Below are positions 1 to 64,000 of a DNA stretch of 64,000 bases, piece after piece. How positions within the stretch are numbered: the stretch's first letter is position 1; every line of letters begins with the position of its first letter. Source of the DNA: an uncultured Lachnospiraceae bacterium (GTDB lineage Bacteria; Bacillota; Clostridia; Lachnospirales; Lachnospiraceae); contig CADAHQ010000001.1 of assembly GCA_902787715.1 (NCBI GenBank), positions 310,001 to 374,000 of the forward strand, written 5' to 3'. The notes below the pieces were generated by a model. It saw only the letters and a list, made by a program, of their open reading frames with translations. It ran no database searches and had not been told where the DNA came from. The translations under genes were made by a program, and so were the position numbers.

Positions 1-804
1 TGTTTCTATGAGCCGAGCACCCGCACCCGTTTAAGTTTCGAGTCGGCAATGCTGAACCTCGGCGGTTCGGTCCTCGGTTTCCAGAGCGCGGACTCCAGCT
101 CCGCAGCGAAGGGAGAAAGCGTCTCCGACACCATCCAGATCATCTCCTACTATGCGGACATCTGCGCGATGCGCCATCCGAAGGAGGGTGCTCCCTACGT
201 CGCTTCCAAGCACTCCCGCATCCCGGTCATCAACGCGGGCGACGGCGGCCACAACCATCCGACCCAGACCCTCACGGACCTTCTCACTATCTTGGAGCTG
301 AAGGGACGCCTTTCGAACCTGACCATCGGTCTGTGCGGCGACCTCAAATTCGGCCGCACCGTCCACTCCTTAATCAACGCCATGGTGCGCTACGAGGGCA
401 TCCGGTTCGTTCTCATCAGCCCTGAGGAGCTGCGCATCCCCACCTACTTAAAGGAAGAGGTTCTGGACGCGCGGGGCATCCCTTACAAAGAAGTCCGCTC
501 CCTGGACGAAGTCATGCCGGATCTCGACATCCTCTACATGACCCGCGTACAGCGTGAGCGTTTCTTCAACGAGGAGGATTACATCCGCTTAAAGAACTCC
601 TTCATTCTCACCCCCGAGAAGATGAAGCTGGCAAAGGACGACATGTTCGTCCTACATCCCCTGCCCCGTGTGAACGAAATCTCGGTGGAGGTGGATTCGG
701 ACCCGAGAGCCGCCTACTTCCGGCAGGCCGGATTCGGCGTGTATGCGCGCATGGCACTCATCATTCTCATGTTAGGTCTTAAGGACCGCATCCCACAAGG
801 CTAA
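1..804 (+). CDS. pyrB: aspartate carbamoyltransferase catalytic subunit (5' end outside window)
   Basis: Catalytic chain of aspartate transcarbamoylase, which joins carbamoyl phosphate to L-aspartate in pyrimidine synthesis in the cytoplasm. The frame is open from base 1 and begins inside the carbamoyl-phosphate loop (residues [13 protein letters not shown] are read at once), so about 40-50 N-terminal residues are missing; the ATG at position 49 is internal and is not the start. Further signatures are [10 protein letters not shown], the CGDLKFGRT segment and the C-terminal HPLPRVNEI motif. The next gene, pyrI, starts 12 bases downstream behind a GGAGG site, so the two form a pyrBI operon and the enzyme is probably the allosteric B-type holoenzyme. 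Promoter and any attenuator lie outside the window. Confidence 0.97.
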
Positions 805-816
805 GGAGGAAAACAT

Positions 817-1248
817 ATGTTAAATATCGGCGGACTTCATCAAGGCGTCGTCATCGACCACATCAAGGCCGGCCAGGGCATGCAGATCTACGAATACCTG
901 GAGCTCGGCAAGCTCGACTGCTGCGTCGCCATCATCAAAAATGCAACCTCCAACAAGATGGGCCGCAAGGACATCATCAAGATTGAGGGACCCATTCTTC
1001 CGGATCTGGATGCTTTGGCGGTTCTCGATCCGGATATCACCTTAAACATCATCGAAAACGATGTGATTGTGGAGAAGCGCCGCGTTCGTCTTCCCGAGGA
1101 AGTGACCAACATTCTCCGGTGCAAAAATCCCCGTTGCATCACAAGCATCGAGCAGGAGCTGCCGCACCGCTTCCGCCTGACGAACAAGGAGAAGCGCATT
1201 TACCGCTGCGTCTACTGCGAGCAGAAATACAAGGAAACTAATCTCTGA
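817..1248 (+). CDS. pyrI: aspartate carbamoyltransferase regulatory subunit
   Basis: Regulatory chain of aspartate transcarbamoylase (143 residues, slightly shorter than the E. coli protein of about 153). It binds nucleotide effectors with its N-terminal domain and holds the catalytic trimers together with its C-terminal zinc domain. The N-terminus (MLNIGGLHQGVVIDHI) is typical, and the four zinc cysteines are visible as CKNPRC followed by CVYC near the end. The ATG at 817 follows a TAAGGAGGAAAACAT ribosome site immediately after the pyrB stop. A terminator follows at 1255-1287. The family is widespread in Enterobacteria, Archaea and a part of the Clostridia; its presence here predicts feedback control of the enzyme by nucleotides, which is inference. 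Confidence 0.96.
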   Translation: MLNIGGLHQGVVIDHIKAGQGMQIYEYLELGKLDCCVAIIKNATSNKMGRKDIIKIEGPILPDLDALAVLDPDITLNIIENDVIVEKRRVRLPEEVTNILRCKNPRCITSIEQELPHRFRLTNKEKRIYRCVYCEQKYKETNL

Positions 1249-1254
1249 TACACG

Positions 1255-1287
1255 AAAAAAGAGCTGCCGGAAACGACAGCTCTTTTT
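1255..1287. terminator. bidirectional intrinsic terminator between pyrI and the SPFH gene
   Basis: GAGCTG pairs with CAGCTC around a short loop, with A6 before and T5 after the stem. It can therefore stop pyrBI transcription (+) and transcripts of the convergent nfeD-SPFH operon (-). Confidence 0.85.
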
Positions 1288-1347
1288 GTATGTCTTTTGT
1301 CGAATTTTCGCAGGTGCGGTCGCAGGACCGCCCGGCAAATGCATCCC

Positions 1348-2337
1348 TTACTCGGCGGACTCTTCCTCCGGCTTCGCAGCCTTGGCGGTCTCCACAACGC
1401 CCGTTGCAAGGGCTGCAAGGCCCTGAATCTCGGACGGGATGATGATCTTGGTGGATTTGCCGTCCGCAGCTCTTGCGAAGGCTTCCAGGCTCTTCAAGCG
1501 GAGAACCGGATCGGTGGGCTGTGCTTCGTTTAAGAAACGAAGACCGTCTGCATTAGCCTTCTGCACGCGCAGGATAGCCTCTGCCTGACCTTCTGCCTCG
1601 CGGATGGTGGCTTCCTTCTTCGCCTCAGCACGAAGGATTGCAGCAGCCTTCTCGGCCTCAGCGCCGAGGATTGCGGACTGCTTCTTACCTTCGGCAACAA
1701 GAATCGTAGACTTCTTCTCACCTTCTGCGATCAGGATGGACTCACGGCGCTCACGCTCGGCCTTCATCTGCTTCTCCATGGCGTCACGAATTGCTGCCGG
1801 AGGCATGATGTTCTTGAGCTCCACACGGTTGACCTTGATACCCCAAGGGTCGGTGGCTTCATCGAGGAGCTGGCGCATCTTGCCGTTAATCAGCTCACGG
1901 GAAGTGAGGGTTTCATCGAGCTCGAGATCACCGATGATATTACGAAGCGTTGTCGCGGTCAGGTTCTCGATGGCCATCATCGGGTTCTGCACGCCGTATG
2001 CATACAGCTTCGGGTCGGTAATCTGGAAGTAAACAACGGTATCAATCTGCATCGTAACGTTATCTTTCGTGATAACCGGCTGCGGCGGGAAATCCACCAC
2101 CTGCTCCTTCAAAAGCACGTCGAGAGCGATGCGGTCAAAGAACGGAAGGCGCATATGAATGCCGACACCCCAGGTTGCCTGATAACCGCCGAGACGCTCA
2201 AGAATATACGCATGTGCCTGCGGTACGACACGGATACAGGTCACTGCAACCAAAATCAAAAGGATTACAATAATACCGATGACCACTGCCTCTGTGGGCA
2301 GGGAATCAAACAGTCCGGACTCCAGGAAACTAAGCAT
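1348..2337 (-). CDS. SPFH/stomatin-family membrane protein (slipin/QmcA-like)
   Basis: A 329-residue stomatin/prohibitin-type scaffold protein. A single N-terminal membrane segment (about residues 15-37, VVIGIIVILLILVAV) is followed by the SPFH domain (about 40-220; typical text includes VPQAHAYILERLG and ATTLRNIIGDLELDE) and a long Ala/Glu/Lys-rich coiled coil (about 210-275, with AEGEKKS and AEAEKAAA repeats). Such proteins oligomerise and organise membrane microdomains. The gene starts six bases after the nfeD stop, and NfeD proteins are the standard partners of SPFH proteins, so the two are an operon from the promoter at 2867-2895. The ATG is preceded by AGGGGT. Which client proteins are organised cannot be told from sequence. 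Confidence 0.93.
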   Translation of the reverse strand: MLSFLESGLFDSLPTEAVVIGIIVILLILVAVTCIRVVPQAHAYILERLGGYQATWGVGIHMRLPFFDRIALDVLLKEQVVDFPPQPVITKDNVTMQIDTVVYFQITDPKLYAYGVQNPMMAIENLTATTLRNIIGDLELDETLTSRELINGKMRQLLDEATDPWGIKVNRVELKNIMPPAAIRDAMEKQMKAERERRESILIAEGEKKSTILVAEGKKQSAILGAEAEKAAAILRAEAKKEATIREAEGQAEAILRVQKANADGLRFLNEAQPTDPVLRLKSLEAFARAADGKSTKIIIPSEIQGLAALATGVVETAKAAKPEEESAE

Positions 2338-2343
2338 AATAAT

Positions 2344-2781
2344 TTACCCCTCTTTCACTTTTACAATCACTTTGACACCTTCCACGCGAAGGATCTCAAC
2401 CATCGTCCCCACGGGAATTGTCTCCGTGTCACTCACCGCACGCGCAGCCCACTCGATTCCTCCGAGCGAAACTCTTCCGGTGTTTTCCTCGTTGTTGACC
2501 GCCACAATTACTTTCGCAACCTTTCCGATTACGGTGTCCACATTTGTGCGGGTTCGCAAACTGTTGAACCGTTTGACAACGGACGGTCTCACCAGCAGGA
2601 TGCACAAGACGGAGACAACTGCGAAGGCAACGCACGGGATTACTACGCTGTTCGGCCAGATCCAGGAGACAATCATCGCTGCAAATCCGCCGAAGGCAAA
2701 CCAAAGCGTCGTCAGCGCCAGCGTGCAAAGCTCAACAAGCACACACGCAATCGTCACTGCCAGCCAAAACCATGGACTCAT
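2344..2781 (-). CDS. NfeD-family membrane protein
   Basis: Short NfeD-like partner of the SPFH protein, 145 residues. The N-terminal half has three hydrophobic segments (about 5-22, 27-43, 46-64), and the C-terminal half (about 82-145) is the soluble OB-fold: VIGKVAKVIVAV, TGRVSLGGIEWAA, IPVGTMVEILRVEGVKV. The start chosen is the ATG at 2781 (MSPWFWLA), because AAAGGGGG lies ten bases upstream; a longer frame to 2835 adds 18 residues with no ribosome site. There is no ClpP-like protease domain, so this is the short form. It is first gene of a two-gene operon behind a strong promoter that carries inverted repeats. Confidence 0.9.
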   Translation of the reverse strand: MSPWFWLAVTIACVLVELCTLALTTLWFAFGGFAAMIVSWIWPNSVVIPCVAFAVVSVLCILLVRPSVVKRFNSLRTRTNVDTVIGKVAKVIVAVNNEENTGRVSLGGIEWAARAVSDTETIPVGTMVEILRVEGVKVIVKVKEG

Positions 2782-2832
2782 AATAAGCAACCCCCTTTCC
2801 GAAGCGCTGAAACATTTTTCACTCACACAGTT

Positions 2833-2874
2833 CATGTCACGCCGACATGTAAACTGTATTTACTTGAGTTTACA
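2833..2874. promoter_or_regulatory. two inverted repeats over the nfeD promoter start region
   Basis: TGTAAAC (2848-2854) and GTTTACA (2868-2874) are perfect inverted arms spaced by 13 bases, the latter overlapping the -10 element. Directly downstream in the transcript, CATGTC (2833-2838) and GACATG (2844-2849) form a second perfect inverted repeat. Position fits an operator or 5' UTR hairpin; no regulator is identified. Confidence 0.5.
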
Positions 2875-2895
2875 CCGTTCCGAGCTCTTTGTCAA
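2867..2895 (-). promoter_or_regulatory. promoter of the nfeD-SPFH operon
   Basis: On the - strand TTGACA (2890-2895) is followed after exactly 17 bases by TAAACT (2867-2872). The predicted start lies about 80 bases before the nfeD ATG. Confidence 0.75.
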
Positions 2896-2958
2896 GGGGG
2901 CTTTTGTTCTTTTTCGTTTTTTCTTGTGTTACGACGCAAAAAACTTCCGCTCTTACCG

Positions 2959-4059
2959 TCAGCCTTTGTTCTTCCGGCGGCTCTTTCCTTCCTTGCCGCT
3001 CTTTCCGTCCTTCCCGTCGTCGCCGTCCTCTCCGTCCTCCGACTCCCCGTTTGTCACAAGGATCCGGCCGTCCTCAAGCTGCAGGCGGATGCGGTTTCCC
3101 TTCACGCCGATGGCATCCAGCATTTCCCGGGGAATCTGCACACGGCCGGCGCGGTCGAGAATGGCAAATTCATCGTGGGTCTCCTCTTCGACGAAGCCCT
3201 TAAGAAGCGAAGGGTCGGCAAATTCCTGCTTGATGATTCGCTCGCTGCTGGTCTTTCCGTCGCGCATCATAACGACGCGCTTCACCTTTTTAGCGAGGTT
3301 GATATCGTGGGTAACGATGACGATGGTGATGCCGAGCTCCTGGTTCAAGCGGCGGAACACATCAAGAAGCGCATCGGATGTGCGCTGGTCCACGGAACCC
3401 GTGGGCTCGTCCGCCAAGAGAAGCTTCGGCCGGTTGGCAAGGGCAATGGCGATGGCGATACGTTGCTGCTCACCGCCGGACATCTGGTTCAACTTGCTGT
3501 CCTTTTTGTGTGCCATACCCACGAGATTCAAAAGATCCAGAGCGCGCTTTTCCACGTCCTTGTTGTCTCCGAAGCGGATGGGAAGTTCCACGTTTTGCAA
3601 TGCCGTCAGATACGGGAAAAGGTTTCTTGCGTTGTTCTGCCAAACGAAACCGACGGTATTTTTCTTATAGTCCACCAGCTGGCTCTCGGTCATTTTGAAG
3701 AGGTCCTTGCCGTCCACGTAGAGCTTGCCGGCGCTGGGGCGGTCGAGACCGCCGATCATGTTTAAGAAGGTGGATTTGCCGGAGCCAGAACTACCGATGA
3801 TGGCGATAAATTCGCCCTTCTCCACCTTGAGTTCCAGTCCCTGCAGGGCGAGCACCTCGGTCTCCTTCGTCTTGTAAATCTTGACGAGGTTTTCGCACAG
3901 AATCATGACGTTGTCGCCCAGCTGATCCTCCAGCTCTCCCTGGGTGTTCTTGGCGTAGGCCTGCATAAAGGAGTCGCGGAGTTCCTGGGAGATCACGGAG
4001 TCGCGGATGTCGGAAGCCTCCAGCGAAGCTTTGTCAACGTTCTTTGTTTCCTCGCTCAT
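2959..4059 (-). CDS. ABC transporter ATP-binding protein with C-terminal AbrB/SpoVT-like domain
   Basis: A 366-residue LolD/MacB-type ATPase. The Walker A GSSGSGKST is at about 89-97, later the signature MSGGEQQR and the Walker B segment LLLADEPTG are read. It has a 50-residue charged N-terminal extension and, unusually, a C-terminal segment (about 300-337) containing DRAGRVQIPREML, which resembles the swapped-hairpin fold of AbrB/SpoVT proteins; a hydrophilic Glu/Asp/Lys/Gly tail of about 29 residues follows. Its ATG overlaps the stop of the preceding ATPase gene (ATGA), so the two are translationally coupled. It is the last gene of the five-gene export cassette. The role of the AbrB-like part is unknown; it may serve dimerisation rather than DNA binding. 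Confidence 0.9.
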   Translation of the reverse strand: MSEETKNVDKASLEASDIRDSVISQELRDSFMQAYAKNTQGELEDQLGDNVMILCENLVKIYKTKETEVLALQGLELKVEKGEFIAIIGSSGSGKSTFLNMIGGLDRPSAGKLYVDGKDLFKMTESQLVDYKKNTVGFVWQNNARNLFPYLTALQNVELPIRFGDNKDVEKRALDLLNLVGMAHKKDSKLNQMSGGEQQRIAIAIALANRPKLLLADEPTGSVDQRTSDALLDVFRRLNQELGITIVIVTHDINLAKKVKRVVMMRDGKTSSERIIKQEFADPSLLKGFVEEETHDEFAILDRAGRVQIPREMLDAIGVKGNRIRLQLEDGRILVTNGESEDGEDGDDGKDGKSGKEGKSRRKNKG

Positions 4060-4760
4060 CGCAGCTGCTCCCCCTTTCCGTGGTACTCGGTATTGATGAT
4101 CTCGCCGTCCTGAATCTCGTAGACCACATCGCCGTAGCCCATGAGCTTCGTGTCGTGGGTCGTCATGACGAAGGTGATGCCTTCCTTCTCGATCAATTCC
4201 TTGAAGATGGCGATAACCTGAATGCTCGTGGCGGAGTCCAACTCACCGGTGGGCTCGTCGGCGAAGATAATCTTGGGCTTGTGGGCGATGGCTCTTGCGA
4301 TGGCAACACGCTGCTGCTCACCGCCGGAGAGCTCCTGCGGCATGTGGGTCGCACGCTTGGAAAGACCGACAAGCTTCAAGCACTCCATAACACGCTCACG
4401 GTAGTCGCCCTTGTAATCCGCAAGGCGGAGCGCATACTCCACATTCTCGTATGCATTCATCACCGGGATTAACGCAACCGACTGGAAAATGTATCCGATC
4501 TCATGGCGGCGCAGAACCTCACGCTCCTTGTCGGTCGCCTTGGAGATGTCGTGGCCGTCGAAGATGACGGTTCCGGAGGTGGGCGCATCCAGCGCACCGA
4601 TGATATTCAAAAGTGTGGTTTTACCGGAACCGGAACGGCCCTTCAAAATCGTCAGGGTGTCCTCCGGGACCGTAACGCTGATGCCCTTCAGTGCCAAGAA
4701 GTCACCGCCTGCCACCGGGAAGCTGCGTGTCACGGATTCGGTTCGTAAGATTTCTTTCAT
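4056..4760 (-). CDS. ABC transporter ATP-binding protein (MacB/LolD type)
   Basis: A compact 234-residue ATPase of the MacB/LolD group, which drives mechanotransmission-type exporters. Walker A is GRSGSGKTT (about 40-48), the Q-loop is IFQSV, the signature LSGGEQQR and Walker [13 protein letters not shown]. The start has TAGGAGG upstream, 12 bases after the permease stop. It overlaps the second ATPase gene by four bases. Two different ATPases next to a single large permease suggest a heterodimeric motor, but one may also serve another permease; sequence alone does not decide. Confidence 0.93.
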
Positions 4761-4772
4761 GGCAGCCTCCTA

Positions 4773-7625
4773 TCAGTCTTCACCAAGCTTCAGTGCCTGG
4801 TTGATCTTAATCTTCGAAAGCAATGCGGAGATGACCGCGATGCATGCGGTAAGCATCAGGGTGATGACGACGGCGATCTTAATAAGATCCGAACCCGACA
4901 TCACAATCTTCGCCGGAAGCGTCTCAATCTTCGGCGAGTATGCAATCTGGATCAGCGGCAGGAACATTTTGGAAGCCAAAAGTCCGATGCCGGCGCCGAA
5001 CAGAATCGGCAAAAGGGAACCGAAGATGTGCTCGTTGACAAGCATCCGGATTAACTCGCCCATGGACATACCCATGGCGCGGTAGATACCGAAGATAAGC
5101 TCGCGGGAGCGAATCGAGGTGATCCAGAAAATCAGGAAACCGATAGCGCACAAAACAAGAACAACGATGAACGTGATGGTGAGCATACCGTTGGTAACCT
5201 GGAAATACGGGTCGTTCTTTAAGCCGACCATATCGTTTCGCATATCCCGGAATTCCTTGAAGGAAATCTTGTTTGCCTCCGCCCAGTCGTAGAAGAAGTC
5301 CGTGCTGCCGTTGATGCGCATCCAGACCTCATACGGAACCACCGGATAGTCGAGAAGCACGTTGTCGTAGTTGCAGACGGTGAGGTATTTCGGAACCGTC
5401 ACCATCTCGCCGCTGTCACTCTTCTCCTCGGCGGAACTCTCGTAGCCGGGCCAGTATTTGACGACCGCAACCACCGTAAAACTCTTCCGTCCCATGGAGT
5501 TGTGAAGCTCGTCGAAGCGCTCGATAGTCACGGTGTCGCCGACACCGATCTCGCAGGCCTGCGCGAGATTCTCGGAGATAATCGCACCCTCGGGATTCTG
5601 TGCCAAAGCGTTCAGGTCCTCATACCAGTGATGCTCGGTAACACCCTCAGGCATTCCTGCCGTGTGGCCGAACTCGTAGGTGTTGATGGCCATCATCTCC
5701 ACATTTTCAATGGCCTTTCCGCCGTTTAACACCTGCGCATCCGTATCGTGGATGACGCGGGTCATGGACTCGATGCGGTCGGGATTTTCCTCGGCAAGAC
5801 GCTCGAACCGGGTGTAGTCGCCCTCGTTGTACTTAAGCGTCGTCGCATAGCCCTGGCGGATGCTGCTTACGTTGTTGCTCCAGTTCTCCTTCACAACAAG
5901 GTCCGCGCCGTCCGTGTAGGTGATGCGCTCTTCCTCGTTCTGGTTCACGGTTCTTGCGATGTTGGCATTGAAGATACCCAGAGCAATGGTGAGAACCAGG
6001 AAAACGGTGATGAAGCTCTGCTTATGAATGTCTCTTGTAATCTGTAAGAACGATGCGTACTCTGCGGGCTTCCAAGCCTTGCGGCCGATCTTAAAAATCA
6101 GCGACGAGAGAAGCGGAATCACACGAAGGAATACAATGGCGCAGCTTAAGATAAACAGGGATGCCGAGAAGAACAGCATCGGATTGACCGCCTCGCCCTT
6201 CGCAATGGCCTTCATGAGCTCGTCTTTTTGATTGTTGAAATCGTAGAAGCCGTACAACGCCAGTGCAAGAAGCGCAAAGTCAAGGAACATGCGCTGCCAC
6301 AGCGGCTTGTTCTTCTTTCTCTTGTGGGCCTTCTGCTCCACGATGCTGAAGCGTGCAAACTTCAAAACCGGCAGCGTCATGATGAGAATACCGCACACGC
6401 AGCTTACAATCGCGTAGAGAAGCGACTCTCCCGTGATGCGCACGCTCATGGACTTTCGTCCGACAAATTCAAGGAATGCGTTGGTGGAACCGAACACATG
6501 GCACAGGATATAACCGAAGGGAATTCCGATGACAAGCGCGATGCCGCCGAGAATCGAGGACTGCAGCAGGTACGTCAAAATCAACTGCAGACGGCTGACG
6601 CCTCGGCTTTTAAGCATTGCAATTTCGCTTGACTCGATATCAATGACCTGGTTTGAAACCATGAAAATGAATACCGCCAGAAGCACCAGAATCGGCACCT
6701 GCAAAATCCACATGGTGGCCTTCACCTTGGAGGAATCCTTCAGGAATCCTTCAAATACATCCTTGTAATTGCAGTACGGCGTGTACAGGCACTCGCTGGT
6801 CTTGTTGTCCTCGTCGAGCTTCTCGAAGGTCTCCAGCATGCGGGACACCTGCGGAATCTCAATCTTCGAATAATCGTACAGAAGGTAGTAGCGCGCGCGG
6901 ATGTTGCCGGACACCTCGCCGCCTTCGAGGAATTTGCTGACAAAGACCGACTGCGGGATGAAAAATTCATCCTGGTAGGAAAGCGGATCATTCACCCAGT
7001 AGAGGTCGTCGCTTTCCTTTGCGCGGAACACGCCGCTGACGCGAACCTTGACCTCCTCGCCGGACAGGGTCTTGTAGCCGTAGAGCTCCAGCACGTCGCC
7101 GACGATGATATTGCTTGTGAGATACACCTTCTCGTTGATGATACAGTCGATGATGCCGTCCTCTCCCACGGTCTCCGAGTACATTTCGCCGGAGATGATC
7201 TCCGCGTGGTCCTCAAGGCCCGAAAGGGAGGCAAGCTTTAACTTGATGCCGCTTAACCCCGAACGGCTTACGGCGAATTTGGCGTCCTGCTGGAACGTGG
7301 TCTCGAAAAATGTGACCTTCGCGGTGGCAGGGCTTCCGAACATCTCCTCCGCGCGGTCCGCAACGGTGAGATAATTGTCAAAGTAACGCGACGAGTGGCT
7401 CCCCAAAAGGGTCTTGCTGAGTCTTGCATCCAGCGTCAGAAGTCCCGGATACTTGTTGGTCTCCTCAAGGTATCCGCTCATGCGCTTGGTGAGCATCTTC
7501 TGCAGCGCCGCGCGGGAGTACATCGGATTGCAGCATGCAATGCCGACCAAAAGAATGTTGCCGATCAGGATACTGAGGATCAGCCATTTTTTGTTTAATA
7601 GTTTTTGTGAAATAAACCGAAACAT
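4773..7625 (-). CDS. FtsX/MacB-type ABC transporter permease, 950 aa
   Basis: Large membrane subunit of an exporter. An N-terminal membrane helix (about 13-32) is followed by an extracytoplasmic domain (about 35-300), a first FtsX-like block of membrane helices (about 305-440), further helices near 450-510 and 540-555, a second extracytoplasmic domain (about 560-805) and a C-terminal block of helices (about 810-945). Family signatures are EIAMLKSRGVSRLQL in the first block and ELIFGIYRAMGMSM in the second. The start ATG at 7625 has AGGAGGAGCC just upstream and is eight bases behind the adaptor gene. The layout of two FtsX modules in one chain means it can work without a second permease. The substrate is unknown. 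Confidence 0.92.
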   Translation of the reverse strand: MFRFISQKLLNKKWLILSILIGNILLVGIACCNPMYSRAALQKMLTKRMSGYLEETNKYPGLLTLDARLSKTLLGSHSSRYFDNYLTVADRAEEMFGSPATAKVTFFETTFQQDAKFAVSRSGLSGIKLKLASLSGLEDHAEIISGEMYSETVGEDGIIDCIINEKVYLTSNIIVGDVLELYGYKTLSGEEVKVRVSGVFRAKESDDLYWVNDPLSYQDEFFIPQSVFVSKFLEGGEVSGNIRARYYLLYDYSKIEIPQVSRMLETFEKLDEDNKTSECLYTPYCNYKDVFEGFLKDSSKVKATMWILQVPILVLLAVFIFMVSNQVIDIESSEIAMLKSRGVSRLQLILTYLLQSSILGGIALVIGIPFGYILCHVFGSTNAFLEFVGRKSMSVRITGESLLYAIVSCVCGILIMTLPVLKFARFSIVEQKAHKRKKNKPLWQRMFLDFALLALALYGFYDFNNQKDELMKAIAKGEAVNPMLFFSASLFILSCAIVFLRVIPLLSSLIFKIGRKAWKPAEYASFLQITRDIHKQSFITVFLVLTIALGIFNANIARTVNQNEEERITYTDGADLVVKENWSNNVSSIRQGYATTLKYNEGDYTRFERLAEENPDRIESMTRVIHDTDAQVLNGGKAIENVEMMAINTYEFGHTAGMPEGVTEHHWYEDLNALAQNPEGAIISENLAQACEIGVGDTVTIERFDELHNSMGRKSFTVVAVVKYWPGYESSAEEKSDSGEMVTVPKYLTVCNYDNVLLDYPVVPYEVWMRINGSTDFFYDWAEANKISFKEFRDMRNDMVGLKNDPYFQVTNGMLTITFIVVLVLCAIGFLIFWITSIRSRELIFGIYRAMGMSMGELIRMLVNEHIFGSLLPILFGAGIGLLASKMFLPLIQIAYSPKIETLPAKIVMSGSDLIKIAVVITLMLTACIAVISALLSKIKINQALKLGED

Positions 7626-7633
7626 GGCTCCTC

Positions 7634-9880
7634 CTAGTGAACAAGAATCGTGTCGCCCTCGGCAACACCGTCAACAATCCAGCACAAACCCTTGGCAACG
7701 CGCATCACACGCACATACCGCTTCACGGCGCAGCCGTTTGCGTCATACACCCAGACATAGGCCTTGCCCTTCGTGGTGGCATGCTCTTCGCTGTCGAAAG
7801 TGTAGGACTCAGCCTCCTCGTAAATCGGCTCTTCCTCCTGCTGTCCGTAGCCGCCCCAGTTGCCCCACGGGTTGTTGCCGCCCGGGCCCTGACCCTGCTG
7901 GTTCTGGTTGGTCTTCTGCGTCGTAGCTGCCTTCGGATCATGGTACACAAGGGTCTCATCGATGACAAGGCAGTCCGCGACTTCGTATTCGTCGTAGTAA
8001 AGCACTCCGGTGGGTCCGATATCCGCATAGCGGTCCGGATCGTCAAGCGCTACATAAATCACATTCTTGTCGTTGACATCACTGGGGCGGACATTTTCCG
8101 CGGAGATGATGTGCGCCGGAAGCTGAATCTCGTCGGAATCCACCGCAGAGCTTAAGGTCACCTTCTGGCCGTATCTTACGCGGGTGCCCTCCGCCGGTGC
8201 CGAAATGCAGATGCAGTACGAATTCAGGTCGTACATATCGAACAGAATCTGTCCCTCGGCGATATCGGAGCCGACCTTGTACTTGGAGATACTGCTGATG
8301 ACGCAGTCCTTCTCCGCATAAATGGTCACCGACTGATCGTTCCACTTCTCGAAATTGTCAATTCTCTCCTGGAGCTTCGCAGTTTCCTCTGCGGCGTCCT
8401 CCTCGAGTTTGGCAATCTCCTCTTTGTAATCCTTTAAATCAAGCTCCGCAAGCGCGTATTCCAGAGACGACTTGGAGATCTTCTTCATACGCTTCTCAAG
8501 CTCTTCGATCTTCTTTTCGATGGACTTCTTGGCTTCCTCCACGTCGTCGGTGTATTTGCGGAGGTCAACCTTCGCCTGCTCCCAGTCGGCGCGTCCCACG
8601 GAAGCCTTCACGGTGAAAATCGGGTCTCCCTTTTTCACCATGATATCGGAGATACCCTTGACATGAATCTCCGTAATCTTGCCGGGAACCGGATTTTTAT
8701 ACGGTTCGGTGATCCGTGCCACCTTCTTGGCGCCGGTGCAGCCCACGTACTCCGTGTAGGTTACGCGGGTGGGTGTCTTGGTCTGGTATGTGACACCGTA
8801 GCGGGCGAGGTTCTTCGCCACATATACCACATCCCCTTCGGAAAGGCCGGAGGTAATTTCCGTGTCGTTCAAGCCGGACTCGCCCACGGTGACTTCGCGG
8901 GATTCCATGTAGCCGTCGCGGACAAGCATGACGGAATACTGGGTTCCGTACTTGATAACGGCGGAATTCGGCACCGAAATCACGGGATTGGCCGTGGTCC
9001 GCTCAAAGACAAATTGTACGTAATCGCCCACCTCTACGGAATCCGGAAGATCCGCTTTGAAGTAGGAATCGTATTTGTTGCCGGTGCGCTCTAAGTTGTA
9101 AACTTCCTCCTCCGTGTACGGAAGGTAGGTGACATCGTAAACCGCATCCCCGATCTTTGCTTTTACGCTCGAGAAGGAAGCGTAGTCCGATGCGGAGATA
9201 TAGCCGCAGGCAAGGAGTCTTGTGTTGTCCTTCGCAATCGTGAGGAAGGTCTTGTTCTTGGCAATGGGGTCGCCGTCCTGATAAACGCTCTGGTAGACAA
9301 TCGTTCCGTCGCAGGGCGCGAAGACCTTTGCGTCGGCAGCCTCCTGCTGCATCTTCTTAAGCTCTTCCCGCTCCTCGGTAATCTTCTTCTCAAGTTCCGA
9401 GTGGGAGCGGTCGAAATTCAGCTGCATCTCCTGCATCTGCAGACGCATCATGCGGCCGTCATAGGAGCTTCCCAGCATGTTTGCGAAATTGCGGAGATTT
9501 TTAATCTGCTTGTTGAACTGCTCCAGATCGTAATCATACTCCGTCTGTTCACGGACGATGGAGAGCTCCAGTCTTTTAATATTGTCCTCAAGCTCGGGGT
9601 TTAGCTCCATCAGCAACTGCCCCGCGGTCACGTGGTCACCGAGCTCCACCGCAACGCGGTAAGCCGAGGTCTCATAGTCAAATTTCAGGTCCACACACTC
9701 CGGCACAACATATCCGCCGGTACTCTGTACGACGGTTAGCGGAGCTTTTTTGACAACGCAGACGGCATTGGCCGTTTCTACCGGGTAAAGGAGCTCGGGC
9801 ACGTTCTCCTTCTCGCCGCAGCCGGTGAAGGAAAGCATCAGAACCGTCAGCGTCAAAAGAATTGCAATCCGTTTCTTCAT
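7634..9880 (-). CDS. HlyD/efflux-adaptor-like lipoprotein with two adaptor modules, 748 aa
   Basis: Extracytoplasmic adaptor of the ABC cassette. A lipoprotein signal ends at Cys21 (LSFTGC), so it should be anchored in the outer leaflet of the cell membrane. The chain appears to hold two HlyD-type modules. The first (about 50-350) has lipoyl-like halves around a coiled coil (ELEKKITEEREELKKMQ) and a barrel domain. The second (about 380-640) repeats the plan with coiled coil KSIEKKIEELEKRM and a lipoyl half beginning near VTIYAEKDCVISSIS. A Gly/Asn/Gln/Pro-rich insert (around 665-690) precedes a final beta domain (KAYVWVYDANG). Usual adaptors have 350-450 residues. It lies nine bases behind the other adaptor with an AGGAGGAAACC site. 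Confidence 0.85.
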   Translation of the reverse strand: MKKRIAILLTLTVLMLSFTGCGEKENVPELLYPVETANAVCVVKKAPLTVVQSTGGYVVPECVDLKFDYETSAYRVAVELGDHVTAGQLLMELNPELEDNIKRLELSIVREQTEYDYDLEQFNKQIKNLRNFANMLGSSYDGRMMRLQMQEMQLNFDRSHSELEKKITEEREELKKMQQEAADAKVFAPCDGTIVYQSVYQDGDPIAKNKTFLTIAKDNTRLLACGYISASDYASFSSVKAKIGDAVYDVTYLPYTEEEVYNLERTGNKYDSYFKADLPDSVEVGDYVQFVFERTTANPVISVPNSAVIKYGTQYSVMLVRDGYMESREVTVGESGLNDTEITSGLSEGDVVYVAKNLARYGVTYQTKTPTRVTYTEYVGCTGAKKVARITEPYKNPVPGKITEIHVKGISDIMVKKGDPIFTVKASVGRADWEQAKVDLRKYTDDVEEAKKSIEKKIEELEKRMKKISKSSLEYALAELDLKDYKEEIAKLEEDAAEETAKLQERIDNFEKWNDQSVTIYAEKDCVISSISKYKVGSDIAEGQILFDMYDLNSYCICISAPAEGTRVRYGQKVTLSSAVDSDEIQLPAHIISAENVRPSDVNDKNVIYVALDDPDRYADIGPTGVLYYDEYEVADCLVIDETLVYHDPKAATTQKTNQNQQGQGPGGNNPWGNWGGYGQQEEEPIYEEAESYTFDSEEHATTKGKAYVWVYDANGCAVKRYVRVMRVAKGLCWIVDGVAEGDTILVH

Positions 9881-9889
9881 GGTTTCCTC

Positions 9890-10966
9890 CTACTTAAGAA
9901 TTACCGTCTCCCCGGGAGTCAGTCCGGAGATAACTTCGGTACGGTTCTCCTCGGGGTCCGACTTGCCTTCCACCGAGAGTCCGATTTCAATAAAGCGTAT
10001 GTTCCGCATGCCCTTTTCGTCCGTCACATACACTGCTGTCTTTCCGTCAATCTTGCGAAGGGCATACGTCGGAATGTACACCACGTCGGTCCGGGATCCG
10101 GTCTCGATGATCAGATCGCCGCTCATACCAACCGTCAGATTTTCATCCGGATGCAGGGGCTCCAAAACGATGTTGGTCCGGCCGCCTTTTCCCTCTACGG
10201 GGCGGTTGATCTTCACCACCTCGCACTCGTAGGACCCGGCCTCCGTCACCACGGTAAATACATCCCCGAAGTGATATATGCTGTCGTCAAGCGTAGGAAT
10301 CACGAAGCCGGTCTTCTCGGAATGGATGGAGATGTATTTTTCGCGGGCATTGATACGACCGTTGTACCAGGCGGGAATCTCGCGGATATAATCCACGATG
10401 CCGTCGATGCCGGCCACAAGGCGTCTCGCGTTGACACTGGACTCTAACTCACCGAGTCGAAGCTCCGCCACATACTTTCTGCCGGCGCACTCCTCGTAGG
10501 CGTTGGTCGCCTTCTTGAGCTTGTCCTCGTCGTAGCTCTTCCCGTAGCGCTTAGCTAAGGACTCGCGCTCCTTCTCGATGCTTAAGAGTCCCTCGTAGTA
10601 GGAGGCCTCCTCCTCGAGCTGCGCAACCAGCTTGCGGCTCTCCTCAAGTTCCTCCTCAATGGAATCGATGGAGAGTTCGGCGAGAACGTCGCCCGCGAAC
10701 ACCTTCTGTCCGAGGGTCACGTAGGTCTCCTTAATCGCCTCACCGCCGACCTCAAAGCTTAAGCTCTGGCTCGACTGGTACTGGTACGTACAATGCTCCG
10801 ACACATAATCGCGGATATTGCCCGTCTTGACCGTCGCCGTCGTAAAATACTCATCCTCGACCGTCTGCACTACCGGCGCCTTCCGAAGCTCCTCCTCCGC
10901 CGGGAACAACCCGCATCCGGAGAGAAGCAAACACGCCGCAAGCGCGAGAACTGCCACCTTCTTCAT
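9890..10966 (-). CDS. HlyD/efflux-adaptor-like lipoprotein, 358 aa
   Basis: Second adaptor of the exporter and first gene of the five-gene cassette. The signal peptide ends in LLSGC (Cys18), so it is a lipoprotein. After a lipoyl-like segment (LSFEVGGEAIKETYVTLGQKV) comes a helical hairpin (about 110-180, EELEESRKLVAQLEEEA), the second lipoyl half (RRLVAGIDGIVDYI) and beta domains ending in GLTPGETVILK, the typical end of RND/MacB adaptors. Length is normal for the family. Ribosome site TTGGAGG lies about 12 bases before the ATG. The region upstream holds a strong hairpin and an inverted repeat but no clear promoter. Tripartite adaptors in a monoderm probably couple the permease to cell-wall-spanning export; this is inference. 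Confidence 0.88.
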   Translation of the reverse strand: MKKVAVLALAACLLLSGCGLFPAEEELRKAPVVQTVEDEYFTTATVKTGNIRDYVSEHCTYQYQSSQSLSFEVGGEAIKETYVTLGQKVFAGDVLAELSIDSIEEELEESRKLVAQLEEEASYYEGLLSIEKERESLAKRYGKSYDEDKLKKATNAYEECAGRKYVAELRLGELESSVNARRLVAGIDGIVDYIREIPAWYNGRINAREKYISIHSEKTGFVIPTLDDSIYHFGDVFTVVTEAGSYECEVVKINRPVEGKGGRTNIVLEPLHPDENLTVGMSGDLIIETGSRTDVVYIPTYALRKIDGKTAVYVTDEKGMRNIRFIEIGLSVEGKSDPEENRTEVISGLTPGETVILK

Positions 10967-10983
10967 ACCCGTAAAACCTCCAA

Positions 10984-11003
10984 CGAACTGTTAACACTGT
11001 TCG
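10984..11003. promoter_or_regulatory. imperfect 20-base palindrome upstream of the ABC export cassette
   Basis: CGAACTGT and ACTGTTCG are inverted arms with one mismatch pair around TAAC, 18 bases before the first adaptor ATG. It resembles an operator; no regulator gene is adjacent. Confidence 0.35.
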
Positions 11004-11033
11004 ACCGGCCGCTTGTTAAGAAGCGACCGGCCG
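11002..11033 (-). terminator. strong hairpin between fhs and the ABC cassette
   Basis: A 13-pair stem (arms CGGCCGGTCGCTT and AAGCGGCCGGTCG on the - strand, two G-U pairs) with a six-base loop lies 55 bases after the fhs stop. It lacks a clear T-tract, so it may be a weak terminator or an RNA-stability element. Confidence 0.5.
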
Positions 11034-11087
11034 TTTGTACTGCATTTGCTTTGCATTTTCCTGCAAGAAACAATCCCGTTACCGGAA

Positions 11088-12758
11088 TCAGAACAAACCG
11101 TCAATCTTTCCTTCCTCGTTCACGTCAATCCGCTCTGCCGCAGGGGACTTCGGAAGACCCGGCATGGTCATAATCGTGCCGGTGATGGCTACGACAAATC
11201 CTGCCCCGGCCGAAACGTATACCTCCCGCACGTTGACGGTGAAGCCCGTAGGACGTCCGAGTTTCTTCGGGTCGTCCGACAGGGAATACTGCGTCTTTGC
11301 CATACATACCGGCATGTTGCCGAATCCGAGCTCCGTGAGCTTCTCCAGCGTCGTGAGGGCTGCCGGATCGAAGGAGACACCGTCGGCGCCGTAGATCTTC
11401 TTTGCGACGGTCTCAATCTTCTCCTTTAACGGCATCTCATCCGGATACAGGGTGTGGAACTTGGAAGGCTTTGTCTCCAGCGTTTCGAGAAGATGGTTCG
11501 CAAGCTCGATACCGCCTTCGCCGCCCTTGCCCCAGACTTCGGAAAGAGCGAAATCGCAGCCTCTCTCGCGGCAGAAGTTCTCCACGTAGGAAAGCTCCGC
11601 ATCGGTGTCTTCGGTGAAGCGGTTTAAGGTAACCACAACCGGTACGTCGTACTGCTTGAGGTTCTCGATGTGCTTCTCGAGATTCACAATGCCTGCCTTG
11701 AGGGCTTCGAGGTTCTCCGCCGCAAGCTCCGTCTTCGGAACTCCGCCGTTGTACTTCAGAGCGCGCACCGTAGCCACAAGGACGACGGCGTCGGGCTTAA
11801 GTCCTGCCATACGGCACTTGATGTCCAAGAATTTCTCGGCGCCCAAGTCCGCACCGAAGCCGGCCTCGGTAATCACGTAGTCGGCGAGCTTCAGAGCCGC
11901 CTTCGTCGCACGGACGCTGTTGCAGCCGTGAGCGATGTTGGCGAAAGGTCCGCCGTGCACAAGCGCCGGTGTATTTTCAATGGTTTGAATCAGATTCGGA
12001 CGGATGGCGTCCTTCAAAAGAGCGGCCATGGAGCCGACTGCCTTCAGGTCCGCAGCCGTTACCGGCGTTCCGTCGTAGCGGTACGCAACGATGATGCGGC
12101 CGAGGCGCTTTTTAAGGTCGGCGATGTCATCCGCAAGACAGAGGATTGCCATGATCTCGGAAGCCACCGTGATGATGAAGTGGTCCTCGCGAACGACGCC
12201 GTCGGACTTCTTTCCGAGACCGATGACGATGTTGCGAAGGGCTCTGTCGTTCATATCAAGGCACCGCTTCCAAACGACCTGCTTCGGGTCAATCCCGAGA
12301 GCGTTCCCCTGCATAATATGATTGTCAAGCATCGCCGCAAGAAGGTTGTTCGCGGAGGTAATTGCGTGGAAATCACCCGTAAAATGCAGGTTCAGATCCT
12401 CCATGGGGACCACCTGCGCATAGCCGCCGCCGGCAGCGCCGCCCTTGATGCCGAAGCACGGTCCGAGGGAGGGCTCGCGAAGAGCAATCACAGCCTTCTT
12501 TCCGAGTTTTCCCAAAGCCTCACCGAGGCCTACGGTCGTGGTGGTCTTTCCTTCTCCTGCCGGAGTCGGATTGATGGCGGTCACAAGCACCAGCTTGCCG
12601 TCCTTCTTCCCCTCGAGAGAAGCTAAGAACTCGTCGGACAGTTTGGCTTTGTATTTGCCGTACAGCTCCAAATCATCCATTTCGATGTCGAGTTTCTGCG
12701 CAACCTCCCAGATGGGCTTAAGCGTTGCTTCCTGTGCGATTTGAATGTCTGTTTTCAT
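11088..12758 (-). CDS. fhs: formate-tetrahydrofolate ligase
   Basis: ATP-dependent synthesis of 10-formyltetrahydrofolate from formate and tetrahydrofolate, supplying one-carbon units for purines and, in acetogens, the methyl branch of the Wood-Ljungdahl route. At 556 residues it has normal length. Visible signatures are the P-loop [18 protein letters not shown] (about 66-83), the [19 protein letters not shown] segment and [13 protein letters not shown]. The ATG follows ACGGAGG. A promoter lies 54-82 bases upstream. The gene stands alone here, with no other folate or acetogenesis gene in the window, so a biosynthetic role is sufficient; acetogenesis cannot be claimed. Confidence 0.98.
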
Positions 12759-12811
12759 GCGATACCTCCGTAAGTTATTTCCCTCTCGTGTGAATCGCGT
12801 AAACCTGCATT

Positions 12812-12840
12812 ATTATAACAAAATAAGAGGCATTTTCCAA
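12812..12840 (-). promoter_or_regulatory. fhs promoter
   Basis: TTGGAA (12835-12840), 17 bases, TATAAT (12812-12817) on the - strand, about 54 bases before the fhs ATG. Confidence 0.75.
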
Positions 12841-12900
12841 CACGGTTCACCCTTGTATTTGTGTAGTTTCCGTGAAAAGAACGTATTGATTTCGTGAACG

Positions 12901-13836
12901 CTAAACGCGGGTCACAATCGCCGTAAAATTACCCACCGCGCGGACGCTTCCGTAGCCTGCGGAAAGGAGCATGTGGTCCCCCTTTTTCACCAGGCTTCCG
13001 TCCAGATACCCGGACCCTTCGATGACGCTTAAGGTGTGGAACATTCCCGAAAGCGGAATCGTCGCGGCACCGTTTACGGCAACCCGGTACACCGTGTAAA
13101 AGCTGCAGTCCACATACCGGGTAATCTCGGCGTCGTCAACGTTTCGCGTAACCGTGGGGATTCGCTTCTCTTCGAAGGGCACCCGGATGACGTCCAGGCT
13201 CTTGTCGATGTGAAGCGGGCGTTTTACACCGTTTTGCAGCCGGTCGTAATCGTAGAGCCGGTAGGTAACGTCGCTGCTCTCCTGCGTCTCTAAAAGAAGC
13301 GTCCCTTTCTTTATGGCATGCACGGTGCCGGGCTCAATCTGGAAGAAGTCGCCCTTCTTCACGGGAATCTCCCGAATGAGCTCCCGGAAGCGCCCCTCCG
13401 TCACCATGGAGCGAAGCTCTTCCGCCGTTTTTGCATTGTGTCCGATGACAATCCCTGCCCCCGGCGCCGCGTCGAGAACATACCAGCACTCGGTCTTTCC
13501 GCGGGCCCCGTTCTCGTGCTCCTTCGCGTAGGCGTCGTCCGGATGCACCTGAATGCTCAGGTCATCCTGGGCGTCGATAATTTTGATCAAAAGCGGAAAA
13601 TCCCCGTACACCGCAGGTCCTCCGCCGAACAATTCCGGCTCCTCATGCCACAACTCGGAGAGCTTTTTTCCGTCGTACCGGCCGCCGCGCACGGTGCAGT
13701 CGCCCTTCTCATGAGCGCTCACGCCCCAGCATTCGCCGATGTTTCCGGACGGCAGGTCGTAGCCGAACTCCGCAAGGCGTCTTCCGCCCCAGAGCATCTC
13801 CCGAAGCACCGGAGTGAGATACAAAATCTGTTTCAT
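12901..13836 (-). CDS. manA: mannose-6-phosphate isomerase, class I type
   Basis: Zinc-dependent interconversion of mannose 6-phosphate and fructose 6-phosphate. Length is 311 residues, as in the short Firmicutes type. Zinc ligands are visible in QVHPDD (Gln, His), TECWY (Glu) and the later PGTVHAI (His). The chosen start at 13836 gives MKQILYLTPVLREMLWGG, where similarity to the family begins; a longer frame to 13935 adds 33 residues overlapping the upstream mutase gene. The ribosome site is weak. The gene is 70 bases behind the phosphohexomutase gene and is probably cotranscribed, linking mannose and hexose-1-phosphate interconversion. Confidence 0.93.
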   Translation of the reverse strand: MKQILYLTPVLREMLWGGRRLAEFGYDLPSGNIGECWGVSAHEKGDCTVRGGRYDGKKLSELWHEEPELFGGGPAVYGDFPLLIKIIDAQDDLSIQVHPDDAYAKEHENGARGKTECWYVLDAAPGAGIVIGHNAKTAEELRSMVTEGRFRELIREIPVKKGDFFQIEPGTVHAIKKGTLLLETQESSDVTYRLYDYDRLQNGVKRPLHIDKSLDVIRVPFEEKRIPTVTRNVDDAEITRYVDCSFYTVYRVAVNGAATIPLSGMFHTLSVIEGSGYLDGSLVKKGDHMLLSAGYGSVRAVGNFTAIVTRV

Positions 13837-13906
13837 AACGATAGTCGCGCGGTCACGCTGTCTTTTGCAAGAGAGCGCCACCGCGCAGGTTTTCCTTTCT
13901 GTCTGA

Positions 13907-15631
13907 TTACTTCGAAAGCTCCATGAGAGCGGCATCCAGCTTCGCTAAGCGGGCATCCGCATCCTCGAAGGACGTGCCCTTGACTCCCATGTAGAACTTA
14001 ATCTTCGGCTCGGTTCCCGAAGGACGCACGCATGCCCACGCATGGTCCGTGAGGTCAAAGTACAAAACGTTTGACTTCCGGAGTCCGGTGGGACGGGTTT
14101 CCCCGGTGGCGATGTCCGTAACCACATCCTTCTCGTAGTCGCGGAACTCCTTCACCTTGTAATCGCCGAGCACCTTCGGCGGATTCTCGCGGATGGCATC
14201 CATCATCTGCGCAATCTTCGCAGCACCCTCGAAGCCCTTGAGCTCGATGGTCTCGATACCCTCGCGGAAGAAGCCGTATTTGCGGTAGATATTCATCATC
14301 TGGTCCCACAGCGTCAGGCCCTTGGTGCGGTAATATGCCGCAGCTTCGCAAAGCATCATAACCGCCACAACGGCATCCTTGTCACGGGCGTGGGTTCCCA
14401 CAAGACAGCCGTAGCTCTCCTCGAAACCGAACTCGTAATGACCCTTGCCGGTCTGCTCCGCGATGCGGATCAGCTCGCCGATATACTTAAAGCCCGTGAG
14501 GCATTCCTTCAACTCCACGCCGTACTCGGCGGCAATCAGGTCCGCCATGTTGGTGGAAACGATGGTCTTCACAAGGAAGCCGTCATCGTGCAGAAGCCCG
14601 AGCTCCCTGCGCTGGGACAGAAGGTATTCGCAGATTAACATACCCGACATATTGCCGGTGAAGGATTTGTACTCTCCGCTGGCGGAATCCTTCGCAAACA
14701 CACCGAGGCGGTCGGCATCCGGGTCCGTGGCAAGCACAAGCTCCGCGCCGACTTTCTCTGCAAGGGCAAGGGCCAGCTCAAATGCCGCCTTGTTCTCCGG
14801 GTTCGGGCTCTTCACCGTCGGGAAATTCCCATCCGGCTTCTCCTGCTCCGGAACCACATACACCTGCTCAAAACCGATTTCCTTAAGGACGCGGCGAACC
14901 GGCAGATTGCCCGTGCCGTGCAGAGGCGTATACACAACCTTCATGTCTGCGCCGATCTTACGGCAGAGATCCCCGCGGATGACCTGTTTCTTTAACTCCG
15001 TCATGTAGCGGTCGTCAATCTCGCTTCCGATTACAAAATACAACCCGCTCCGAATGGCATCCACACGCGACATGGTGCGCACCTTCGCCCAGTCGGTTAC
15101 GGCATTTACCTCATCGATAATCTCGGCATCCTTCGGCGGCGTAACCTGGGCGCCATCATCCCAGTACACCTTATAGCCGTTGTACTCGGCGGGATTGTGG
15201 CTCGCCGTGACAACGATACCCGCGATGCAGCCCAGCTCCCGAACCGCGAACGAAAGCTCCGGCGTCGGGCGAAGGGACTCAAAGCGGTACGCCTTGATTC
15301 CGTTGGCTGCAAGGCAGAGTGCAGCCTCCTCGCTGAATTCAATCGACATGCGTCTCGAGTCGTAAGCAATCGCAACGCCCTTCGAGGCACCTCCCTCCTT
15401 CAGGATGAAATTGGCGAGGCCCTGTGTCGCCTTGCGAACCGTGTAAAGGTTCATCCGGTTGGTTCCGGCTCCGATGATACCTCGAAGACCTCCGGTTCCG
15501 AATTCCAAGCTCCGGTAAAAACGCTCCCGGATCTCGTTCTCGTCCCCGGCAATCGCCGCCAGTTCCTTCTTCGTTCCTTCATCGAAGTACGGATTCTCGC
15601 ACCAGAAACGGTATTCCTGCATGTAATCCAT
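13907..15631 (-). CDS. phosphoglucomutase/phosphomannomutase (alpha-PGM family)
   Basis: A 574-residue phosphohexomutase of the alpha-D-phosphohexomutase superfamily, which moves phosphate between C1 and C6 of a hexose. The phosphoserine loop is TASHNPAEYNGYK, the magnesium loop is DPDADRLG, the sugar-binding loop is GFEESYG and the phosphate-binding loop near the end is RPSGTEPKIK. Length matches the Bacillus PgcA type. Start ATG has AAGGAGG upstream. It precedes manA, which supports activity on glucose and/or mannose phosphates; specificity is not fixed by these motifs. Confidence 0.94.
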   Translation of the reverse strand: MDYMQEYRFWCENPYFDEGTKKELAAIAGDENEIRERFYRSLEFGTGGLRGIIGAGTNRMNLYTVRKATQGLANFILKEGGASKGVAIAYDSRRMSIEFSEEAALCLAANGIKAYRFESLRPTPELSFAVRELGCIAGIVVTASHNPAEYNGYKVYWDDGAQVTPPKDAEIIDEVNAVTDWAKVRTMSRVDAIRSGLYFVIGSEIDDRYMTELKKQVIRGDLCRKIGADMKVVYTPLHGTGNLPVRRVLKEIGFEQVYVVPEQEKPDGNFPTVKSPNPENKAAFELALALAEKVGAELVLATDPDADRLGVFAKDSASGEYKSFTGNMSGMLICEYLLSQRRELGLLHDDGFLVKTIVSTNMADLIAAEYGVELKECLTGFKYIGELIRIAEQTGKGHYEFGFEESYGCLVGTHARDKDAVVAVMMLCEAAAYYRTKGLTLWDQMMNIYRKYGFFREGIETIELKGFEGAAKIAQMMDAIRENPPKVLGDYKVKEFRDYEKDVVTDIATGETRPTGLRKSNVLYFDLTDHAWACVRPSGTEPKIKFYMGVKGTSFEDADARLAKLDAALMELSK

Positions 15632-15722
15632 CGATACGCCCTCCTTATCTCTTTATCCCGCGCAGTCAGCGGGTCATTTGCTGTCAAACGGCGTTCCGGC
15701 TCCCCGAAAACGCCCACGGTAA

Positions 15723-15731
15723 AGTATACCA
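15723..15731 (-). promoter_or_regulatory. possible extended -10 promoter of the mutase-manA unit
   Basis: TGGTATACT reads as an extended -10 element (TG-N-TATACT) about 92 bases before the mutase ATG. No good -35 element is at 16-18 bases. Confidence 0.45.
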
Positions 15732-15789
15732 CATTTTACGCGACATAGCACGGAAAATGCCGTACTTTTCTCCGAAAAAATTGTTTCTA

Positions 15790-17250
15790 TCACTTCTTTC
15801 TCGCATCCAGAACCGGCGCGTAGCAGACACGGAACCGCGGCAGCGCGGGAAGCACCGTGACATAGTCCGTCTGCCAGGAGTCCGGGTTCCCGGGAATCCC
15901 GTGGGCTTCGTCGTTCTCCCCGGAGGCCGGCGGCGCATACAGCGTGACCGTCACCTCTCCGCCTGTAAACGTTCCGTCGAAAAATGCACTGCATAAATCA
16001 ATCATCTTTACTCCCGGCTTTTTGTAGAACCATTTTCCGTTGATCTCCAGCATCAGATTGGCATCCGCCAGCGCTCCGTCGAAGTAACAATCGAACAGAA
16101 CCGGAGCCCCCGAAAGCTCCATGGGAATCGCCACCGCCTCGAAGTCCTCGGCCCCGCCGTAGCGAAGCGTAACCGGCAGCTTCACACTCTTCCCGGCCTT
16201 CCGCGAAGGCGCGAAGAACGAGTCCTCGATAATCTCTTTGTAAGTGGCGAGAACCGGCTGTTCGATGCCGTTGTCCGCATTGTTCGGGTCCTCGATCTCT
16301 AAGCCCAGACGCCCGCGGTCCCGGAACTGGTACATGGTAAAGCCCGAGAGCCAGTGCTCGCGGTCGGCTTTCACAAGATCGCAGAACCGCTTTACCTTCT
16401 CCTCCTGGTAGAACACGCCGGTGACGTCGCCGTCGGCATTCAGCTCCGACATAACCATGGGCTTCTTCACACCGTCGTTCATCACCGTATAGCGGCGGTA
16501 GCTCTTCTTCGCAAGCTTGTAAATCTCGTCCGTGTCATAGTCCGCAGCGCTGCGCGCATCGGTGCATACATCGTTGGGCCAACCCCAGTGAAGGGCCAGA
16601 TACCGATCCACGGAAACGATGTCGGCGGCTTTCGCAGCCTCCGTGAAAATCTCCTCCATCACCATCTTCTGCTCCGACAGCTCCTTGCAGCCGTCCAGGC
16701 ACAGCACTACCTTGCAGTTGGGCGCTTCCCGGTGGAACACGCCGCAGGCGCGCACGAAAAATGCAGCCACGGTCTCATAGGAGGCTCTCTTGTTAAACGA
16801 GAACCACGAGCCGGTGGCCTCATGGTTGATGCGCACCGTTATGCGGCCGAAGGTTCGAAGGTCTCTCGCCACCGCTGCAATATGCTCATCCGACAGATAC
16901 GGGTCCATGGTGAGGGTGAGGCAGACGTCCTGCCCGTGGCGGCGGATATCCCGCATCTGCGCAAACACCGGACCCTCATGGTTTCCGCCCAACCCTCCCG
17001 TATACGGGAAGTAGTCGTCATAAGGGTAATCCCAGGCGAACTGCGCGTCATGGGCGTGGGCAACACTCGCCCGCAGAGGCCACCCCTCGTCGTTCGGATA
17101 GTAACAATACATCAGATTGATTGCGCGGTGGGGCCGGCCGAGTTTTGTCAGGATGTAATCCTGGTTCACGTACTCGCCGCGCTCACTTCCGTCGCAGAGG
17201 TCCACCGCGCATTTGGCGGGCCCGAAGTACACAAGATAAGGTTTCCGCAT
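15790..17250 (-). CDS. putative TIM-barrel glycoside hydrolase (clan GH-A-like), family not identified
   Basis: A 486-residue protein without signal peptide, so probably cytoplasmic. The segment ITVRINHEATGSWFSFN resembles the acid/base region of GH26-like and related clan A hydrolases (the Glu in HE-x-x-GSW), and KKPMVMSELNADG about 140 residues later may hold the nucleophile Glu. The N-terminal text (YPYDDYFPYTGGLGG) also suggests substrate contacts, and the last 120 residues look like a beta-rich accessory domain (DLCSAFFDGTFTGGEVTVTLY). The start has AAAGGAG upstream. It lies between a transporter fusion gene and the hexose-phosphate genes. Family number and substrate cannot be given; a manno- or xylo-oligosaccharide is possible. 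Confidence 0.6.
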   Translation of the reverse strand: MRKPYLVYFGPAKCAVDLCDGSERGEYVNQDYILTKLGRPHRAINLMYCYYPNDEGWPLRASVAHAHDAQFAWDYPYDDYFPYTGGLGGNHEGPVFAQMRDIRRHGQDVCLTLTMDPYLSDEHIAAVARDLRTFGRITVRINHEATGSWFSFNKRASYETVAAFFVRACGVFHREAPNCKVVLCLDGCKELSEQKMVMEEIFTEAAKAADIVSVDRYLALHWGWPNDVCTDARSAADYDTDEIYKLAKKSYRRYTVMNDGVKKPMVMSELNADGDVTGVFYQEEKVKRFCDLVKADREHWLSGFTMYQFRDRGRLGLEIEDPNNADNGIEQPVLATYKEIIEDSFFAPSRKAGKSVKLPVTLRYGGAEDFEAVAIPMELSGAPVLFDCYFDGALADANLMLEINGKWFYKKPGVKMIDLCSAFFDGTFTGGEVTVTLYAPPASGENDEAHGIPGNPDSWQTDYVTVLPALPRFRVCYAPVLDARKK

Positions 17251-17320
17251 ACATTTCTCCTTTCGGAATCACAAAGATAACATTTTTTCCCTGATTCCTC
17301 CCCCGAAGAAACGAAAAAAA

Positions 17321-20317
17321 CTAACGTCCGCGAATGGCGTCAATGGGACGCTTCCGCGCAAAATGCCACACGGGTAAGAACGTTGCAACGAAAGCCGTCG
17401 CAAATGCCACCGCGGCAATCAGCAAAAGCTGTAAGGGGCCGAACTCCAACAGGCTCACATGCAAAAACGTCACCAGATACCGGTTGGCAAGCCCCGCCAA
17501 AATGCCCGTAATCAGGGACGACAGAACGAAGCAGATGGCGGCAATCAGGGCACTCTCGGAACCGAAGATGCGGACAACGTCATTGCCCCGGGAACCGATG
17601 GCGCGAAGGATACCGACTTCCCTGCGCTTGTAAGCGATACTGGTTGCAATGAAGCTGGTGAGCATCAGCGCCGCAAACACCGCGAAGATGATGCCGGCGA
17701 TGAGAAGTCCCTTGTGCAGGTATTTCATGACAAGATCTGCGCCGTCAAGCTCCACGTTGAACTTCGTAATCATCTGGAAGCGCTTGCCGTTCTCTCCGTT
17801 TTTGGAGTATTCGATGAAGTCCCGGACATCGGAGCGATTCTCCGGAAGCCGCACCATGGCGCCGCAGTAGTAAGCGTCACTCAGGTTCAAAAGCTCCTTA
17901 AGGGCGGCAGACGGTGCCAGTAAAACGCAGGTGTAGGCACCCTGTCCGTTGTATCGCATGTCATTGCTGTCATCGTATTCGAAGTTAAATTCCCCTTCCG
18001 CTTTTTCCTCTTCGTCCGCCGTATTCCTGCCGTAGGAAATCAACGATTCCACATGAAGCGTAATCGAAACCTGCTGATAATTATCGGAACGACGCAGCCA
18101 GTTCACCGTGATTGATGTGTACTCCTGCACCCTCCGAAGAAGGTCCGCAAGCTCCTGATTGCTCAGGCTCGATAAATAGGCGTAGTTAATCCCGGAATCG
18201 AAGCCTTTCATGGTAGGATTCTTGACAAAATTCGTAATTTCCGGCAACGTCGATGGATCCGGAAGCACCAAAAGCTCCTGTCCGTTTTTCACGGCCTCGC
18301 GATTGTATGCAGTATATGCCGCCTCGTTGATTCCGAAGAAAATCCGGTTTTCCTCGCTGAGAAGGTAGCGAAGTGCCCTCTCTGCAATCTCCCGGTTTAC
18401 GGCACAGGAGGTCCCGTGTTCCTCCGCGTATTTCGACGGAGCACAAGGATAATTCGGAAAATTATCGACCGCGGAAAGATCCCCGAAGCATACCTGACTG
18501 ATGAATGTCACATTGCGTCCGTTGGTCGCGGAGGTCCCGAACGTATAGTCCCCCTCAACGGCGAAGAGTTTTTGCTCGGGCTGCCGCTCGATAAATCCCT
18601 TCCCCACCATGATGCAGGACGCCAGGTTGCTCTCCATGTCATATGTAAAATCGGCTGCAGCAACCATAGCCTTCGCAACTTCAAGGTCAAATCCCCGTTG
18701 CTTGTTTGCGTCTTCGTTTCTCGCAAGAGCAAGAATCCTGGAAACCGCACCCATGTAATCAAGCTTGGTGTCGATGATGCCGCTGACAGTGACTTTCTTT
18801 CCGTTGGAGAGCTCATACACAGCGCCCACCATATCCGCCATCTTCGGAACCTTTTTTCCGGAAAGCAACGCCGAATTCCGAATCATTTCATAAGTCACCT
18901 TGGAGATTGCAATCTCGTCCTTACTTCCGTCGGGAAGGGTTCCGACCACAAGCTCCGCGTTGAAAGCCGCAAGCAATTCGGCATCGATCTCGATGAAACG
19001 GCTGGATTCCACCACGGTGTCATCCATGAAACCGTTTGTGTCGTTGAACTCCATGCCTCCCAAGTAGTTGATGCCCACATTTCCGAGATTCCGGACCGGA
19101 TACACCTTCATACCGTCCCACGAATACAACGGCGCCAGCTCCTCTTCGGAGCATTTCTGATTATCGCTCCAGTATCCGTCCTCGCTAAAGCCGTACCGGT
19201 AATATGTCTGGCGCTCCACATAGACCGTCTTCACATCATTTTCCGCGAAGACTTTGCTGACGGTTTTCGTGTAATCGTAGTCCGCAAGCGTTGAGGAAAG
19301 TCCGAACAACAAAAACGCAAGGGTGGACATCAAAACCGTGAAGACAAGCTTCACCTTCTTGCTCTTTAAGCTGCTGGCGCCAACGCGGAAGGCTCTTCCA
19401 AGAGGCAGCCTTGACTTGGTCTTTACGAAGGTCTGCTCTCCGTAAGTGAGAGTATTCTCGTCTGTGGTTGCAAAGGCAAATCCGCGGGTCAGATTCTCGT
19501 CCACCCGGATCTTCAGCTTCTCCTCCGGGTGCGCTGAAAGATACGCATTGATCTGCTCCCTGTCCTCAGCGGTGAGTTCGTACCCACCGGGAACTTTGCA
19601 TTTGCCGTTCTCAATCACCGGCCTTTTCGCGACATCCGTAACCGTAGTCTTCGTCACATCGGAAATAATCTTTCCGTCCGCAAGCTCGATGATGCGGTCG
19701 GCAAACTGTTCCGAATACTCCCGGTCATGGGAAACGATAATCACCAGTTTCGTTTCGGAAAGCTTTTGCAGCAATTCGAAAATCTGACGTCCGGTCTTGC
19801 TGTCAAGGGCTCCCGTGGGCTCGTCCGCAAGGATGATTTTCGGGTTCTTCACAAGGGCTCTCGCGATAGCCACGCGCTGCAGCTGACCTCCGGAGAGCTC
19901 GTTGGGGCGGCGCTTTCCGTAGCCTGCAAGGTCCACCTCGTCGAGGATCTTCGAAATCTCCTCGGAGGAGGCTTTGCGCCCCTGCAGCTCAATGGCAAGA
20001 GCGATATTCACGCCCACCGTAAACTCGGGCAGAACGTTATATTCCTGGAAGATGAATCCCAGGCAGGCGTTTCGGTACGAGTCGAAATCCGACTGGGAAA
20101 AGTCCCGCGTCGAAACGTTGTCTAAGATGATATCTCCGCTGTCGTAGCGGTCGAGACCGCCCAAAAGATTTAACAGGGTGGATTTGCCGGACCCGGACTT
20201 GCCGAGAAGGAAAACCATGCCGGTCTCCGGAAAGCGGATGGACACATCGTCCACCGCCGTGACCGGTACACCCTTTTTCGGTTTATATGATTTTTTAAGA
20301 TGCGTTACCTCTAACAT
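17321..20317 (-). CDS. ABC transporter ATPase-permease fusion (MacB-like), 998 aa, copy 1
   Basis: A single-chain exporter half. Residues 1-225 are a MacB/LolD-type ATPase (Walker A GKSGSGKST, signature LSGGQLQR, Walker [13 protein letters not shown]). A linker (about 230-320) contains YELTAEDREQINAYL. One membrane helix (about 328-347) is followed by a long extracytoplasmic domain (about 350-860) and a C-terminal FtsX block of three helices (about 865-995, with RREVGILRAIGSRG and a final KRPIDAIRGR). It starts 12 bases behind the paralogue at 20330 and is probably cotranscribed. Substrate unknown; similar fusions in Firmicutes are often linked to peptide resistance, which is only a suggestion. 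Confidence 0.9.
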   Translation of the reverse strand: MLEVTHLKKSYKPKKGVPVTAVDDVSIRFPETGMVFLLGKSGSGKSTLLNLLGGLDRYDSGDIILDNVSTRDFSQSDFDSYRNACLGFIFQEYNVLPEFTVGVNIALAIELQGRKASSEEISKILDEVDLAGYGKRRPNELSGGQLQRVAIARALVKNPKIILADEPTGALDSKTGRQIFELLQKLSETKLVIIVSHDREYSEQFADRIIELADGKIISDVTKTTVTDVAKRPVIENGKCKVPGGYELTAEDREQINAYLSAHPEEKLKIRVDENLTRGFAFATTDENTLTYGEQTFVKTKSRLPLGRAFRVGASSLKSKKVKLVFTVLMSTLAFLLFGLSSTLADYDYTKTVSKVFAENDVKTVYVERQTYYRYGFSEDGYWSDNQKCSEEELAPLYSWDGMKVYPVRNLGNVGINYLGGMEFNDTNGFMDDTVVESSRFIEIDAELLAAFNAELVVGTLPDGSKDEIAISKVTYEMIRNSALLSGKKVPKMADMVGAVYELSNGKKVTVSGIIDTKLDYMGAVSRILALARNEDANKQRGFDLEVAKAMVAAADFTYDMESNLASCIMVGKGFIERQPEQKLFAVEGDYTFGTSATNGRNVTFISQVCFGDLSAVDNFPNYPCAPSKYAEEHGTSCAVNREIAERALRYLLSEENRIFFGINEAAYTAYNREAVKNGQELLVLPDPSTLPEITNFVKNPTMKGFDSGINYAYLSSLSNQELADLLRRVQEYTSITVNWLRRSDNYQQVSITLHVESLISYGRNTADEEEKAEGEFNFEYDDSNDMRYNGQGAYTCVLLAPSAALKELLNLSDAYYCGAMVRLPENRSDVRDFIEYSKNGENGKRFQMITKFNVELDGADLVMKYLHKGLLIAGIIFAVFAALMLTSFIATSIAYKRREVGILRAIGSRGNDVVRIFGSESALIAAICFVLSSLITGILAGLANRYLVTFLHVSLLEFGPLQLLLIAAVAFATAFVATFLPVWHFARKRPIDAIRGR

Positions 20318-20329
20318 TGTAATCTCCCC

Positions 20330-23098
20330 CTATCTCCCGCGAATCACGTCAATCGGCTTCTTTCTTGCTATTCCCCACACCGGAATAAACGTGGCAACGA
20401 TTGCCACCAAAGCCGCAATACCGAACGTGATACCGACCTGACGAGCACCGAAATGCAGCAGCTGAATATTTTTAAGAACATTGCCCGCATCCGATACGTT
20501 GGAATTAATGAACCCCACAATGCCCCGTGCAACGAGCACGGCAAGCAGACCGTTGATGAAAGCAATCACCGCGGTCTCACACAGGAAAATCCGGTAGACA
20601 TCGAGGCTTCTCGCACCCAGAGCGCGAAGCACACCGATCTCCTGTCGTTTATGAAGGATACTGTTGGCGATGAAGACGCCGAACAGAATCGCGGAAAATG
20701 CAGCCATTATCCCGCCGAACCACTTGAGCACAGGACTCACCACAGTGGCGACACGATTCATCGTATCAATGGTAAACTGCTCCTGTCCGCCGAAAGCGTA
20801 CGTGAATCCGCCCCGGTCCTCAAAACAATACTTTATCAGCTTGCGCAGGGTTGCGTCATCCTGGGGTGTCGGGATAATAACCGTGGATATATTACTTGTG
20901 TTTGTCTCTACGATAGCCCGAATCCGCTCATCCGAAACGACCGCATAGACGGAACTTGTTGTCCAGTCTTTTTCGTCGCTGTTCTCGGGAAGGCAGATAC
21001 CGATGATACGGTATGTCCGGCCTTTGGTATCGGAAATCGTGAGCGTGTTCGACAGTTCTGTAAGCAGGGCGCAATAAAGGTTTCTGCGCTCTGCAGGAAC
21101 CGTTTCATTAATCCAGTCATAAACCTCGATACCCACAGCATCTCTGATCTCCGGATAGAACAACTCCTGCATCAGATGCTCCGACACAATCAGGTCCGTC
21201 TCCGGATTCGAAATTCCGGTGAATCCGCCGAGATAACGGATGTCCTCCGGGGAAAACACGGAAAACGGAGCGAAAGACTTAATCTCCGCTGTGTAATCCT
21301 CCCCTTCGGGACCGCAGAAAATATACTGATCGTAATCCGCATAAACGACACCGCTGCCGCCGGCAGCCACATTTCTGCTGCTTCCGACACCGCAGAACAA
21401 CGCCGACGGAACGCCGTAGGCGCACTCCTCACTGCAGAGGCTGTACAAAATCTCGTGCAGCACACGCTCGGAGTCGCTCAGCATGGAAACATCCTGGGCT
21501 ACCATCTCGCGATAGGCTGAGGTATCGATGGGCAGTTCGATGATGCCGACAACCGGTAGGGAAATGTCACCGTTATTACGGCCCTTCAAAGCTCCATCTC
21601 CGAGGATGTCCTCCATGGTTTTTCCCCGGTAATTCTCGTCAAATAAAAGTATGCCCTCCGCCGCCAGCGAGGAGATGCAGACCTCGTTGGAGCCGGGTGC
21701 CGGCAGCCGGCCGCACACAAGCTTTGCGCCGAGGATTTTCATAACCTCTTCATCAATCTCAACAATGCTGTAACTGAAGGCAGGAAACAACGTCCCCAAT
21801 CCTTCGCTTCTCTTTGCCGATTGCATGTCGACAAAACTGACATACATACCTGCAGACATGGGAATCGCGGCCACGCCGGTATCCTTTTTAATCTGCTCAA
21901 TCTCTTCTGTCGTGAATTCCGAAGTAAATGTGTTATAATCCGTCGTTTCGGAGTACGCGCGGTCAATGGTAAGAAAGGCGCGTTTCGCCAAACGGATACT
22001 GTCGAAGGTGCAGGTCTCCCGTTTGAAGGCCGCAAGTGTATCCGCGACTCCGAACATGGCAAATGCCACCAGGGAAAGAAGGATGGTAACAATCAGCGTT
22101 CCCTTCTTGTAGCGCATGGAGTTTACGCCGATGCCGAAGCTCCGCTTCCATGGCAGTTTCGATTTGATCAGCTGGAAAACGGTTTTCTCCGGAACAATGG
22201 CTTTCTCGTCCGTGGGGAAGAACCGTTCCTTCTTCGGGGTAACCCGGGTTCCCTCGGTCAAAAGCACATTGCCGTCCTTCTGCAGCATAAGATACCGGTT
22301 AATCTTCTCCCGGTCTTCCTCCGTAAGCGTATACCCGGCATCCAGAACCAAGCCGTCACGCTCCACGATAATTCCGTCCTCCGGCAGGAAGACGGTCTCC
22401 TCGATGTCCGGAAGCTCCGAGAGCGGCTTGCATTCCACATCGGACACAACAACGCCGTCCGCAAGCTCCACGATACGGTCCGCGTACTGCTCCGAGTAAT
22501 CACGGTCATGGGAGACAATGATCACAAGCTTTCTCTTGGAAAGCCTCTTCAACGTATCAAACACCACGCGTCCCGTGGCGCTGTCCAAAGCGCCGGTGGG
22601 CTCATCCGCAAGGATGATATCCGGATCCTTAATCAGGGCTCTTGCGATGGCGACGCGCTGTAACTGTCCTCCCGAAAGCTCGTTGGGCTTTCTCTTCGCA
22701 TAGTCCGAAAGATCCACTTCCGCTAAGATCTCGTTGATTCTCTCGTTGCTTGCCTTAACCCCCTGCAGTTCCATGGCAAGCGCGACATTCGCGCCCACGG
22801 TAAATTCCGGCAGCACATTGTAGTCCTGGAATATGAATCCCACGTAGGTGTTCCGGTAGGAATCCATCATCGCGTTGGAAAAGTCCTTTGTGGACGTTCC
22901 GTGAATCAGAATCTCTCCGGAGTCATAGCGGTCAAGACCGCCTAACAGATGAAGCAGTGTGGATTTACCGCTTCCGGACCGCCCGAGAATAAAGACCATG
23001 CCTTTTTCCGGAAACCGCAGACTGATATTCTTTGCGGCTTCCACGCTGACACCGTCCTTCGAGCGGTAGGTCTTACATAGATTTTTTACCTCCAGCAT
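20330..23098 (-). CDS. ABC transporter ATPase-permease fusion (MacB-like), 922 aa, copy 2
   Basis: Tandem paralogue of the gene downstream with the same plan: ATPase (1-225; [29 protein letters not shown]), linker with [15 protein letters not shown], a membrane helix (about 338-358), an extracytoplasmic domain (about 360-780) and a three-helix FtsX block ([16 protein letters not shown], ending in [10 protein letters not shown]). ATPase and linker are close to the copy at 17321, while the extracytoplasmic domains differ strongly in sequence and length, as expected if they meet different partners. Two fusion chains can form a heterodimeric exporter. The ATG follows AGGGGGAG, 37 bases after the mutS stop. 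Confidence 0.9.
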
Positions 23099-23117
23099 TT
23101 TTCTCCCCCTATTAAAT

Positions 23118-23137
23118 CCGGCTCAGGCCGGTTTTTT
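23118..23137 (+). terminator. intrinsic terminator for + strand transcripts next to the mutS end
   Basis: CCGGC-TCAG-GCCGG followed by T6 on the + strand. On the - strand, the coding direction, the stem is not followed by a T-tract. No + strand gene is nearby, so it would act on antisense transcripts. Confidence 0.5.
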
Positions 23138-25799
23138 ACGAATCTGTTTTATTAATCTCGTCCTGAATCCGGTACAGCAGATTCAGCGCATCAATCGGCG
23201 TCACGCCGGACAAATCAAGCTCCCGAATCCGCTCAATCACCTCCTGGTATGCGGCATTGCCGAACATGGACATCTGGTTCGGTGCGGCATCCTTATGCTT
23301 CGGAACCCAGGTGCTGTTCTCCGCGGAGACAACCACATCCCGGAAGATCTCCCTCGTCCGCTCCGCCAAGTCATTTTGCGAGAGCTGCTCCACCAGCTCC
23401 TGCGCCCGCTTAAGAACATCCTCCGGCACCCCGGCAAGGCGTGCCACCTGAATACCGTAGGATTTGTCCGCTCCGCCCCTGACAATCTTTCGAAGGAACA
23501 CGATAGAATCCCCCTGCTCCTTCACGGCGATGCAGTAGTTGCATACGCCCGCCAGCTTTCCCTCAAGCTCCGTGAGCTCGTGGTAGTGGGTGGCAAACAA
23601 AGTCTTTGCGCCGATAATGCGGCGGTCCGCCACATGTTCAATCACGCTCCACGCGATGGCAAGACCGTCGAAGGTGGAGGTTCCGCGGCCGATCTCATCG
23701 AGGATGAGAAGGCTTCGCTTCGTGGCGTTCTTTAAGATGTTCGCAACCTCGTTCATCTCCACCATGAAAGTGGACTGTCCGGTGCTCAAATCATCCGAGG
23801 CACCGACGCGGGTGAAGATCCGGTCCACGATGCCGATGTCCGCCTCCTTCGCAGGCACGTAGCTTCCGATCTGCGCAAGCAAAACGATCAGAGCGCACTG
23901 GCGCATGTAGGTGGATTTGCCGGCCATATTCGGACCGGTGATGATGGCCACGCGGTTGTCGTCGCCGTCCAAGGTCGTGCTGTTGGCGACGAAGGTCCCT
24001 CCGGGCAGCAGCTGTTCCACCACGGGGTGACGACCGTCAATAATGGAGATGCGGCCCTGCTTGTTGATGGCGGGGCAAACGTAGTTGTTGTGCTCCGCGA
24101 CATACGCTAAGGATGCGATGGCGTCGAGCACCGCAACGGCTTTCGCCGTCTTCTGAATGCGGGAAATCTCCGCGGCGATGGCATCCCGAACCTCCGTAAA
24201 AATCCGGTATTCCAACGCGTAGAGACGGTCCTCCGCGTTTACAATCGTATCCTCAAGTTCCTTGAGTTCCGGCGTCGTGTAGCGCTCTGCACCGGACAGG
24301 GTCTGTTTCCGGGACCAATCCTTTGGCACCAGCTCTCTAAAGGAGTTGGTCACCTCCAGAAAATACCCGAACACGTTGTTGTATTTGATGCGCAGGTTTT
24401 TGATTCCGGTCTTCTCCCGCTCTCTCGCTTCCAGCTCCGCAAGCCACTGCTTGCCCTGGGTCTTCGCGGCGCGCAGCCGGTCGACCTCCTCGTTGTAGCC
24501 GTCGCGAATCATACCGCCTTCCCGCACGGTAAAGGGCGGGTCCGGCTGAATCGCCTTGTCGATATGCTCTGCAAGATCCTCGAGAGGATCCAGGTCCGCA
24601 AGCTCCGAAACAATCAGTTTGCTGTGGAAATCCTTCAAAAGCCGCCGGATGTGCGGAAGCACCGAAAGGGACTGGGCAAATGCCCTGAGGTCTCTGGGGT
24701 TGGCGCTCTTGTAGCTTACGCGGCACACAAGGCGCTCCAGATCGTAGATATAATCGAGATGCTCCCTTAGCTCCTCCCTGGTCATCAGGTTCTCGTTCAG
24801 CTCGGCAATCGCATTCTGTCTTGCGAGAATCGCATCCCGGTTGATGAGGGGCTGCTCCACGTAGGTGCGCAGAAGGCGGGCGCCCATGGCAGTCTTTGTC
24901 TTGTCAATCACCCACAGCAACGACCCGCGCTTTTTCTTTTCGCGCATGGTCTCCGTGAGCTCCAGGTTTCGTCTCGTAGCGGTGTCGAGGATCATGTAAT
25001 CCCCGGAGGAATAGGGCTGAATCCGGGTGATATGTGCAAGGTCCGTCATCTGCGTGCGGTACAGATACGCAAGCACGGTGCCCGCAGCAATGGCGCCGGT
25101 CTCCATTCCGGAAAGCCCCAGCGTATGGCGGCTTGACGCCTTAAAATGCGACAGTAAAAGCCGTTCGCACACATCCGCCTCATAGGTCTGTCCGTTCAAA
25201 ACCGTAAGGCTTACGCCGATGCGGGAATGCAGTTCCTCGGTATCGACGCCGGAGATCTGAAACTCGGGGTTGCAGATGATCTCCGCCGGTGCGTGACGGA
25301 TAATCTCATCCGCGGCCTTTCTTGCCGTCTTCACTTCCGTCACAAAGAAATCGCCGGTGGAAACGTCCACGGTGGCGATTCCGAAGGTGTCATCCAGCCA
25401 CAAAACGCCCATCAGATAGACGTTCTTCTTCTCGTCCATGGAGTCGGAGAAGACGTTGGTACCGGGAGTGACGATGCGCGTCACACCGCGCTTTACCATG
25501 CCCTTCGCCTCACGGGGGTCCTCCAGCTGGTCGCAGACCGCGACGCAATAACCCTTCTCCACCAGGCGGCTGATGTACTCCTCCACCGCATGGTACGGCA
25601 CGCCGCACATGGGCGCCCGCTCCGCGAGACCGCAGTCGCGCCCCGTAAGCGTCAGCTCAAGTTCCCTGGAAGCCTTCTCTGCATCCTCGAAGAACATCTC
25701 GTAAAAATCCCCGAGGCGATAGAACAAAAAACAATCCGGATATTGCTTCTTCATCTCCAGATAGTGTTCCATCATCGGGGATAATTTTTCCTTCTTCAT
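23136..25799 (-). CDS. mutS: DNA mismatch repair protein MutS
   Basis: Mismatch-recognition ATPase of replication repair, 887 residues. The mismatch-reading Phe-x-Glu motif is in GDFYEMF near residue 36; connector, lever and clamp domains follow; the C-terminal ATPase has Walker A GPNMAGKST, the ST-motif region DLSTGQSTFMVEM and Walker B SLLILDEIGRGTSTFDG. A GTG four codons upstream could also be used, but the ATG at 25799 (MKKEKLSP) is better spaced from AGGGTGG. No mutL gene is in the window; in many Clostridia mutS and mutL are adjacent, so the neighbour here (a transporter gene) is a departure from that order. Confidence 0.97.
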   Translation of the reverse strand: MKKEKLSPMMEHYLEMKKQYPDCFLFYRLGDFYEMFFEDAEKASRELELTLTGRDCGLAERAPMCGVPYHAVEEYISRLVEKGYCVAVCDQLEDPREAKGMVKRGVTRIVTPGTNVFSDSMDEKKNVYLMGVLWLDDTFGIATVDVSTGDFFVTEVKTARKAADEIIRHAPAEIICNPEFQISGVDTEELHSRIGVSLTVLNGQTYEADVCERLLLSHFKASSRHTLGLSGMETGAIAAGTVLAYLYRTQMTDLAHITRIQPYSSGDYMILDTATRRNLELTETMREKKKRGSLLWVIDKTKTAMGARLLRTYVEQPLINRDAILARQNAIAELNENLMTREELREHLDYIYDLERLVCRVSYKSANPRDLRAFAQSLSVLPHIRRLLKDFHSKLIVSELADLDPLEDLAEHIDKAIQPDPPFTVREGGMIRDGYNEEVDRLRAAKTQGKQWLAELEAREREKTGIKNLRIKYNNVFGYFLEVTNSFRELVPKDWSRKQTLSGAERYTTPELKELEDTIVNAEDRLYALEYRIFTEVRDAIAAEISRIQKTAKAVAVLDAIASLAYVAEHNNYVCPAINKQGRISIIDGRHPVVEQLLPGGTFVANSTTLDGDDNRVAIITGPNMAGKSTYMRQCALIVLLAQIGSYVPAKEADIGIVDRIFTRVGASDDLSTGQSTFMVEMNEVANILKNATKRSLLILDEIGRGTSTFDGLAIAWSVIEHVADRRIIGAKTLFATHYHELTELEGKLAGVCNYCIAVKEQGDSIVFLRKIVRGGADKSYGIQVARLAGVPEDVLKRAQELVEQLSQNDLAERTREIFRDVVVSAENSTWVPKHKDAAPNQMSMFGNAAYQEVIERIRELDLSGVTPIDALNLLYRIQDEINKTDS

Positions 25800-25836
25800 G
25801 ACCGTATCCACCCTGTTCCGGCAGGCGTGCCCAGTG

Positions 25837-26544
25837 TCACTCCTGCTCTAAAATCTCTTCGAGTTTTTCGGAGATTTCAATCTCCGTGTCAATCCGGTTC
25901 TGCAACTGCAAAAGAAGCGTCTCCAATTTCTGCGTAGAGAGCTTTCCCTCCAAAGCCTGCGCCAAAAGCCCCTCGTCCACAACCGGGAGAAGCGGCTCCG
26001 CCCCGGCTCCTGCCGTCTTCTTTTCGCCGGACACCGCATCCTTCGGCGCGGGAATCTCAGTGCGGAGGTCCCCTCCGTCGTCAAGGAGCAAAGACTCCCC
26101 GTCGGCAGCCGACGTCGCCAGTTCATCGCAGCGCTCATTTTCCGGGTGGCCGGCGTGGCCCTTAATCCACACAAACGTCACCTCGTGGCGGTCGGTCTGC
26201 TCACAAAGCCGCGCCCAGAGCTCTGCATTTTTCACGGGGTCGCCGCTTTTGTTGCGGTACCCGTGCTCCTTCCAGTAGTAAATCCAGCCTTCATTGTAGG
26301 CGTCGGTCAGGTATTTGGAATCCGAATACAGCGTCACACGGCAGGCGACACGAAGCTTCTCCAAAGCGACAATGGCCGCCATCAGCTCCATGCGGTTGTT
26401 GGTGGTCACGGCATAGCCTGCGGAGTATTCCCGCTCAAACACCTTGCCGGAATCGTCCTTATAGCGGAGCAAAGCCCCGTATCCGCCGGGTCCGTTGGGG
26501 TTTCCGCGCGCCGCGCCGTCCGTGTAGATTGTCACCTCTGCCAT
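25837..26544 (-). CDS. rnhA: ribonuclease HI with C-terminal extension
   Basis: Cleaves RNA in RNA-DNA hybrids. The catalytic acids are in [10 protein letters not shown] (Asp), NNRMELMAA (Glu), LYSDSKYL (Asp) and NERCDELAT (Asp), all within residues 1-155. About 80 extra residues follow: an acidic and Pro/Ala-rich linker and a predicted helix ([21 protein letters not shown]) that ends in [12 protein letters not shown]. Normal RNase HI has about 155 residues, so the tail is an addition. The start has GGAGGAG upstream and the gene lies between two MutS-family genes in the same direction, with gaps of 37 and 14 bases, so all three may be one transcript. Confidence 0.93.
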
Positions 26545-26558
26545 GTCCGTCTCCTCCG

Positions 26559-28235
26559 TTATCCCTGGTTCATCCGTTCCTCGACAAATGCAACCGCCTC
26601 CCGGTCCGCAGCCTCCACAATCTCCTGCGGATACCCGAACAGGCGCAGCAAAAGGATGGCATTGCGGGATGTCGCCTTGCCCTCCTTGAGAATGTAATCA
26701 AAGGTCACCGCTTCCTCGGTCACGGTCTCGCTGAAGTGCCGCATGTCATAGCAGTCCTTCAAAGTCTCCGTAAGCTCCAGGTCGTGGGTCGCCGCAAAGC
26801 AGACGGTTCCCAGCTTCGCCAGGTACTTAAGAATCTGCCCGCTGGCCGCGATGCGCTCCGCGGTGTTGGTTCCCCGAAGCACTTCATCCACGAAGCAAAG
26901 TACGGGCTCCCCTTCCTCTGCCGCGTCGAGAATGCGCTTTAAGGAGCGAATCTCAACAATGTAATAGCTCTCCTTCGACGCCAGGTCATCCCGAAGCGCC
27001 ATGGAGGAGAAGATGCGGTAGTACTGCCCCTCGTAGGACTCGCCGATCACGGTGTGAATCGTCTGCGCCAGGAGGGCGTTGATGGCTACCGTCTTTAGGA
27101 AGGTGGATTTGCCGGAGGCGTTGCTGCCGGTTAAGAGCACACAACCGTTTACCGTCAGGGAGTTCGGCACCGGCTTCTCGATCATCGGGTGGCAAAGATT
27201 CGTAAAGGACAGTGCCACGGGGTCCGTGGAGAGCTTCGGTAGGCTCCAGTCCTTCCGGGATGCGCGGAAGGAAGCCACCGCAAGGGCCATGTCGATGCGT
27301 CCCGTGTCCTCAAACAACCGCTCCAGGTCCGACTTCTTCTCCCGAAGAATCGCATACATCCGGTTAAACTTCATCAAATCGACATGCGTAAGCATGCGGA
27401 CGTAATCCATAAGCATCTGCATGGGATCCCCGGTGGGGTCGGTGTCCGCGATAATCGAGGTTCCGCGGCGGAACGCCGAGAACTCCGAAGCCACCTCCCG
27501 CATCACGTCAAGCTCGTCCGCAAGGGGCGTGTCCTTCGCCGAAGGAAGCTTCGCAAGGCGCTCGATGGCGCCGATCCAGTTGCTCACGAAGATCATCGCC
27601 TTTAAGTAAGGCTCGATCTCACTCTTTCTTCGATAATACGAAACGATGGAGTAACCCACGGAAAGAATCGCCACCGCAATGCAGGGAGCCCCGTAGCCGA
27701 GAACGCCCAAAACGGCAGCCGCAGCGTATCCGAGAACCGGTATCAAATGCCGAAGATATCCGTCGGACTTCACGCCTTCAAAACTCGTCAGATACTTGTA
27801 AAGCGACACATTTCGCATCTTTCCGAGCCGGGAAAGAGCCACCTGGGTGTCCATACGGACGGATGCATTTTCCGAAAACAGCGAAATCAGACGCTCCCTC
27901 CGATCCAGTTCCATCTCGCAAAACTCCGGACGGAACAAAGCCGCGTAGAGGTACTCCTCGCCGACAGCACTCTGGGTGCGGTTCAGCTCGGCGTACACGC
28001 GGTCCATCTCCAGATCGTTCCAGGTGATGTCGTCGATGTCATAGGTCCTCGTAAAGAGCGAATCGCGGTACTCATGCAGCGCCGCATACCGCTTCTGGGA
28101 CATGGAATGCTTCGAAGGCCCGGCAAATTCTTCCGCAAGCCGTCTTCGCAGCTCCCGGTTTCTGCGGTAGCGGTCGTAGATGCCGAACGCCGTGAGCGCG
28201 ACAATCACCGCAATAATGATAAGCGCTGTTTTCAT
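26559..28235 (-). CDS. membrane-anchored MutS-like ATPase
   Basis: A 558-residue MutS-family protein lacking the mismatch-recognition domain. It starts with a membrane helix (residues 4-20, [16 protein letters not shown]), has further hydrophobic segments near 170-205 ([22 protein letters not shown]), then a helical core and a MutS-type ATPase (Walker [13 protein letters not shown] near 375, Walker [20 protein letters not shown]). No Smr domain follows, so it is not MutS2/RqcU. Similar membrane MutS-related proteins are known in Firmicutes but their role is not established. It starts 13 bases after uxuB would end upstream and has GGGGAGAACC before the ATG. Confidence 0.85.
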
Positions 28236-28248
28236 GGTTCTCCCCGTA

Positions 28249-29853
28249 TCACACGTATTTCTGTAATGTCTTTCTCACGGCACCGGTGCCGGCGAAAAGC
28301 TCCTTCGCCATGGCCTCGATGCGCTCTCCCAATCCGATTTCATAAAGGTCCACGCCGAAGACATCGCTCCGCTTGTACAGTTTCTTAAGGCAGGACCAGT
28401 CGTTGTCACCGCCCAAGCTAAGCCCGCCGACGATTGCCGAGAGCTCCGCAAGAAGCGGGTCGGGACTCTGCTCAAACGCCACCCCGTTGTCGTCGAGACC
28501 GCGCAGATACCGCGCGTATCCCGCGAGCACCAGAGGGATGAGCACCAGCGAACTGTTGTCGAGGCCGCGGGCTGCATAAGCCTTCAACGTCTCGCCGAAG
28601 CGGATGGGAAGCTTCTGGGACGTATCGGTTGCGATTCGCTGCGGCGCATCCGGCATGAAGGGGTTCGGAAGGCGCTTGGTAAGCACCGCACCGATGAAGT
28701 CCGCAGGCTTCAGGATGCCCGGATCCACAACCACCGGCATCGCCTCCTCATAGCCCATGCGGGTCACAAGGCGCGACAGCTCCGCGTCCTTCATCTCCTC
28801 GGAAATCAGAGTGTATCCGAGAAGACAGCCGTAGATGGCAAGCGCCGTGTGCAAAGGATTTAAGCACGTGCACACCTTCATCTTCTCGACCTTGTCAACG
28901 GTCTCCCGGTCGGTGTACAGAACGCCGCCCTTCTCAAAAGCGGGACGCCCGTTCGGGAACGAATCCTCCACCACGAGATACTCCGTCTCCTCGGCGTTTA
29001 CAAAGGGTGCCGTGTAGGTCCGGAATCCCGTAACGATAATGTTGTTGTCGGTAAAGTCGTCCGCCGCGAGCATCTCCTGCACCTTGGCGTCCGGTCTCGG
29101 GGTAATCTTGTCAATCATGCTCCAGGGGAAGGTCACCTTGCCGCTTCGCTCAAGCCAGGTCACAAACTCCCCGGGCACAAGACGCTGCTTGCACCACTCT
29201 CTTGCGTAGGTAAGCACGGCCTTTGCGAGCTTATCGCCGTTGTGGGAGCAGTTATCCATGCTGGACATGGTAACCGGATATGCACCGGCCTTGAAGCGCT
29301 CGAACAAAAGCGCCGTCACCTTGCCCATGGCCGTCTGGGGACGCAGTCCGCGGGACGTAAAATCCTCCTCCGCAAAGCGGTTGTAGGATCCGTCCGGATT
29401 CCAAAGGGAGTATCCCTTCTCGGTGATGGTGAAGGTCACCATCTGAAGGGACGGATTGCGGAAGATTTCCGCAAGGCGGTCGAAATCTTCGCTTGCGGGA
29501 TCGGCCTTGAGGCTCTCCGCAACGCTTCCGACCACGCGCTTCTCGATACTTCCGTCAGCCTTCAGAACAACCAGAAGGCTCAGGTCGTCGTAGGGCCGGT
29601 AAGCCATGTCGATAATGTCATAGTCAAAGCCCTCCGCAACAATCACGCCGGTGTCGGCCTCGCCGCGGTTGAGCATTCCCTCCAAAACCGCTGCGGGAAA
29701 TGCGCGGAAGATGTTTCCCGCACCGAAGTGAATCCAGGTGGGATTGGCCTTCGTGCGGGCAATCATTGCCTCTCTGTCATACTGCGGAAGCGCATATCCT
29801 TTCGCTTCCCATTCCGCCCGGTTTTCGGGCTTTACGATATCAATCAATTTCAT
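28249..29853 (-). CDS. uxuB: fructuronate reductase (mannitol dehydrogenase family)
   Basis: NAD-dependent reduction of D-fructuronate to D-mannonate or the reverse, in hexuronate breakdown. At 534 residues it belongs to the long-chain mannitol dehydrogenase family; the N-terminal nucleotide-binding part includes WIHFGAGNIFRAF, and the catalytic region includes the Lys/Asn/His cluster around MKVCTCLNPLHTALA. The substrate is assigned from context: the preceding gene in the same direction is mannonate dehydratase, 42 bases away, and the one before that is an alpha-glucuronidase. Mannitol or tagaturonate as substrate is less likely. The ribosome site is GGAGCAAAT. Confidence 0.88.
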   Translation of the reverse strand: MKLIDIVKPENRAEWEAKGYALPQYDREAMIARTKANPTWIHFGAGNIFRAFPAAVLEGMLNRGEADTGVIVAEGFDYDIIDMAYRPYDDLSLLVVLKADGSIEKRVVGSVAESLKADPASEDFDRLAEIFRNPSLQMVTFTITEKGYSLWNPDGSYNRFAEEDFTSRGLRPQTAMGKVTALLFERFKAGAYPVTMSSMDNCSHNGDKLAKAVLTYAREWCKQRLVPGEFVTWLERSGKVTFPWSMIDKITPRPDAKVQEMLAADDFTDNNIIVTGFRTYTAPFVNAEETEYLVVEDSFPNGRPAFEKGGVLYTDRETVDKVEKMKVCTCLNPLHTALAIYGCLLGYTLISEEMKDAELSRLVTRMGYEEAMPVVVDPGILKPADFIGAVLTKRLPNPFMPDAPQRIATDTSQKLPIRFGETLKAYAARGLDNSSLVLIPLVLAGYARYLRGLDDNGVAFEQSPDPLLAELSAIVGGLSLGGDNDWSCLKKLYKRSDVFGVDLYEIGLGERIEAMAKELFAGTGAVRKTLQKYV

Positions 29854-29895
29854 TGCTGATTTGCTCCTGTATCCATACCAAAAATCTTTGCCGGC

Positions 29896-30978
29896 TTATT
29901 TGCGGGCCGCTCCGCTCTTGTCGATGGCCTCCCAGAGACCGTTCAAATATGCCACACCCAAAGCGCGGTCATACAGGCCGTAGCCCGGTCTTGCAACCTC
30001 ACCCCAGATCATGCGGCCGTGGTCGGGACGGATGACACCGTCGAAGCCCACCTCCTGCAGAGCCTTCACAATCTCATACATATCGAACTGTCCGTCCGAG
30101 GAGAGATGGCTGCTTTCGTGGAACACGCCGGGCGCCTCGAATTTGATGTTTCGAAGGTGAGCAAAATGAATCCGCGGCGCGATCTTCTCGTTGCGGATCA
30201 CGTGGGGAAGATCGTTCTCTAAGTTGGAGCCGAGGGACCCCGTGCACAGCGTAAAGCCGTTGTAGATGGAAGGATTTAACGAAGCAATGGTCTCGAGAGC
30301 CTTCTCGCTTGTAACGATTCTCGGAAGGCCGAAAACGCTCCAGGCGGGATCGTCGGGATGCACTGCCATCTTGATTTTGTATTTTTCGCAGGTGGGCATG
30401 ATGCCGTCCAGGAAATACTTGAAATTGTTCATGAGATCCTCTGCCGAAACGCCCTTGTAGCGCTCGAAGAGCTCCTTGATCTCGTCCTTGCGGTTCGGCT
30501 CCCAGCCGGGAAGAATGTAGCCGCCGCTGGCCTTTTCCATGCGTTCGAACATGGTGTTGGGGTCGATGCCGTCAATCAGATTCGAGTCGTAGGCAAGTGC
30601 CGTCGAGCCGTCCGGCAACGGCTGTGCGAGATCGGTTCTCGTCCAGTCGAAAATCGGCATGAAATTGTAGCATACCAGATGGATGTCGTTCTTTCCCACT
30701 GCCTCGAGAGACTTGCAATAGTTCTCGATATACATGTCTCTCGTGGGTGCTCCGAGCTTGATATCCTCGTGCACGTTGATGCTCTCGATACCCGTGAGGG
30801 AAAGGCCTGCCGCCTCCACCTCGTCCTTCAGTTCCTTCACCTGCTCATAAGTCCAGGCCTCGCCTGCCGGCACCTTGTGCAGCGACGAAATTACGCCCTT
30901 GACCCCGGGGATCTGCCGGATCTGCTCAAGGGTTACGCTGTCCATGTCCTTGCCGTACCAGCGCAGTGTCATTTCCAT
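29896..30978 (-). CDS. uxuA: mannonate dehydratase
   Basis: Converts D-mannonate to 2-keto-3-deoxygluconate with a divalent metal. The chosen start at 30978 gives MEMTLRWYGKDMDSV, typical of the family, with AAGGAG 12 bases upstream; a longer frame to 31098 adds 40 basic residues inside aguA and is not convincing. Length is 360 residues, as expected. Metal and catalytic residues are in CYNFMPIFDWTRTDL, MAVHPDDPAW, CTGSLG, IHFAHLRN, FHESSH and GVIRPDHGR. It lies between aguA and uxuB, giving a direct glucuronate branch. The next enzymes, KDG kinase and aldolase, are not in the window. Confidence 0.96.
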   Translation of the reverse strand: MEMTLRWYGKDMDSVTLEQIRQIPGVKGVISSLHKVPAGEAWTYEQVKELKDEVEAAGLSLTGIESINVHEDIKLGAPTRDMYIENYCKSLEAVGKNDIHLVCYNFMPIFDWTRTDLAQPLPDGSTALAYDSNLIDGIDPNTMFERMEKASGGYILPGWEPNRKDEIKELFERYKGVSAEDLMNNFKYFLDGIMPTCEKYKIKMAVHPDDPAWSVFGLPRIVTSEKALETIASLNPSIYNGFTLCTGSLGSNLENDLPHVIRNEKIAPRIHFAHLRNIKFEAPGVFHESSHLSSDGQFDMYEIVKALQEVGFDGVIRPDHGRMIWGEVARPGYGLYDRALGVAYLNGLWEAIDKSGAARK

Positions 30979-31036
30979 AGTGTTTCTTTGCTCCTTACTG
31001 TTTTTCGTGTATTTGCGTGTATAATAAGTATCCGCT

Positions 31037-32980
31037 TTATGCCTCCGGATACGTGAGGTCCTCTTCGCTGACCGCATAAATCTTCCGGTGCTTCGCATCG
31101 CCGATTCCGCTCATGCGGCAATAGTAGGTGTTGATGCGGTCGCGCCACTCCTTTGCGCTGGCAAGCTGCATCGCAAAGCGCTCCATGATTCTCGTGTACT
31201 CCTTCTCGGGAATCAGTCCCTGGACGGTCACCACGGACTCGATGAGATCCATCAGTTCCTCCACACCCTCAAAATGCGTGTCGTAAATATGCTGAATCAC
31301 GGTCTTTCCGTTGGGTAACACGTAGGTGTACGGAAGCCTGTGGAAGAACAGCATGTGCGCCATGGGGGTAGTCTCGGGGTTGTCGAACTTCGCCGCAAGA
31401 GCTTCGGGATACTGGTGGGAATACCCGGTTCCCGTTCCGGTGCGGTCTACGCCGATGGCCTTGCAGGAGGAGCGGTGATACGTTCCCCAGCGGTCATACT
31501 CGTAGCCGTCCACGTTCGGCCCGTAGTGATTGTTCGGATTGCACATCCAGCCGATTCCTAAAGGAGCGGTGTATTTTTCGTAGATTCCGTAGGATGCCAG
31601 CAGCACCTTCACGAGAATCTTCCGCACTGCGGAGTCGGTGCCGAAGGTAAGTCCTGCCCACTCGGAGGCAATCTCCTCCGCCGAGAGCTGCGGCTTCCAG
31701 CACAGTCTTCCGAAGCCGTACCAGTTGGCTGCCGCAAGGTCCGCGCCGGTCCAGTTGTCGTCATCTCCCGTGTTGATCACGGCCGCGATACCGCAGTTGC
31801 CGCCCGGTCTGTGAGCGCCGCAGACGATGTCGGACACGCGGTCCGCCTTCTCGTAAGCACAGGTGTGGAACCGGAGCACATCCTTCCACATCGGAATCAG
31901 GTAGCAGACATGCTTCTGCTGTCCGGTGTACTCCTGGGCCGCCTGCACCTCAAGCATGAGGTTTGTATTCTTCATCCCGCAGAAAAGCGGCGACACCGGC
32001 TCTCCCACCTGGAAATCCACGGGGCCGTTCTTCACCTGCAAAATGACATTTTCATCAAATGCACCATCAAGCGGCCGGAAGGTATCGTACGCTGCGCAGG
32101 CGCGGTCGGTGGTGACATCCCGCCAATCCTGGGAGCAGTTGTAAACAAAGCATCTCCAGATGAGTTTTCCGCCGAAGGGTGCCAGAGCCTTTGCAAGCAT
32201 ATTGGCGCCGTCCGCCTGGGTTCTGCCGTAGGTATACGGACCCGGCCGACCCTCGGAGTCCGCCTTCACAAGGAACCCTCCGAAGTCCGGAATCACCTCG
32301 TAGATATGCGCAACCGTCTTCTTCCAAAACTCCGCCACCTCGGGCTCCAACGGATCTGCGCTCGCGAGTCCCCCGACCTCGATGGAGGCCGCAAAATTCA
32401 CGCACAGATACAGTTTGATTCCGTAAGCGCCGAAGCACTCCGCCAGCTTTCGAAGCACCGGCAGATAGCGGTCGGTGATGAGCCAGGTGGCGTCTTTAAA
32501 CACATTCACGTTGTTGATTACACTGGCGTTGATGCCCACGCTCGCGCACAGGCGCGCGTACGCGAAAGTCCGGTCATTGACCGAAAGAACACCGTCCCGG
32601 AAGAAAAAGGACAGACCGGAATAGCCCCTCTCGATGGAACCGTCGGCGTTGTCCCAATGGTTCAGCATACGAAGCGGCGATGCCGGTCGTTCGGATACGG
32701 ACACCACCGTGTCCGTCAATAACAATTGTCGCTCGGCGTCGAAGATGCCGTACAAAACGCCGGCATAAGACCCGCCGAGAATGTCCGCCTTTCCCTCGCC
32801 CACAAGCACTTCATACCCTTCTTCGGGAAGGGCTTCCGTCACAAGGTAAGACCATACAAAGGCCTCGGAAAGCGAGCGAAGCACCGAAAGCTCCAGCTCG
32901 ACAGCCTCCGCGATGGAGGCAGGATGCTCCGCCCCTGCCGGAAGCGGCGCCTGTTTCAACCAAATCGGTTCGTAACCCAT
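31037..32980 (-). CDS. aguA: alpha-glucuronidase, GH67
   Basis: Releases glucuronic or 4-O-methylglucuronic acid from the end of aldouronic acids derived from xylan. The 647-residue chain has no signal peptide, so it acts on imported oligosaccharides. GH67 signatures are GRTQADGANMLAKAL, FGRLCWKPQLSAEEIA, GIGWMCNPNNHYGPNVDG and FFHRLPYTYVLPNGKTVIQ. The ATG follows CGGAGAAGC, 20 bases behind the stop of the SH3-domain gene. It heads the aguA-uxuA-uxuB group. A xylo-oligosaccharide transporter and xylosidase are not present nearby. The methyl group would be handled elsewhere. Confidence 0.95.
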   Translation of the reverse strand: MGYEPIWLKQAPLPAGAEHPASIAEAVELELSVLRSLSEAFVWSYLVTEALPEEGYEVLVGEGKADILGGSYAGVLYGIFDAERQLLLTDTVVSVSERPASPLRMLNHWDNADGSIERGYSGLSFFFRDGVLSVNDRTFAYARLCASVGINASVINNVNVFKDATWLITDRYLPVLRKLAECFGAYGIKLYLCVNFAASIEVGGLASADPLEPEVAEFWKKTVAHIYEVIPDFGGFLVKADSEGRPGPYTYGRTQADGANMLAKALAPFGGKLIWRCFVYNCSQDWRDVTTDRACAAYDTFRPLDGAFDENVILQVKNGPVDFQVGEPVSPLFCGMKNTNLMLEVQAAQEYTGQQKHVCYLIPMWKDVLRFHTCAYEKADRVSDIVCGAHRPGGNCGIAAVINTGDDDNWTGADLAAANWYGFGRLCWKPQLSAEEIASEWAGLTFGTDSAVRKILVKVLLASYGIYEKYTAPLGIGWMCNPNNHYGPNVDGYEYDRWGTYHRSSCKAIGVDRTGTGTGYSHQYPEALAAKFDNPETTPMAHMLFFHRLPYTYVLPNGKTVIQHIYDTHFEGVEELMDLIESVVTVQGLIPEKEYTRIMERFAMQLASAKEWRDRINTYYCRMSGIGDAKHRKIYAVSEEDLTYPEA

Positions 32981-33000
32981 ACTGCTTCTCCGTTCTCAAA

Positions 33001-33795
33001 TCACTGGACCGGTTTCCCCGCCGTCCAGGTATACTCCACATTCACCAGGTCAAGGACAATATACGAGATATTCCCTCCGTTCTGCACCTTACAGAACAGC
33101 GGATAATCCGGATCGTCCGAGAGCACCGCCGGTTCAATGACGGAATAGCTCTTGCCCTTTTGCACTTTCGCCACGACGTTGGACTCCTTCGTAGTCGCCG
33201 AGGAGCGGACGTTGGCGGTGGCGTTGGTGGTGGCGCGGCATACTGCCGTCTCCTTGGCGTAGCGGACCGCTTCCTCCCCGGTCATGAGGTACGACATCTT
33301 ACAATACCCCTTGACGCTGCCGCTGCGGATCTTCGCCCACTCGCCTTCCACCGATTCCACAATACAATAATTGTTCGGATACAGGATGCCGATCTTCTTT
33401 GCGTTGGCATCCGGCTTCTCCCGGACGTTGAGGAATTCTTCGACCTTTGCGAAGGCAATTCCGTCCGGAATTGTCATGGTTGTAGCCTTGCGGTACTTCT
33501 CCCGATCCTTCTCCGAGAGCGCATTTAAGCGTCTCTCCAGCTCAGACTCCGCAGAAGGCGTGGGAGTCGGCGCCTGTGTGGGCGTCACCTCCCCGGGCTT
33601 CACGTATCCGGTCGGAAAGTAAACTCTGCCGTCGGCCGTGCGAATGACACCGTCCTCCGTGATTTCCACCACCTGATGCTCTCCCTCCGTGAGCCTGTCG
33701 TTGCGCTCCTCTTTCTTCTGGGATTTCAGGCAGAGTAGGAAAATCAAAAGCACGATCACCGCAATCTCGATTTCCAGGGTGTACCGTTTCAACAT
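33001..33795 (-). CDS. membrane-anchored protein with two bacterial SH3 domains
   Basis: A 264-residue protein with an N-terminal membrane helix (about 8-23, EIEIAVIVLLIFLLCL), a Thr/Pro-rich linker (about 70-82) and two SH3b-like repeats (about 115-172 with FLNVREKPDANAKKIG, and about 185-250 with TANVRSSATTKESNVVAKV). SH3b domains often bind cell-wall peptides, so an envelope role outside the membrane is likely. It begins six bases behind gpsA with a weak ribosome site and ends 20 bases before aguA. No enzyme domain is visible. Confidence 0.8.
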   Translation of the reverse strand: MLKRYTLEIEIAVIVLLIFLLCLKSQKKEERNDRLTEGEHQVVEITEDGVIRTADGRVYFPTGYVKPGEVTPTQAPTPTPSAESELERRLNALSEKDREKYRKATTMTIPDGIAFAKVEEFLNVREKPDANAKKIGILYPNNYCIVESVEGEWAKIRSGSVKGYCKMSYLMTGEEAVRYAKETAVCRATTNATANVRSSATTKESNVVAKVQKGKSYSVIEPAVLSDDPDYPLFCKVQNGGNISYIVLDLVNVEYTWTAGKPVQ

Positions 33796-33801
33796 GACGA
33801 T

Positions 33802-34812
33802 TTATTCTTTCTTTGTGCCGTGGTACTCCTCCGTCGGGGTTCTGCGCAGCAGATCCAGCACGGAATCACGTACCGCCTCTCCGTGGAACAAAACATCGTT
33901 GATCTCCTCCACAATCGGGAGGGTAACCTTATACTTCTTTCCGAGGGCCAGCGCTGCCTTGGCGCAGTTGACGCCCTCCACCACCTGGCCGACCTCCGCA
34001 AGCGCTTCCTCGGTGGTCTTGCCCTGACCGATCAGGAAGCCTGCGTTGTGGTTACGGCTGTGGTTACTGGTGCATGTAACAATCAGGTCGCCGATACCGG
34101 AAAGCCCGTAGAACGTAGGCTCCTTCGCGCCCATCTTGACGCCGAGACGGCTGATCTCGGAGATACCGCGGGTCATGAGTGCAGCCTTCGTATTGTCGCC
34201 GTAAGCGAGACCGTCCACCATACCGGCGGCAAGGGCGATAACGTTCTTAAGAGAACCGCCGAGCTCCACGCCCAGCACGTCATCGCTTGTGTAAACGCGG
34301 AACATATCCGCGAAAAATGCTTCCTGAACAATCTTGGCAACCTCCGGATCCTCCGCGGCGACAACCACCGCCGTGGGAATCCCGCGGCTTACCTCCTCCG
34401 CATGGCTCGGGCCCGAAAGCACCGCAAGACGCACGCCGGGAATCTCCTCCCCGATAATCTGCGTCATGGTGAGGAGGGATTTCTCCTCAACGCCCTTGCT
34501 CACATTTACGACAATCTGCCCCTCGCGGCAGTATTTGCTCATCTTCGCAGCGGTGGAGCGCACATACGGGGAAGCCACCGCGCACACGAGGATCTCCTCG
34601 TCGTCGCAGGCATCCTCCAGGTCCGTCGTCAGACGAACCGACGCCGGAAGCACCGCTCCCGGAAGGTTGTTGATGTGATTGCGATCCGCGGAAAGTGCGG
34701 CAATCTCACGCTCCACAGCCGACCACAGCGTTACCTGCTCTCCCTTGTTCGCAAGCTCGATGGCAAGCGCGGTTCCCCACGTACCCGCTCCGAGCACACT
34801 GATTCTACCCAT
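33802..34812 (-). CDS. gpsA: glycerol-3-phosphate dehydrogenase [NAD(P)+]
   Basis: Makes sn-glycerol 3-phosphate from dihydroxyacetone phosphate for phospholipids. The 336-residue chain begins with the dinucleotide-binding motif GAGTWGTALA; other signatures are VSKGVE, LSGPSHAEEV, GVELGGSLKNVIALAAG (catalytic Lys) and GLSGIGDLIVTC. The ATG at 34812 follows GGAGGACTG, six bases after the plsY stop. With plsY upstream the pair supplies and then acylates glycerol 3-phosphate. Confidence 0.97.
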   Translation of the reverse strand: MGRISVLGAGTWGTALAIELANKGEQVTLWSAVEREIAALSADRNHINNLPGAVLPASVRLTTDLEDACDDEEILVCAVASPYVRSTAAKMSKYCREGQIVVNVSKGVEEKSLLTMTQIIGEEIPGVRLAVLSGPSHAEEVSRGIPTAVVVAAEDPEVAKIVQEAFFADMFRVYTSDDVLGVELGGSLKNVIALAAGMVDGLAYGDNTKAALMTRGISEISRLGVKMGAKEPTFYGLSGIGDLIVTCTSNHSRNHNAGFLIGQGKTTEEALAEVGQVVEGVNCAKAALALGKKYKVTLPIVEEINDVLFHGEAVRDSVLDLLRRTPTEEYHGTKKE

Positions 34813-34817
34813 GTTTT

Positions 34818-35492
34818 TCAGTCCTCCGTTTTTTGCTCTGCGGAGGTCTCCTCCGCAGTCTCTGCCGGCGCCACGTTCACGTGGTGACCGATCTTATTCT
34901 CCGTGCCGTTTAAAAGGCGACGGATATTGGCCCGGTGCATAAAGACGCCCGAGACCGTATACAGGCACGCCACGGCAATCATCCAGCCGTAGTATTCATG
35001 CCCGGAATACACAATGGCGATGTACGTCGGGAAAAGGACCACCACGAAAAGCGATCCGACCGACACGTATTTGGTCGCATACACAATCATCGCAAACACA
35101 AGTGCAAAGAACAACAGACGCCAGTCGACGCACACCATGGCGCCGGCGGTCACCGCGATTCCCTTGCCGCCGTGGAACTGCATCCAGAAGGGATAGCAAT
35201 GTCCGATGACAGCGCCGAAACCGAGAATTTCACACAAAAGGATTACGTACGGCTCGCCCGGAAAGATGACAAAACGAAGAATCATTCCGGGAATCAAAAC
35301 CTTCAAAAGGTCCCCGATAAACACAAGACTTCCGCTCTTTCTTCCGAGAGTCCGCATGGCGTTCGTCGTTCCCGCGTTGCCGCTTCCGTAGCGGCGGATG
35401 TCAATGCCGTGCGCCTTCCCGATAAAAAATGCCGTCTGCAGATTTCCGCAGAGATACCCGACCAGCAGGCAGACCAAACTCTTGATCAGCAT
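34818..35492 (-). CDS. plsY: glycerol-3-phosphate acyltransferase PlsY
   Basis: Integral membrane enzyme that transfers the acyl group of acyl-phosphate to glycerol 3-phosphate, the first step of phosphatidic acid synthesis. Signatures are YLCGNLQTAFFIGK, DIRRYGSGNAGTTNAMRTLG, and the cytoplasmic loop HCYPFWMQFHGGKGIAVTAG. Five membrane segments are visible in about 195 residues, followed by a hydrophilic tail of some 30 residues (ending EETSAEQKTED) that is longer than usual. The start has AAGGAGGATCG upstream. It lies in the der-plsY-gpsA order common in Firmicutes. Confidence 0.96.
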   Translation of the reverse strand: MLIKSLVCLLVGYLCGNLQTAFFIGKAHGIDIRRYGSGNAGTTNAMRTLGRKSGSLVFIGDLLKVLIPGMILRFVIFPGEPYVILLCEILGFGAVIGHCYPFWMQFHGGKGIAVTAGAMVCVDWRLLFFALVFAMIVYATKYVSVGSLFVVVLFPTYIAIVYSGHEYYGWMIAVACLYTVSGVFMHRANIRRLLNGTENKIGHHVNVAPAETAEETSAEQKTED

Positions 35493-35537
35493 GACCGATC
35501 CTCCTTCGAATATTCCGTAAGTTCCGTGGCGGAACCG

Positions 35538-36866
35538 TTATTTCTTGTCCTCGTCACGCTGCCGGATGAGGAATTTTAAGGACGTGCCCTCGAAGCCGAA
35601 AGCCTCGCGGATCTTGTTCTCCAGGTAGCGTGTATACGAAAAATGCATCAACTCTTTGTCGTTGACGAAGATCACGAAGGTCGGCGGCTTGATTGCCACC
35701 TGCGTGATATAGAACAGCTTCAGTCTCCGGCCCTTGTCCGACGGCGGCTGCTGCAGCACGGTGGCCTCCATCATGATCTCGTTGAGAACGCCGGTGCCGA
35801 TGCGCTTGTTCTGGTTTTCGATAACCTTCTCAATCTCCTCGAACAGCTTCGGAAGACGCTGCCCGGAAAGCGCGGAAATAAAGACAATGTCCGCGTAGGG
35901 AATGAAGGACAGAATCTCGCGGATGCGGTTTCTGTGCTCATAGATGGTCTTGTCATCCTTCTCGATGGCGTCCCATTTGTTGACGGCGATAATGATGCCC
36001 TTGCCCCGCTCGTGGGCGATTCCGGCAATCTTCGCGTCCTGCTCCGTGACGCCTTCGGTGGCATCGATCACCACCACCGCAACGTCGCACCGCTCCACGG
36101 CCGCAACCGTGCGAATAACGCTGTACCGCTCAATCTCCTCGGTGATCTTCGCCTTTCTGCGAAGGCCCGCGGTATCGATGAAAACATACTCCTTATGATT
36201 GAACGTAACCGCCGTATCGATGGCGTCGCGGGTGGTGCCCGCCACATCCGAAACAATCACGCGGTTTTCTCCCAGCAACCGGTTGACGATGGAGGATTTG
36301 CCGACGTTGGGCTTGCCGACGATGGCAATCTTCGGGCGGGTGTCCTCCTCTTCCCCTGCGGTGTTCTCCGGAAAATGCTTTACCACCTCGTCCAAAAGCT
36401 CGCCGAAGCCAAGCCGCGAGGACGCGGAAACCGGAATCGGATCACCGATTCCCAGATTATAAAATTCATAGACATCCGCTTCGTACTTCTGGAAGCTGTC
36501 CACCTTGTTCACACACAAAACGATGGGCTTGCCCGAGCGGCGAAGCATATCGGCGACCTTGCCGTCGGAGTCCACCAGACCCTCGCGAACGTCTGTCACG
36601 AAGACGATGACATCGGCGGAGGCGATGGCAATCTCGGCCTGCTCCCGCATGTGCTTAAGCATCGCGTCCTTGGTGTCCGGCTCGATACCGCCGGTATCCA
36701 CCATCGTGAAGGCATGCGAAAGCCAGGTCGCATCGGCATAGATGCGATCTCTGGTCACACCGGGATTGTCCTGGACTATGCTTATCTGCTCGCCGGCAAT
36801 CGCGTTAAACAAAGTCGATTTTCCTACATTCGGGCGACCCACAATCGCCACAATCGGCTTACTCAT
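35538..36866 (-). CDS. der: ribosome biogenesis GTPase Der (EngA)
   Basis: Double GTPase needed for 50S subunit assembly. The two G domains start with GRPNVGKSTLFN (residues 9-20) and GKPNVGKSSIVN (about 183-194), with NKVD and NKWD as nucleotide-specificity motifs; the C-terminal KH-like domain ends in GTSLKFLIRQR. Length is 442 residues, normal. The ATG overlaps the stop of the DUF512 gene (ATGA), so translation is coupled. Confidence 0.98.
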   Translation of the reverse strand: MSKPIVAIVGRPNVGKSTLFNAIAGEQISIVQDNPGVTRDRIYADATWLSHAFTMVDTGGIEPDTKDAMLKHMREQAEIAIASADVIVFVTDVREGLVDSDGKVADMLRRSGKPIVLCVNKVDSFQKYEADVYEFYNLGIGDPIPVSASSRLGFGELLDEVVKHFPENTAGEEEDTRPKIAIVGKPNVGKSSIVNRLLGENRVIVSDVAGTTRDAIDTAVTFNHKEYVFIDTAGLRRKAKITEEIERYSVIRTVAAVERCDVAVVVIDATEGVTEQDAKIAGIAHERGKGIIIAVNKWDAIEKDDKTIYEHRNRIREILSFIPYADIVFISALSGQRLPKLFEEIEKVIENQNKRIGTGVLNEIMMEATVLQQPPSDKGRRLKLFYITQVAIKPPTFVIFVNDKELMHFSYTRYLENKIREAFGFEGTSLKFLIRQRDEDKK

Positions 36867-38188
36867 ATCTCGTCGTTCTCTCCTTCTTCCACGAGGGATT
36901 CCACAAAATCATATCCTTCAGATTTTACTATACGCACCCGTGTTTGTAAAGCATTTTCAATGTCGGAGACCGTCTTGTCATCCAGCAGAACGTCCTCTCC
37001 GCTCCGAAGCAGATTCTCCGGCAAAATCAGCTTGCCGCGAATCTCGCGGCCCGACAGCTGTTCGATGATATCCTTCCCGGTCAAAAGCCCCGAAACCGTG
37101 ATGGTCTCCCCGAAGAAATGGTTGATAATCGGCACCACGGTAACGTGCAGGTTCGGATAAACTTTGCACACTTCCCCGCACAATTTTTCGATGGTCGGCG
37201 CAATCAAAACGCCCGTGGCAATCGTCGCTTCGTGCAGGCGGTCATCGCCCTCCCGGTCCTCCAGCTCCCAAGCGACCTCCTCGGTTAAGGACCTTACCAT
37301 GCCGACGCCGTTTTCAATCTGCGGATAGCCCTCGTACTCATCCTCCGAGGGAAGCGGCAGTCCGGCTGTTAAGAACCACTCATCCGAAGCGAACACAAAC
37401 CGCGTGTCAAAGTACTCCAGACAGATTTTCTGCCATTTGGCGATGATTCCGATGACCTCCCGGGACTCCTCCTTCGTAAAGGTCCGCAGCTTCGGCAAAT
37501 GCTCCCTGTATTTCGTGAGTCCCACCGGCACGACGCTTAAGCTCTGGAGGTTCGGCAGAAACTCCGTCAGGTCGTGGATGGTGCGCTCCAACTCCGCGCC
37601 GTCGTTATATTCGGGCACCAGCACAATCTGCCCGTTCATGGTGATGCCGGCTTCCTTTAGTCGCCGCATCTTGTTAATGATTTCCCCGGCAAAGCGGTTG
37701 TGCAGCATTTTACACCGAAGCTCCGGGTTCGTGGTGTGAACCGAGATATTCATCGGAGAAAGCTTGTAATAGCAGATCCGCTCAAGCTCCTCATTCGAAA
37801 CGTTGGTAAGGGTCACGTAATTTCCCTGCAAAAAGGAAAGCCGCGTGTCGTCGTCCTTAAAATACAGCGTTTCGCGCATACCCGGAGGCATCTGGCTGAT
37901 GAAGCAGAACACGCAGTCGTTCCGGCAGGAACGGTAGTCGTCCATCAGCGATTCCGCGAAGACAAGCCCGAGTTCCTCGCACTCGCCCTTGCGGATTGTC
38001 ACGTCCGTAAGCTCGTTATCCCTTACGTATGTGACGGTGATTGTTCTCTCTTCCTCCTCAAAACGGAAGTCCAAAACATCGATAACCTCGCGGCCGTTCA
38101 TGCGAAGAAGCCGGTCTCCCTTGCGGATTCCCGCTTTCCAGGCGGGGCTTCCCGGAATGACATCGATGACGGAATGCTCATGATTCAC
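36863..38188 (-). CDS. DUF512 radical-SAM protein with N-terminal PDZ-like domain
   Basis: A 441-residue protein with an N-terminal PDZ-like segment (about 4-75, IPGSPAWKAGIRKGDRLLRMNG), a Cys cluster CRNDCVFCF (about 93-101), fitting a CxxxCxxC [4Fe-4S] site of radical-SAM enzymes, and the DUF512 C-terminal region (ENGVGMVRSL). The start is a GTG at 38188 with AAGGAGGGG upstream. The gene overlaps der by four bases, a linkage conserved in Clostridia, which suggests a link with ribosome assembly or RNA modification. The reaction is not known. Confidence 0.92.
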   Translation of the reverse strand: MNHEHSVIDVIPGSPAWKAGIRKGDRLLRMNGREVIDVLDFRFEEEERTITVTYVRDNELTDVTIRKGECEELGLVFAESLMDDYRSCRNDCVFCFISQMPPGMRETLYFKDDDTRLSFLQGNYVTLTNVSNEELERICYYKLSPMNISVHTTNPELRCKMLHNRFAGEIINKMRRLKEAGITMNGQIVLVPEYNDGAELERTIHDLTEFLPNLQSLSVVPVGLTKYREHLPKLRTFTKEESREVIGIIAKWQKICLEYFDTRFVFASDEWFLTAGLPLPSEDEYEGYPQIENGVGMVRSLTEEVAWELEDREGDDRLHEATIATGVLIAPTIEKLCGEVCKVYPNLHVTVVPIINHFFGETITVSGLLTGKDIIEQLSGREIRGKLILPENLLRSGEDVLLDDKTVSDIENALQTRVRIVKSEGYDFVESLVEEGENDEI

Positions 38189-38226
38189 GATCTACCCCTC
38201 CTTATCCTTCGCTGTTTCATCCTTCG

Positions 38227-39051
38227 CTACTGCGGGCGGAGCATTAAAAAGCCCGCATTGCTGCCCCGCTTCCCCGCCGTCGCGCGGTGGGAAAACAGCA
38301 GGGCCGGTTCGCACATGGTGCATAGACCGCTAATGTATATCTGCGCTTCCGGGACGCCCGCTGCGGCCAGAGAAAGGGCATTTGCCTTCCAAAGGTCCAC
38401 ATGAGGCTTGCTTCCCTCCCGCCGGATTGTCACGGCCCCGCCATAGGCCTCATCAAAGACAACGGCGACTTCCTCTCCGACCTCAAAGCACTCCGGGCCG
38501 ATGGAGGGGCCGATTACCGCGATGATGTCCGCGGGGTCCGAGCCGTATTCCGCGGCAAGCTTCTCCACGGTGATTTTCGCAATGCCGCCCACCGTTCCGC
38601 GCCACCCTGCGTGGCACAGGCCGATGGCCCGCTTCTTCGGGTCGTAGAGGTACACCGGAACGCAGTCGGAAGTGAACACCGTCAGGGTTACGTTGCACTC
38701 GTTGGTGACCAGTCCGTCCACCTCGTCATAGGGCACTTCCCGTTCAATTCCGATGCCGCATTCCGAAGCCCCGACCCGGATCACATTGACCGAGTGGGTC
38801 TGCTTCGTGAACACCGCGGAGCCCTCCGGAACGGAAAGATTCCGGAACAGTCTCCGGTAGTTCTCGCGAACCTTTTCGGGGTCGTCTCCCCGGTTAAAGC
38901 CCAGGTTCATCGAGGCATAGATACCCTCGCTCACGCCCCCGAACCGGGTGGAGTAAGCGTGGCACAGAGCATCGTCAAATGCTTCCAACGCCGGGAACTT
39001 GATTACGCGTACACCCAGATCATCCGGGTCCGTGATGCGGTAGTTTTCCAC
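38227..39051 (-). CDS. pgeF: purine nucleoside phosphorylase-like, YlmD/PgeF (LACC1) family
   Basis: Multicopper-oxidase-like family protein (formerly called laccase domain), now known to include purine nucleoside phosphorylases and peptidoglycan-editing factors. The 274-residue chain has the metal-binding signatures KQTHSVNV (His), TSDCVPVYLYD (Cys) and LCHAGWRGT (His), and GPSIGPECFEVG. The start is a GTG at 39051 behind GGAGGAATTCC. It lies between yraN and the DUF512 gene. Which activity it has cannot be told from sequence. Confidence 0.92.
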   Translation of the reverse strand: MENYRITDPDDLGVRVIKFPALEAFDDALCHAYSTRFGGVSEGIYASMNLGFNRGDDPEKVRENYRRLFRNLSVPEGSAVFTKQTHSVNVIRVGASECGIGIEREVPYDEVDGLVTNECNVTLTVFTSDCVPVYLYDPKKRAIGLCHAGWRGTVGGIAKITVEKLAAEYGSDPADIIAVIGPSIGPECFEVGEEVAVVFDEAYGGAVTIRREGSKPHVDLWKANALSLAAAGVPEAQIYISGLCTMCEPALLFSHRATAGKRGSNAGFLMLRPQ

Positions 39052-39113
39052 CGGAATTCCTCCGTTCTCTACAGTATACAGGCTAAGGCCGGACGAAAGT
39101 CGTCCGAATCTCT

Positions 39114-39455
39114 TTAAAAAGCATCTTTATACAGCCGGATTTCGTATGCATCCATGGCGACGACATCGAAACGCACCGGCGTCTCGGGACTTAGGCGGTG
39201 TTCCCTAAGAAACCACCCTGCGGCTCTGCGGATGCGCTCCTGCTTGCGCCCGTCCACAGCCTCCTCGGGAAGGCCGTAGGAATCCGTGCGGCGGTATTTG
39301 ACCTCCGCGAACACAAGATATTCGCCGTCCTTTAAAACCAGGTCAATCTCCCCGGCGCGGCAGCGGTAATTTCTTGTAAACGGCTCGTACCCCTGCGCCT
39401 TCAGATACTCCTCCGCGCGCTCTTCCGTGCCCGAGCCCACAGCCCGTTTGTTCAT
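39114..39455 (-). CDS. yraN: YraN family endonuclease-like protein (UPF0102)
   Basis: Small 113-residue protein of the UPF0102 family with a restriction-endonuclease-like core: GTEERAEEYLKAQGYE, RNYRCRAGEIDLVLKDG and VFAEVKYRR (the acidic and Lys residues of the PD-(D/E)XK pattern). Role is unproven, probably in nucleic-acid metabolism. It follows rnhB by 47 bases, the usual rnhB-yraN order. The ATG is preceded by GGAGGACGGC. Confidence 0.94.
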   Translation of the reverse strand: MNKRAVGSGTEERAEEYLKAQGYEPFTRNYRCRAGEIDLVLKDGEYLVFAEVKYRRTDSYGLPEEAVDGRKQERIRRAAGWFLREHRLSPETPVRFDVVAMDAYEIRLYKDAF

Positions 39456-39502
39456 GCCGTCCTCCGATACTTACAGGCGGCTCCGGGGGCGCTTCCGTTG
39501 CA

Positions 39503-40258
39503 TTACACGAACGCGTGGATAAAGCTTCTGCGGTGAATCTCACACGGCCCCTTCTCGCGCAATGCCGCGATGTGTTCCGCGGATCCGTACCCCTTGTTTC
39601 CGGCAAATCCATACCCCGGGTATTTCGCGTCCATCTCCACCATATAGCGGTCCCTCGTCACCTTGGCAACAATGCTGGCCGCGGCGATGCTGATGGAATG
39701 CGCATCTCCCTTGATAATGCCCCGCTGCGGAATCGCAATGCCCGGAATGTGCACTGCATCCACCAAAAGCTGGTCCGGTGTCACCGAAAGCTTCCCGATG
39801 GCTTCCCGCATCGCGGCAAATGTCGCCTGCAATATGTTAATCTCGTCAATCACCTCGTGGGAAACACTGCCGATTCCCACGGCCACCGCCTCCTCTAAGA
39901 TGCGGTCATAAAGCTCTTCGCGCTTTTTCTCAGTCAGCTGCTTCGAGTCGTTGATATACAAAAGGTTGCAATCCTTGGGAAGAATCACGCAGGCTGCCAC
40001 CACCGGTCCCGCCAGAGGTCCGCGGCCGACCTCGTCGATGCCGCCGATGTACTCCCGGTCCGGATACAGCCGCTCATAATGCCACATCTCCTCCGTGCGC
40101 GCCAACTCCTTCTCGTAGGCTGCAAGGCGTTTTTTGCCGGTGGCAAGAAGCTTCTGTACACCGTCTCTGCCGTCGGCCTCATACTCCGCCAAAAGCTTCG
40201 CAAGCTCTTCTTCAGGGCATATTTTGATGCGGTCTCTGATTTGTGAAACGGATTCCAT
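39503..40258 (-). CDS. rnhB: ribonuclease HII
   Basis: Removes ribonucleotides from DNA-RNA hybrids and from misincorporation sites. The catalytic motif GIDEVGRGPLAGPVVAA is near residue 73; further motifs are DSKQLTEKKRE, GSVSHEVIDEINI and KGDAHSISIAAASIVAKV. Length is 251 residues, with a 70-residue N-terminal helical extension typical of Firmicutes RnhB. The ATG at 40258 has GAGGTGTG upstream and is 22 bases behind rbgA. Confidence 0.97.
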   Translation of the reverse strand: MESVSQIRDRIKICPEEELAKLLAEYEADGRDGVQKLLATGKKRLAAYEKELARTEEMWHYERLYPDREYIGGIDEVGRGPLAGPVVAACVILPKDCNLLYINDSKQLTEKKREELYDRILEEAVAVGIGSVSHEVIDEINILQATFAAMREAIGKLSVTPDQLLVDAVHIPGIAIPQRGIIKGDAHSISIAAASIVAKVTRDRYMVEMDAKYPGYGFAGNKGYGSAEHIAALREKGPCEIHRRSFIHAFV

Positions 40259-40280
40259 ATCACACCTCGTACAGGTTTCG

Positions 40281-41189
40281 TTATTTCTTCGTATAGCTTG
40301 CGATATCGGCGGGAATCTCCAGGGAAATCTGCCCGATTTTCACGTTTCGGAACTCATCCGTCACGATGTTCGCAGCCCGCTCCAGATCGGTCTCTCCGCC
40401 CTTTTTCAGGCATCCGCGCCGAACGGCAACCCGCGAGAGAAGCTCTGCTCCCGGATGCTCGCACCCTTCCGTGGACTCATCGATTCCGTAGTGCTCCGAA
40501 AGCATTCCCGGATACCGGTCCTTGATAAAGACCAGGAGCAGTTCCGCAAGCTCCGTGGTAATCAGAATCTGGTCGTTGATGGAACCGATCCAGGCGATTC
40601 TCCGGGCTACAAGCTGGCTCTCAATCTTCGGCCAAAGGATCCCCGGCGTGTCCAGAAGCTCCACCGATTTGTTCAGGCGGATCCACTGTTTTCCCTTGGT
40701 TACACCCGGTTTGTTGCCGGTCTTGGCAACGGCTTTGCCGGCGAAGCTGTTGATGAAGGTGGATTTGCCGACATTCGGAATTCCCACAATCATGGCCCGC
40801 AGCGGACGGTTCTGGATGCCCCTTGCGCGGTCCCGCTCAATCTTCTCGCGGCAGGCGGTCTGGATGGCGTCCGTCACGGCACGCAGTCCGCTTCCGCTTC
40901 TTGCGTTAATCGCGGCAACGGTGTACCCGAGCTTCTCGTAGTACTCCTTCCAAAGCGTCGTCGCCGCCGCATCCGCCATGTCAGCCTTATTCAGCAGGAT
41001 AACCCGCGACTTGCCCCCCGCAATCGAGTCGATGTCGGGGTTTTTACTGCTGAAGGGAATTCTGGCGTCCACAAGCTCCACGACCACGTCGATGATCTTC
41101 ATGTCCTCGAGCATCAGTCGCTTCGCCTTCGCCATATGCCCGGGATACCAGTTGATATTCGTCTGTGTCAACTTTTCCTGTTCACTCAT
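40281..41189 (-). CDS. rbgA: ribosome biogenesis GTPase YlqF/RbgA
   Basis: Circularly permuted GTPase that acts in late 50S assembly. The order of motifs proves the permutation: NKADM (G4) precedes GIPNVGKSTFINSF (G1, about 128-141), then DTPGILWP (G3). The chain starts NWYPGHMAKAKR, typical, and has 302 residues. Its ATG directly follows the stop codon of the GNAT gene without a gap; its ribosome site (AGGGAT) lies in that gene's last codons. Confidence 0.97.
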   Translation of the reverse strand: MSEQEKLTQTNINWYPGHMAKAKRLMLEDMKIIDVVVELVDARIPFSSKNPDIDSIAGGKSRVILLNKADMADAAATTLWKEYYEKLGYTVAAINARSGSGLRAVTDAIQTACREKIERDRARGIQNRPLRAMIVGIPNVGKSTFINSFAGKAVAKTGNKPGVTKGKQWIRLNKSVELLDTPGILWPKIESQLVARRIAWIGSINDQILITTELAELLLVFIKDRYPGMLSEHYGIDESTEGCEHPGAELLSRVAVRRGCLKKGGETDLERAANIVTDEFRNVKIGQISLEIPADIASYTKK

Positions 41190-41711
41190 TTATAATCCCT
41201 GTCTCTTTTTGCAGAAATAAACATCATCTACCTGATTTCCGTTTCTTTCAATTACATTCTTGTCTCTGTGATACTCCGTAAAACCAAGCTGAACCATGCA
41301 ATTGACGGATCTGACATTGTCGGAAAATACAATGGAATAAATTTCATCCAGCCCCAACACGGTAAAACCGTACTCCGTCAGCCCGTTGATGATATCTTTT
41401 GCATAGTGTTTTCCCTGCATGGCTTCGCGAATCGTGAGACCGATTTCGCCCCGGTTGTCTTCAATTTCATTAAATCCGCAATTTCCGATGTATTCCAGTG
41501 TTTCACTGTCATACGCCGAAAAATTATTATCCTCCTGATGCGCGTTGATCCATTCCATTTCCATCTCACGCGTAATTACTCTTTTTCGGGTAAACAGCAT
41601 GGAGGTTATCCTGTCATTATTCATCATCTCAACCATGGCATCGACATCTGTCGCATCCGGCTTGGTAAAGACGCATTTTCCGTACTTAAAGATTACTTCC
41701 ATGTTACTCAT
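41190..41711 (-). CDS. GNAT family N-acetyltransferase (RimJ/RimL-like)
   Basis: A 173-residue acetyl-CoA-dependent acetyltransferase. The acetyl-CoA-binding region is near REAMQGKHYAKDIINGL, followed by NVRSVNCMVQLGFTEY (motif of the RimJ/RimL branch). The start at 41711 (MSNMEVIF) overlaps the lepB stop by eight bases; a longer frame to 41768 lies wholly inside lepB and is not needed. The base composition is clearly richer in A and T than in the neighbouring genes, and the gene interrupts the usual lepB-rbgA adjacency, so it may be acquired. The acetylated substrate is unknown. Confidence 0.85.
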   Translation of the reverse strand: MSNMEVIFKYGKCVFTKPDATDVDAMVEMMNNDRITSMLFTRKRVITREMEMEWINAHQEDNNFSAYDSETLEYIGNCGFNEIEDNRGEIGLTIREAMQGKHYAKDIINGLTEYGFTVLGLDEIYSIVFSDNVRSVNCMVQLGFTEYHRDKNVIERNGNQVDDVYFCKKRQGL

Positions 41712-42297
41712 CACTCTTCTTGTTAAGGCTGTTGATAAAACCGAATTTGTTGGTGCGAATCCACGCACGGCCGATGATGTCGCTCTTCTTCACGTTGCCG
41801 ATGGTGGCATAGCGGCTGTCCTCGGAGTTGTTGCGGGAGTCGCCGAGAACGAAATACTCGTCCTCGCCGAGGGTGATCTCATAGTTGGCAAGACCCGGCA
41901 GAATCACGGTGTCCACGTTGGCAAATTCCGTAAGCGGCTCGCCGTTTATATACACGATTCCCTCCGAGATGCGGAGCTTTTCCCCCGGAAGCCCGATGAC
42001 CCGTTTGATGTTATAAAAGCAGTGCTCGCTGTCTCCCTGCTGGAACACGATTACCTCGTTCCGCTTCGGAGAACGGATGCGGTAGGTAAAGGTGTCGATG
42101 ATGACAGAATCCCCTTCCATGAGGGTCGGCTCCATGGAAGCGTCCACCACCGTGGTCTTCAAAACCGTGAGTTTAATGACCAGCCAGGCAAATGCGATAA
42201 CCGCCGCTACGGACACCACCCAGATGCTCACGGAAAGGCAAATCTTCAGAATCCGCTCTTTTTGTTCCGCATGTGTATAATCGTATCGCTCAGCCAC
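41704..42297 (-). CDS. lepB: signal peptidase I
   Basis: Membrane serine protease that removes signal peptides from exported proteins. The start is the GTG at 42297 (VAERYDYTHAEQK), behind GGAGGGAGAAC; a longer frame to 42555 would run through the promoter and has no support. Length is 197 residues. One membrane helix (about 21-45) is followed by the catalytic Ser in DASMEPTL and the catalytic Lys in YNIKRVIGLPGE; box E is FVLGDSRNNSEDSR. It has its own promoter at 42359-42387 and a hairpin just before the ribosome site. Confidence 0.96.
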   Translation of the reverse strand: MAERYDYTHAEQKERILKICLSVSIWVVSVAAVIAFAWLVIKLTVLKTTVVDASMEPTLMEGDSVIIDTFTYRIRSPKRNEVIVFQQGDSEHCFYNIKRVIGLPGEKLRISEGIVYINGEPLTEFANVDTVILPGLANYEITLGEDEYFVLGDSRNNSEDSRYATIGNVKKSDIIGRAWIRTNKFGFINSLNKKSDE

Positions 42298-42310
42298 GTT
42301 CTCCCTCCGC

Positions 42311-42328
42311 AGGCGGATTTCTCCGCCT
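42311..42328 (-). promoter_or_regulatory. hairpin in the lepB leader next to the ribosome site
   Basis: AGGCGGA pairs with TCCGCCT around GAAA, three bases before GGAGGGAG. The sequence TCCGCC could alternatively pair with the GCGGAGG just downstream and so mask the ribosome site. Confidence 0.45.
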
Positions 42329-42358
42329 TTTGAAACAGCAAGTTTGCATACATAGTTA

Positions 42359-42387
42359 AGTATATCAAATTGCGTCCGATTATTCAA
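42359..42387 (-). promoter_or_regulatory. lepB promoter
   Basis: TTGAAT (42382-42387), 17 bases, TATACT (42359-42364) on the - strand, about 60 bases before the GTG start. Confidence 0.8.
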
Positions 42388-42439
42388 GCAAACGCCGCAG
42401 AATACACGAAGAAAACACGGTATTTTCCGAATTCGCGCA

Positions 42440-42474
42440 AAAAGAAAAACGCGCCCGGGAATTCCCGGACGCGT
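42440..42474 (-). terminator. intrinsic terminator after rplS
   Basis: ACGCGTCCGGG and CCCGGGCGCGT form a long stem with an AATT loop, followed by TTTTTCTTTT, starting 13 bases after the rplS stop. It separates rplS from the lepB promoter. Confidence 0.9.
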
Positions 42475-42487
42475 CCCTGTTTTTTTC

Positions 42488-42841
42488 TTATCTAAGAACT
42501 TCCTTAACCTTGGCAGCCTTGCCGGTTCTCTCACGCAGGTACGTGAGCTTTGCACGGCGAACCTTACCGCGACGGATCACGGTGATGCTCTCAAGGATCG
42601 GGGAATGCAACGGCCAGGTCTTCTCAACACCGCAGCCGTTCGAGTTCTTGCGAACCGTGAACGTCTCGTGTACACCGCCGTTCTGTCTCTTTACGACCAC
42701 ACCCTCAAATGCCTGGGTACGCTCGCGGTTTCCTTCCTTTACCTTCGACAATACGCGAACCGTATCACCGACTGCGAAGGAATCAACAGTTTCCTTCATG
42801 TTCTCTTTTGCAAGAGAAGCCATGTACTCCATATCTGTCAT
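42488..42841 (-). CDS. rplS: 50S ribosomal protein L19
   Basis: Ribosomal protein at the 30S-50S interface. The 117-residue chain has the family text [28 protein letters not shown] and [32 protein letters not shown]. The ATG at 42841 has GAAGGAGGTCATAAC upstream. It is transcribed from its own promoter through a structured leader and ends at a strong terminator, although it lies directly behind trmD. Confidence 0.98.
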
Positions 42842-42916
42842 TGTTATGACCTCCTTCTATATCCTGCGGTCTTCATACTGCCGCTCATCGGCACAGCGGA
42901 ACATCGCGTCTCACGG
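42842..42916 (-). promoter_or_regulatory. structured rplS 5' leader, probable L19 autoregulatory element
   Basis: The 75-base leader can form a hairpin between CCGCT (42895-42899 on the complementary strand) and AGCGG (42881-42885), or an alternative one in which the same GCGG segment pairs with CCGC at 42866-42869. Mutually exclusive pairing just before a ribosomal protein gene fits an autoregulatory leader of the L19 type known in Firmicutes; the match to that family was not tested. Confidence 0.55.
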
Positions 42917-42922
42917 GTACCA

Positions 42923-42951
42923 AATATACCATATCCTTTCGGAAAATGCAA
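42923..42951 (-). promoter_or_regulatory. rplS promoter
   Basis: TTGCAT (42946-42951), 17 bases, TATATT (42923-42928) on the - strand, starting four bases after the trmD stop codon. Confidence 0.8.
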
Positions 42952-42954
42952 GCA

Positions 42955-43722
42955 CTATTTTTCATTTTTCGACGCTTCGTCATCGGCCCTTTTCTGCGCC
43001 GCCAAAGCCTCGTTGTAATACTTCTTCGCTTTCTTATCGAGAACCGCTCCCGCTAACAGCTCCGGCCGGTACATAAGGGTCCGGTCAATGGAACGCTCCG
43101 TCCTCCAGCGGTCCACATTTGCGTGGTGACCGCTTAAGAGAACCTCGGGAACCGCCTCGCCTCGCCACACCTCGGGCCTTGTGTACTGCGGGTATTCCAG
43201 AAGATTGTTTTCAAAACTCTCGGTCTCGCCGCTCTCCTCGTTTGTGAGAACCCCGGGAACCATGCGGGCAATGGCGTCAATCATCACCATCGCCGGAAGT
43301 TCCCCGCCGGAGAGCACATAGTCGCCGATGGAGACCGGGTCGGTCACATATCGGGAAAGCACGCGCTCGTCCACGCCCTCGTAGTGGCCGCACAAGAACA
43401 CAAGCTCCTCTTCCTTTGCAAGCTCCTTGGCCATGTCCTGGTTGAAGACACGTCCCCAGGGCGTCAGATAAATCAGGCGTTTCTTCGGGCCGCCGGCGCA
43501 GATGTCCTCGTAGCATTTGGCGATTGGCTCCGCCGCCATCACCATGCCCGCGCCGCCGCCGTAGGGGTAGTCGTCCACATGGCGGTGCTTATCCTCCGAG
43601 TAATCCCGGATGTTGACCGTGGAAAGCGAGATGATTCCGGCGTCCATGGCCCGGCCGAGGATGCTTGTGTGCAGCCCCTGCTCAATCATCTCGGGAAACA
43701 GTGTCATCACATGAAACTTCAT
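42955..43722 (-). CDS. trmD: tRNA (guanine-37-N1)-methyltransferase
   Basis: SPOUT-class enzyme that methylates G37 of tRNAs and prevents frameshifting. The start at 43722 gives MKFHVMTLFPEM, typical; a GTG five codons upstream is ignored because AGAGGTG is well placed for the ATG. Knot-region signatures are LTPWGRVFNQ, LCGHYEGVDERV, SIGDYVLSGGELPAM and PQYTRPEVWRG. The 255-residue chain has a Lys/Ala-rich helical end typical of some Clostridia. It follows rimM by 20 bases. Confidence 0.97.
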   Translation of the reverse strand: MKFHVMTLFPEMIEQGLHTSILGRAMDAGIISLSTVNIRDYSEDKHRHVDDYPYGGGAGMVMAAEPIAKCYEDICAGGPKKRLIYLTPWGRVFNQDMAKELAKEEELVFLCGHYEGVDERVLSRYVTDPVSIGDYVLSGGELPAMVMIDAIARMVPGVLTNEESGETESFENNLLEYPQYTRPEVWRGEAVPEVLLSGHHANVDRWRTERSIDRTLMYRPELLAGAVLDKKAKKYYNEALAAQKRADDEASKNEK

Positions 43723-43742
43723 CGCGGCACCTCTCACTCAAC

Positions 43743-44255
43743 TCACATAAGCCCCGGCATCAAATATACCGTGACTGTCTTCGCAGCAATGTCCACCTTC
43801 TTGATGCAGTCGGGAATCACGGGGAGAAGGACCTCCTTCTTCGCGTCCGTGGTCACCACGTACACATCATTGGCGCCGGTGGTCATCACGTCCGTCAATG
43901 TCCCGACGCGGGTTCCGTCCTCCTCAACCACATCGCACCCGACGAGGTCGCAGACGTAGTATTCGCCCTCCGCAAGGGGAATCGCATCCTCGCGGGAGAC
44001 ATACAAATCGCATCCTTTGTAGCGCTCGATATCATTGATCGAATCGATTCCCTCAAACTTCAGGATGACGAGATTCTTAAAAAACTTCACCGACGAAACC
44101 GTGACCTGCTTCGCCCCCTCCTTTGCGTCGAGGTACAGAACAAGCCCCTTGTGAAAGCGGTTCACATCGTCCGTCGTCGGCCACAATTTCACTTCGCCGC
44201 GGATTCCGTGGGTATTGATTACGATGCCCACCCGCAGCATATCCGAAAGATCCAT
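43743..44255 (-). CDS. rimM: 16S rRNA processing protein RimM
   Basis: Assembly factor of the 30S head domain. The 170-residue chain starts MDLSDMLRVGIVINTHGIRGEVKLWP, typical, and contains the PRC-barrel part YYVCDLVGCDV and VTTDAKKEVLLPVIPDCIKKVD. The ATG follows AAAGGAGTTTT. A terminator-like hairpin separates it from the KH-domain gene upstream, so its expression may be lowered relative to rpsP. Confidence 0.96.
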   Translation of the reverse strand: MDLSDMLRVGIVINTHGIRGEVKLWPTTDDVNRFHKGLVLYLDAKEGAKQVTVSSVKFFKNLVILKFEGIDSINDIERYKGCDLYVSREDAIPLAEGEYYVCDLVGCDVVEEDGTRVGTLTDVMTTGANDVYVVTTDAKKEVLLPVIPDCIKKVDIAAKTVTVYLMPGLM

Positions 44256-44291
44256 AAAACTCCTTTACGAAACGCATCCTGCAAAGGGAAG

Positions 44292-44319
44292 AAAAAGGCT
44301 GTTGCTCTTCACAACAGCC
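44292..44319 (-). terminator. intercistronic terminator/attenuator between the KH gene and rimM
   Basis: GGCTGTT pairs with AACAGCC around nine bases, followed by TTTTTCTT on the - strand, seven bases after the KH gene stop. Confidence 0.7.
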
Positions 44320-44325
44320 CGGTTC

Positions 44326-44556
44326 TTATTGCAGAATGTCCACAACAACTTTCTTGTCCTCTTTCACTGCAGCAACCTTCACTACCGTGCGGATTGCTTT
44401 GGCGATGCGGCCCTGCTTGCCGATAACTTTACCCATATCGTCAGGCGCAACCTGAAGGGTGATCACGACGTTGTTGCCGTTTACGGTCTCCGTGACAACC
44501 ACCTGGTCAGGACAAGTAACCAAGGACTTGGCAATCACTTCCACGAGTTCTTTCAT
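44326..44556 (-). CDS. khpA: KH-domain RNA-binding protein (YlqC/KhpA)
   Basis: A 76-residue single KH domain protein. The start at 44556 gives MKELVEVIAKSLVTCPDQV, as usual for the family; the GXXG loop is in MGKVIGKQGRIAKAIRTVV. It binds RNA, and in other Firmicutes works with KhpB in cell elongation and division. It lies 14 bases behind rpsP, the conserved order. A longer frame upstream overlaps rpsP in another reading frame. Confidence 0.95.
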   Translation of the reverse strand: MKELVEVIAKSLVTCPDQVVVTETVNGNNVVITLQVAPDDMGKVIGKQGRIAKAIRTVVKVAAVKEDKKVVVDILQ

Positions 44557-44570
44557 TGCGCACCCCCCGA

Positions 44571-44816
44571 TCACTTGGAAATCCCAGCCTGCTTGAACAA
44601 TCTGGCAACGGTCTCCGTAGGCTGAGCGCCGCTTGCAAGCCACTTCTTCGCAGCTTCCTCATCAACGCTGAATGCCATCGGCTCCTTCGTGGGATCATAC
44701 GTTCCGATCTCATCGATGAAACGGCCGTCTCTCGGCGATCTCTCATCTGCAACGATAACTCTGTAGAACGGAGCATGCTTCTGTCCCATTCTTCTCAAAC
44801 GAATCTTTACTGCCAT
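44571..44816 (-). CDS. rpsP: 30S ribosomal protein S16
   Basis: Ribosomal protein of 81 residues: [31 protein letters not shown] is the standard N-terminus (read in parts: [18 protein letters not shown]), and [13 protein letters not shown] the end. The ATG at 44816 has a very strong AAGGAGGTGAATATA site; 13 residues of an upstream frame are not used. A possible promoter lies 50-80 bases upstream, behind ffh. Confidence 0.98.
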
Positions 44817-44862
44817 TATATTCACCTCCTTAGTGTAATCCATATCACAGGGCATCCGCCCC

Positions 44863-44892
44863 TATATAAATGGCCGAAGCCACGTATATCAA
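44863..44892 (-). promoter_or_regulatory. possible rpsP promoter
   Basis: TTGATA (44887-44892), 18 bases, TATATA (44863-44868) on the - strand, directly after the ffh stop codon. It would let rpsP-KH be made apart from ffh. Confidence 0.5.
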
Positions 44893-44894
44893 AC

Positions 44895-46235
44895 TTATAA
44901 ACCGAACGGCAGCTTCATGCCGAAGCGCTTGCCCTTCTTGCCGCCCATCATGCCGGACATCTGCTTCATCATCTTCTTGGACTGCTCAAACTGCTTCATC
45001 AGCTTGTTGACCTCGGAGATGTCCACACCGGCGCCCGCAGCGATACGGCGCTTGCGCGGCGGCGTGATGATGTCGGGATTCAAGCGTTCCTTGCGGGTCA
45101 TGGAATTGATCATGGCCTCCGTCTGCTTGAAGGCGTCGTCGTCAATCTCAAGGTCCCGAAGCTGTCCTGCACCCGGAAGCATGCCGAGGATGCTCTTGAT
45201 GCCGCCCATCTTCTTCATCTGCTGAATCTGGTCGTAGAAGTCCTCGAAGTTGAATTCCGCGCGGCGGAGCTTCTTCTCCATCTCGCGGGCCTGCTCCTCC
45301 GTAACCTCCGCCTGTACCTTGTCGATGAGGGACAACACATCGCCCATGCCCAGGATACGGGACGCCATACGGTCCGGATAGAACTGTTCAATATCAGTAA
45401 GCTTCTCACCGGTACCGACATAGAGAATCGGCTTTCCGGTCACGGCGCGGAGAGACAATGCAGCACCGCCTCTGGTGTCGCCGTCGAGCTTGGTGAGGAT
45501 AACGCCGGTGATTCCGATTTTCTCCTCAAATGTAGTAGCCACATTCAAAACATCCTGACCGGTCATGGCATCCACCGTTAAGACGGTATGATGAACACCC
45601 ACCGCATCCTTGATGTCCCGAAGCTCTTTCATCAGGTCCTCATCGATGTGCAGACGACCTGCGGTATCGATGATGACGACGTTGTTGTCTTCCTTGCGGG
45701 CGTGCTCCATGGCAGCCTTTGCAATGTTCACGGCGCTGTTGCCCGTTCCCATGGAAAATACAGGCACACCCACCTTATTTCCGTTGACCGTCAACTGGTC
45801 GATGGCCGCCGGGCGGTAAATGTCGCAGGCAACCAAGAGGGGGCGTCTTCCCTGGCTCTTGAATTTGCCGGCCAGCTTTGCGCACATGGTGGTTTTGCCG
45901 GCACCCTGCAGACCGCACATCAAAATGACGGTGGGGCCGCCGGAAACCATGGTGATCTCCGTGGTGGAATCTCCCATGAGGGAAATCATCTCTTCGTTCA
46001 CAATCTTGATGACCATCTGTCCGGGAGTCAGGCTGTTGAGAACATCCTGGCCTACCGCACGCTCCGTGACCGAAGCGATGAACTGTTTTACGACTTTAAA
46101 GTTTACATCGGCCTCCAACAGCGCAAGCTTTACCTCGCGCATCGCCTCTTTTACATCATTTTCCGAGAGGCGGCCCTTTCCGCGAAGGCGTTTGAAGACG
46201 TTTTGCAATTTATCGGAAAGATTTTCAAATGCCAT
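44895..46235 (-). CDS. ffh: signal recognition particle protein Ffh (SRP54)
   Basis: GTPase that binds signal sequences and SRP RNA and targets membrane proteins. The start is the ATG at 46235 (MAFENLSDKLQNVFKRL), eight bases behind AAGGAG; a TTG two codons earlier is unlikely. The NG domain has GLQGAGKTTMCAKLAG, DTAGRLHID and TKLDGDTRGGAAL; the Met-rich M domain ends MMGGKKGKRFGMKLPFGL. Length is 446 residues. It follows ylxM by 12 bases. Confidence 0.98.
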   Translation of the reverse strand: MAFENLSDKLQNVFKRLRGKGRLSENDVKEAMREVKLALLEADVNFKVVKQFIASVTERAVGQDVLNSLTPGQMVIKIVNEEMISLMGDSTTEITMVSGGPTVILMCGLQGAGKTTMCAKLAGKFKSQGRRPLLVACDIYRPAAIDQLTVNGNKVGVPVFSMGTGNSAVNIAKAAMEHARKEDNNVVIIDTAGRLHIDEDLMKELRDIKDAVGVHHTVLTVDAMTGQDVLNVATTFEEKIGITGVILTKLDGDTRGGAALSLRAVTGKPILYVGTGEKLTDIEQFYPDRMASRILGMGDVLSLIDKVQAEVTEEQAREMEKKLRRAEFNFEDFYDQIQQMKKMGGIKSILGMLPGAGQLRDLEIDDDAFKQTEAMINSMTRKERLNPDIITPPRKRRIAAGAGVDISEVNKLMKQFEQSKKMMKQMSGMMGGKKGKRFGMKLPFGL

Positions 46236-46247
46236 TCCCAAAACTCC

Positions 46248-46664
46248 TTACTGCAGGCGCTCCCACAGCTCCTGCGCAAGCGCAGCAAGCTTATTCGCGG
46301 TCTCCCCGGTCTGCGAATCCTTCGCGTCGGCCGCTATTCCGGCAGCCTCGTTCCGAATCTGTTCCGCCTGCTCCTCCAGCCCGTGGAACCGTTCCGCAAG
46401 CCGAAGCTTCTCCTCATATTCATACAATTTTGCGCCGCACCGGCGAACCGCGTCATACACTCCCTGCCGGCTCAAACCGTACTCCTTGGAAATCTCCGAA
46501 AGCGACATGTCGTTCGCAATATAATCCTCGAAAATCAGCCGTTGCTTCTCCGGCAACAGCGCTCCGTAATACTCATAGTAAACCGAAAGGTGGGCTGCTT
46601 CCGCAAGCCAGTCCTTTGCGTCTGCCTTCTTCGCGCAGATTTTGTTTTCATTTCCCGTACTCAC
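46248..46664 (-). CDS. ylxM: YlxM family DNA-binding/SRP-associated protein
   Basis: Helix-turn-helix protein of the UPF0122 family, known as a modulator of SRP function in streptococci. The HTH lies about 38-80 (EKQRLIFEDYIANDMSLSEI, SKEYGLSRQGVYDAVRR). The start is the GTG at 46664, preceded by AGGAGTTGAGAT; an ATG two bases upstream is in another frame and stops at once. The C-terminal 50 residues are Glu/Ala-rich and probably helical. First gene of the ylxM-ffh unit behind a near-perfect promoter. Confidence 0.94.
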   Translation of the reverse strand: MSTGNENKICAKKADAKDWLAEAAHLSVYYEYYGALLPEKQRLIFEDYIANDMSLSEISKEYGLSRQGVYDAVRRCGAKLYEYEEKLRLAERFHGLEEQAEQIRNEAAGIAADAKDSQTGETANKLAALAQELWERLQ

Positions 46665-46725
46665 ATCTCAACTCCTGCACAAAAAAACCGACGAGGTGTA
46701 AAGCAATTTTCTTAACACCTTCGCA

Positions 46726-46754
46726 AGTATACACGGCGAAAAGGGAAATGTCAA
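46726..46754 (-). promoter_or_regulatory. ylxM-ffh promoter
   Basis: TTGACA (46749-46754), 17 bases, TATACT (46726-46731) on the - strand, 62 bases before the ylxM start. Confidence 0.88.
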
Positions 46755-46766
46755 CAACATTTTTCG

Positions 46767-47486
46767 CTATTGCTTCCGAAAGCAGAACAAACCGATGCCC
46801 ACGGCAATGGTCAGGTTCAGCGAGTCCACTTCCTCCGACTGCGGAATCTTGATGACCGTGCCCACCTCCGCATACTCTGCGGGAAGGCCCGTGGCCTCGT
46901 TTCCGAAGATTAACGTGTACAAATCGGGCTTAAAGCACTCCGCCGGCGAAACCTCCGCCCCGCCGTTAAGCATAAACGGAAAATACTCCCTTCCCTTGCC
47001 GGAAGCGAAGCTTACGTACTCCTCGAAGGAGTCGTACAAAGCGATTCGCAGGGAGAACACCGCCCCCATGGACGCGCGCACCACCTTCGGGTTCATCCAG
47101 TCGACGCCCGGTGCGATGACCGCAACATCGTGGATTCCGAAGGCAAGGCAGGACCGCAAGATGGTTCCCATGTTGCCCATGTTGGAGGGATTTACAAGCA
47201 TCAGATGCGGCACCTCCGGATTAAGCCGGTCCGTAAAGGTGCGGAACACACCGATGACAAAAACATTTTCCTTGTCGCTTAAGCGGGCGATGGCCTTGTC
47301 GTTGTTCCACACCGGAATCCCGTGCTCTGCGCACAGCGACTCCACCTTCTCCCTCTCGGGAAACGTGCTGTGGACAAACACCCCGATGGCGCACGCTGGG
47401 CGCTTTCGAAGAAGCTCAAACGTCGGAAATGCACCGAGCGCATAGGAATATCCGCACCCTCTCTTATAAGGTTTGATCACTTCCAT
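46767..47486 (-). CDS. TrmH-family (SPOUT) RNA methyltransferase
   Basis: A 239-residue SpoU/TrmH-type 2'-O-ribose methyltransferase. The knot motifs are NPSNMGNMGTILRSCLAFG, YTLIFGNEATGLP and IPQSEEVDSLNLTIAVGIGLF. The N-terminal 100 residues are a divergent RNA-binding part, not the standard L30e-like domain of RlmB. Target RNA unknown. The ATG follows CGGAGGTCTTTTC. Followed directly by the ylxM promoter. Confidence 0.9.
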   Translation of the reverse strand: MEVIKPYKRGCGYSYALGAFPTFELLRKRPACAIGVFVHSTFPEREKVESLCAEHGIPVWNNDKAIARLSDKENVFVIGVFRTFTDRLNPEVPHLMLVNPSNMGNMGTILRSCLAFGIHDVAVIAPGVDWMNPKVVRASMGAVFSLRIALYDSFEEYVSFASGKGREYFPFMLNGGAEVSPAECFKPDLYTLIFGNEATGLPAEYAEVGTVIKIPQSEEVDSLNLTIAVGIGLFCFRKQ

Positions 47487-47516
47487 GAAAAGACCTCCGT
47501 TCTCCCGATGCCGCTT

Positions 47517-49766
47517 CTAGCAGACCGTAAAATGCATCGTGCGGCTTGCGAAATCGCCCTGGGCGCCGACGATGACGCCGCCCTTCATCCAGGTCTCCCC
47601 GAGACGGATTTCCCCGGTGTCCTCGTTTCGGTAAACTTTCTTAGGGTCAAGGCCGCGAAGAAGAATCCGGCGCGAGGGCGTGGAAGGACGGTTCAGAATC
47701 TGTACGAACGTAAACACCGCCTCCGAGCGGTCTTTGGCAACAAACATCCAGGCGTCAAAGGAATCGTCCTCGAAAGGGTTTCCGAGGCGGTACCAGTCGC
47801 CGGTGCGGACCAAGGGATTGAATTTTTTAAACTTCGCAATCTGTCCGGGGATTGCCTCGCGGTCCTCCTCAGGGATGCGCGTCACATCGAGCTCGTAGCC
47901 AAACGTCCCCACCAAAGCCACGTCACCGCGGGTGGCGAACGGCGTCGTCCGCCCGAGAATGTGGTTCGGGCAGTCGGACACGTGGGCACCCATGGCCGAA
48001 GCCGGATAGCAAAGGCTGGTGCCGTATTGAATCTTTATGCGCTCGATGGCGTCAGTGTCATCCGACGTCCAGATCTGCGGCGAAAAGTAAAGCATACCCG
48101 GGTCAAAGCGCGCCCCGCCGCTGGAGCAGTTCTCAAGCAATAAGTACGGATAGTCCGTCGTCAGGCGGTCCATCACCTCGTAGACGCCGAGTACATACCG
48201 GTGCCAAAGCTCCCGCTGCCGCTTTCTCGGTAAGGACGTGGAGCCGACTTCCGAGAGCGCGCGGTTCATGTCCCATTTGATGTATTCCACGTTGGCGGAA
48301 TCGAGAATCGCTCGAATCTGTCCGTAGACGTACTCCCGAACTTCCGGATTGCTGTAGTCGAGGACGTATTGCTCGCGGGCCTGCGTCATGTCGCGGCCGA
48401 TAATCTGAATTGCCCACTCGGGATGCGCGCGGTAGAGGTCGCTGTCGGGGCTTACCATCTCCGGCTCAAACCAAAGACCGAACTTCATGCCCAGGGCATT
48501 GATGCGGTCCACTAAGGGCTTCAGGCCGCCCTTCAGCTTCTCCTCATTGACCACCCAGTCCCCGAGGGAACAATCGTCGTAGTTGCGCTTTCCGAACCAC
48601 CCGTCGTCCAGCACAAGCATCTCGATGCCCTTCTCCGAGGCGGTCTTTGCAATCGCATAAAGCTTCTCTTCGTCGAAGTTGAAATACGTTGCCTCCCAGT
48701 TGTTGATGAGAACCGGGCGCATCTTATCCTTCCACTGCCCGCGGATCAGATGTCCGCGATAGAGGTCATGGAAGGTGCGGGACATGGCGCCGATGCCTTT
48801 GTCGGAATATACCATCACAAGCTCCGGCGCCGTGAGGTCCTCCTCCGGGCGCAGAAGCCACGAGAAATCAAAGGGATTGATGCCCATGACAAAGCGCGTA
48901 AAGCCGCTGGTCGCCACCTCGGCCTCCGCAAGGAAATTGCCGCTGTATACAAGGTTGAAGCCGTAGGCCTCACCGCTCTCCTCCGACGCATCGTGCGACA
49001 CAAGCGCAGCGAAGGGATTGTGCTGGTGGGAGGAAATGCCGCGCTTGCTGTCTACGGACTGCTTTCCGCTATGGAGGGCAACCCGCGAAACCGCGCGCTC
49101 TCTCGCCCAGGTGCCGTTCAACGTAATCATGTCAAATGCGCTGTGATCCCACTCCACGCATCCGGACAAAAGCCGCTGGATGCGAAATTCATTGTATCCG
49201 TGGTTGATGACGCGGGCGCTTCGCGTAACCACCGGAAGTCCCGTAAACATCGTATACGTAAGCTCCGCTGTGAGGTCGAGATGCGCATCCTCTAAGGTGA
49301 TCACCAGCGTCTCCGCCTCATCCTTCGCAGCATACGTTGCGGGAATCACGCTGACACCCTTTTGCTTGAGCGCAGGCTTCCCCTTCACCGTGCGATACCC
49401 CGTGACGCGAAGGTCGCAGGTGGACATACCGTCCTCGTCCAGAACCATTAAGCACGGCTCCCGGTAATCGCCGGTGCCGTGGCAGGGAAACTCGAAAAGC
49501 CGCGAGTCCATGAAAATCAGGCGGTCGCGGTTGTTTCCGTTCGGCGTAAACGGATGGTCTGAAAGGCGCATCAGGTAGGAAATATCATCGTCGCCGATGG
49601 CAGCGCCGAAATAGCAATGCAGAAGGTACCCCTCCTGCGTGATTCCGCAGGCATAGGTGATTGCCCCGTTGTCCATGCGGACAACCGTAACTTCCTCGGA
49701 AAACTCACGCATCGCGCCGTTATCCCATTTGCGGTACGTGATCGTGCTTTTCTTCTCCGTAATCAT
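47517..49766 (-). CDS. alpha-galactosidase, GH36
   Basis: Releases terminal alpha-galactose from raffinose-type or galactomannan oligosaccharides. The 749 residues include an N-terminal beta-sandwich, the (beta/alpha)8 barrel from about 330 (VLDDGWFGKRNYDDCSLGDW, nucleophile Asp in YIKWDMNR, acid/base Asp in QIWTSDDTDAIERI) and a C-terminal beta domain. No signal peptide, so intracellular. GH36 enzymes of this length form tetramers. The start follows GAAGGAGTCG. No transporter or regulator is adjacent; the gene lies 30 bases upstream of the RNA methyltransferase gene. Confidence 0.96.
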   Translation of the reverse strand: MITEKKSTITYRKWDNGAMREFSEEVTVVRMDNGAITYACGITQEGYLLHCYFGAAIGDDDISYLMRLSDHPFTPNGNNRDRLIFMDSRLFEFPCHGTGDYREPCLMVLDEDGMSTCDLRVTGYRTVKGKPALKQKGVSVIPATYAAKDEAETLVITLEDAHLDLTAELTYTMFTGLPVVTRSARVINHGYNEFRIQRLLSGCVEWDHSAFDMITLNGTWARERAVSRVALHSGKQSVDSKRGISSHQHNPFAALVSHDASEESGEAYGFNLVYSGNFLAEAEVATSGFTRFVMGINPFDFSWLLRPEEDLTAPELVMVYSDKGIGAMSRTFHDLYRGHLIRGQWKDKMRPVLINNWEATYFNFDEEKLYAIAKTASEKGIEMLVLDDGWFGKRNYDDCSLGDWVVNEEKLKGGLKPLVDRINALGMKFGLWFEPEMVSPDSDLYRAHPEWAIQIIGRDMTQAREQYVLDYSNPEVREYVYGQIRAILDSANVEYIKWDMNRALSEVGSTSLPRKRQRELWHRYVLGVYEVMDRLTTDYPYLLLENCSSGGARFDPGMLYFSPQIWTSDDTDAIERIKIQYGTSLCYPASAMGAHVSDCPNHILGRTTPFATRGDVALVGTFGYELDVTRIPEEDREAIPGQIAKFKKFNPLVRTGDWYRLGNPFEDDSFDAWMFVAKDRSEAVFTFVQILNRPSTPSRRILLRGLDPKKVYRNEDTGEIRLGETWMKGGVIVGAQGDFASRTMHFTVC

Positions 49767-49827
49767 CGATTCGACTCCTTCTCACAGTTTCCCAATACTT
49801 GTCAAACACACAAAAACCATTCCAGTC

Positions 49828-51693
49828 CTATTTGCCGGACGGCGCCCCGGGAATGTCCTGCAGCGAAAGCTGTCCCTCACTGGCCTCGCCGAGTGCCGAT
49901 CGCTGCGCCCTTCCGAGTTTCTCAAAGTAAACGTCATGCGCTGCATGATATGCCTTGTTGTAATCGTCGTTGTGTCCCAGATGCAGCTGTGTCACGTAGT
50001 TGTGCGCGCGATTCGCAATCTCGGGGTTGACGCGCGTGAGAACCGCGACGCCGACGTTTGAGCAGGTGTCCGCGATGCGCGAAAAATGCGTGAGCACATC
50101 GAGCAGTCCGGTTCCCGCATTCACGGAGCATTTGCCTTCGCGAAGACGCTGCATGTGGTTGTCGCTTAGGGCATTGATCATGTCGTCCATAACCTCTTCA
50201 AGCGGTTCGATTGCCTCCGCCGAAGCGATATCGCGATCCTCGAACGCTTTCACCGTCGCGCTTAGGAGCCGGTCGAGCAGCTCTCTTGAGACAGCGAGCT
50301 CCTGCTGCGCCGCCTTCGAAAAATGGACCCCCTCGGCATCCAACCGCTTTGCGGTCTCGGAGATGTTAAAAGCGTGGTCGCCCATGTGTTCAAACTCTCC
50401 GACAAGCTTATAATACTGGTCGAGAATACGTATGTGGAGTTCCTCCTTAAGATGCGGCGACAACTGCACCAGATAGTTGCTGACGCCGTCCGCCAAGGAG
50501 TCAATGACGTCCTCGTCGTTGTCGATCTGCACCTTGCTGTTGCGGTCATAGTTTTGCAGCAGCGAAAATGCCAGGTTGATGTTGGAAAGCGACTTCTGAA
50601 GCATGAGCTTCAGGGCGTTGTAACAGCTGTTAAAGGCAAGGGCCGGCGTCTGGTAAAAGACGGGGTTTAAGGCATTGAACTCGGGGATTGCGACCTTCTC
50701 TTCGCTCTTGTCCTTTACAATGCGCTTGGAAAGCCTCTCGTAGACGTTCACAAGCGGAAGCAGAAGGATTGCGCAACCGAGATTGAACACCGTATTGGCA
50801 TTGGCGATGGTACCTGCGGTCATGCCGCTTTCCCAAAGCCGGTCGATCACGCCGAAGGCATGCAGAAGGTTGACTGCAACCAGAACGATTAACGATTTGC
50901 TGAGGTTATACAGAATATTGATGACGCCGACTCTCTTTGCGTCGGCCTTCGCGCCGATACTGCAGACGATGCCCGTTGTCAGGCAGTCGCCGAGGTAAAT
51001 GCCGACAATGACGACATAGACGACGCCGAAGGAAATAAAGGTATTGGCCGCCATCGTCTGTAAGATTGCCACGGATGACGACGAACTCTGCAGCAGAAAC
51101 GCTACGCCTGCACCGCCCAGATACCCGAGCACGGGGTTTCGTCCGATTCCGGCAAATACATGCTCAATGATTCCGGAGGACGAGAGCTCATTTACCGCGT
51201 TGGACATATTCATAAGGCCGGTAAAAAGAATACCGAAGCCCATCGCGACGTTTCCGATGGCGTCGGAACGGCGGATACGGATAAACATTAAAAGAACGAT
51301 TCCGACAATCAGCGCGACAGGCGCGAGCGTCGACGGCTTCAGATACTGAAGCCAGGAGGAAGAATCGGAGTTTAAGTCAATCAACCGGACAATCTGACCG
51401 GTCACGGTCGTTCCGACATTCGCTCCGACAATGATGCCGAGGGACTGATGCATCGTAATAATCCCGCCGGCCACAAGACCGGAGGTGATGACAATCGTCG
51501 CCGTCGAGGACTGAATGACGGCTGTCACGATCAAGCCCAGAAGGAATGCCTTGAACGGATTGCCCGTCACCTTCTCCATCATCGACTTCAATTTACCGGA
51601 AGAACTCTCCCTGAGGCTGTTGCTCATCAACCGCATGCCGTACAAAAACAGTGCCAGTCCTCCGAGCATCTGAATCACAATCAACGGATACAT
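49828..51693 (-). CDS. Na/Pi cotransporter family protein with PhoU-like C-terminal domain
   Basis: A 621-residue membrane protein of the type II Na+/phosphate symporter family (PNaS). Two inverted repeats carry the QSS motifs QSSTATIVITSG (about 61) and QSSSSSVAILQTMA (about 200); about eight to nine membrane segments lie in the first 350 residues. The C-terminal 240 residues form a PhoU-like helical domain (YKLVGEFEHMGDHAFNISE and related text). A role in phosphate import or in sensing is plausible; transport direction is not shown. The start has GAGGAGACGC upstream. Confidence 0.93.
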   Translation of the reverse strand: MYPLIVIQMLGGLALFLYGMRLMSNSLRESSSGKLKSMMEKVTGNPFKAFLLGLIVTAVIQSSTATIVITSGLVAGGIITMHQSLGIIVGANVGTTVTGQIVRLIDLNSDSSSWLQYLKPSTLAPVALIVGIVLLMFIRIRRSDAIGNVAMGFGILFTGLMNMSNAVNELSSSGIIEHVFAGIGRNPVLGYLGGAGVAFLLQSSSSSVAILQTMAANTFISFGVVYVVIVGIYLGDCLTTGIVCSIGAKADAKRVGVINILYNLSKSLIVLVAVNLLHAFGVIDRLWESGMTAGTIANANTVFNLGCAILLLPLVNVYERLSKRIVKDKSEEKVAIPEFNALNPVFYQTPALAFNSCYNALKLMLQKSLSNINLAFSLLQNYDRNSKVQIDNDEDVIDSLADGVSNYLVQLSPHLKEELHIRILDQYYKLVGEFEHMGDHAFNISETAKRLDAEGVHFSKAAQQELAVSRELLDRLLSATVKAFEDRDIASAEAIEPLEEVMDDMINALSDNHMQRLREGKCSVNAGTGLLDVLTHFSRIADTCSNVGVAVLTRVNPEIANRAHNYVTQLHLGHNDDYNKAYHAAHDVYFEKLGRAQRSALGEASEGQLSLQDIPGAPSGK

Positions 51694-51751
51694 TGCGTCT
51701 CCTCACCTTCGAATAGCTTTGGTTCGAAATCTTGCGATACCCTTTGGTAAA

Positions 51752-52663
51752 TCACAGCGTCCAATCGTACGGAGTCAGCTGATAACAATAGTAATTCAGC
51801 CAGTTGGTATAGAGGGTATTCGCATGGCCGCGCCACAGAAGAAGCGGTCGTTTTTCACAGTCATCGTCCGGATAGTAATTCTTCGGGAGATCAATCGGAA
51901 GGTTTTTGGCAAGATCTCTCTTGTACTCCTTGTCGAGAGTCACACGGTCGTACTCGGGGTGTCCGAGAACAAAAATCTGACGTCCTTCCTTCGCCATCAC
52001 CAGCAGCACGCCGGCCTCATCCGACTCCGCCATGATGGTGAGCTCGGGATTTCTGCGGATATCCTCCGGATCCACGGTGGTATGGCGCGAATGCGGCATG
52101 TAAAATTCATCGTCAAAGCCGCGTACAAGAGGTTCTCTCCGGTTCATTACGCGATGCCGGAACAAGCCGAACATCTTGTGCTCAAGCGGAATCTTCCGGA
52201 TTCCGTAGTGGTAAAAGAGCGCCGCCTGCGCGCCCCAGCAGATGTGGAAGGTGCTTGTGACATGCGTCTTGCTCCACTCCATAATCTGCGTAAGCTCGTC
52301 CCAGTACGCGACCTCCGTAAACTCCATCTGCTCCACCGGAGCGCCGGTGATGATCAAGCCGTCGAATCGGCGGTTTTTCACATCCTCAAAGGTCAGATAA
52401 AACTGATCGAGATGATTCTTCGCCGTGTTCTTCCCTGTGTAGGAAGCCGTTGTCAGAAACGTGATATCAATCTGCAGCGGCGTATTGGAGAGACTTCGCA
52501 TCAATTGGAGCTCCGTGTCCTCCTTTAACGGCATCAGATTGAGAATCGCGATGGACAGCGGACGAATGTCCTGTGTCGTCGCGCGATTTTCATCCATTAC
52601 GAAAATGTTTTCCTCCACCAGCAGCTTCCGTGCCGGCAGATCGTTTGCTACCTTAATAGGCAT
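51752..52663 (-). CDS. metA: homoserine O-acetyltransferase (MetA type)
   Basis: Activates homoserine for methionine synthesis. The 303-residue chain has the catalytic Cys142 (FHICWGAQA), and His and Glu in GHPEYD. Residue 111 is Glu (TGAPVEQMEF); established work on the family shows that Glu at this site selects acetyl-CoA and Gly selects succinyl-CoA, so the acetyl form is predicted in spite of the older family name succinyltransferase. The ATG has GGAGGCGATAAAG upstream. It starts 45 bases behind ligA; no riboswitch fits in this gap. Confidence 0.95.
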   Translation of the reverse strand: MPIKVANDLPARKLLVEENIFVMDENRATTQDIRPLSIAILNLMPLKEDTELQLMRSLSNTPLQIDITFLTTASYTGKNTAKNHLDQFYLTFEDVKNRRFDGLIITGAPVEQMEFTEVAYWDELTQIMEWSKTHVTSTFHICWGAQAALFYHYGIRKIPLEHKMFGLFRHRVMNRREPLVRGFDDEFYMPHSRHTTVDPEDIRRNPELTIMAESDEAGVLLVMAKEGRQIFVLGHPEYDRVTLDKEYKRDLAKNLPIDLPKNYYPDDDCEKRPLLLWRGHANTLYTNWLNYYCYQLTPYDWTL

Positions 52664-52708
52664 GCTTTATCGCCTCCGTTTCTCCCCGCAACCTGCGGTA
52701 AGATTTTT

Positions 52709-54721
52709 CTATTCTCCTGCAAGGGCCAGAAAATCCTCCTCCGAAATAATCGGAATTCCCAGCTCCTTGGCTTTTTTATTCTTTGTCGAATTGCTCTGGG
52801 TATCGTTGTTGATGAGATAATCCGTCTTCGCGGAAACCGACCCCGCAACCTTGCCGCCGAAGCTCTCGATATAGTCCTTCACCGCGTCGCGGTTCGGAAA
52901 ATGCATCACGCTTCCGGTAATCACGAAGGTCTTCCCGGTGATTGCCGACTGCTTCGTCTGCTCCACCGCCTCAAAGGTGATTTCCGAAAGAAGGTCGTCA
53001 ATCATGGCGCGGTTCTTCGCATCTGCCATAAATCTCGTATAATTCCCTGCGAGCACTTCACCGAGACCCGAAACCGCACACAGGTCCTCAAAGGATGCAT
53101 CGGCAACTTTTTCCCAATCGTACCCGAATTCGCGGCAAATGAGCTTGGCGTTGGCCAGCCCGATTCCCGGGATGCCGAGACTGTACAAAAACTTCGGCAT
53201 GGACACGGTCCGCGCCTTATCGCAGGCTGCCAGCAGGTTTTCGAAGGATTTGTCGCCAAAGCCTTCCATCTGGGTGAAGACTTCCCGATGCTCCGCAAGT
53301 CGGAACAGATCCGCGGGCTTATGAACGATTCCGAGACCGATCAGCTTCTCAAGCGTCGCCTCCGAGAGTCCTTCGATATTCAGGGCGTCGCGCTGCACCA
53401 TATGCTCGAACATGCCGACCTTCTTGGCCGTGCAGTCCGGATTCGTACAGTACAGTGTCTTCGCCTCATTCAGCATTCGCACTTCCGTGGGGCCGCCGCA
53501 CACCGGACAGACGTCCGGCACATTGCAGTTACAGCTGCGAAGTCCTACGTTCCCCGTAACGCACGGCATTCCGTCCATCACGGCCGTATTGCCGCTTCTT
53601 GTGTGGTTCTCGGAAATTTGCGGAATAATCATATTGGCCTTGTAGACATCGACGGTATCGCCGATGCCAAGCGCCAGTTCCTCAACGATACTTACGTTGT
53701 GAACGCTCGCCCGCTGTACGGTCGTTCCCTCAAGCTCCACCGGTGCAAAGATGGCTACCGGATTCAAAAGGCCCGTGCGGGACGGACTCCACTCGATGGC
53801 TAAGAGAGTCGTCTGCCGGATCTCGTCGCGCCACTTAAAGGCGATGGCATCCCTCGGGAACTTCGCGGTGCGCCCTAAGGAATTGCCGTATGCGATATCG
53901 TCGTAACAAAGCACCAGCCCGTCCGAGGGGAAATCATTCTTCTCAATGCGACTTGCGAACCATTTGACGTCGTCTGCGATGGTCTCTTTTGTGACCATGC
54001 GGTACTCCACCGGCGTAAAGCCGAGTCTCGCAAGGTATTCCATCTGTTCGTGCCGCGTGGCAAATCCCGCCTCGCCGTCCATGGAGATGAGCGTAAACGG
54101 GAAGCAATACACACTTCTCTGTGCGGTAATCTCGTTGTTCAACTGCCGCACCGTGCCGCTGCAGAGGTTGCGCGGGTTTTTGTACCGGTCCTCATCGCGC
54201 TCAATCCGCGCGTTGATCTCCTCAAAGTCACTGTAGCGGATCACCGCCTCTCCGCGGAGCACAAGCTCTCCCGTAAAGGCGATGCGCAGCGGAATATTCT
54301 TAAACACTTTGGCATTGTTCGTGATGACCTCGCCGATCTCGCCGTTGCCTCTGGTGACGGCCTTCACAAGCTCGCCGCCGCGGTATGTAAGCACAATGGT
54401 AAGGCCGTCCATCTTCCAGGAAAGCATGCCCTCATGCTCCCCGAGGAAGTCGGCAAGGGCCTCCACTTCTTTTGTCTTGTCGAGCGAAAGCATCGGCGAT
54501 TCGTGGCGCTCCTTCGGAAGCTCCGAAAGCACCTCGTAGCCGGCGCGCTGTGTGGGCGAATTGGCCATGACAAAGCCCGTCTCCTGCTCCAGGGCCCGCA
54601 GCTCGTCATACAGCGCATCATACTCATGATTGCTCATGATCTCGCGGTCTTCCTGCTCGTACACGTATGCTGCACGGTCGAGAATCGCCGTCAATTCCCG
54701 TATTCTCTCTATCTTGTCCAT
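52709..54721 (-). CDS. ligA: NAD-dependent DNA ligase LigA
   Basis: Joins nicks in DNA in replication and repair with NAD as cofactor. The 670-residue chain holds the Ia domain, the adenylated Lys in SWKMDGLTI (usual form K-x-DG), the OB fold, a Cys4 zinc finger (CPVC ... CTNPDC), helix-hairpin-helix repeats (FLYSLGIPGIGLANAKL) and a C-terminal BRCT domain (GKTFVITGSVMHFPNRDAV). The ribosome site is weak. It follows the pseudouridine synthase by 51 bases. Confidence 0.98.
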   Translation of the reverse strand: MDKIERIRELTAILDRAAYVYEQEDREIMSNHEYDALYDELRALEQETGFVMANSPTQRAGYEVLSELPKERHESPMLSLDKTKEVEALADFLGEHEGMLSWKMDGLTIVLTYRGGELVKAVTRGNGEIGEVITNNAKVFKNIPLRIAFTGELVLRGEAVIRYSDFEEINARIERDEDRYKNPRNLCSGTVRQLNNEITAQRSVYCFPFTLISMDGEAGFATRHEQMEYLARLGFTPVEYRMVTKETIADDVKWFASRIEKNDFPSDGLVLCYDDIAYGNSLGRTAKFPRDAIAFKWRDEIRQTTLLAIEWSPSRTGLLNPVAIFAPVELEGTTVQRASVHNVSIVEELALGIGDTVDVYKANMIIPQISENHTRSGNTAVMDGMPCVTGNVGLRSCNCNVPDVCPVCGGPTEVRMLNEAKTLYCTNPDCTAKKVGMFEHMVQRDALNIEGLSEATLEKLIGLGIVHKPADLFRLAEHREVFTQMEGFGDKSFENLLAACDKARTVSMPKFLYSLGIPGIGLANAKLICREFGYDWEKVADASFEDLCAVSGLGEVLAGNYTRFMADAKNRAMIDDLLSEITFEAVEQTKQSAITGKTFVITGSVMHFPNRDAVKDYIESFGGKVAGSVSAKTDYLINNDTQSNSTKNKKAKELGIPIISEEDFLALAGE

Positions 54722-54772
54722 GAATCCAGTCCTGATTGTTGTTTTCCGTTGCCTTGTTTTCGCGGCCGCAAG

Positions 54773-55543
54773 CTACAGCAGCCGGTACAATTCTTTTCTC
54801 TCCTCCGGCGTGACCTCGCGGTATTGACCGCGGGCGAGATTTCCGAGGGAGATATTCATCACGCGGATGCGCTTTAAGTTTCTCACGCGGTACCCGAAGT
54901 ACTCGCACATTCTTCGAATCTGCCGGTTCATTCCCTGAATCAGAATGATGTCAAAGGTGGTCTCACCGGTCATGCGGATCCGCGCCGGTGCCGTGACGGT
55001 CCCGAGAATCGGAACGCCCTTCGCCATGCCGGTCAGAAACTCCTCCGTGATGGGCTTATCCACGGCGACTAAGTATTCCTTCTCGTGGCGGTCCCCCGCT
55101 TTTGCGATGCGGTACGCCAGGTCTCCGTTGTTTGTCAAAAGAATCAGACCGCTGGAGTTTTTATCGAGTCTCCCGATGGTGTAGATTCGCTTTCCGTAGT
55201 GCAGAAAATCGATGATGTTGTCCGGATTGGTCCGGTCGGAGGTACACTCGATGCCCTTGGGCTTATAACATGCAAGCAGAATGTCCTCCTGCTCCTTTGC
55301 TGCCGTCTTCCCGGCGACAACCACCTTCTGCCCCGGCATCACGCGGTCGCCGGCCTTCGCCTTAACACCGTCGATGGTAACCTCGCCGGCCTCCACCATG
55401 CGGTCCGCTTCACGGCGGGAACAGATGCCCGCCTCGCTCAGATATTTGTTGATGCGGACGCCCTCCGCAGCGACCCCGGTCTCCCCGGTTACCGCGCTGT
55501 GTTCCGCACCGCTTTTCTTCCTCTCATTCGTGTCCCTGTCCAT
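54773..55543 (-). CDS. 23S rRNA/tRNA pseudouridine synthase, RluF/RluB/RsuA family
   Basis: A 256-residue enzyme with an N-terminal S4 domain (about 29-75, INKYLSEAGICSRREADRMV) and the catalytic RsuA-type domain, with the Asp in IGRLDKNSSGLILLTNNGD. The text LIQGMNRQIRRMCEYFGYRVRNLKRIRVMNI is closest to the RluF branch (23S U2604); this is by eye. An N-terminal charged segment of 28 residues precedes the S4 domain. A promoter with extended -10 lies upstream at 55609-55637. Confidence 0.92.
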   Translation of the reverse strand: MDRDTNERKKSGAEHSAVTGETGVAAEGVRINKYLSEAGICSRREADRMVEAGEVTIDGVKAKAGDRVMPGQKVVVAGKTAAKEQEDILLACYKPKGIECTSDRTNPDNIIDFLHYGKRIYTIGRLDKNSSGLILLTNNGDLAYRIAKAGDRHEKEYLVAVDKPITEEFLTGMAKGVPILGTVTAPARIRMTGETTFDIILIQGMNRQIRRMCEYFGYRVRNLKRIRVMNISLGNLARGQYREVTPEERKELYRLL

Positions 55544-55608
55544 ATGTCTGTCTCCCGACTGTCAGTGCATTTGCCGTGCAGGCTTTCCCGCCTGCCCATA
55601 GTCGTCTT

Positions 55609-55637
55609 ATTGTACCATGAATACCGCATTTTCACAA
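55609..55637 (-). promoter_or_regulatory. promoter of the pseudouridine synthase (and probably ligA) unit
   Basis: TTGTGA (55632-55637), 17 bases ending in TGG, TACAAT (55609-55614) on the - strand, about 65 bases before the ATG. Confidence 0.7.
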
Positions 55638-55639
55638 GC

Positions 55640-55662
55640 AAAAAAAGCCGTCCCGGGGACGG
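55640..55662 (-). terminator. second terminator after the membrane protein cluster
   Basis: CCGTCCC and GGGACGG form a tight stem followed by T7 on the - strand, about 40 bases after the last gene of the cluster. Confidence 0.85.
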
Positions 55663-55686
55663 TTCCGAAAAGGCACCTTGCGGCAC

Positions 55687-55716
55687 AAAAAAGAGAGCCG
55701 GTTTACACCGACTCTC
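55687..55716 (-). terminator. first terminator after the membrane protein cluster, overlapping the stop codon
   Basis: GAGAGTCGG and CCGGCTCTC pair (one G-U), with the TAA stop of the gene in the loop, followed by T6. Together with the next one it makes a tandem terminator. Confidence 0.85.
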
Positions 55717-56407
55717 CGTTTTCCTCAACATCTTCAAGTTCATCCGTTTGTTTCGCTTCATCTGCATATTCCGAACAGTGATGAAACTTTATGGTTTTCG
55801 CAGTGCGATTCAAAAGGCGTATGCAAAGAATCCATGCCGCCCAGGAACCGATGCCTGCGAGAATCCCCGTAATCAGGCTCAGATTGATCCCCGGGAAGAA
55901 GCCGTCCAGCAGAAATTGGATAATCTCCGGCGTAAGCGCCAGCCCGAGGGCGAGAAAAAACTGCCTTCTCCAGGCGAGCGTCAGCTCTTCCTCCTTCGCC
56001 TGTTCACAGATATCCTCCATGCCGTCGTACAGAAAATAGGCAATCACCAGATCCAGCAAAAAGCGGTAATCCGAGAGGCTTTTGTTATTTACGACCAGCA
56101 AAAAGAATATTGTGCCGACGGACACAGCAAATGCAACCGTGAATTTGCCGGAGCACTCTCCCATCCGTGCTAAATTCACCAGCAAAAGCAGTCCCGAGAG
56201 AAGCAAGGCAATGCCTGCCGCCATCTGTACCGGAACAAGGCTGCTGTGTGAAAACGCCAGATACACAAAGAGAGCGACGGCAATCACCGTTTTGTACAAG
56301 GACAACCCTTCCGCGGAGTTCGCAAAGCCCCGGTAATCGGGCTCCTTCACTTCCTCCGGAGCCGCAGTTTCCTCCGACTCCTCAACCACATCTTCAATAT
56401 CCTGCAT
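55703..56407 (-). CDS. hypothetical integral membrane protein (cluster member 3)
   Basis: Not recognised. A 234-residue protein with an acidic N-terminus (EDVVEESEETAAPEE), then hydrophobic segments at about 40-58, 62-82, 90-112, 120-130 and 155-205. No zinc ribbon. The segment AYFLYDGMEDICEQAKEEELTLAWRR aligns with segments in the two upstream genes, so the three proteins are related. The C-terminus is acidic. The ATG at 56407 has GGGGGTAG upstream. It is last in the operon and ends within the first terminator. Confidence 0.8.
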   Translation of the reverse strand: MQDIEDVVEESEETAAPEEVKEPDYRGFANSAEGLSLYKTVIAVALFVYLAFSHSSLVPVQMAAGIALLLSGLLLLVNLARMGECSGKFTVAFAVSVGTIFFLLVVNNKSLSDYRFLLDLVIAYFLYDGMEDICEQAKEEELTLAWRRQFFLALGLALTPEIIQFLLDGFFPGINLSLITGILAGIGSWAAWILCIRLLNRTAKTIKFHHCSEYADEAKQTDELEDVEENGESV

Positions 56408-56434
56408 AAACTACCCCCGCCCCTTTCAAGCCGC

Positions 56435-57217
56435 CTACAACATGCGTAGGCGCTCGGCTGTCTTATTCAGAAGACGAATCTCAAGAATATAAACTACAAT
56501 CTCGCATACAAGGATGCCGATGGCAAACAGCAAGATTGCCGCGGCGTTCTTGAGGGCAATGGAAACAATCGCGCTTGCAATGGTGCCGACAAGGGCCACC
56601 ACAAGAAGCCCCACGTTGATTCCGAACAGTCTCTTCCACTCTGCGGCATACTCAGGCAATTCGGCGCGGTTGCAGATTTCCTGGAAGCCCTTGTAAAGGA
56701 AATACATCGCAGCAATCTCCGCAACGCCTTTGACAAGGTTCCAAACCGAATCGGAACCGCCGCTTCGTTTCACCACATCGCCGATAACCGCTGCAATCTC
56801 CGCAACAATATAACCGATAAATGCCGATGTAAACTTGTCGCAAAATGCACCCAGCTTGTAGATGTAAACAAAGTGGGCAATTGCCGCAACAATAAGACCT
56901 ATCGTAATCGGAAGCGAAAGCAATGCAAAAAGGCTGAGCGTTGCCAAAGACATCGAGCCGCGAACCATGAGATAAAGGAACAAAGTTGCGGCCGTCAAAA
57001 TTAAGGCAACCTTTTTCCAAAACGCCATTTTTTCGATGGGCTCGGCCATCTTTCGATAGTATCCGCTCCAGGGGGAATTGTCTTGTGAAAGATCGGAAAA
57101 AACATTTCCGTACGGCGTATTCTGTACATTCGACGCCGTTCCGTTCACGGTCTCGCCGCAAACGCTGCATCTCGTGGTTCCGTTGGAAACATAAGCACCG
57201 CAATTAGGACAAATCAT
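56435..57217 (-). CDS. zinc-ribbon membrane protein (cluster member 2)
   Basis: Not recognised beyond its plan. The 260-residue chain begins with a zinc ribbon (CPNCGAYVSNGTTRCSVCG, Cys3, 6, 17, 20), a polar linker, then five or six hydrophobic segments: about 68-88, 95-125, 130-155, 175-185 and 205-250. The text MYFLYKGFQEICNRAELPEY is shared in pattern with members 1 and 3. The start follows CGGAGGTATTGCC. Zinc ribbons at the cytoplasmic N-terminus of small membrane proteins often serve protein contact, but nothing is proven here. Confidence 0.8.
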   Translation of the reverse strand: MICPNCGAYVSNGTTRCSVCGETVNGTASNVQNTPYGNVFSDLSQDNSPWSGYYRKMAEPIEKMAFWKKVALILTAATLFLYLMVRGSMSLATLSLFALLSLPITIGLIVAAIAHFVYIYKLGAFCDKFTSAFIGYIVAEIAAVIGDVVKRSGGSDSVWNLVKGVAEIAAMYFLYKGFQEICNRAELPEYAAEWKRLFGINVGLLVVALVGTIASAIVSIALKNAAAILLFAIGILVCEIVVYILEIRLLNKTAERLRML

Positions 57218-57247
57218 GGCAATACCTCCGTGTTATTATTTGGAAAT

Positions 57248-57268
57248 CCGGGGGCAGAACGCCCCCGG
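57248..57268 (-). terminator. intercistronic GC-rich hairpin between members 1 and 2
   Basis: CCGGGGGC and GCCCCCGG around a five-base loop. There is only ATTT after it, so it is probably a stability or partial-termination element. Confidence 0.4.
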
Positions 57269-57274
57269 AAAAAG

Positions 57275-58081
57275 TCAGAATTTGCTCAAGGCCTTCTTCG
57301 TGTTGTTTAGGAATACAAGCTCAACAATTGTCATCACAAGAGCCAACACATAGACGATGACAAGGAGAAACTGGTAAGATCTGAGGGCAGGACCGACATC
57401 GGATATCGTCTGCAAGTTTGTCAGACGGAATACCGCTGCCAATCCGACAACGAATGCCGCAATCATCTCGGCAACCATAAGTTTCCAGCAGAGGCTCCAC
57501 TGGTCTGCCTCCCTGCCGCAATCCGGCAGGCACAAATCCCTCAACGCCATACAATAGTTGTAAGAGAACAGGATGGAAATAACCGACTTTGCAAGGCTGA
57601 CAATCGAAGCGTCCCAGAAAAACTCCACCGCCTCCAACACCATCTGGATAATGAGGAACGTACATACCTTATCAAACAGCGGTTCCGCACGAACCATATC
57701 GTGGAGAACCAGATACGACAAAACCGAGAGAATCAATCCGGTCACACCGACCACGATGGAATAGATTCTGGCATAGACCAGAAAGTTTTCCATATCCGAA
57801 AGACTCGAATTCGAGTTGATCTTGCCCATCAATGCAAAACCGACAATAATTGCCAGTATACTGAGAATAATAGCGGCAATCCGTATACGAATCAGGGAAC
57901 CTAACGGTCCCACCGCCGTCTTCTCTCTTTCTCTTCTGCTTTCAGCCTCCTCCGGAGCCTCCGAAAAATCCATCCGGATGTTCGCCTCGCGGTTCGGCGC
58001 TCCAAATGAAGCCCTCGCCCCGCACATGTCACAAACTCTTGCACCTTCCGGCAACTCAGCACCGCACATCGGACAACGCAT
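57275..58081 (-). CDS. zinc-ribbon membrane protein (cluster member 1)
   Basis: Not recognised beyond its plan. The 268-residue chain starts with a zinc ribbon (CPMCGAELPEGARVCDMCG), then an acidic linker (MDFSEAPEEAESRRERE) and hydrophobic segments at about 68-90, 105-125, 135-150, 190-215 and 232-262. The text NYCMALRDLCLPDCGREADQW corresponds in pattern to the FLY-x-G-x-x-x-IC segment of members 2 and 3. The start at 58081 is preferred to an ATG two codons earlier because GGGAGG is then eight bases away. It heads the operon from the perfect promoter at 58162-58190. Confidence 0.8.
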   Translation of the reverse strand: MRCPMCGAELPEGARVCDMCGARASFGAPNREANIRMDFSEAPEEAESRREREKTAVGPLGSLIRIRIAAIILSILAIIVGFALMGKINSNSSLSDMENFLVYARIYSIVVGVTGLILSVLSYLVLHDMVRAEPLFDKVCTFLIIQMVLEAVEFFWDASIVSLAKSVISILFSYNYCMALRDLCLPDCGREADQWSLCWKLMVAEMIAAFVVGLAAVFRLTNLQTISDVGPALRSYQFLLVIVYVLALVMTIVELVFLNNTKKALSKF

Positions 58082-58161
58082 ACACATACCCTCCCATTTA
58101 GTTATTCACAATTTCGCAATTTTCAAACCGTTTCGCGCGTCGTTTCAAAATTGTTGGGATG

Positions 58162-58190
58162 ATTATACACAAAATAAACACAAATGTCAA
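58162..58190 (-). promoter_or_regulatory. consensus promoter of the membrane protein cluster
   Basis: TTGACA (58185-58190), 17 bases, TATAAT (58162-58167) on the - strand: both hexamers match the vegetative consensus exactly. The leader of about 70 bases is AT-rich. Confidence 0.92.
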
Positions 58191-58212
58191 TATCATTTAC
58201 CATAAAAAATTT

Positions 58213-58240
58213 AAAAAACGCACGAATTTCTTCGCGCGTT
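58213..58240 (-). terminator. ssrA terminator
   Basis: AACGCGCGAA and TTCGTGCGTT around GAAA (one mismatch/wobble) are followed by a T6 tract on the - strand, starting nine bases after the mature 3' end of tmRNA. Confidence 0.88.
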
Positions 58241-58248
58241 CCGTCCTA

Positions 58249-58602
58249 TGGACCTGAGGGGAGTCGAACCCCTGTCCGAATGCCTCGCCACCACGGTTTC
58301 TCCCATTACAGACCACCTATCCGGCTTGCGCCCGTTCCCGCCTCCGTGCGCCGATGATCGGGCTCACGGTCTTGGTAGCTTCATGATACGCCCGCGCGGG
58401 CAAAGCTTACCGCGTGTCGTTTCCCACGTAGATGATGCCGGTTGACCGCTGCGTGGGTGCCACGGGCCGACAGCTGCCTAATTAGGCAGCAAGTGCAAAT
58501 TTGTTATCTGCGTTTATATTTAGGTTTTCCGGTTATTTACATGGTCCGGCACATGAATGGCTTCCGCAATCTTAAAACACCCGTCGAAACCGGTACAAGC
58601 CC
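58249..58602 (-). ncRNA. ssrA: transfer-messenger RNA (tmRNA)
   Basis: Rescues stalled ribosomes and tags the unfinished protein. The 5' end GGGCTTG pairs with CAGGTCC at the 3' end (seven pairs with two G-U), followed by the conserved TACCGGTTTCGACGGG and, at the 3' side, the T-arm GGGTTCGACTCCCC. The tag reading frame is at 58482-58511: GCA resume codon, peptide ADNKFALAA, stop TAA, with the stop inside a GCCTAATTAGGC hairpin. The terminal CCA is not encoded (the next bases are TAG). Its own promoter lies at 58640-58668 and its terminator at 58213-58240. One-piece form, 354 bases. Confidence 0.97.
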
Positions 58603-58604
58603 GG

Positions 58605-58637
58605 AATATAAAAGTGGGCAATCTTCCGACTGCCCAC
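58605..58637 (-). terminator. terminator of the nine-ribbon gene, overlapping the ssrA start site
   Basis: GTGGGCA (58631-58637) and TGCCCAC (58614-58620) form a seven-pair stem followed by TTTTATATT on the - strand, 21 bases after the stop codon of the upstream gene. The predicted ssrA start (about 58633) lies inside the first arm. Confidence 0.7.
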
Positions 58638-58639
58638 CC

Positions 58640-58668
58640 AATATACAGCATTTTCCGCTACTTGTCAA
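58640..58668 (-). promoter_or_regulatory. ssrA promoter
   Basis: TTGACA (58663-58668), 17 bases, TATATT (58640-58645) on the - strand. The -35 hexamer lies in the last codons of the upstream gene. Confidence 0.85.
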
Positions 58669-60388
58669 CCCCGTCCGGTTCACCGTCCCGGGAGTCCGGT
58701 TCCGCTTCCTGCGGGGATGCCTCTTCCGGCTTCGCGGCTTCTGGCAACTCCTCCGGCTTCTCCTCTTCGGAATCGTCCGTAAAGGGCTTGCCGCAGACGA
58801 CGCAGAACTGGGCGCTGCTTAAGTTTACACGCAGGCATCCCGGACAATACTTGACCTCCGCCTCATGTTCAAACGGACGGCCGCATTTGATGCAGAACTT
58901 CGCCGACTTGTCGTTCATTCCCAGGCAGTAAATGCAGTGCTTCACGGATTCGTCGCCGGAGAACCGGTTGCCGCACCGCTCACAGAACTTCGCGTCGGAA
59001 AGGCTCATGGCGCCGCAGACGCTGCAGTATTTGACGGGGGAGATTTCCTCGAGACTGGCTTTCCGCCGCTCTTCGGCGGCTCTGCTCCGCTCCTTCTCGG
59101 CCTTCTCCTTCTCGCGCTGCCTGCGAAGCCTGCTCAGCTCCTCTTCCTTCTGCCTTCTCAACTCCCAGTAGGCCTTCTCGCGCTCATCCCGAAGAGCCTG
59201 GTATTCCGTTTCAATCTGCTTCGAGAGTCTGGTCAGTTCCGCGGCGCGGTCCTTTTCAAGCTCTGCCAATTCCTGTTCTCTCTGCAGTCTCTTTCGAAGG
59301 AGTGCATCCATGGACGCCGAAAGCATGGCGCCGCATTTGGCGCAATACTTCTCATTCTTTTTGTTCACATGGTTACACCACATGCAGACTTCGATATCTC
59401 TTCCCGCTACCTCTGCCGGGGTTTCTTCCCGTGTTTCCGGCTCCTCCGCGTCGTTTCGACTCTCCGAAATAATGTCATCCATCGACTTAAGACGGTATCC
59501 GCAGGAAGTACACAGGGTCACCCGCATACTGTTCAGGTTTCCGCAATTCGGACAGATGACCTTCGGACTGGCCGGAATCCTCGAGGAGGATCCTCTTTTT
59601 GTTCCGACTGCGCCGCTCGGGTTATTCGCGGGCACTGCATCTCCCCGGACCGGCGGCACCGGATTCATAAATGTCGCGCCGCACAGGATGCACCTCTGTG
59701 CATCCACCGGATTCTGGGTCTGGCACATGGCGCAGGTCTTTTGATACACAACTCCACCGGGCGTCAGCTTCTGCCCGCAGATCAGACATTCCGCAGCATC
59801 CTTCGGATTTACATACCGGCACTGCGGACACACGATTTTATCCGGATTCCCGACCCAGGCGTAAGCGACTCCCCGCTTCTTCTCCTGCGGCTCCGCGGCA
59901 GAAGTCCCCTGATCAGCCGGCGAATTTTCCGCCGCAGGCGTTTCTAAAGGGGCTGCATTTTCGGAAGAAGCTGCCGGTGTTGCCTGCGCATCTGCCGTCT
60001 GTGCAGTCTGCTCTGCAGCGGTTGTCCCCTGAGGATTTTCTTCCGCCGGTGCAGCCTGCGAATCGGCAGTCTGAGCGGCCTGCGGATCCGCGGCCGGCGC
60101 TTCCTTCGGCTGTTTTGCCGGCGCAGATTTATGTTTCTTCAGCTGACGCGGCACCTTCTCTCCGGTAGGCACATGCAGCAGAGGAAGGCCGCATTTTTTG
60201 CAATATTCTTCCGTGATGGGATTGACGAACCAACAAGACGAGCAATGAATCTGATTCTCATCGATGGCATCCAGGACACCGCTTCCGTACATCGCAAACC
60301 GTTGCTGGGTGCTGAAAAGGAACGAACCGCAGCCTTCGCAGACGTCGGTGTAGTCTTTGTTTTCAAAACCGCATTCGGGACAGCGCAC
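58658..60388 (-). CDS. hypothetical protein with nine zinc ribbons and a central coiled coil
   Basis: Function not recognised. The 576-residue chain has nine CxxC-x(10)-CxxCG zinc ribbons: two at 3-20 and 49-66, four between about 185 and 350, and three between about 460 and 545. Between ribbons 2 and 3 is an Ala/Gln/Pro/Thr-rich linker of about 90 residues (APAADPQAAQTADSQ), and between ribbons 6 and 7 a strongly charged coiled coil of about 85 residues (EQELAELEKDRAAEL, SRLRRQREKEKAEKE). There is no membrane helix, signal peptide or enzyme domain. The start is a GTG with AAAGGAGG upstream. It follows the six-ribbon gene by 63 bases. A scaffold that holds several partners is the simplest reading, and is inference. 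Confidence 0.85.
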   Translation of the reverse strand: MRCPECGFENKDYTDVCEGCGSFLFSTQQRFAMYGSGVLDAIDENQIHCSSCWFVNPITEEYCKKCGLPLLHVPTGEKVPRQLKKHKSAPAKQPKEAPAADPQAAQTADSQAAPAEENPQGTTAAEQTAQTADAQATPAASSENAAPLETPAAENSPADQGTSAAEPQEKKRGVAYAWVGNPDKIVCPQCRYVNPKDAAECLICGQKLTPGGVVYQKTCAMCQTQNPVDAQRCILCGATFMNPVPPVRGDAVPANNPSGAVGTKRGSSSRIPASPKVICPNCGNLNSMRVTLCTSCGYRLKSMDDIISESRNDAEEPETREETPAEVAGRDIEVCMWCNHVNKKNEKYCAKCGAMLSASMDALLRKRLQREQELAELEKDRAAELTRLSKQIETEYQALRDEREKAYWELRRQKEEELSRLRRQREKEKAEKERSRAAEERRKASLEEISPVKYCSVCGAMSLSDAKFCERCGNRFSGDESVKHCIYCLGMNDKSAKFCIKCGRPFEHEAEVKYCPGCLRVNLSSAQFCVVCGKPFTDDSEEEKPEELPEAAKPEEASPQEAEPDSRDGEPDGVDK

Positions 60389-60451
60389 GGTTCCTCCTTT
60401 CTTCGGAAGCGGCTTTCACACTTCCGACTGTTTTCTGTATTACGGCAAATT

Positions 60452-61405
60452 CTATTGCGGCTTTCCACCCGGAAACCGCGTGTGGCAGTGGACACACACC
60501 GTCACTGTAGGGAGATTGTCATACCCGCAGACAGGACAGCGTTTTTGTAAAAGGCCGCCGCAAATGGCGCAGGTGGTTGCGCCGGGCTTGTTCTTATAAT
60601 CGCATCGGCAGATATCGGGGGGAACACTCCCGCGGGTTCTTCCCGCAATCTGGTTGACGCGGACGGTCTTCTTCGTAATCGGCTCGTCATCGTTTGCCTG
60701 CAACCTGCGAAGCGCCTTCTCTGCATTGAAGGGTTCTGAAACATGAGCAGCATTCCACAGTTTCCGGTAATCCTCCTGGGAATGCTCTTTCGCATCTCCC
60801 TCCCAAAAATCGCTCCTGACATTTCCCACCCGGGGATTGGCCCCGCAGACATCGCAGGTGATTGCGGACCACGGCAGTGCCCGGCCGCATCCCGCGCAGT
60901 AGATTTTCTCATTGCGGAGCTTCTTAAACAGTTCATAGTCCGGCTCCGCTGCCTTCTGCTTCCTGCGCGGAAGCTTTTTGCCGCAGTAATTACAGCAGAT
61001 TGCATTCTCCGGATTGTCGTGGGAACAGCTGCGACACCGGATTATCCCTTCCGTCATCTGTGCCATGGGATCATACTCTGCAGGATATTCCGCTCCCTCT
61101 TCATACGCATAGTATCCGTCGTAATCCTCCGGCATCCCTGCATAGTCCTCCGGCATCTCCGCGTCCTCCGCAAAGCTTCCCGCCGGAACAAACAAAAGCG
61201 GAGCGCCGCAGACTTCACAGGTTTCGGCCCCCGCAGGATTGACATGCCAACAGGCGGAACAACGAACACAATCATCGGGGGCAGGGTCCAGAATGCCTGA
61301 GCCCTCCCGGAAGAAATCCTCCACGTTGTTCGACAGAAATTCCCCGCAGTTCTCACAGACCACGGCATACGGGGGATTGTCACAATTGCAGAACCGGCAT
61401 TTCAC
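60452..61405 (-). CDS. hypothetical protein with six zinc ribbons
   Basis: Function not recognised. The 317-residue chain contains ribbons starting CRFCNCDNPPYAVVC (N-terminal), CSACWHVNPAGAETC, CRSCSHDNPENAICC, CAGCGRALPWSAITC, a divergent one with CRCDYKNKPGATTC (CxC in place of CxxC) and CPVCGYDNLPTVTVC at the end, where the last partner is CVHCH. An acidic Tyr/Glu/Asp-rich stretch lies between ribbons 2 and 3 (about 82-112). No membrane helix. The start is a GTG behind AAGGAGGAG, 23 bases after the atpC stop, so it can be transcribed by read-through from the ATP synthase operon. It is a paralogue in plan of the nine-ribbon protein. Confidence 0.83.
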   Translation of the reverse strand: MKCRFCNCDNPPYAVVCENCGEFLSNNVEDFFREGSGILDPAPDDCVRCSACWHVNPAGAETCEVCGAPLLFVPAGSFAEDAEMPEDYAGMPEDYDGYYAYEEGAEYPAEYDPMAQMTEGIIRCRSCSHDNPENAICCNYCGKKLPRRKQKAAEPDYELFKKLRNEKIYCAGCGRALPWSAITCDVCGANPRVGNVRSDFWEGDAKEHSQEDYRKLWNAAHVSEPFNAEKALRRLQANDDEPITKKTVRVNQIAGRTRGSVPPDICRCDYKNKPGATTCAICGGLLQKRCPVCGYDNLPTVTVCVHCHTRFPGGKPQ

Positions 61406-61428
61406 GAGCTTTCTCCTCCTTCAGGCAA

Positions 61429-61854
61429 TCAGGTGTTGAAATCATCCGGGTGAATGCGCTTCGCACCGCTTAAGCGGGCCATAGCACGGGCCATTGCCGC
61501 GCTGGAGAGGTTGTACTCCACGATGCTCTGCTTGCGCTGCATCTCCTCGCGGGCCATCTCGAGAGCCATCTGTGCCCGATGGGCGTCAATCTCCTCGGGT
61601 CTCTCCGCGGAAAATGCCAAAAGCGTAACGGTATTGTCCGCTGTGTTCACGATTCCGTCCGAAACAATGACTGCCTGGGTCTTCCCCTCCGCGTCACGAA
61701 AGCGCACTTCCCCGACGGCCACGGTGGTCGCCATCGGCGCATGATGCGCCAGAATCTCAATCTGCCCGTCAAATCCCGGGAAGATCAAGGACTCGCACTC
61801 GCCGTCGTAAAAGACACGGTCGCAGGTGATGATTTGCAGATGGAATGTGTTCAT
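61429..61854 (-). CDS. atpC: F-type ATP synthase epsilon subunit
   Basis: Rotor-stalk subunit that couples and regulates the F1 motor. The start at 61854 gives MNTFHLQIITCDRVFYDGE, with CGGAG six bases upstream; a longer frame adds seven residues without support. The N-terminal beta-sandwich has GFDGQIEILAHHAPM and the C-terminal helical hairpin runs from EEIDAHRAQMALEMA to the end, with 141 residues in all. Gap to atpD is 45 bases. Last gene of the atp operon as usual, but no terminator follows. Confidence 0.96.
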   Translation of the reverse strand: MNTFHLQIITCDRVFYDGECESLIFPGFDGQIEILAHHAPMATTVAVGEVRFRDAEGKTQAVIVSDGIVNTADNTVTLLAFSAERPEEIDAHRAQMALEMAREEMQRKQSIVEYNLSSAAMARAMARLSGAKRIHPDDFNT

Positions 61855-61899
61855 GGTATCTCCGCAGTTCCGCAATACTGTATCGTTTCGAAAACAAAC

Positions 61900-64000
<2,101 letters not shown>

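Follow-up and report, generated by a model that had tools for sequence, protein, structure and literature searches.

Lineage-specific zinc-ribbon proteins, soluble and membrane-bound, on either side of ssrA in a Lachnospiraceae genome

Described zinc-ribbon proteins and the layout of the locus

Several described groups of proteins resemble those encoded at this locus. In comparison with the DZR proteins (PF12773 DZR / PF13240 Zn_Ribbon_1), DZR was found above cut-off in proteins A and B, and Zn_Ribbon_1 in A, B, and C. However, the family of A and B differs in its 3-11 ribbons per chain, its clade-limited N-terminal module, and the lack of a catalytic domain. DZANK1 (double zinc ribbon and ankyrin repeat protein 1, PDB 11xu), a eukaryotic protein, also has several ribbons and is the nearest solved sequence to this module (over the whole chain E was 3.1e-6, and over its best stretch 5.8e-4); unlike DZANK1, A and B have no ankyrin repeat listed by Pfam. 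The spacing of cysteines and Asn in 112 of the 129 standard-spacing ribbons of this family (C-x2-C-x3-N-x6-C-x2-C) is that of the RanBP2-type zinc finger (PF00641), but A scored 20.3 bits against a cut-off of 27, and no match was listed for B-E.

C resembles TcaA in having an N-terminal ribbon ahead of a membrane helix. However, C and D scored 16.1 and 11.5 bits, far under the NCBIfam equivalog cut-off of 550, and C has six modelled helices. Firmicutes ydjFGHL-type and other phage-shock-like operons are described as membrane-stress operons with membrane-associated zinc-ribbon proteins (PMC11237479). Membrane-associated proteins with zinc ribbons are also encoded here, but Pfam found no PspA, band-7, TPM, or YpeB-like domain in the five proteins.

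In this study, we analysed a 64-kb stretch of DNA (the window) from genome G000, in which the module of A is listed as G000:C1:371175-371402. The features of the locus are given below.

60452..61405, minus strand: gene A, soluble protein of 317 aa with 6 zinc ribbons, 23 nt downstream of atpC
61175..61402, minus strand: N-terminal double-ribbon module of A (profile A1), with an LD motif within its linker
58658..60388, minus strand: gene B, soluble protein of 576 aa with 9 zinc ribbons
60155..60385, minus strand: N-terminal double-ribbon module of B (profile A1)
58640..58668, minus strand: promoter-like site of ssrA, TTGACA-17-TATATT, 11/12 consensus match
58246..58602, minus strand: ssrA (tmRNA), Rfam RF00023 131.8 bits, ARAGORN 58249-58602, tag ADNKFALAA
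58215..58242, minus strand: terminator-like hairpin 3' of ssrA, from sequence
58162..58190, minus strand: promoter-like site upstream of C, TTGACA-17-TATAAT, 12/12, sigma-70-type
57275..58087, minus strand: gene C, 270 aa, N-terminal zinc ribbon and six modelled helices
56435..57217, minus strand: gene D, paralogue of C, 260 aa, N-terminal zinc ribbon and membrane helices
55703..56407, minus strand: gene E, paralogue of C and D without a ribbon, 234 aa
55692..55717, minus strand: terminator-like hairpin at the end of E, from sequence

A previous sequence-only reading had described five minus-strand genes without a recognisable function, carrying seventeen ribbons of one plan and wrapped around ssrA. 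The coordinates and strand of all five ORFs were correct, and the matches above cut-off in Pfam and NCBIfam were generic zinc ribbons and one borderline prefix domain. The seventeen ribbons were also recovered (A 6, B 9, C 1, D 1, E 0). Fifteen of them have the exact plan CxxC-x10-CxxCG (A 4, B 9, C 1, D 1), but two, both in A, are variants (CxC-x10-CxxCG and CxxC-x10-CxxCH). A six-frame scan of the window returned those 15 strict matches and no others, and the strict motif had no match in 20/20 mononucleotide shuffles of the window.

The promoter and terminator sites are consensus matches, known here from sequence rather than transcripts. By eye, similar promoter-like sites were seen upstream of ssrA in related loci, and counterparts of the site upstream of C in several of them. 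Three transcription units appear to lie next to each other here, namely A and B behind atpC, ssrA, and C-D-E. The cluster is wrapped around ssrA by position, but with its separate promoter-like sites and terminators it does not appear to be one unit, and ssrA, a universal RNA gene, is best read as an independent bystander. A mobile genomic island at ssrA was also considered and rejected, as no second ssrA 3' end was found in the window; 18 bases taken from the 3' part of ssrA had one match with <=3 mismatches in the 64 kb, which was ssrA itself.

The soluble multi-ribbon family

We refer to the multi-ribbon family of A and B by our own label, MZR. Its N-terminal double-ribbon module spans ~80 residues. 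Profile A1 scored A at E 2.6e-32 and B at E 4.5e-33, scores that are not independent since both proteins are rows of the profile; compared without the profile, the module of B matched that of A with 45% identity (E 3.5e-17). Most of A could be aligned with a multi-ribbon protein of G211 (40% of aligned positions, 31% in BLASTP). Nearly all MZR members have the linker motif [I/V/L]LD in the N-terminal module, and A and many relatives share a characteristic C-terminal ribbon pair. Positions N10, L39, D40, W53, N56, and others were invariant in the 15 rows of the module alignment; a G205 member outside those rows lacks L39 and W53.

Every one of B's 36 cysteines is a ribbon ligand, as are 24 of the 27 in A. 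The Pfam DZR scores were 73.2 bits for A and 110.2 bits for B against a cut-off of 27.3. In NCBIfam, the sole cut-off reached was that of a 4-Cys prefix domain in B, a borderline match (24 vs 24 bits), and neither database gave an enzymatic domain in A or B. In the structure model of A (pTM 0.23), the ribbon blocks were mostly at pLDDT 76-91 and much of the linkers was below 50. As modelled, A is 'beads on a string', with confident ribbons and largely low-confidence linkers.

The full-strength module was found in 11 of the 22 genomes of one Lachnospiraceae genus and was absent in the other 11; MZR at full strength was not found beyond that genus. We searched more widely, scoring the best first-look candidates per genome, so that weak members elsewhere could be missed. 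The module profile had matches in 132/397 family genomes (best 13 candidates per genome), and B in 40/200 (best 6). Zinc-ribbon proteins free of enzyme domains and with no assigned function are thus widespread in Lachnospiraceae. Among the rows listed, the matches beyond the genus had mostly one ribbon and some two, and the two best neighbourhoods (G273, G022) held ordinary-looking ribbon-plus-TM proteins; these matches were not counted as MZR relatives. In viral contigs, 22 stretches fit the peptide patterns and none was confirmed, and protein A had no match at 1e-5 among 50,697 phage and 72,556 plasmid records, so these searches give no support to an origin from phages or plasmids. No published description of the family was found by title or abstract start.

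Both families are under purifying selection. Among the 11 family pairs with a computable dN/dS, the values were 0.15-0.38, which indicates real genes; two of these pairs were nearly saturated, with dS near 2.8. In most pairs, neighbouring genes diverged far more slowly than the members of both families. Across five pairs of MZR orthologues, the ribbon cysteines were retained at 118/118 positions and the remaining ribbon residues were 63-87% identical. The two families can be told apart, belong to a defined clade, and are clear in design, with the cysteines and the N-terminal module fixed and the middle variable. In some MZR pairs, ribbon faces and linkers diverged about equally (63% vs 66%); since the faces change about as fast as the linkers, weak constraint fits as well.

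MZR genes occupy four kinds of place, frequently as arrays, with copy-number differences and stubs. They also lie on contigs other than that of ssrA (for example G000:C18, G209:C32, G207:C134, and G211:C42). A TIR-TM-Sel1 gene is closely packed with MZR genes in G207, G209, G201, and G219, and in G215 MZR genes adjoin a fragment of such a gene. In G211, the TIR relative is not adjacent to MZR genes. The TIR gene had no match at E <= 1e-10 in the window genome, so that A and B cannot be accounted for by the TIR link in that genome.

The membrane family

C, D, and E are paralogues, and the plan of their family is a ribbon followed by about six helices. Profile A3, which covers the membrane part and has all three proteins as rows, scored C at 8.2e-98, D at 1.5e-73, and E at 7.4e-40, with E aligned to profile positions 39-272. 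BLASTP paired D with E and D with C. Zn_Ribbon_1 scored 28.7 bits in C against a cut-off of 25; D stayed below it at 22.6 bits, yet its four cysteines are all present. In the Pfam scan of the five proteins, where hits were considered at E <= 0.1, nothing was above cut-off in D or E. Claudin_2 for E, and DUF2569, DUF996, and DUF7937 for relatives of C, were below cut-off and judged compositional. The model of C, built from four sequences, has six helices (pLDDT 79.6, pTM 0.68), and a fold search with it gave no match at E <= 0.001. A hydropathy scan gave 4-5 helices in C, D, and E. The ribbon of C and D is most likely on the cytosolic side, and the loop charges support this weakly.

In both genomes read of another genus (g74), a membrane-family member lies in a regulator-membrane-kinase-lipoprotein operon. 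The two-component link is operonic only in that genus. A related kinase sits away from the membrane genes in G000, G208, and G214, and in G209 ssrA intervenes between them. For the window genome this link was rejected, as the related kinase is on a different contig with no ribbon-membrane gene adjacent.

Candidate functions and the association of the two families

We tentatively propose a possible account in which the locus serves membrane-linked signalling through lineage-specific adaptors stapled by zinc and through membrane proteins that bear ribbons, while ssrA is a bystander. A and B would be cytosolic adaptors in which flexible linkers string together zinc-stapled knuckles and the ribbon pair at the N-terminus is fixed. 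Their ribbon faces would most likely dock proteins and thereby hold membrane-linked signalling parts together; the apparent partner of MZR in five related genomes would be the membrane-anchored TIR-Sel1 protein. C, D, and E would be membrane proteins whose zinc ribbon, lost in E, most likely faces the cytosol, and they probably pass on or modulate a signal from the envelope, to which the g74 operon with a response regulator and a histidine kinase points. Both neighbour links are testable, that of the soluble family to the TIR-Sel1 protein and that of the membrane family to a two-component system. If the adaptor reading is true, the clade is a natural variant series for learning what bacterial zinc ribbons bind. 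A bolder version, which we consider improbable, is that one Lachnospiraceae clade has in MZR a diversifying set of adaptors of its own; the ribbon faces would vary while the staples stay fixed, the adaptors would link different inputs to membrane-anchored TIR-Sel1 and ribbon-membrane proteins in an immunity-like signalling network, and a few fixed sites on the chromosome would gain, lose, and exchange copies.

The sequence-only reading had suggested that the soluble proteins may be scaffolds, and a role as scaffold or adaptor suits the anatomy of A and B, with their confident ribbons, largely low-confidence linkers, retained ribbon cysteines, and no enzymatic domain in Pfam or NCBIfam. The same reading had the soluble proteins contact the membrane proteins through shared partners, and this part was not supported. 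Asn at ribbon position 8, present in those 112 of 129 MZR ribbons, occurs in 0/15 ribbons of the membrane proteins, so the two families have only the cysteine spacing in common; such different ribbon subtypes, together with the promoter-like sites and terminators that separate the families, speak against shared partners. For the same reasons, it is very doubtful that the five genes form one functional module with soluble and membrane ribbon proteins binding each other, although A-E are adjacent and co-oriented. Co-occurrence had been named as a check, and a strong membrane-family member was indeed found in 9/11 MZR genomes and in 0/11 others, two of which had weaker ones. However, one branch of the unrooted ssrA tree (n=17, support 1.0) splits the MZR genomes from the others, and the genome-level co-occurrence is therefore phylogenetically confounded. 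Moreover, of the 8 MZR genomes whose ssrA is intact, only 3 have both of its flanks occupied, and at the non-ssrA MZR loci read, no membrane-family gene was adjacent to MZR. The outcome that the sequence-only reading had named as refuting it, scattered relatives with no co-occurrence or a known function, was seen in part. The best reading of these sequences is that position alone brings together two distinct families, each specific to its lineage.

Other roles for A and B fit parts of the same evidence. The ribbons may bind RNA or the ribosome, which would be reflected in the position of the genes, either next to ssrA with its part in ribosome rescue or following the ATP synthase operon; we regard this as unlikely. 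It would fit the RanBP2-like spacing and weak matches to the RanBP zinc finger in A (3.3e-4, under cut-off), to ribosomal L40e in B (33.6 vs 54 bits), and to eL40 in the PDB (E 0.013). Against it, MZR ribbons are slightly acidic (mean net charge -0.49) and A and B have a pI of 5.3-5.4, though other members reach 8.4; ssrA comes with a promoter-like site and a terminator of its own, several MZR genes lie on contigs apart from it, and the ribbon residues other than cysteine vary. A store or buffer holding 15 zinc ions per A and B pair, one for each ribbon, would explain why every cysteine of B is at a ligand position and why the ribbon cysteines are retained among orthologues. It is nevertheless hard to credit, since the invariant non-ligand positions of the module would be needless for a buffer (the G205 member being an exception) and no zinc-transport domain was found among the five proteins by Pfam or NCBIfam. 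We also give rather low weight to a conflict or phage-defence system, in which MZR proteins would be adaptors of membrane TIR-Sel1 diversified by an arms race. The TIR-TM-Sel1 genes within or adjoining MZR arrays in five genomes, the copy-number differences and stubs, and the fast divergence are in its favour. On the other hand, dN/dS is nowhere near 1, half of the genus lacks the module, the G211 TIR relative lies apart, viral contigs, phages, and plasmids gave no confirmed match, and PADLOC families gave none at E <= 0.01 for A, B, C, and one array MZR. In L006 and L101, MZR genes adjoin an ATPase matching PDC-S01 of PADLOC (E ~1e-140), which would favour defence, although PDC-S01 is itself only a candidate system.

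The ssrA locus and its predicted transcription units

On the minus strand, the genes are ordered atpG, atpD, atpC, A, B, ssrA, C, D, E, an rluB-like pseudouridine-synthase gene, ligA and metA, with flank genes named by reading their translations. The tmRNA gene ssrA was identified by two separate methods. A and B encode soluble proteins with six and nine zinc ribbons, and C, D and E encode membrane proteins with one, one and none. The total of 17 ribbons agrees with the sequence-only reading, but the single plan claimed for them does not hold throughout: 15 are strict CxxC-x10-CxxCG, and the remaining two, both in A, are variants. Further strict matches were absent from all frames of the window, and none arose in 20 shuffled versions of it.

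The five genes had been described as one cluster around ssrA. Order and strand were as described, but the locus reads as three units. The atpC stop is 23 nt from the A start, GGAGGAG lies ahead of A, and the promoter-like scan listed no site between atpC and A. Because of these features, the ATP synthase operon probably ends with A and B.

Promoter-like sites (consensus scan) and terminator-like hairpins (scan) around ssrA
58668-58640, minus: ssrA promoter-like site, 11/12
58242-58215, minus: terminator-like hairpin after ssrA
58190-58162, minus: C-D-E promoter-like site, 12/12
55717-55692, minus: C-D-E terminator-like hairpin

Single sites of these kinds are weak evidence, since the window held 9 promoter-like sites against 4.3 expected from shuffles and 25 terminator-like sites against 10.3; the two near-perfect promoter-like sites are less affected. 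In several related loci, inspection by eye showed resembling sequences around ssrA. We infer that A-B, ssrA and C-D-E are three separate units, predicted from sequence sites rather than mapped transcripts.

A hairpin (GGGCAGTC..GATTGCCC) at 58612-58639 lies downstream of the ssrA promoter-like site and ahead of the mature 5' end; it was readable in related loci too and may be either a leader structure or a terminator of the upstream unit. The G+C content of C, D and E (55703-58087) was 0.49-0.51, whereas A and B were at 0.56-0.58 and the flanking genes at 0.53-0.60.

Two lineage-specific families

A/B and C/D/E are two real lineage-specific families. A two-ribbon module opens both A and B (45% identity between modules) and defines the multi-ribbon (MZR) family. 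Across 15 members, 17 module columns were invariant: eight cysteines and N10, L24, L39, D40, W53, N56, G67, L70 and P74. The member in genome G205, outside the 15 aligned, lacks L39 and W53. At E <= 1e-8, a module profile with A and B among its rows had matches in 11 of the 22 genomes of the genus. Among the best 13 candidates per genome in 397 family genomes, full-strength matches (E <= 3e-32) came only from the two genus members in that sample, and the best match outside the genus was 6.8e-9. A scan across 84,980 species genomes yielded 11 loci: 10 were in nine MAGs titled Lachnospiraceae or Lachnoclostridium, and the eleventh was a weak cyanobacterial match 20 residues long. Rumen, reticulum or omasum was in the title for 6 of the 10, and these record titles suggest that the MZR clade is rumen-dwelling. 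The window genome (G000) carries two further MZR copies on contig 18. Ribbons numbered 3 to 11 per chain in the 25 members counted. A was alignable over most of its length with a 392-aa G211 protein (identity 40% of aligned positions, 31% in BLASTP), and in its structure model, confidently predicted ribbons were strung together by linkers of mostly low confidence.

A ten-row alignment placed C, D and E in one family, in which E has lost its ribbon. Strong matches (E < 1e-50) were found in 9/22 genus genomes, every one MZR-bearing, and were full length except in G219, where the ribbon was absent. Two MZR-less genus genomes held more distant members (4.6e-30 and 7e-24). Among the best 6 candidates per genome in the 397 family genomes, matches below 1e-19 outside the genus occurred only in another Lachnospiraceae genus, g74: five in G073, with a sixth at 2e-12, and three in G397. 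In both g74 genomes, a response regulator, one of these membrane-family members, a histidine kinase and a lipoprotein follow in order with gaps under 50 bases.

Regulator/ribbon-membrane/kinase/lipoprotein operons in g74
L191 1096-6082, plus: one g74 genome
L192 3688-8676, minus: the other g74 genome

The g74 response regulator was 75% identical to one in G209, where regulator and kinase are followed by ssrA and then two ribbon-membrane genes. A related kinase was present in 4/22 genus genomes, and no ribbon-membrane gene lay beside it in G000, G208 or G214. The model of C showed a ribbon and then six helices (pLDDT 79.6, pTM 0.68, four sequences), whereas the hydropathy scan gave four to five; a fold search of C returned no match at E <= 0.001. 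MZR proteins are most likely adaptors and the C/D/E family most likely membrane-signal proteins, by a mechanism that we infer.

Relationship between the families and turnover around ssrA

The soluble proteins had been proposed as scaffolds contacting the membrane proteins through shared partners, with co-occurrence of the five genes as a check. A strong membrane-family member was present in 9/11 MZR genomes and 0/11 others, as that proposal expects. However, one branch of the unrooted ssrA tree (support 1.0) has the 8 MZR genomes that were usable on one side and 9 other genomes on the other, so the co-occurrence counts as roughly one event. Position 8 was Asn in 112 of 129 standard-spacing MZR ribbons (of 152 ribbons, the 23 starting with CxC were excluded) but in 0 of 15 membrane ribbons (16 proteins, one with other spacing dropped). 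As the ribbon subtypes differ and co-occurrence is roughly one event, we kept the two families apart.

In 8 MZR genomes ssrA is intact. Four of them have a ribbon gene on its upstream side (G000, G208, G189 and, with a stub between, G211), five have a family membrane gene downstream (G000, G208, G189, G209, G219), and three have both. The G211 stub (L094, about 1270-1596), between an intact MZR gene and ssrA, is a module start followed by apparently out-of-frame sequence. At the ssrA site, G205 has only a 72-aa ORF with a C-like opening, and G201 has a different two-ribbon protein. In G207, G214 and G215, where ssrA is incomplete or missing, the membrane gene lies ahead of the rluB-like gene, with the different two-ribbon protein between them in G207. 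This 409-aa protein combines two TM segments with two ribbon-like motifs.

Other genes near ssrA
L096 9956-11185: 409-aa two-ribbon gene after ssrA, G201
L099 1841-3070: 409-aa two-ribbon gene after membrane gene, G207
L087 3306-5077 versus L172 3694-5489: two low-dS membrane genes after ssrA

For G209/G215, dS was 0.10 for the two membrane genes versus 0.57 for the rluB-like gene and 0.47 for ligA, and identity in 150-base steps was 93-100% until near the end of the second membrane gene, where it fell to 77-96%. This contrast and drop suggest that the two-gene segment was recently exchanged between species. A repeat of the ssrA end bounding the cluster was not found.

The position of ssrA varies inside this one genus (L082-L085, L089-L092, L097 and L098 compared with the window). 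In 8 MZR-less genomes (G200, G204, G206, G210, G212, G213, G216, G217), clpC/radA-like genes are no more than a few kilobases away from it; in MZR-less G202 and G203 it adjoins the rluB-like gene and the two are divergently oriented; and in MZR genomes showing that side it again adjoins the rluB-like gene. Most likely, ssrA is a bystander.

Genomic places and divergence

The MZR loci that were read fall at four kinds of place. One is upstream of ssrA; a second has a type-B carboxylesterase-like gene on one flank and a PF09818 ATPase gene on the other; a third is close to metF/metH-like genes; and the fourth is a separate site in G211 (genes called by a simple ORF script; esterase and met names read from translations). 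At the esterase place, a TIR-TM-Sel1 gene (TIR_2 at E 1e-20 to 3e-22, plus Sel1) sits amid MZR genes or immediately precedes them in G207, G209, G201 and G219; in G215, a piece of one lies ahead of an MZR gene. TIR relatives occurred in 6/22 genus genomes, all six with MZR genes, and the G211 copy does not adjoin them. No relative at E <= 1e-10 was found in MZR-bearing G000, G189, G205, G208 or G214. The met-site neighbour of MZR in L006 and L101, but not in L110, is an ATPase that matches PADLOC candidate PDC-S01.

Genes beside MZR genes
L102 8133-9638; L105 9351-10685; L106 5840-7384; L107 6074-7402: TIR-TM-Sel1 genes, four genomes
L006 5977-7368; L101 7171-8502: PDC-S01-matching ATPase, met site

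Very large proteins, probably surface or secreted, are encoded near TIR or MZR genes (L197 1011-5489, L006 9088-13158).

Across both families, dN/dS was 0.15-0.38 in 11 computable pairs, compared with 0.02-0.11 for ligA, rluB-like, metA, atpD and esterase genes; four comparisons were synonymous-saturated and hence gave no ratio. Between G208 and G214, identity was 58% for the membrane protein and 67% for MZR versus 95% for ligA and 97% for the rluB-like protein. Between the window and G189, it was 37% for C and 38% for A versus 97% for atpD. G209/G215 is a counterexample to fast divergence, with membrane proteins 95-97% identical, like ligA. In five MZR pairs, 118/118 ribbon cysteines were kept, compared with 63-87% of other ribbon residues and 59-85% of residues outside ribbons.
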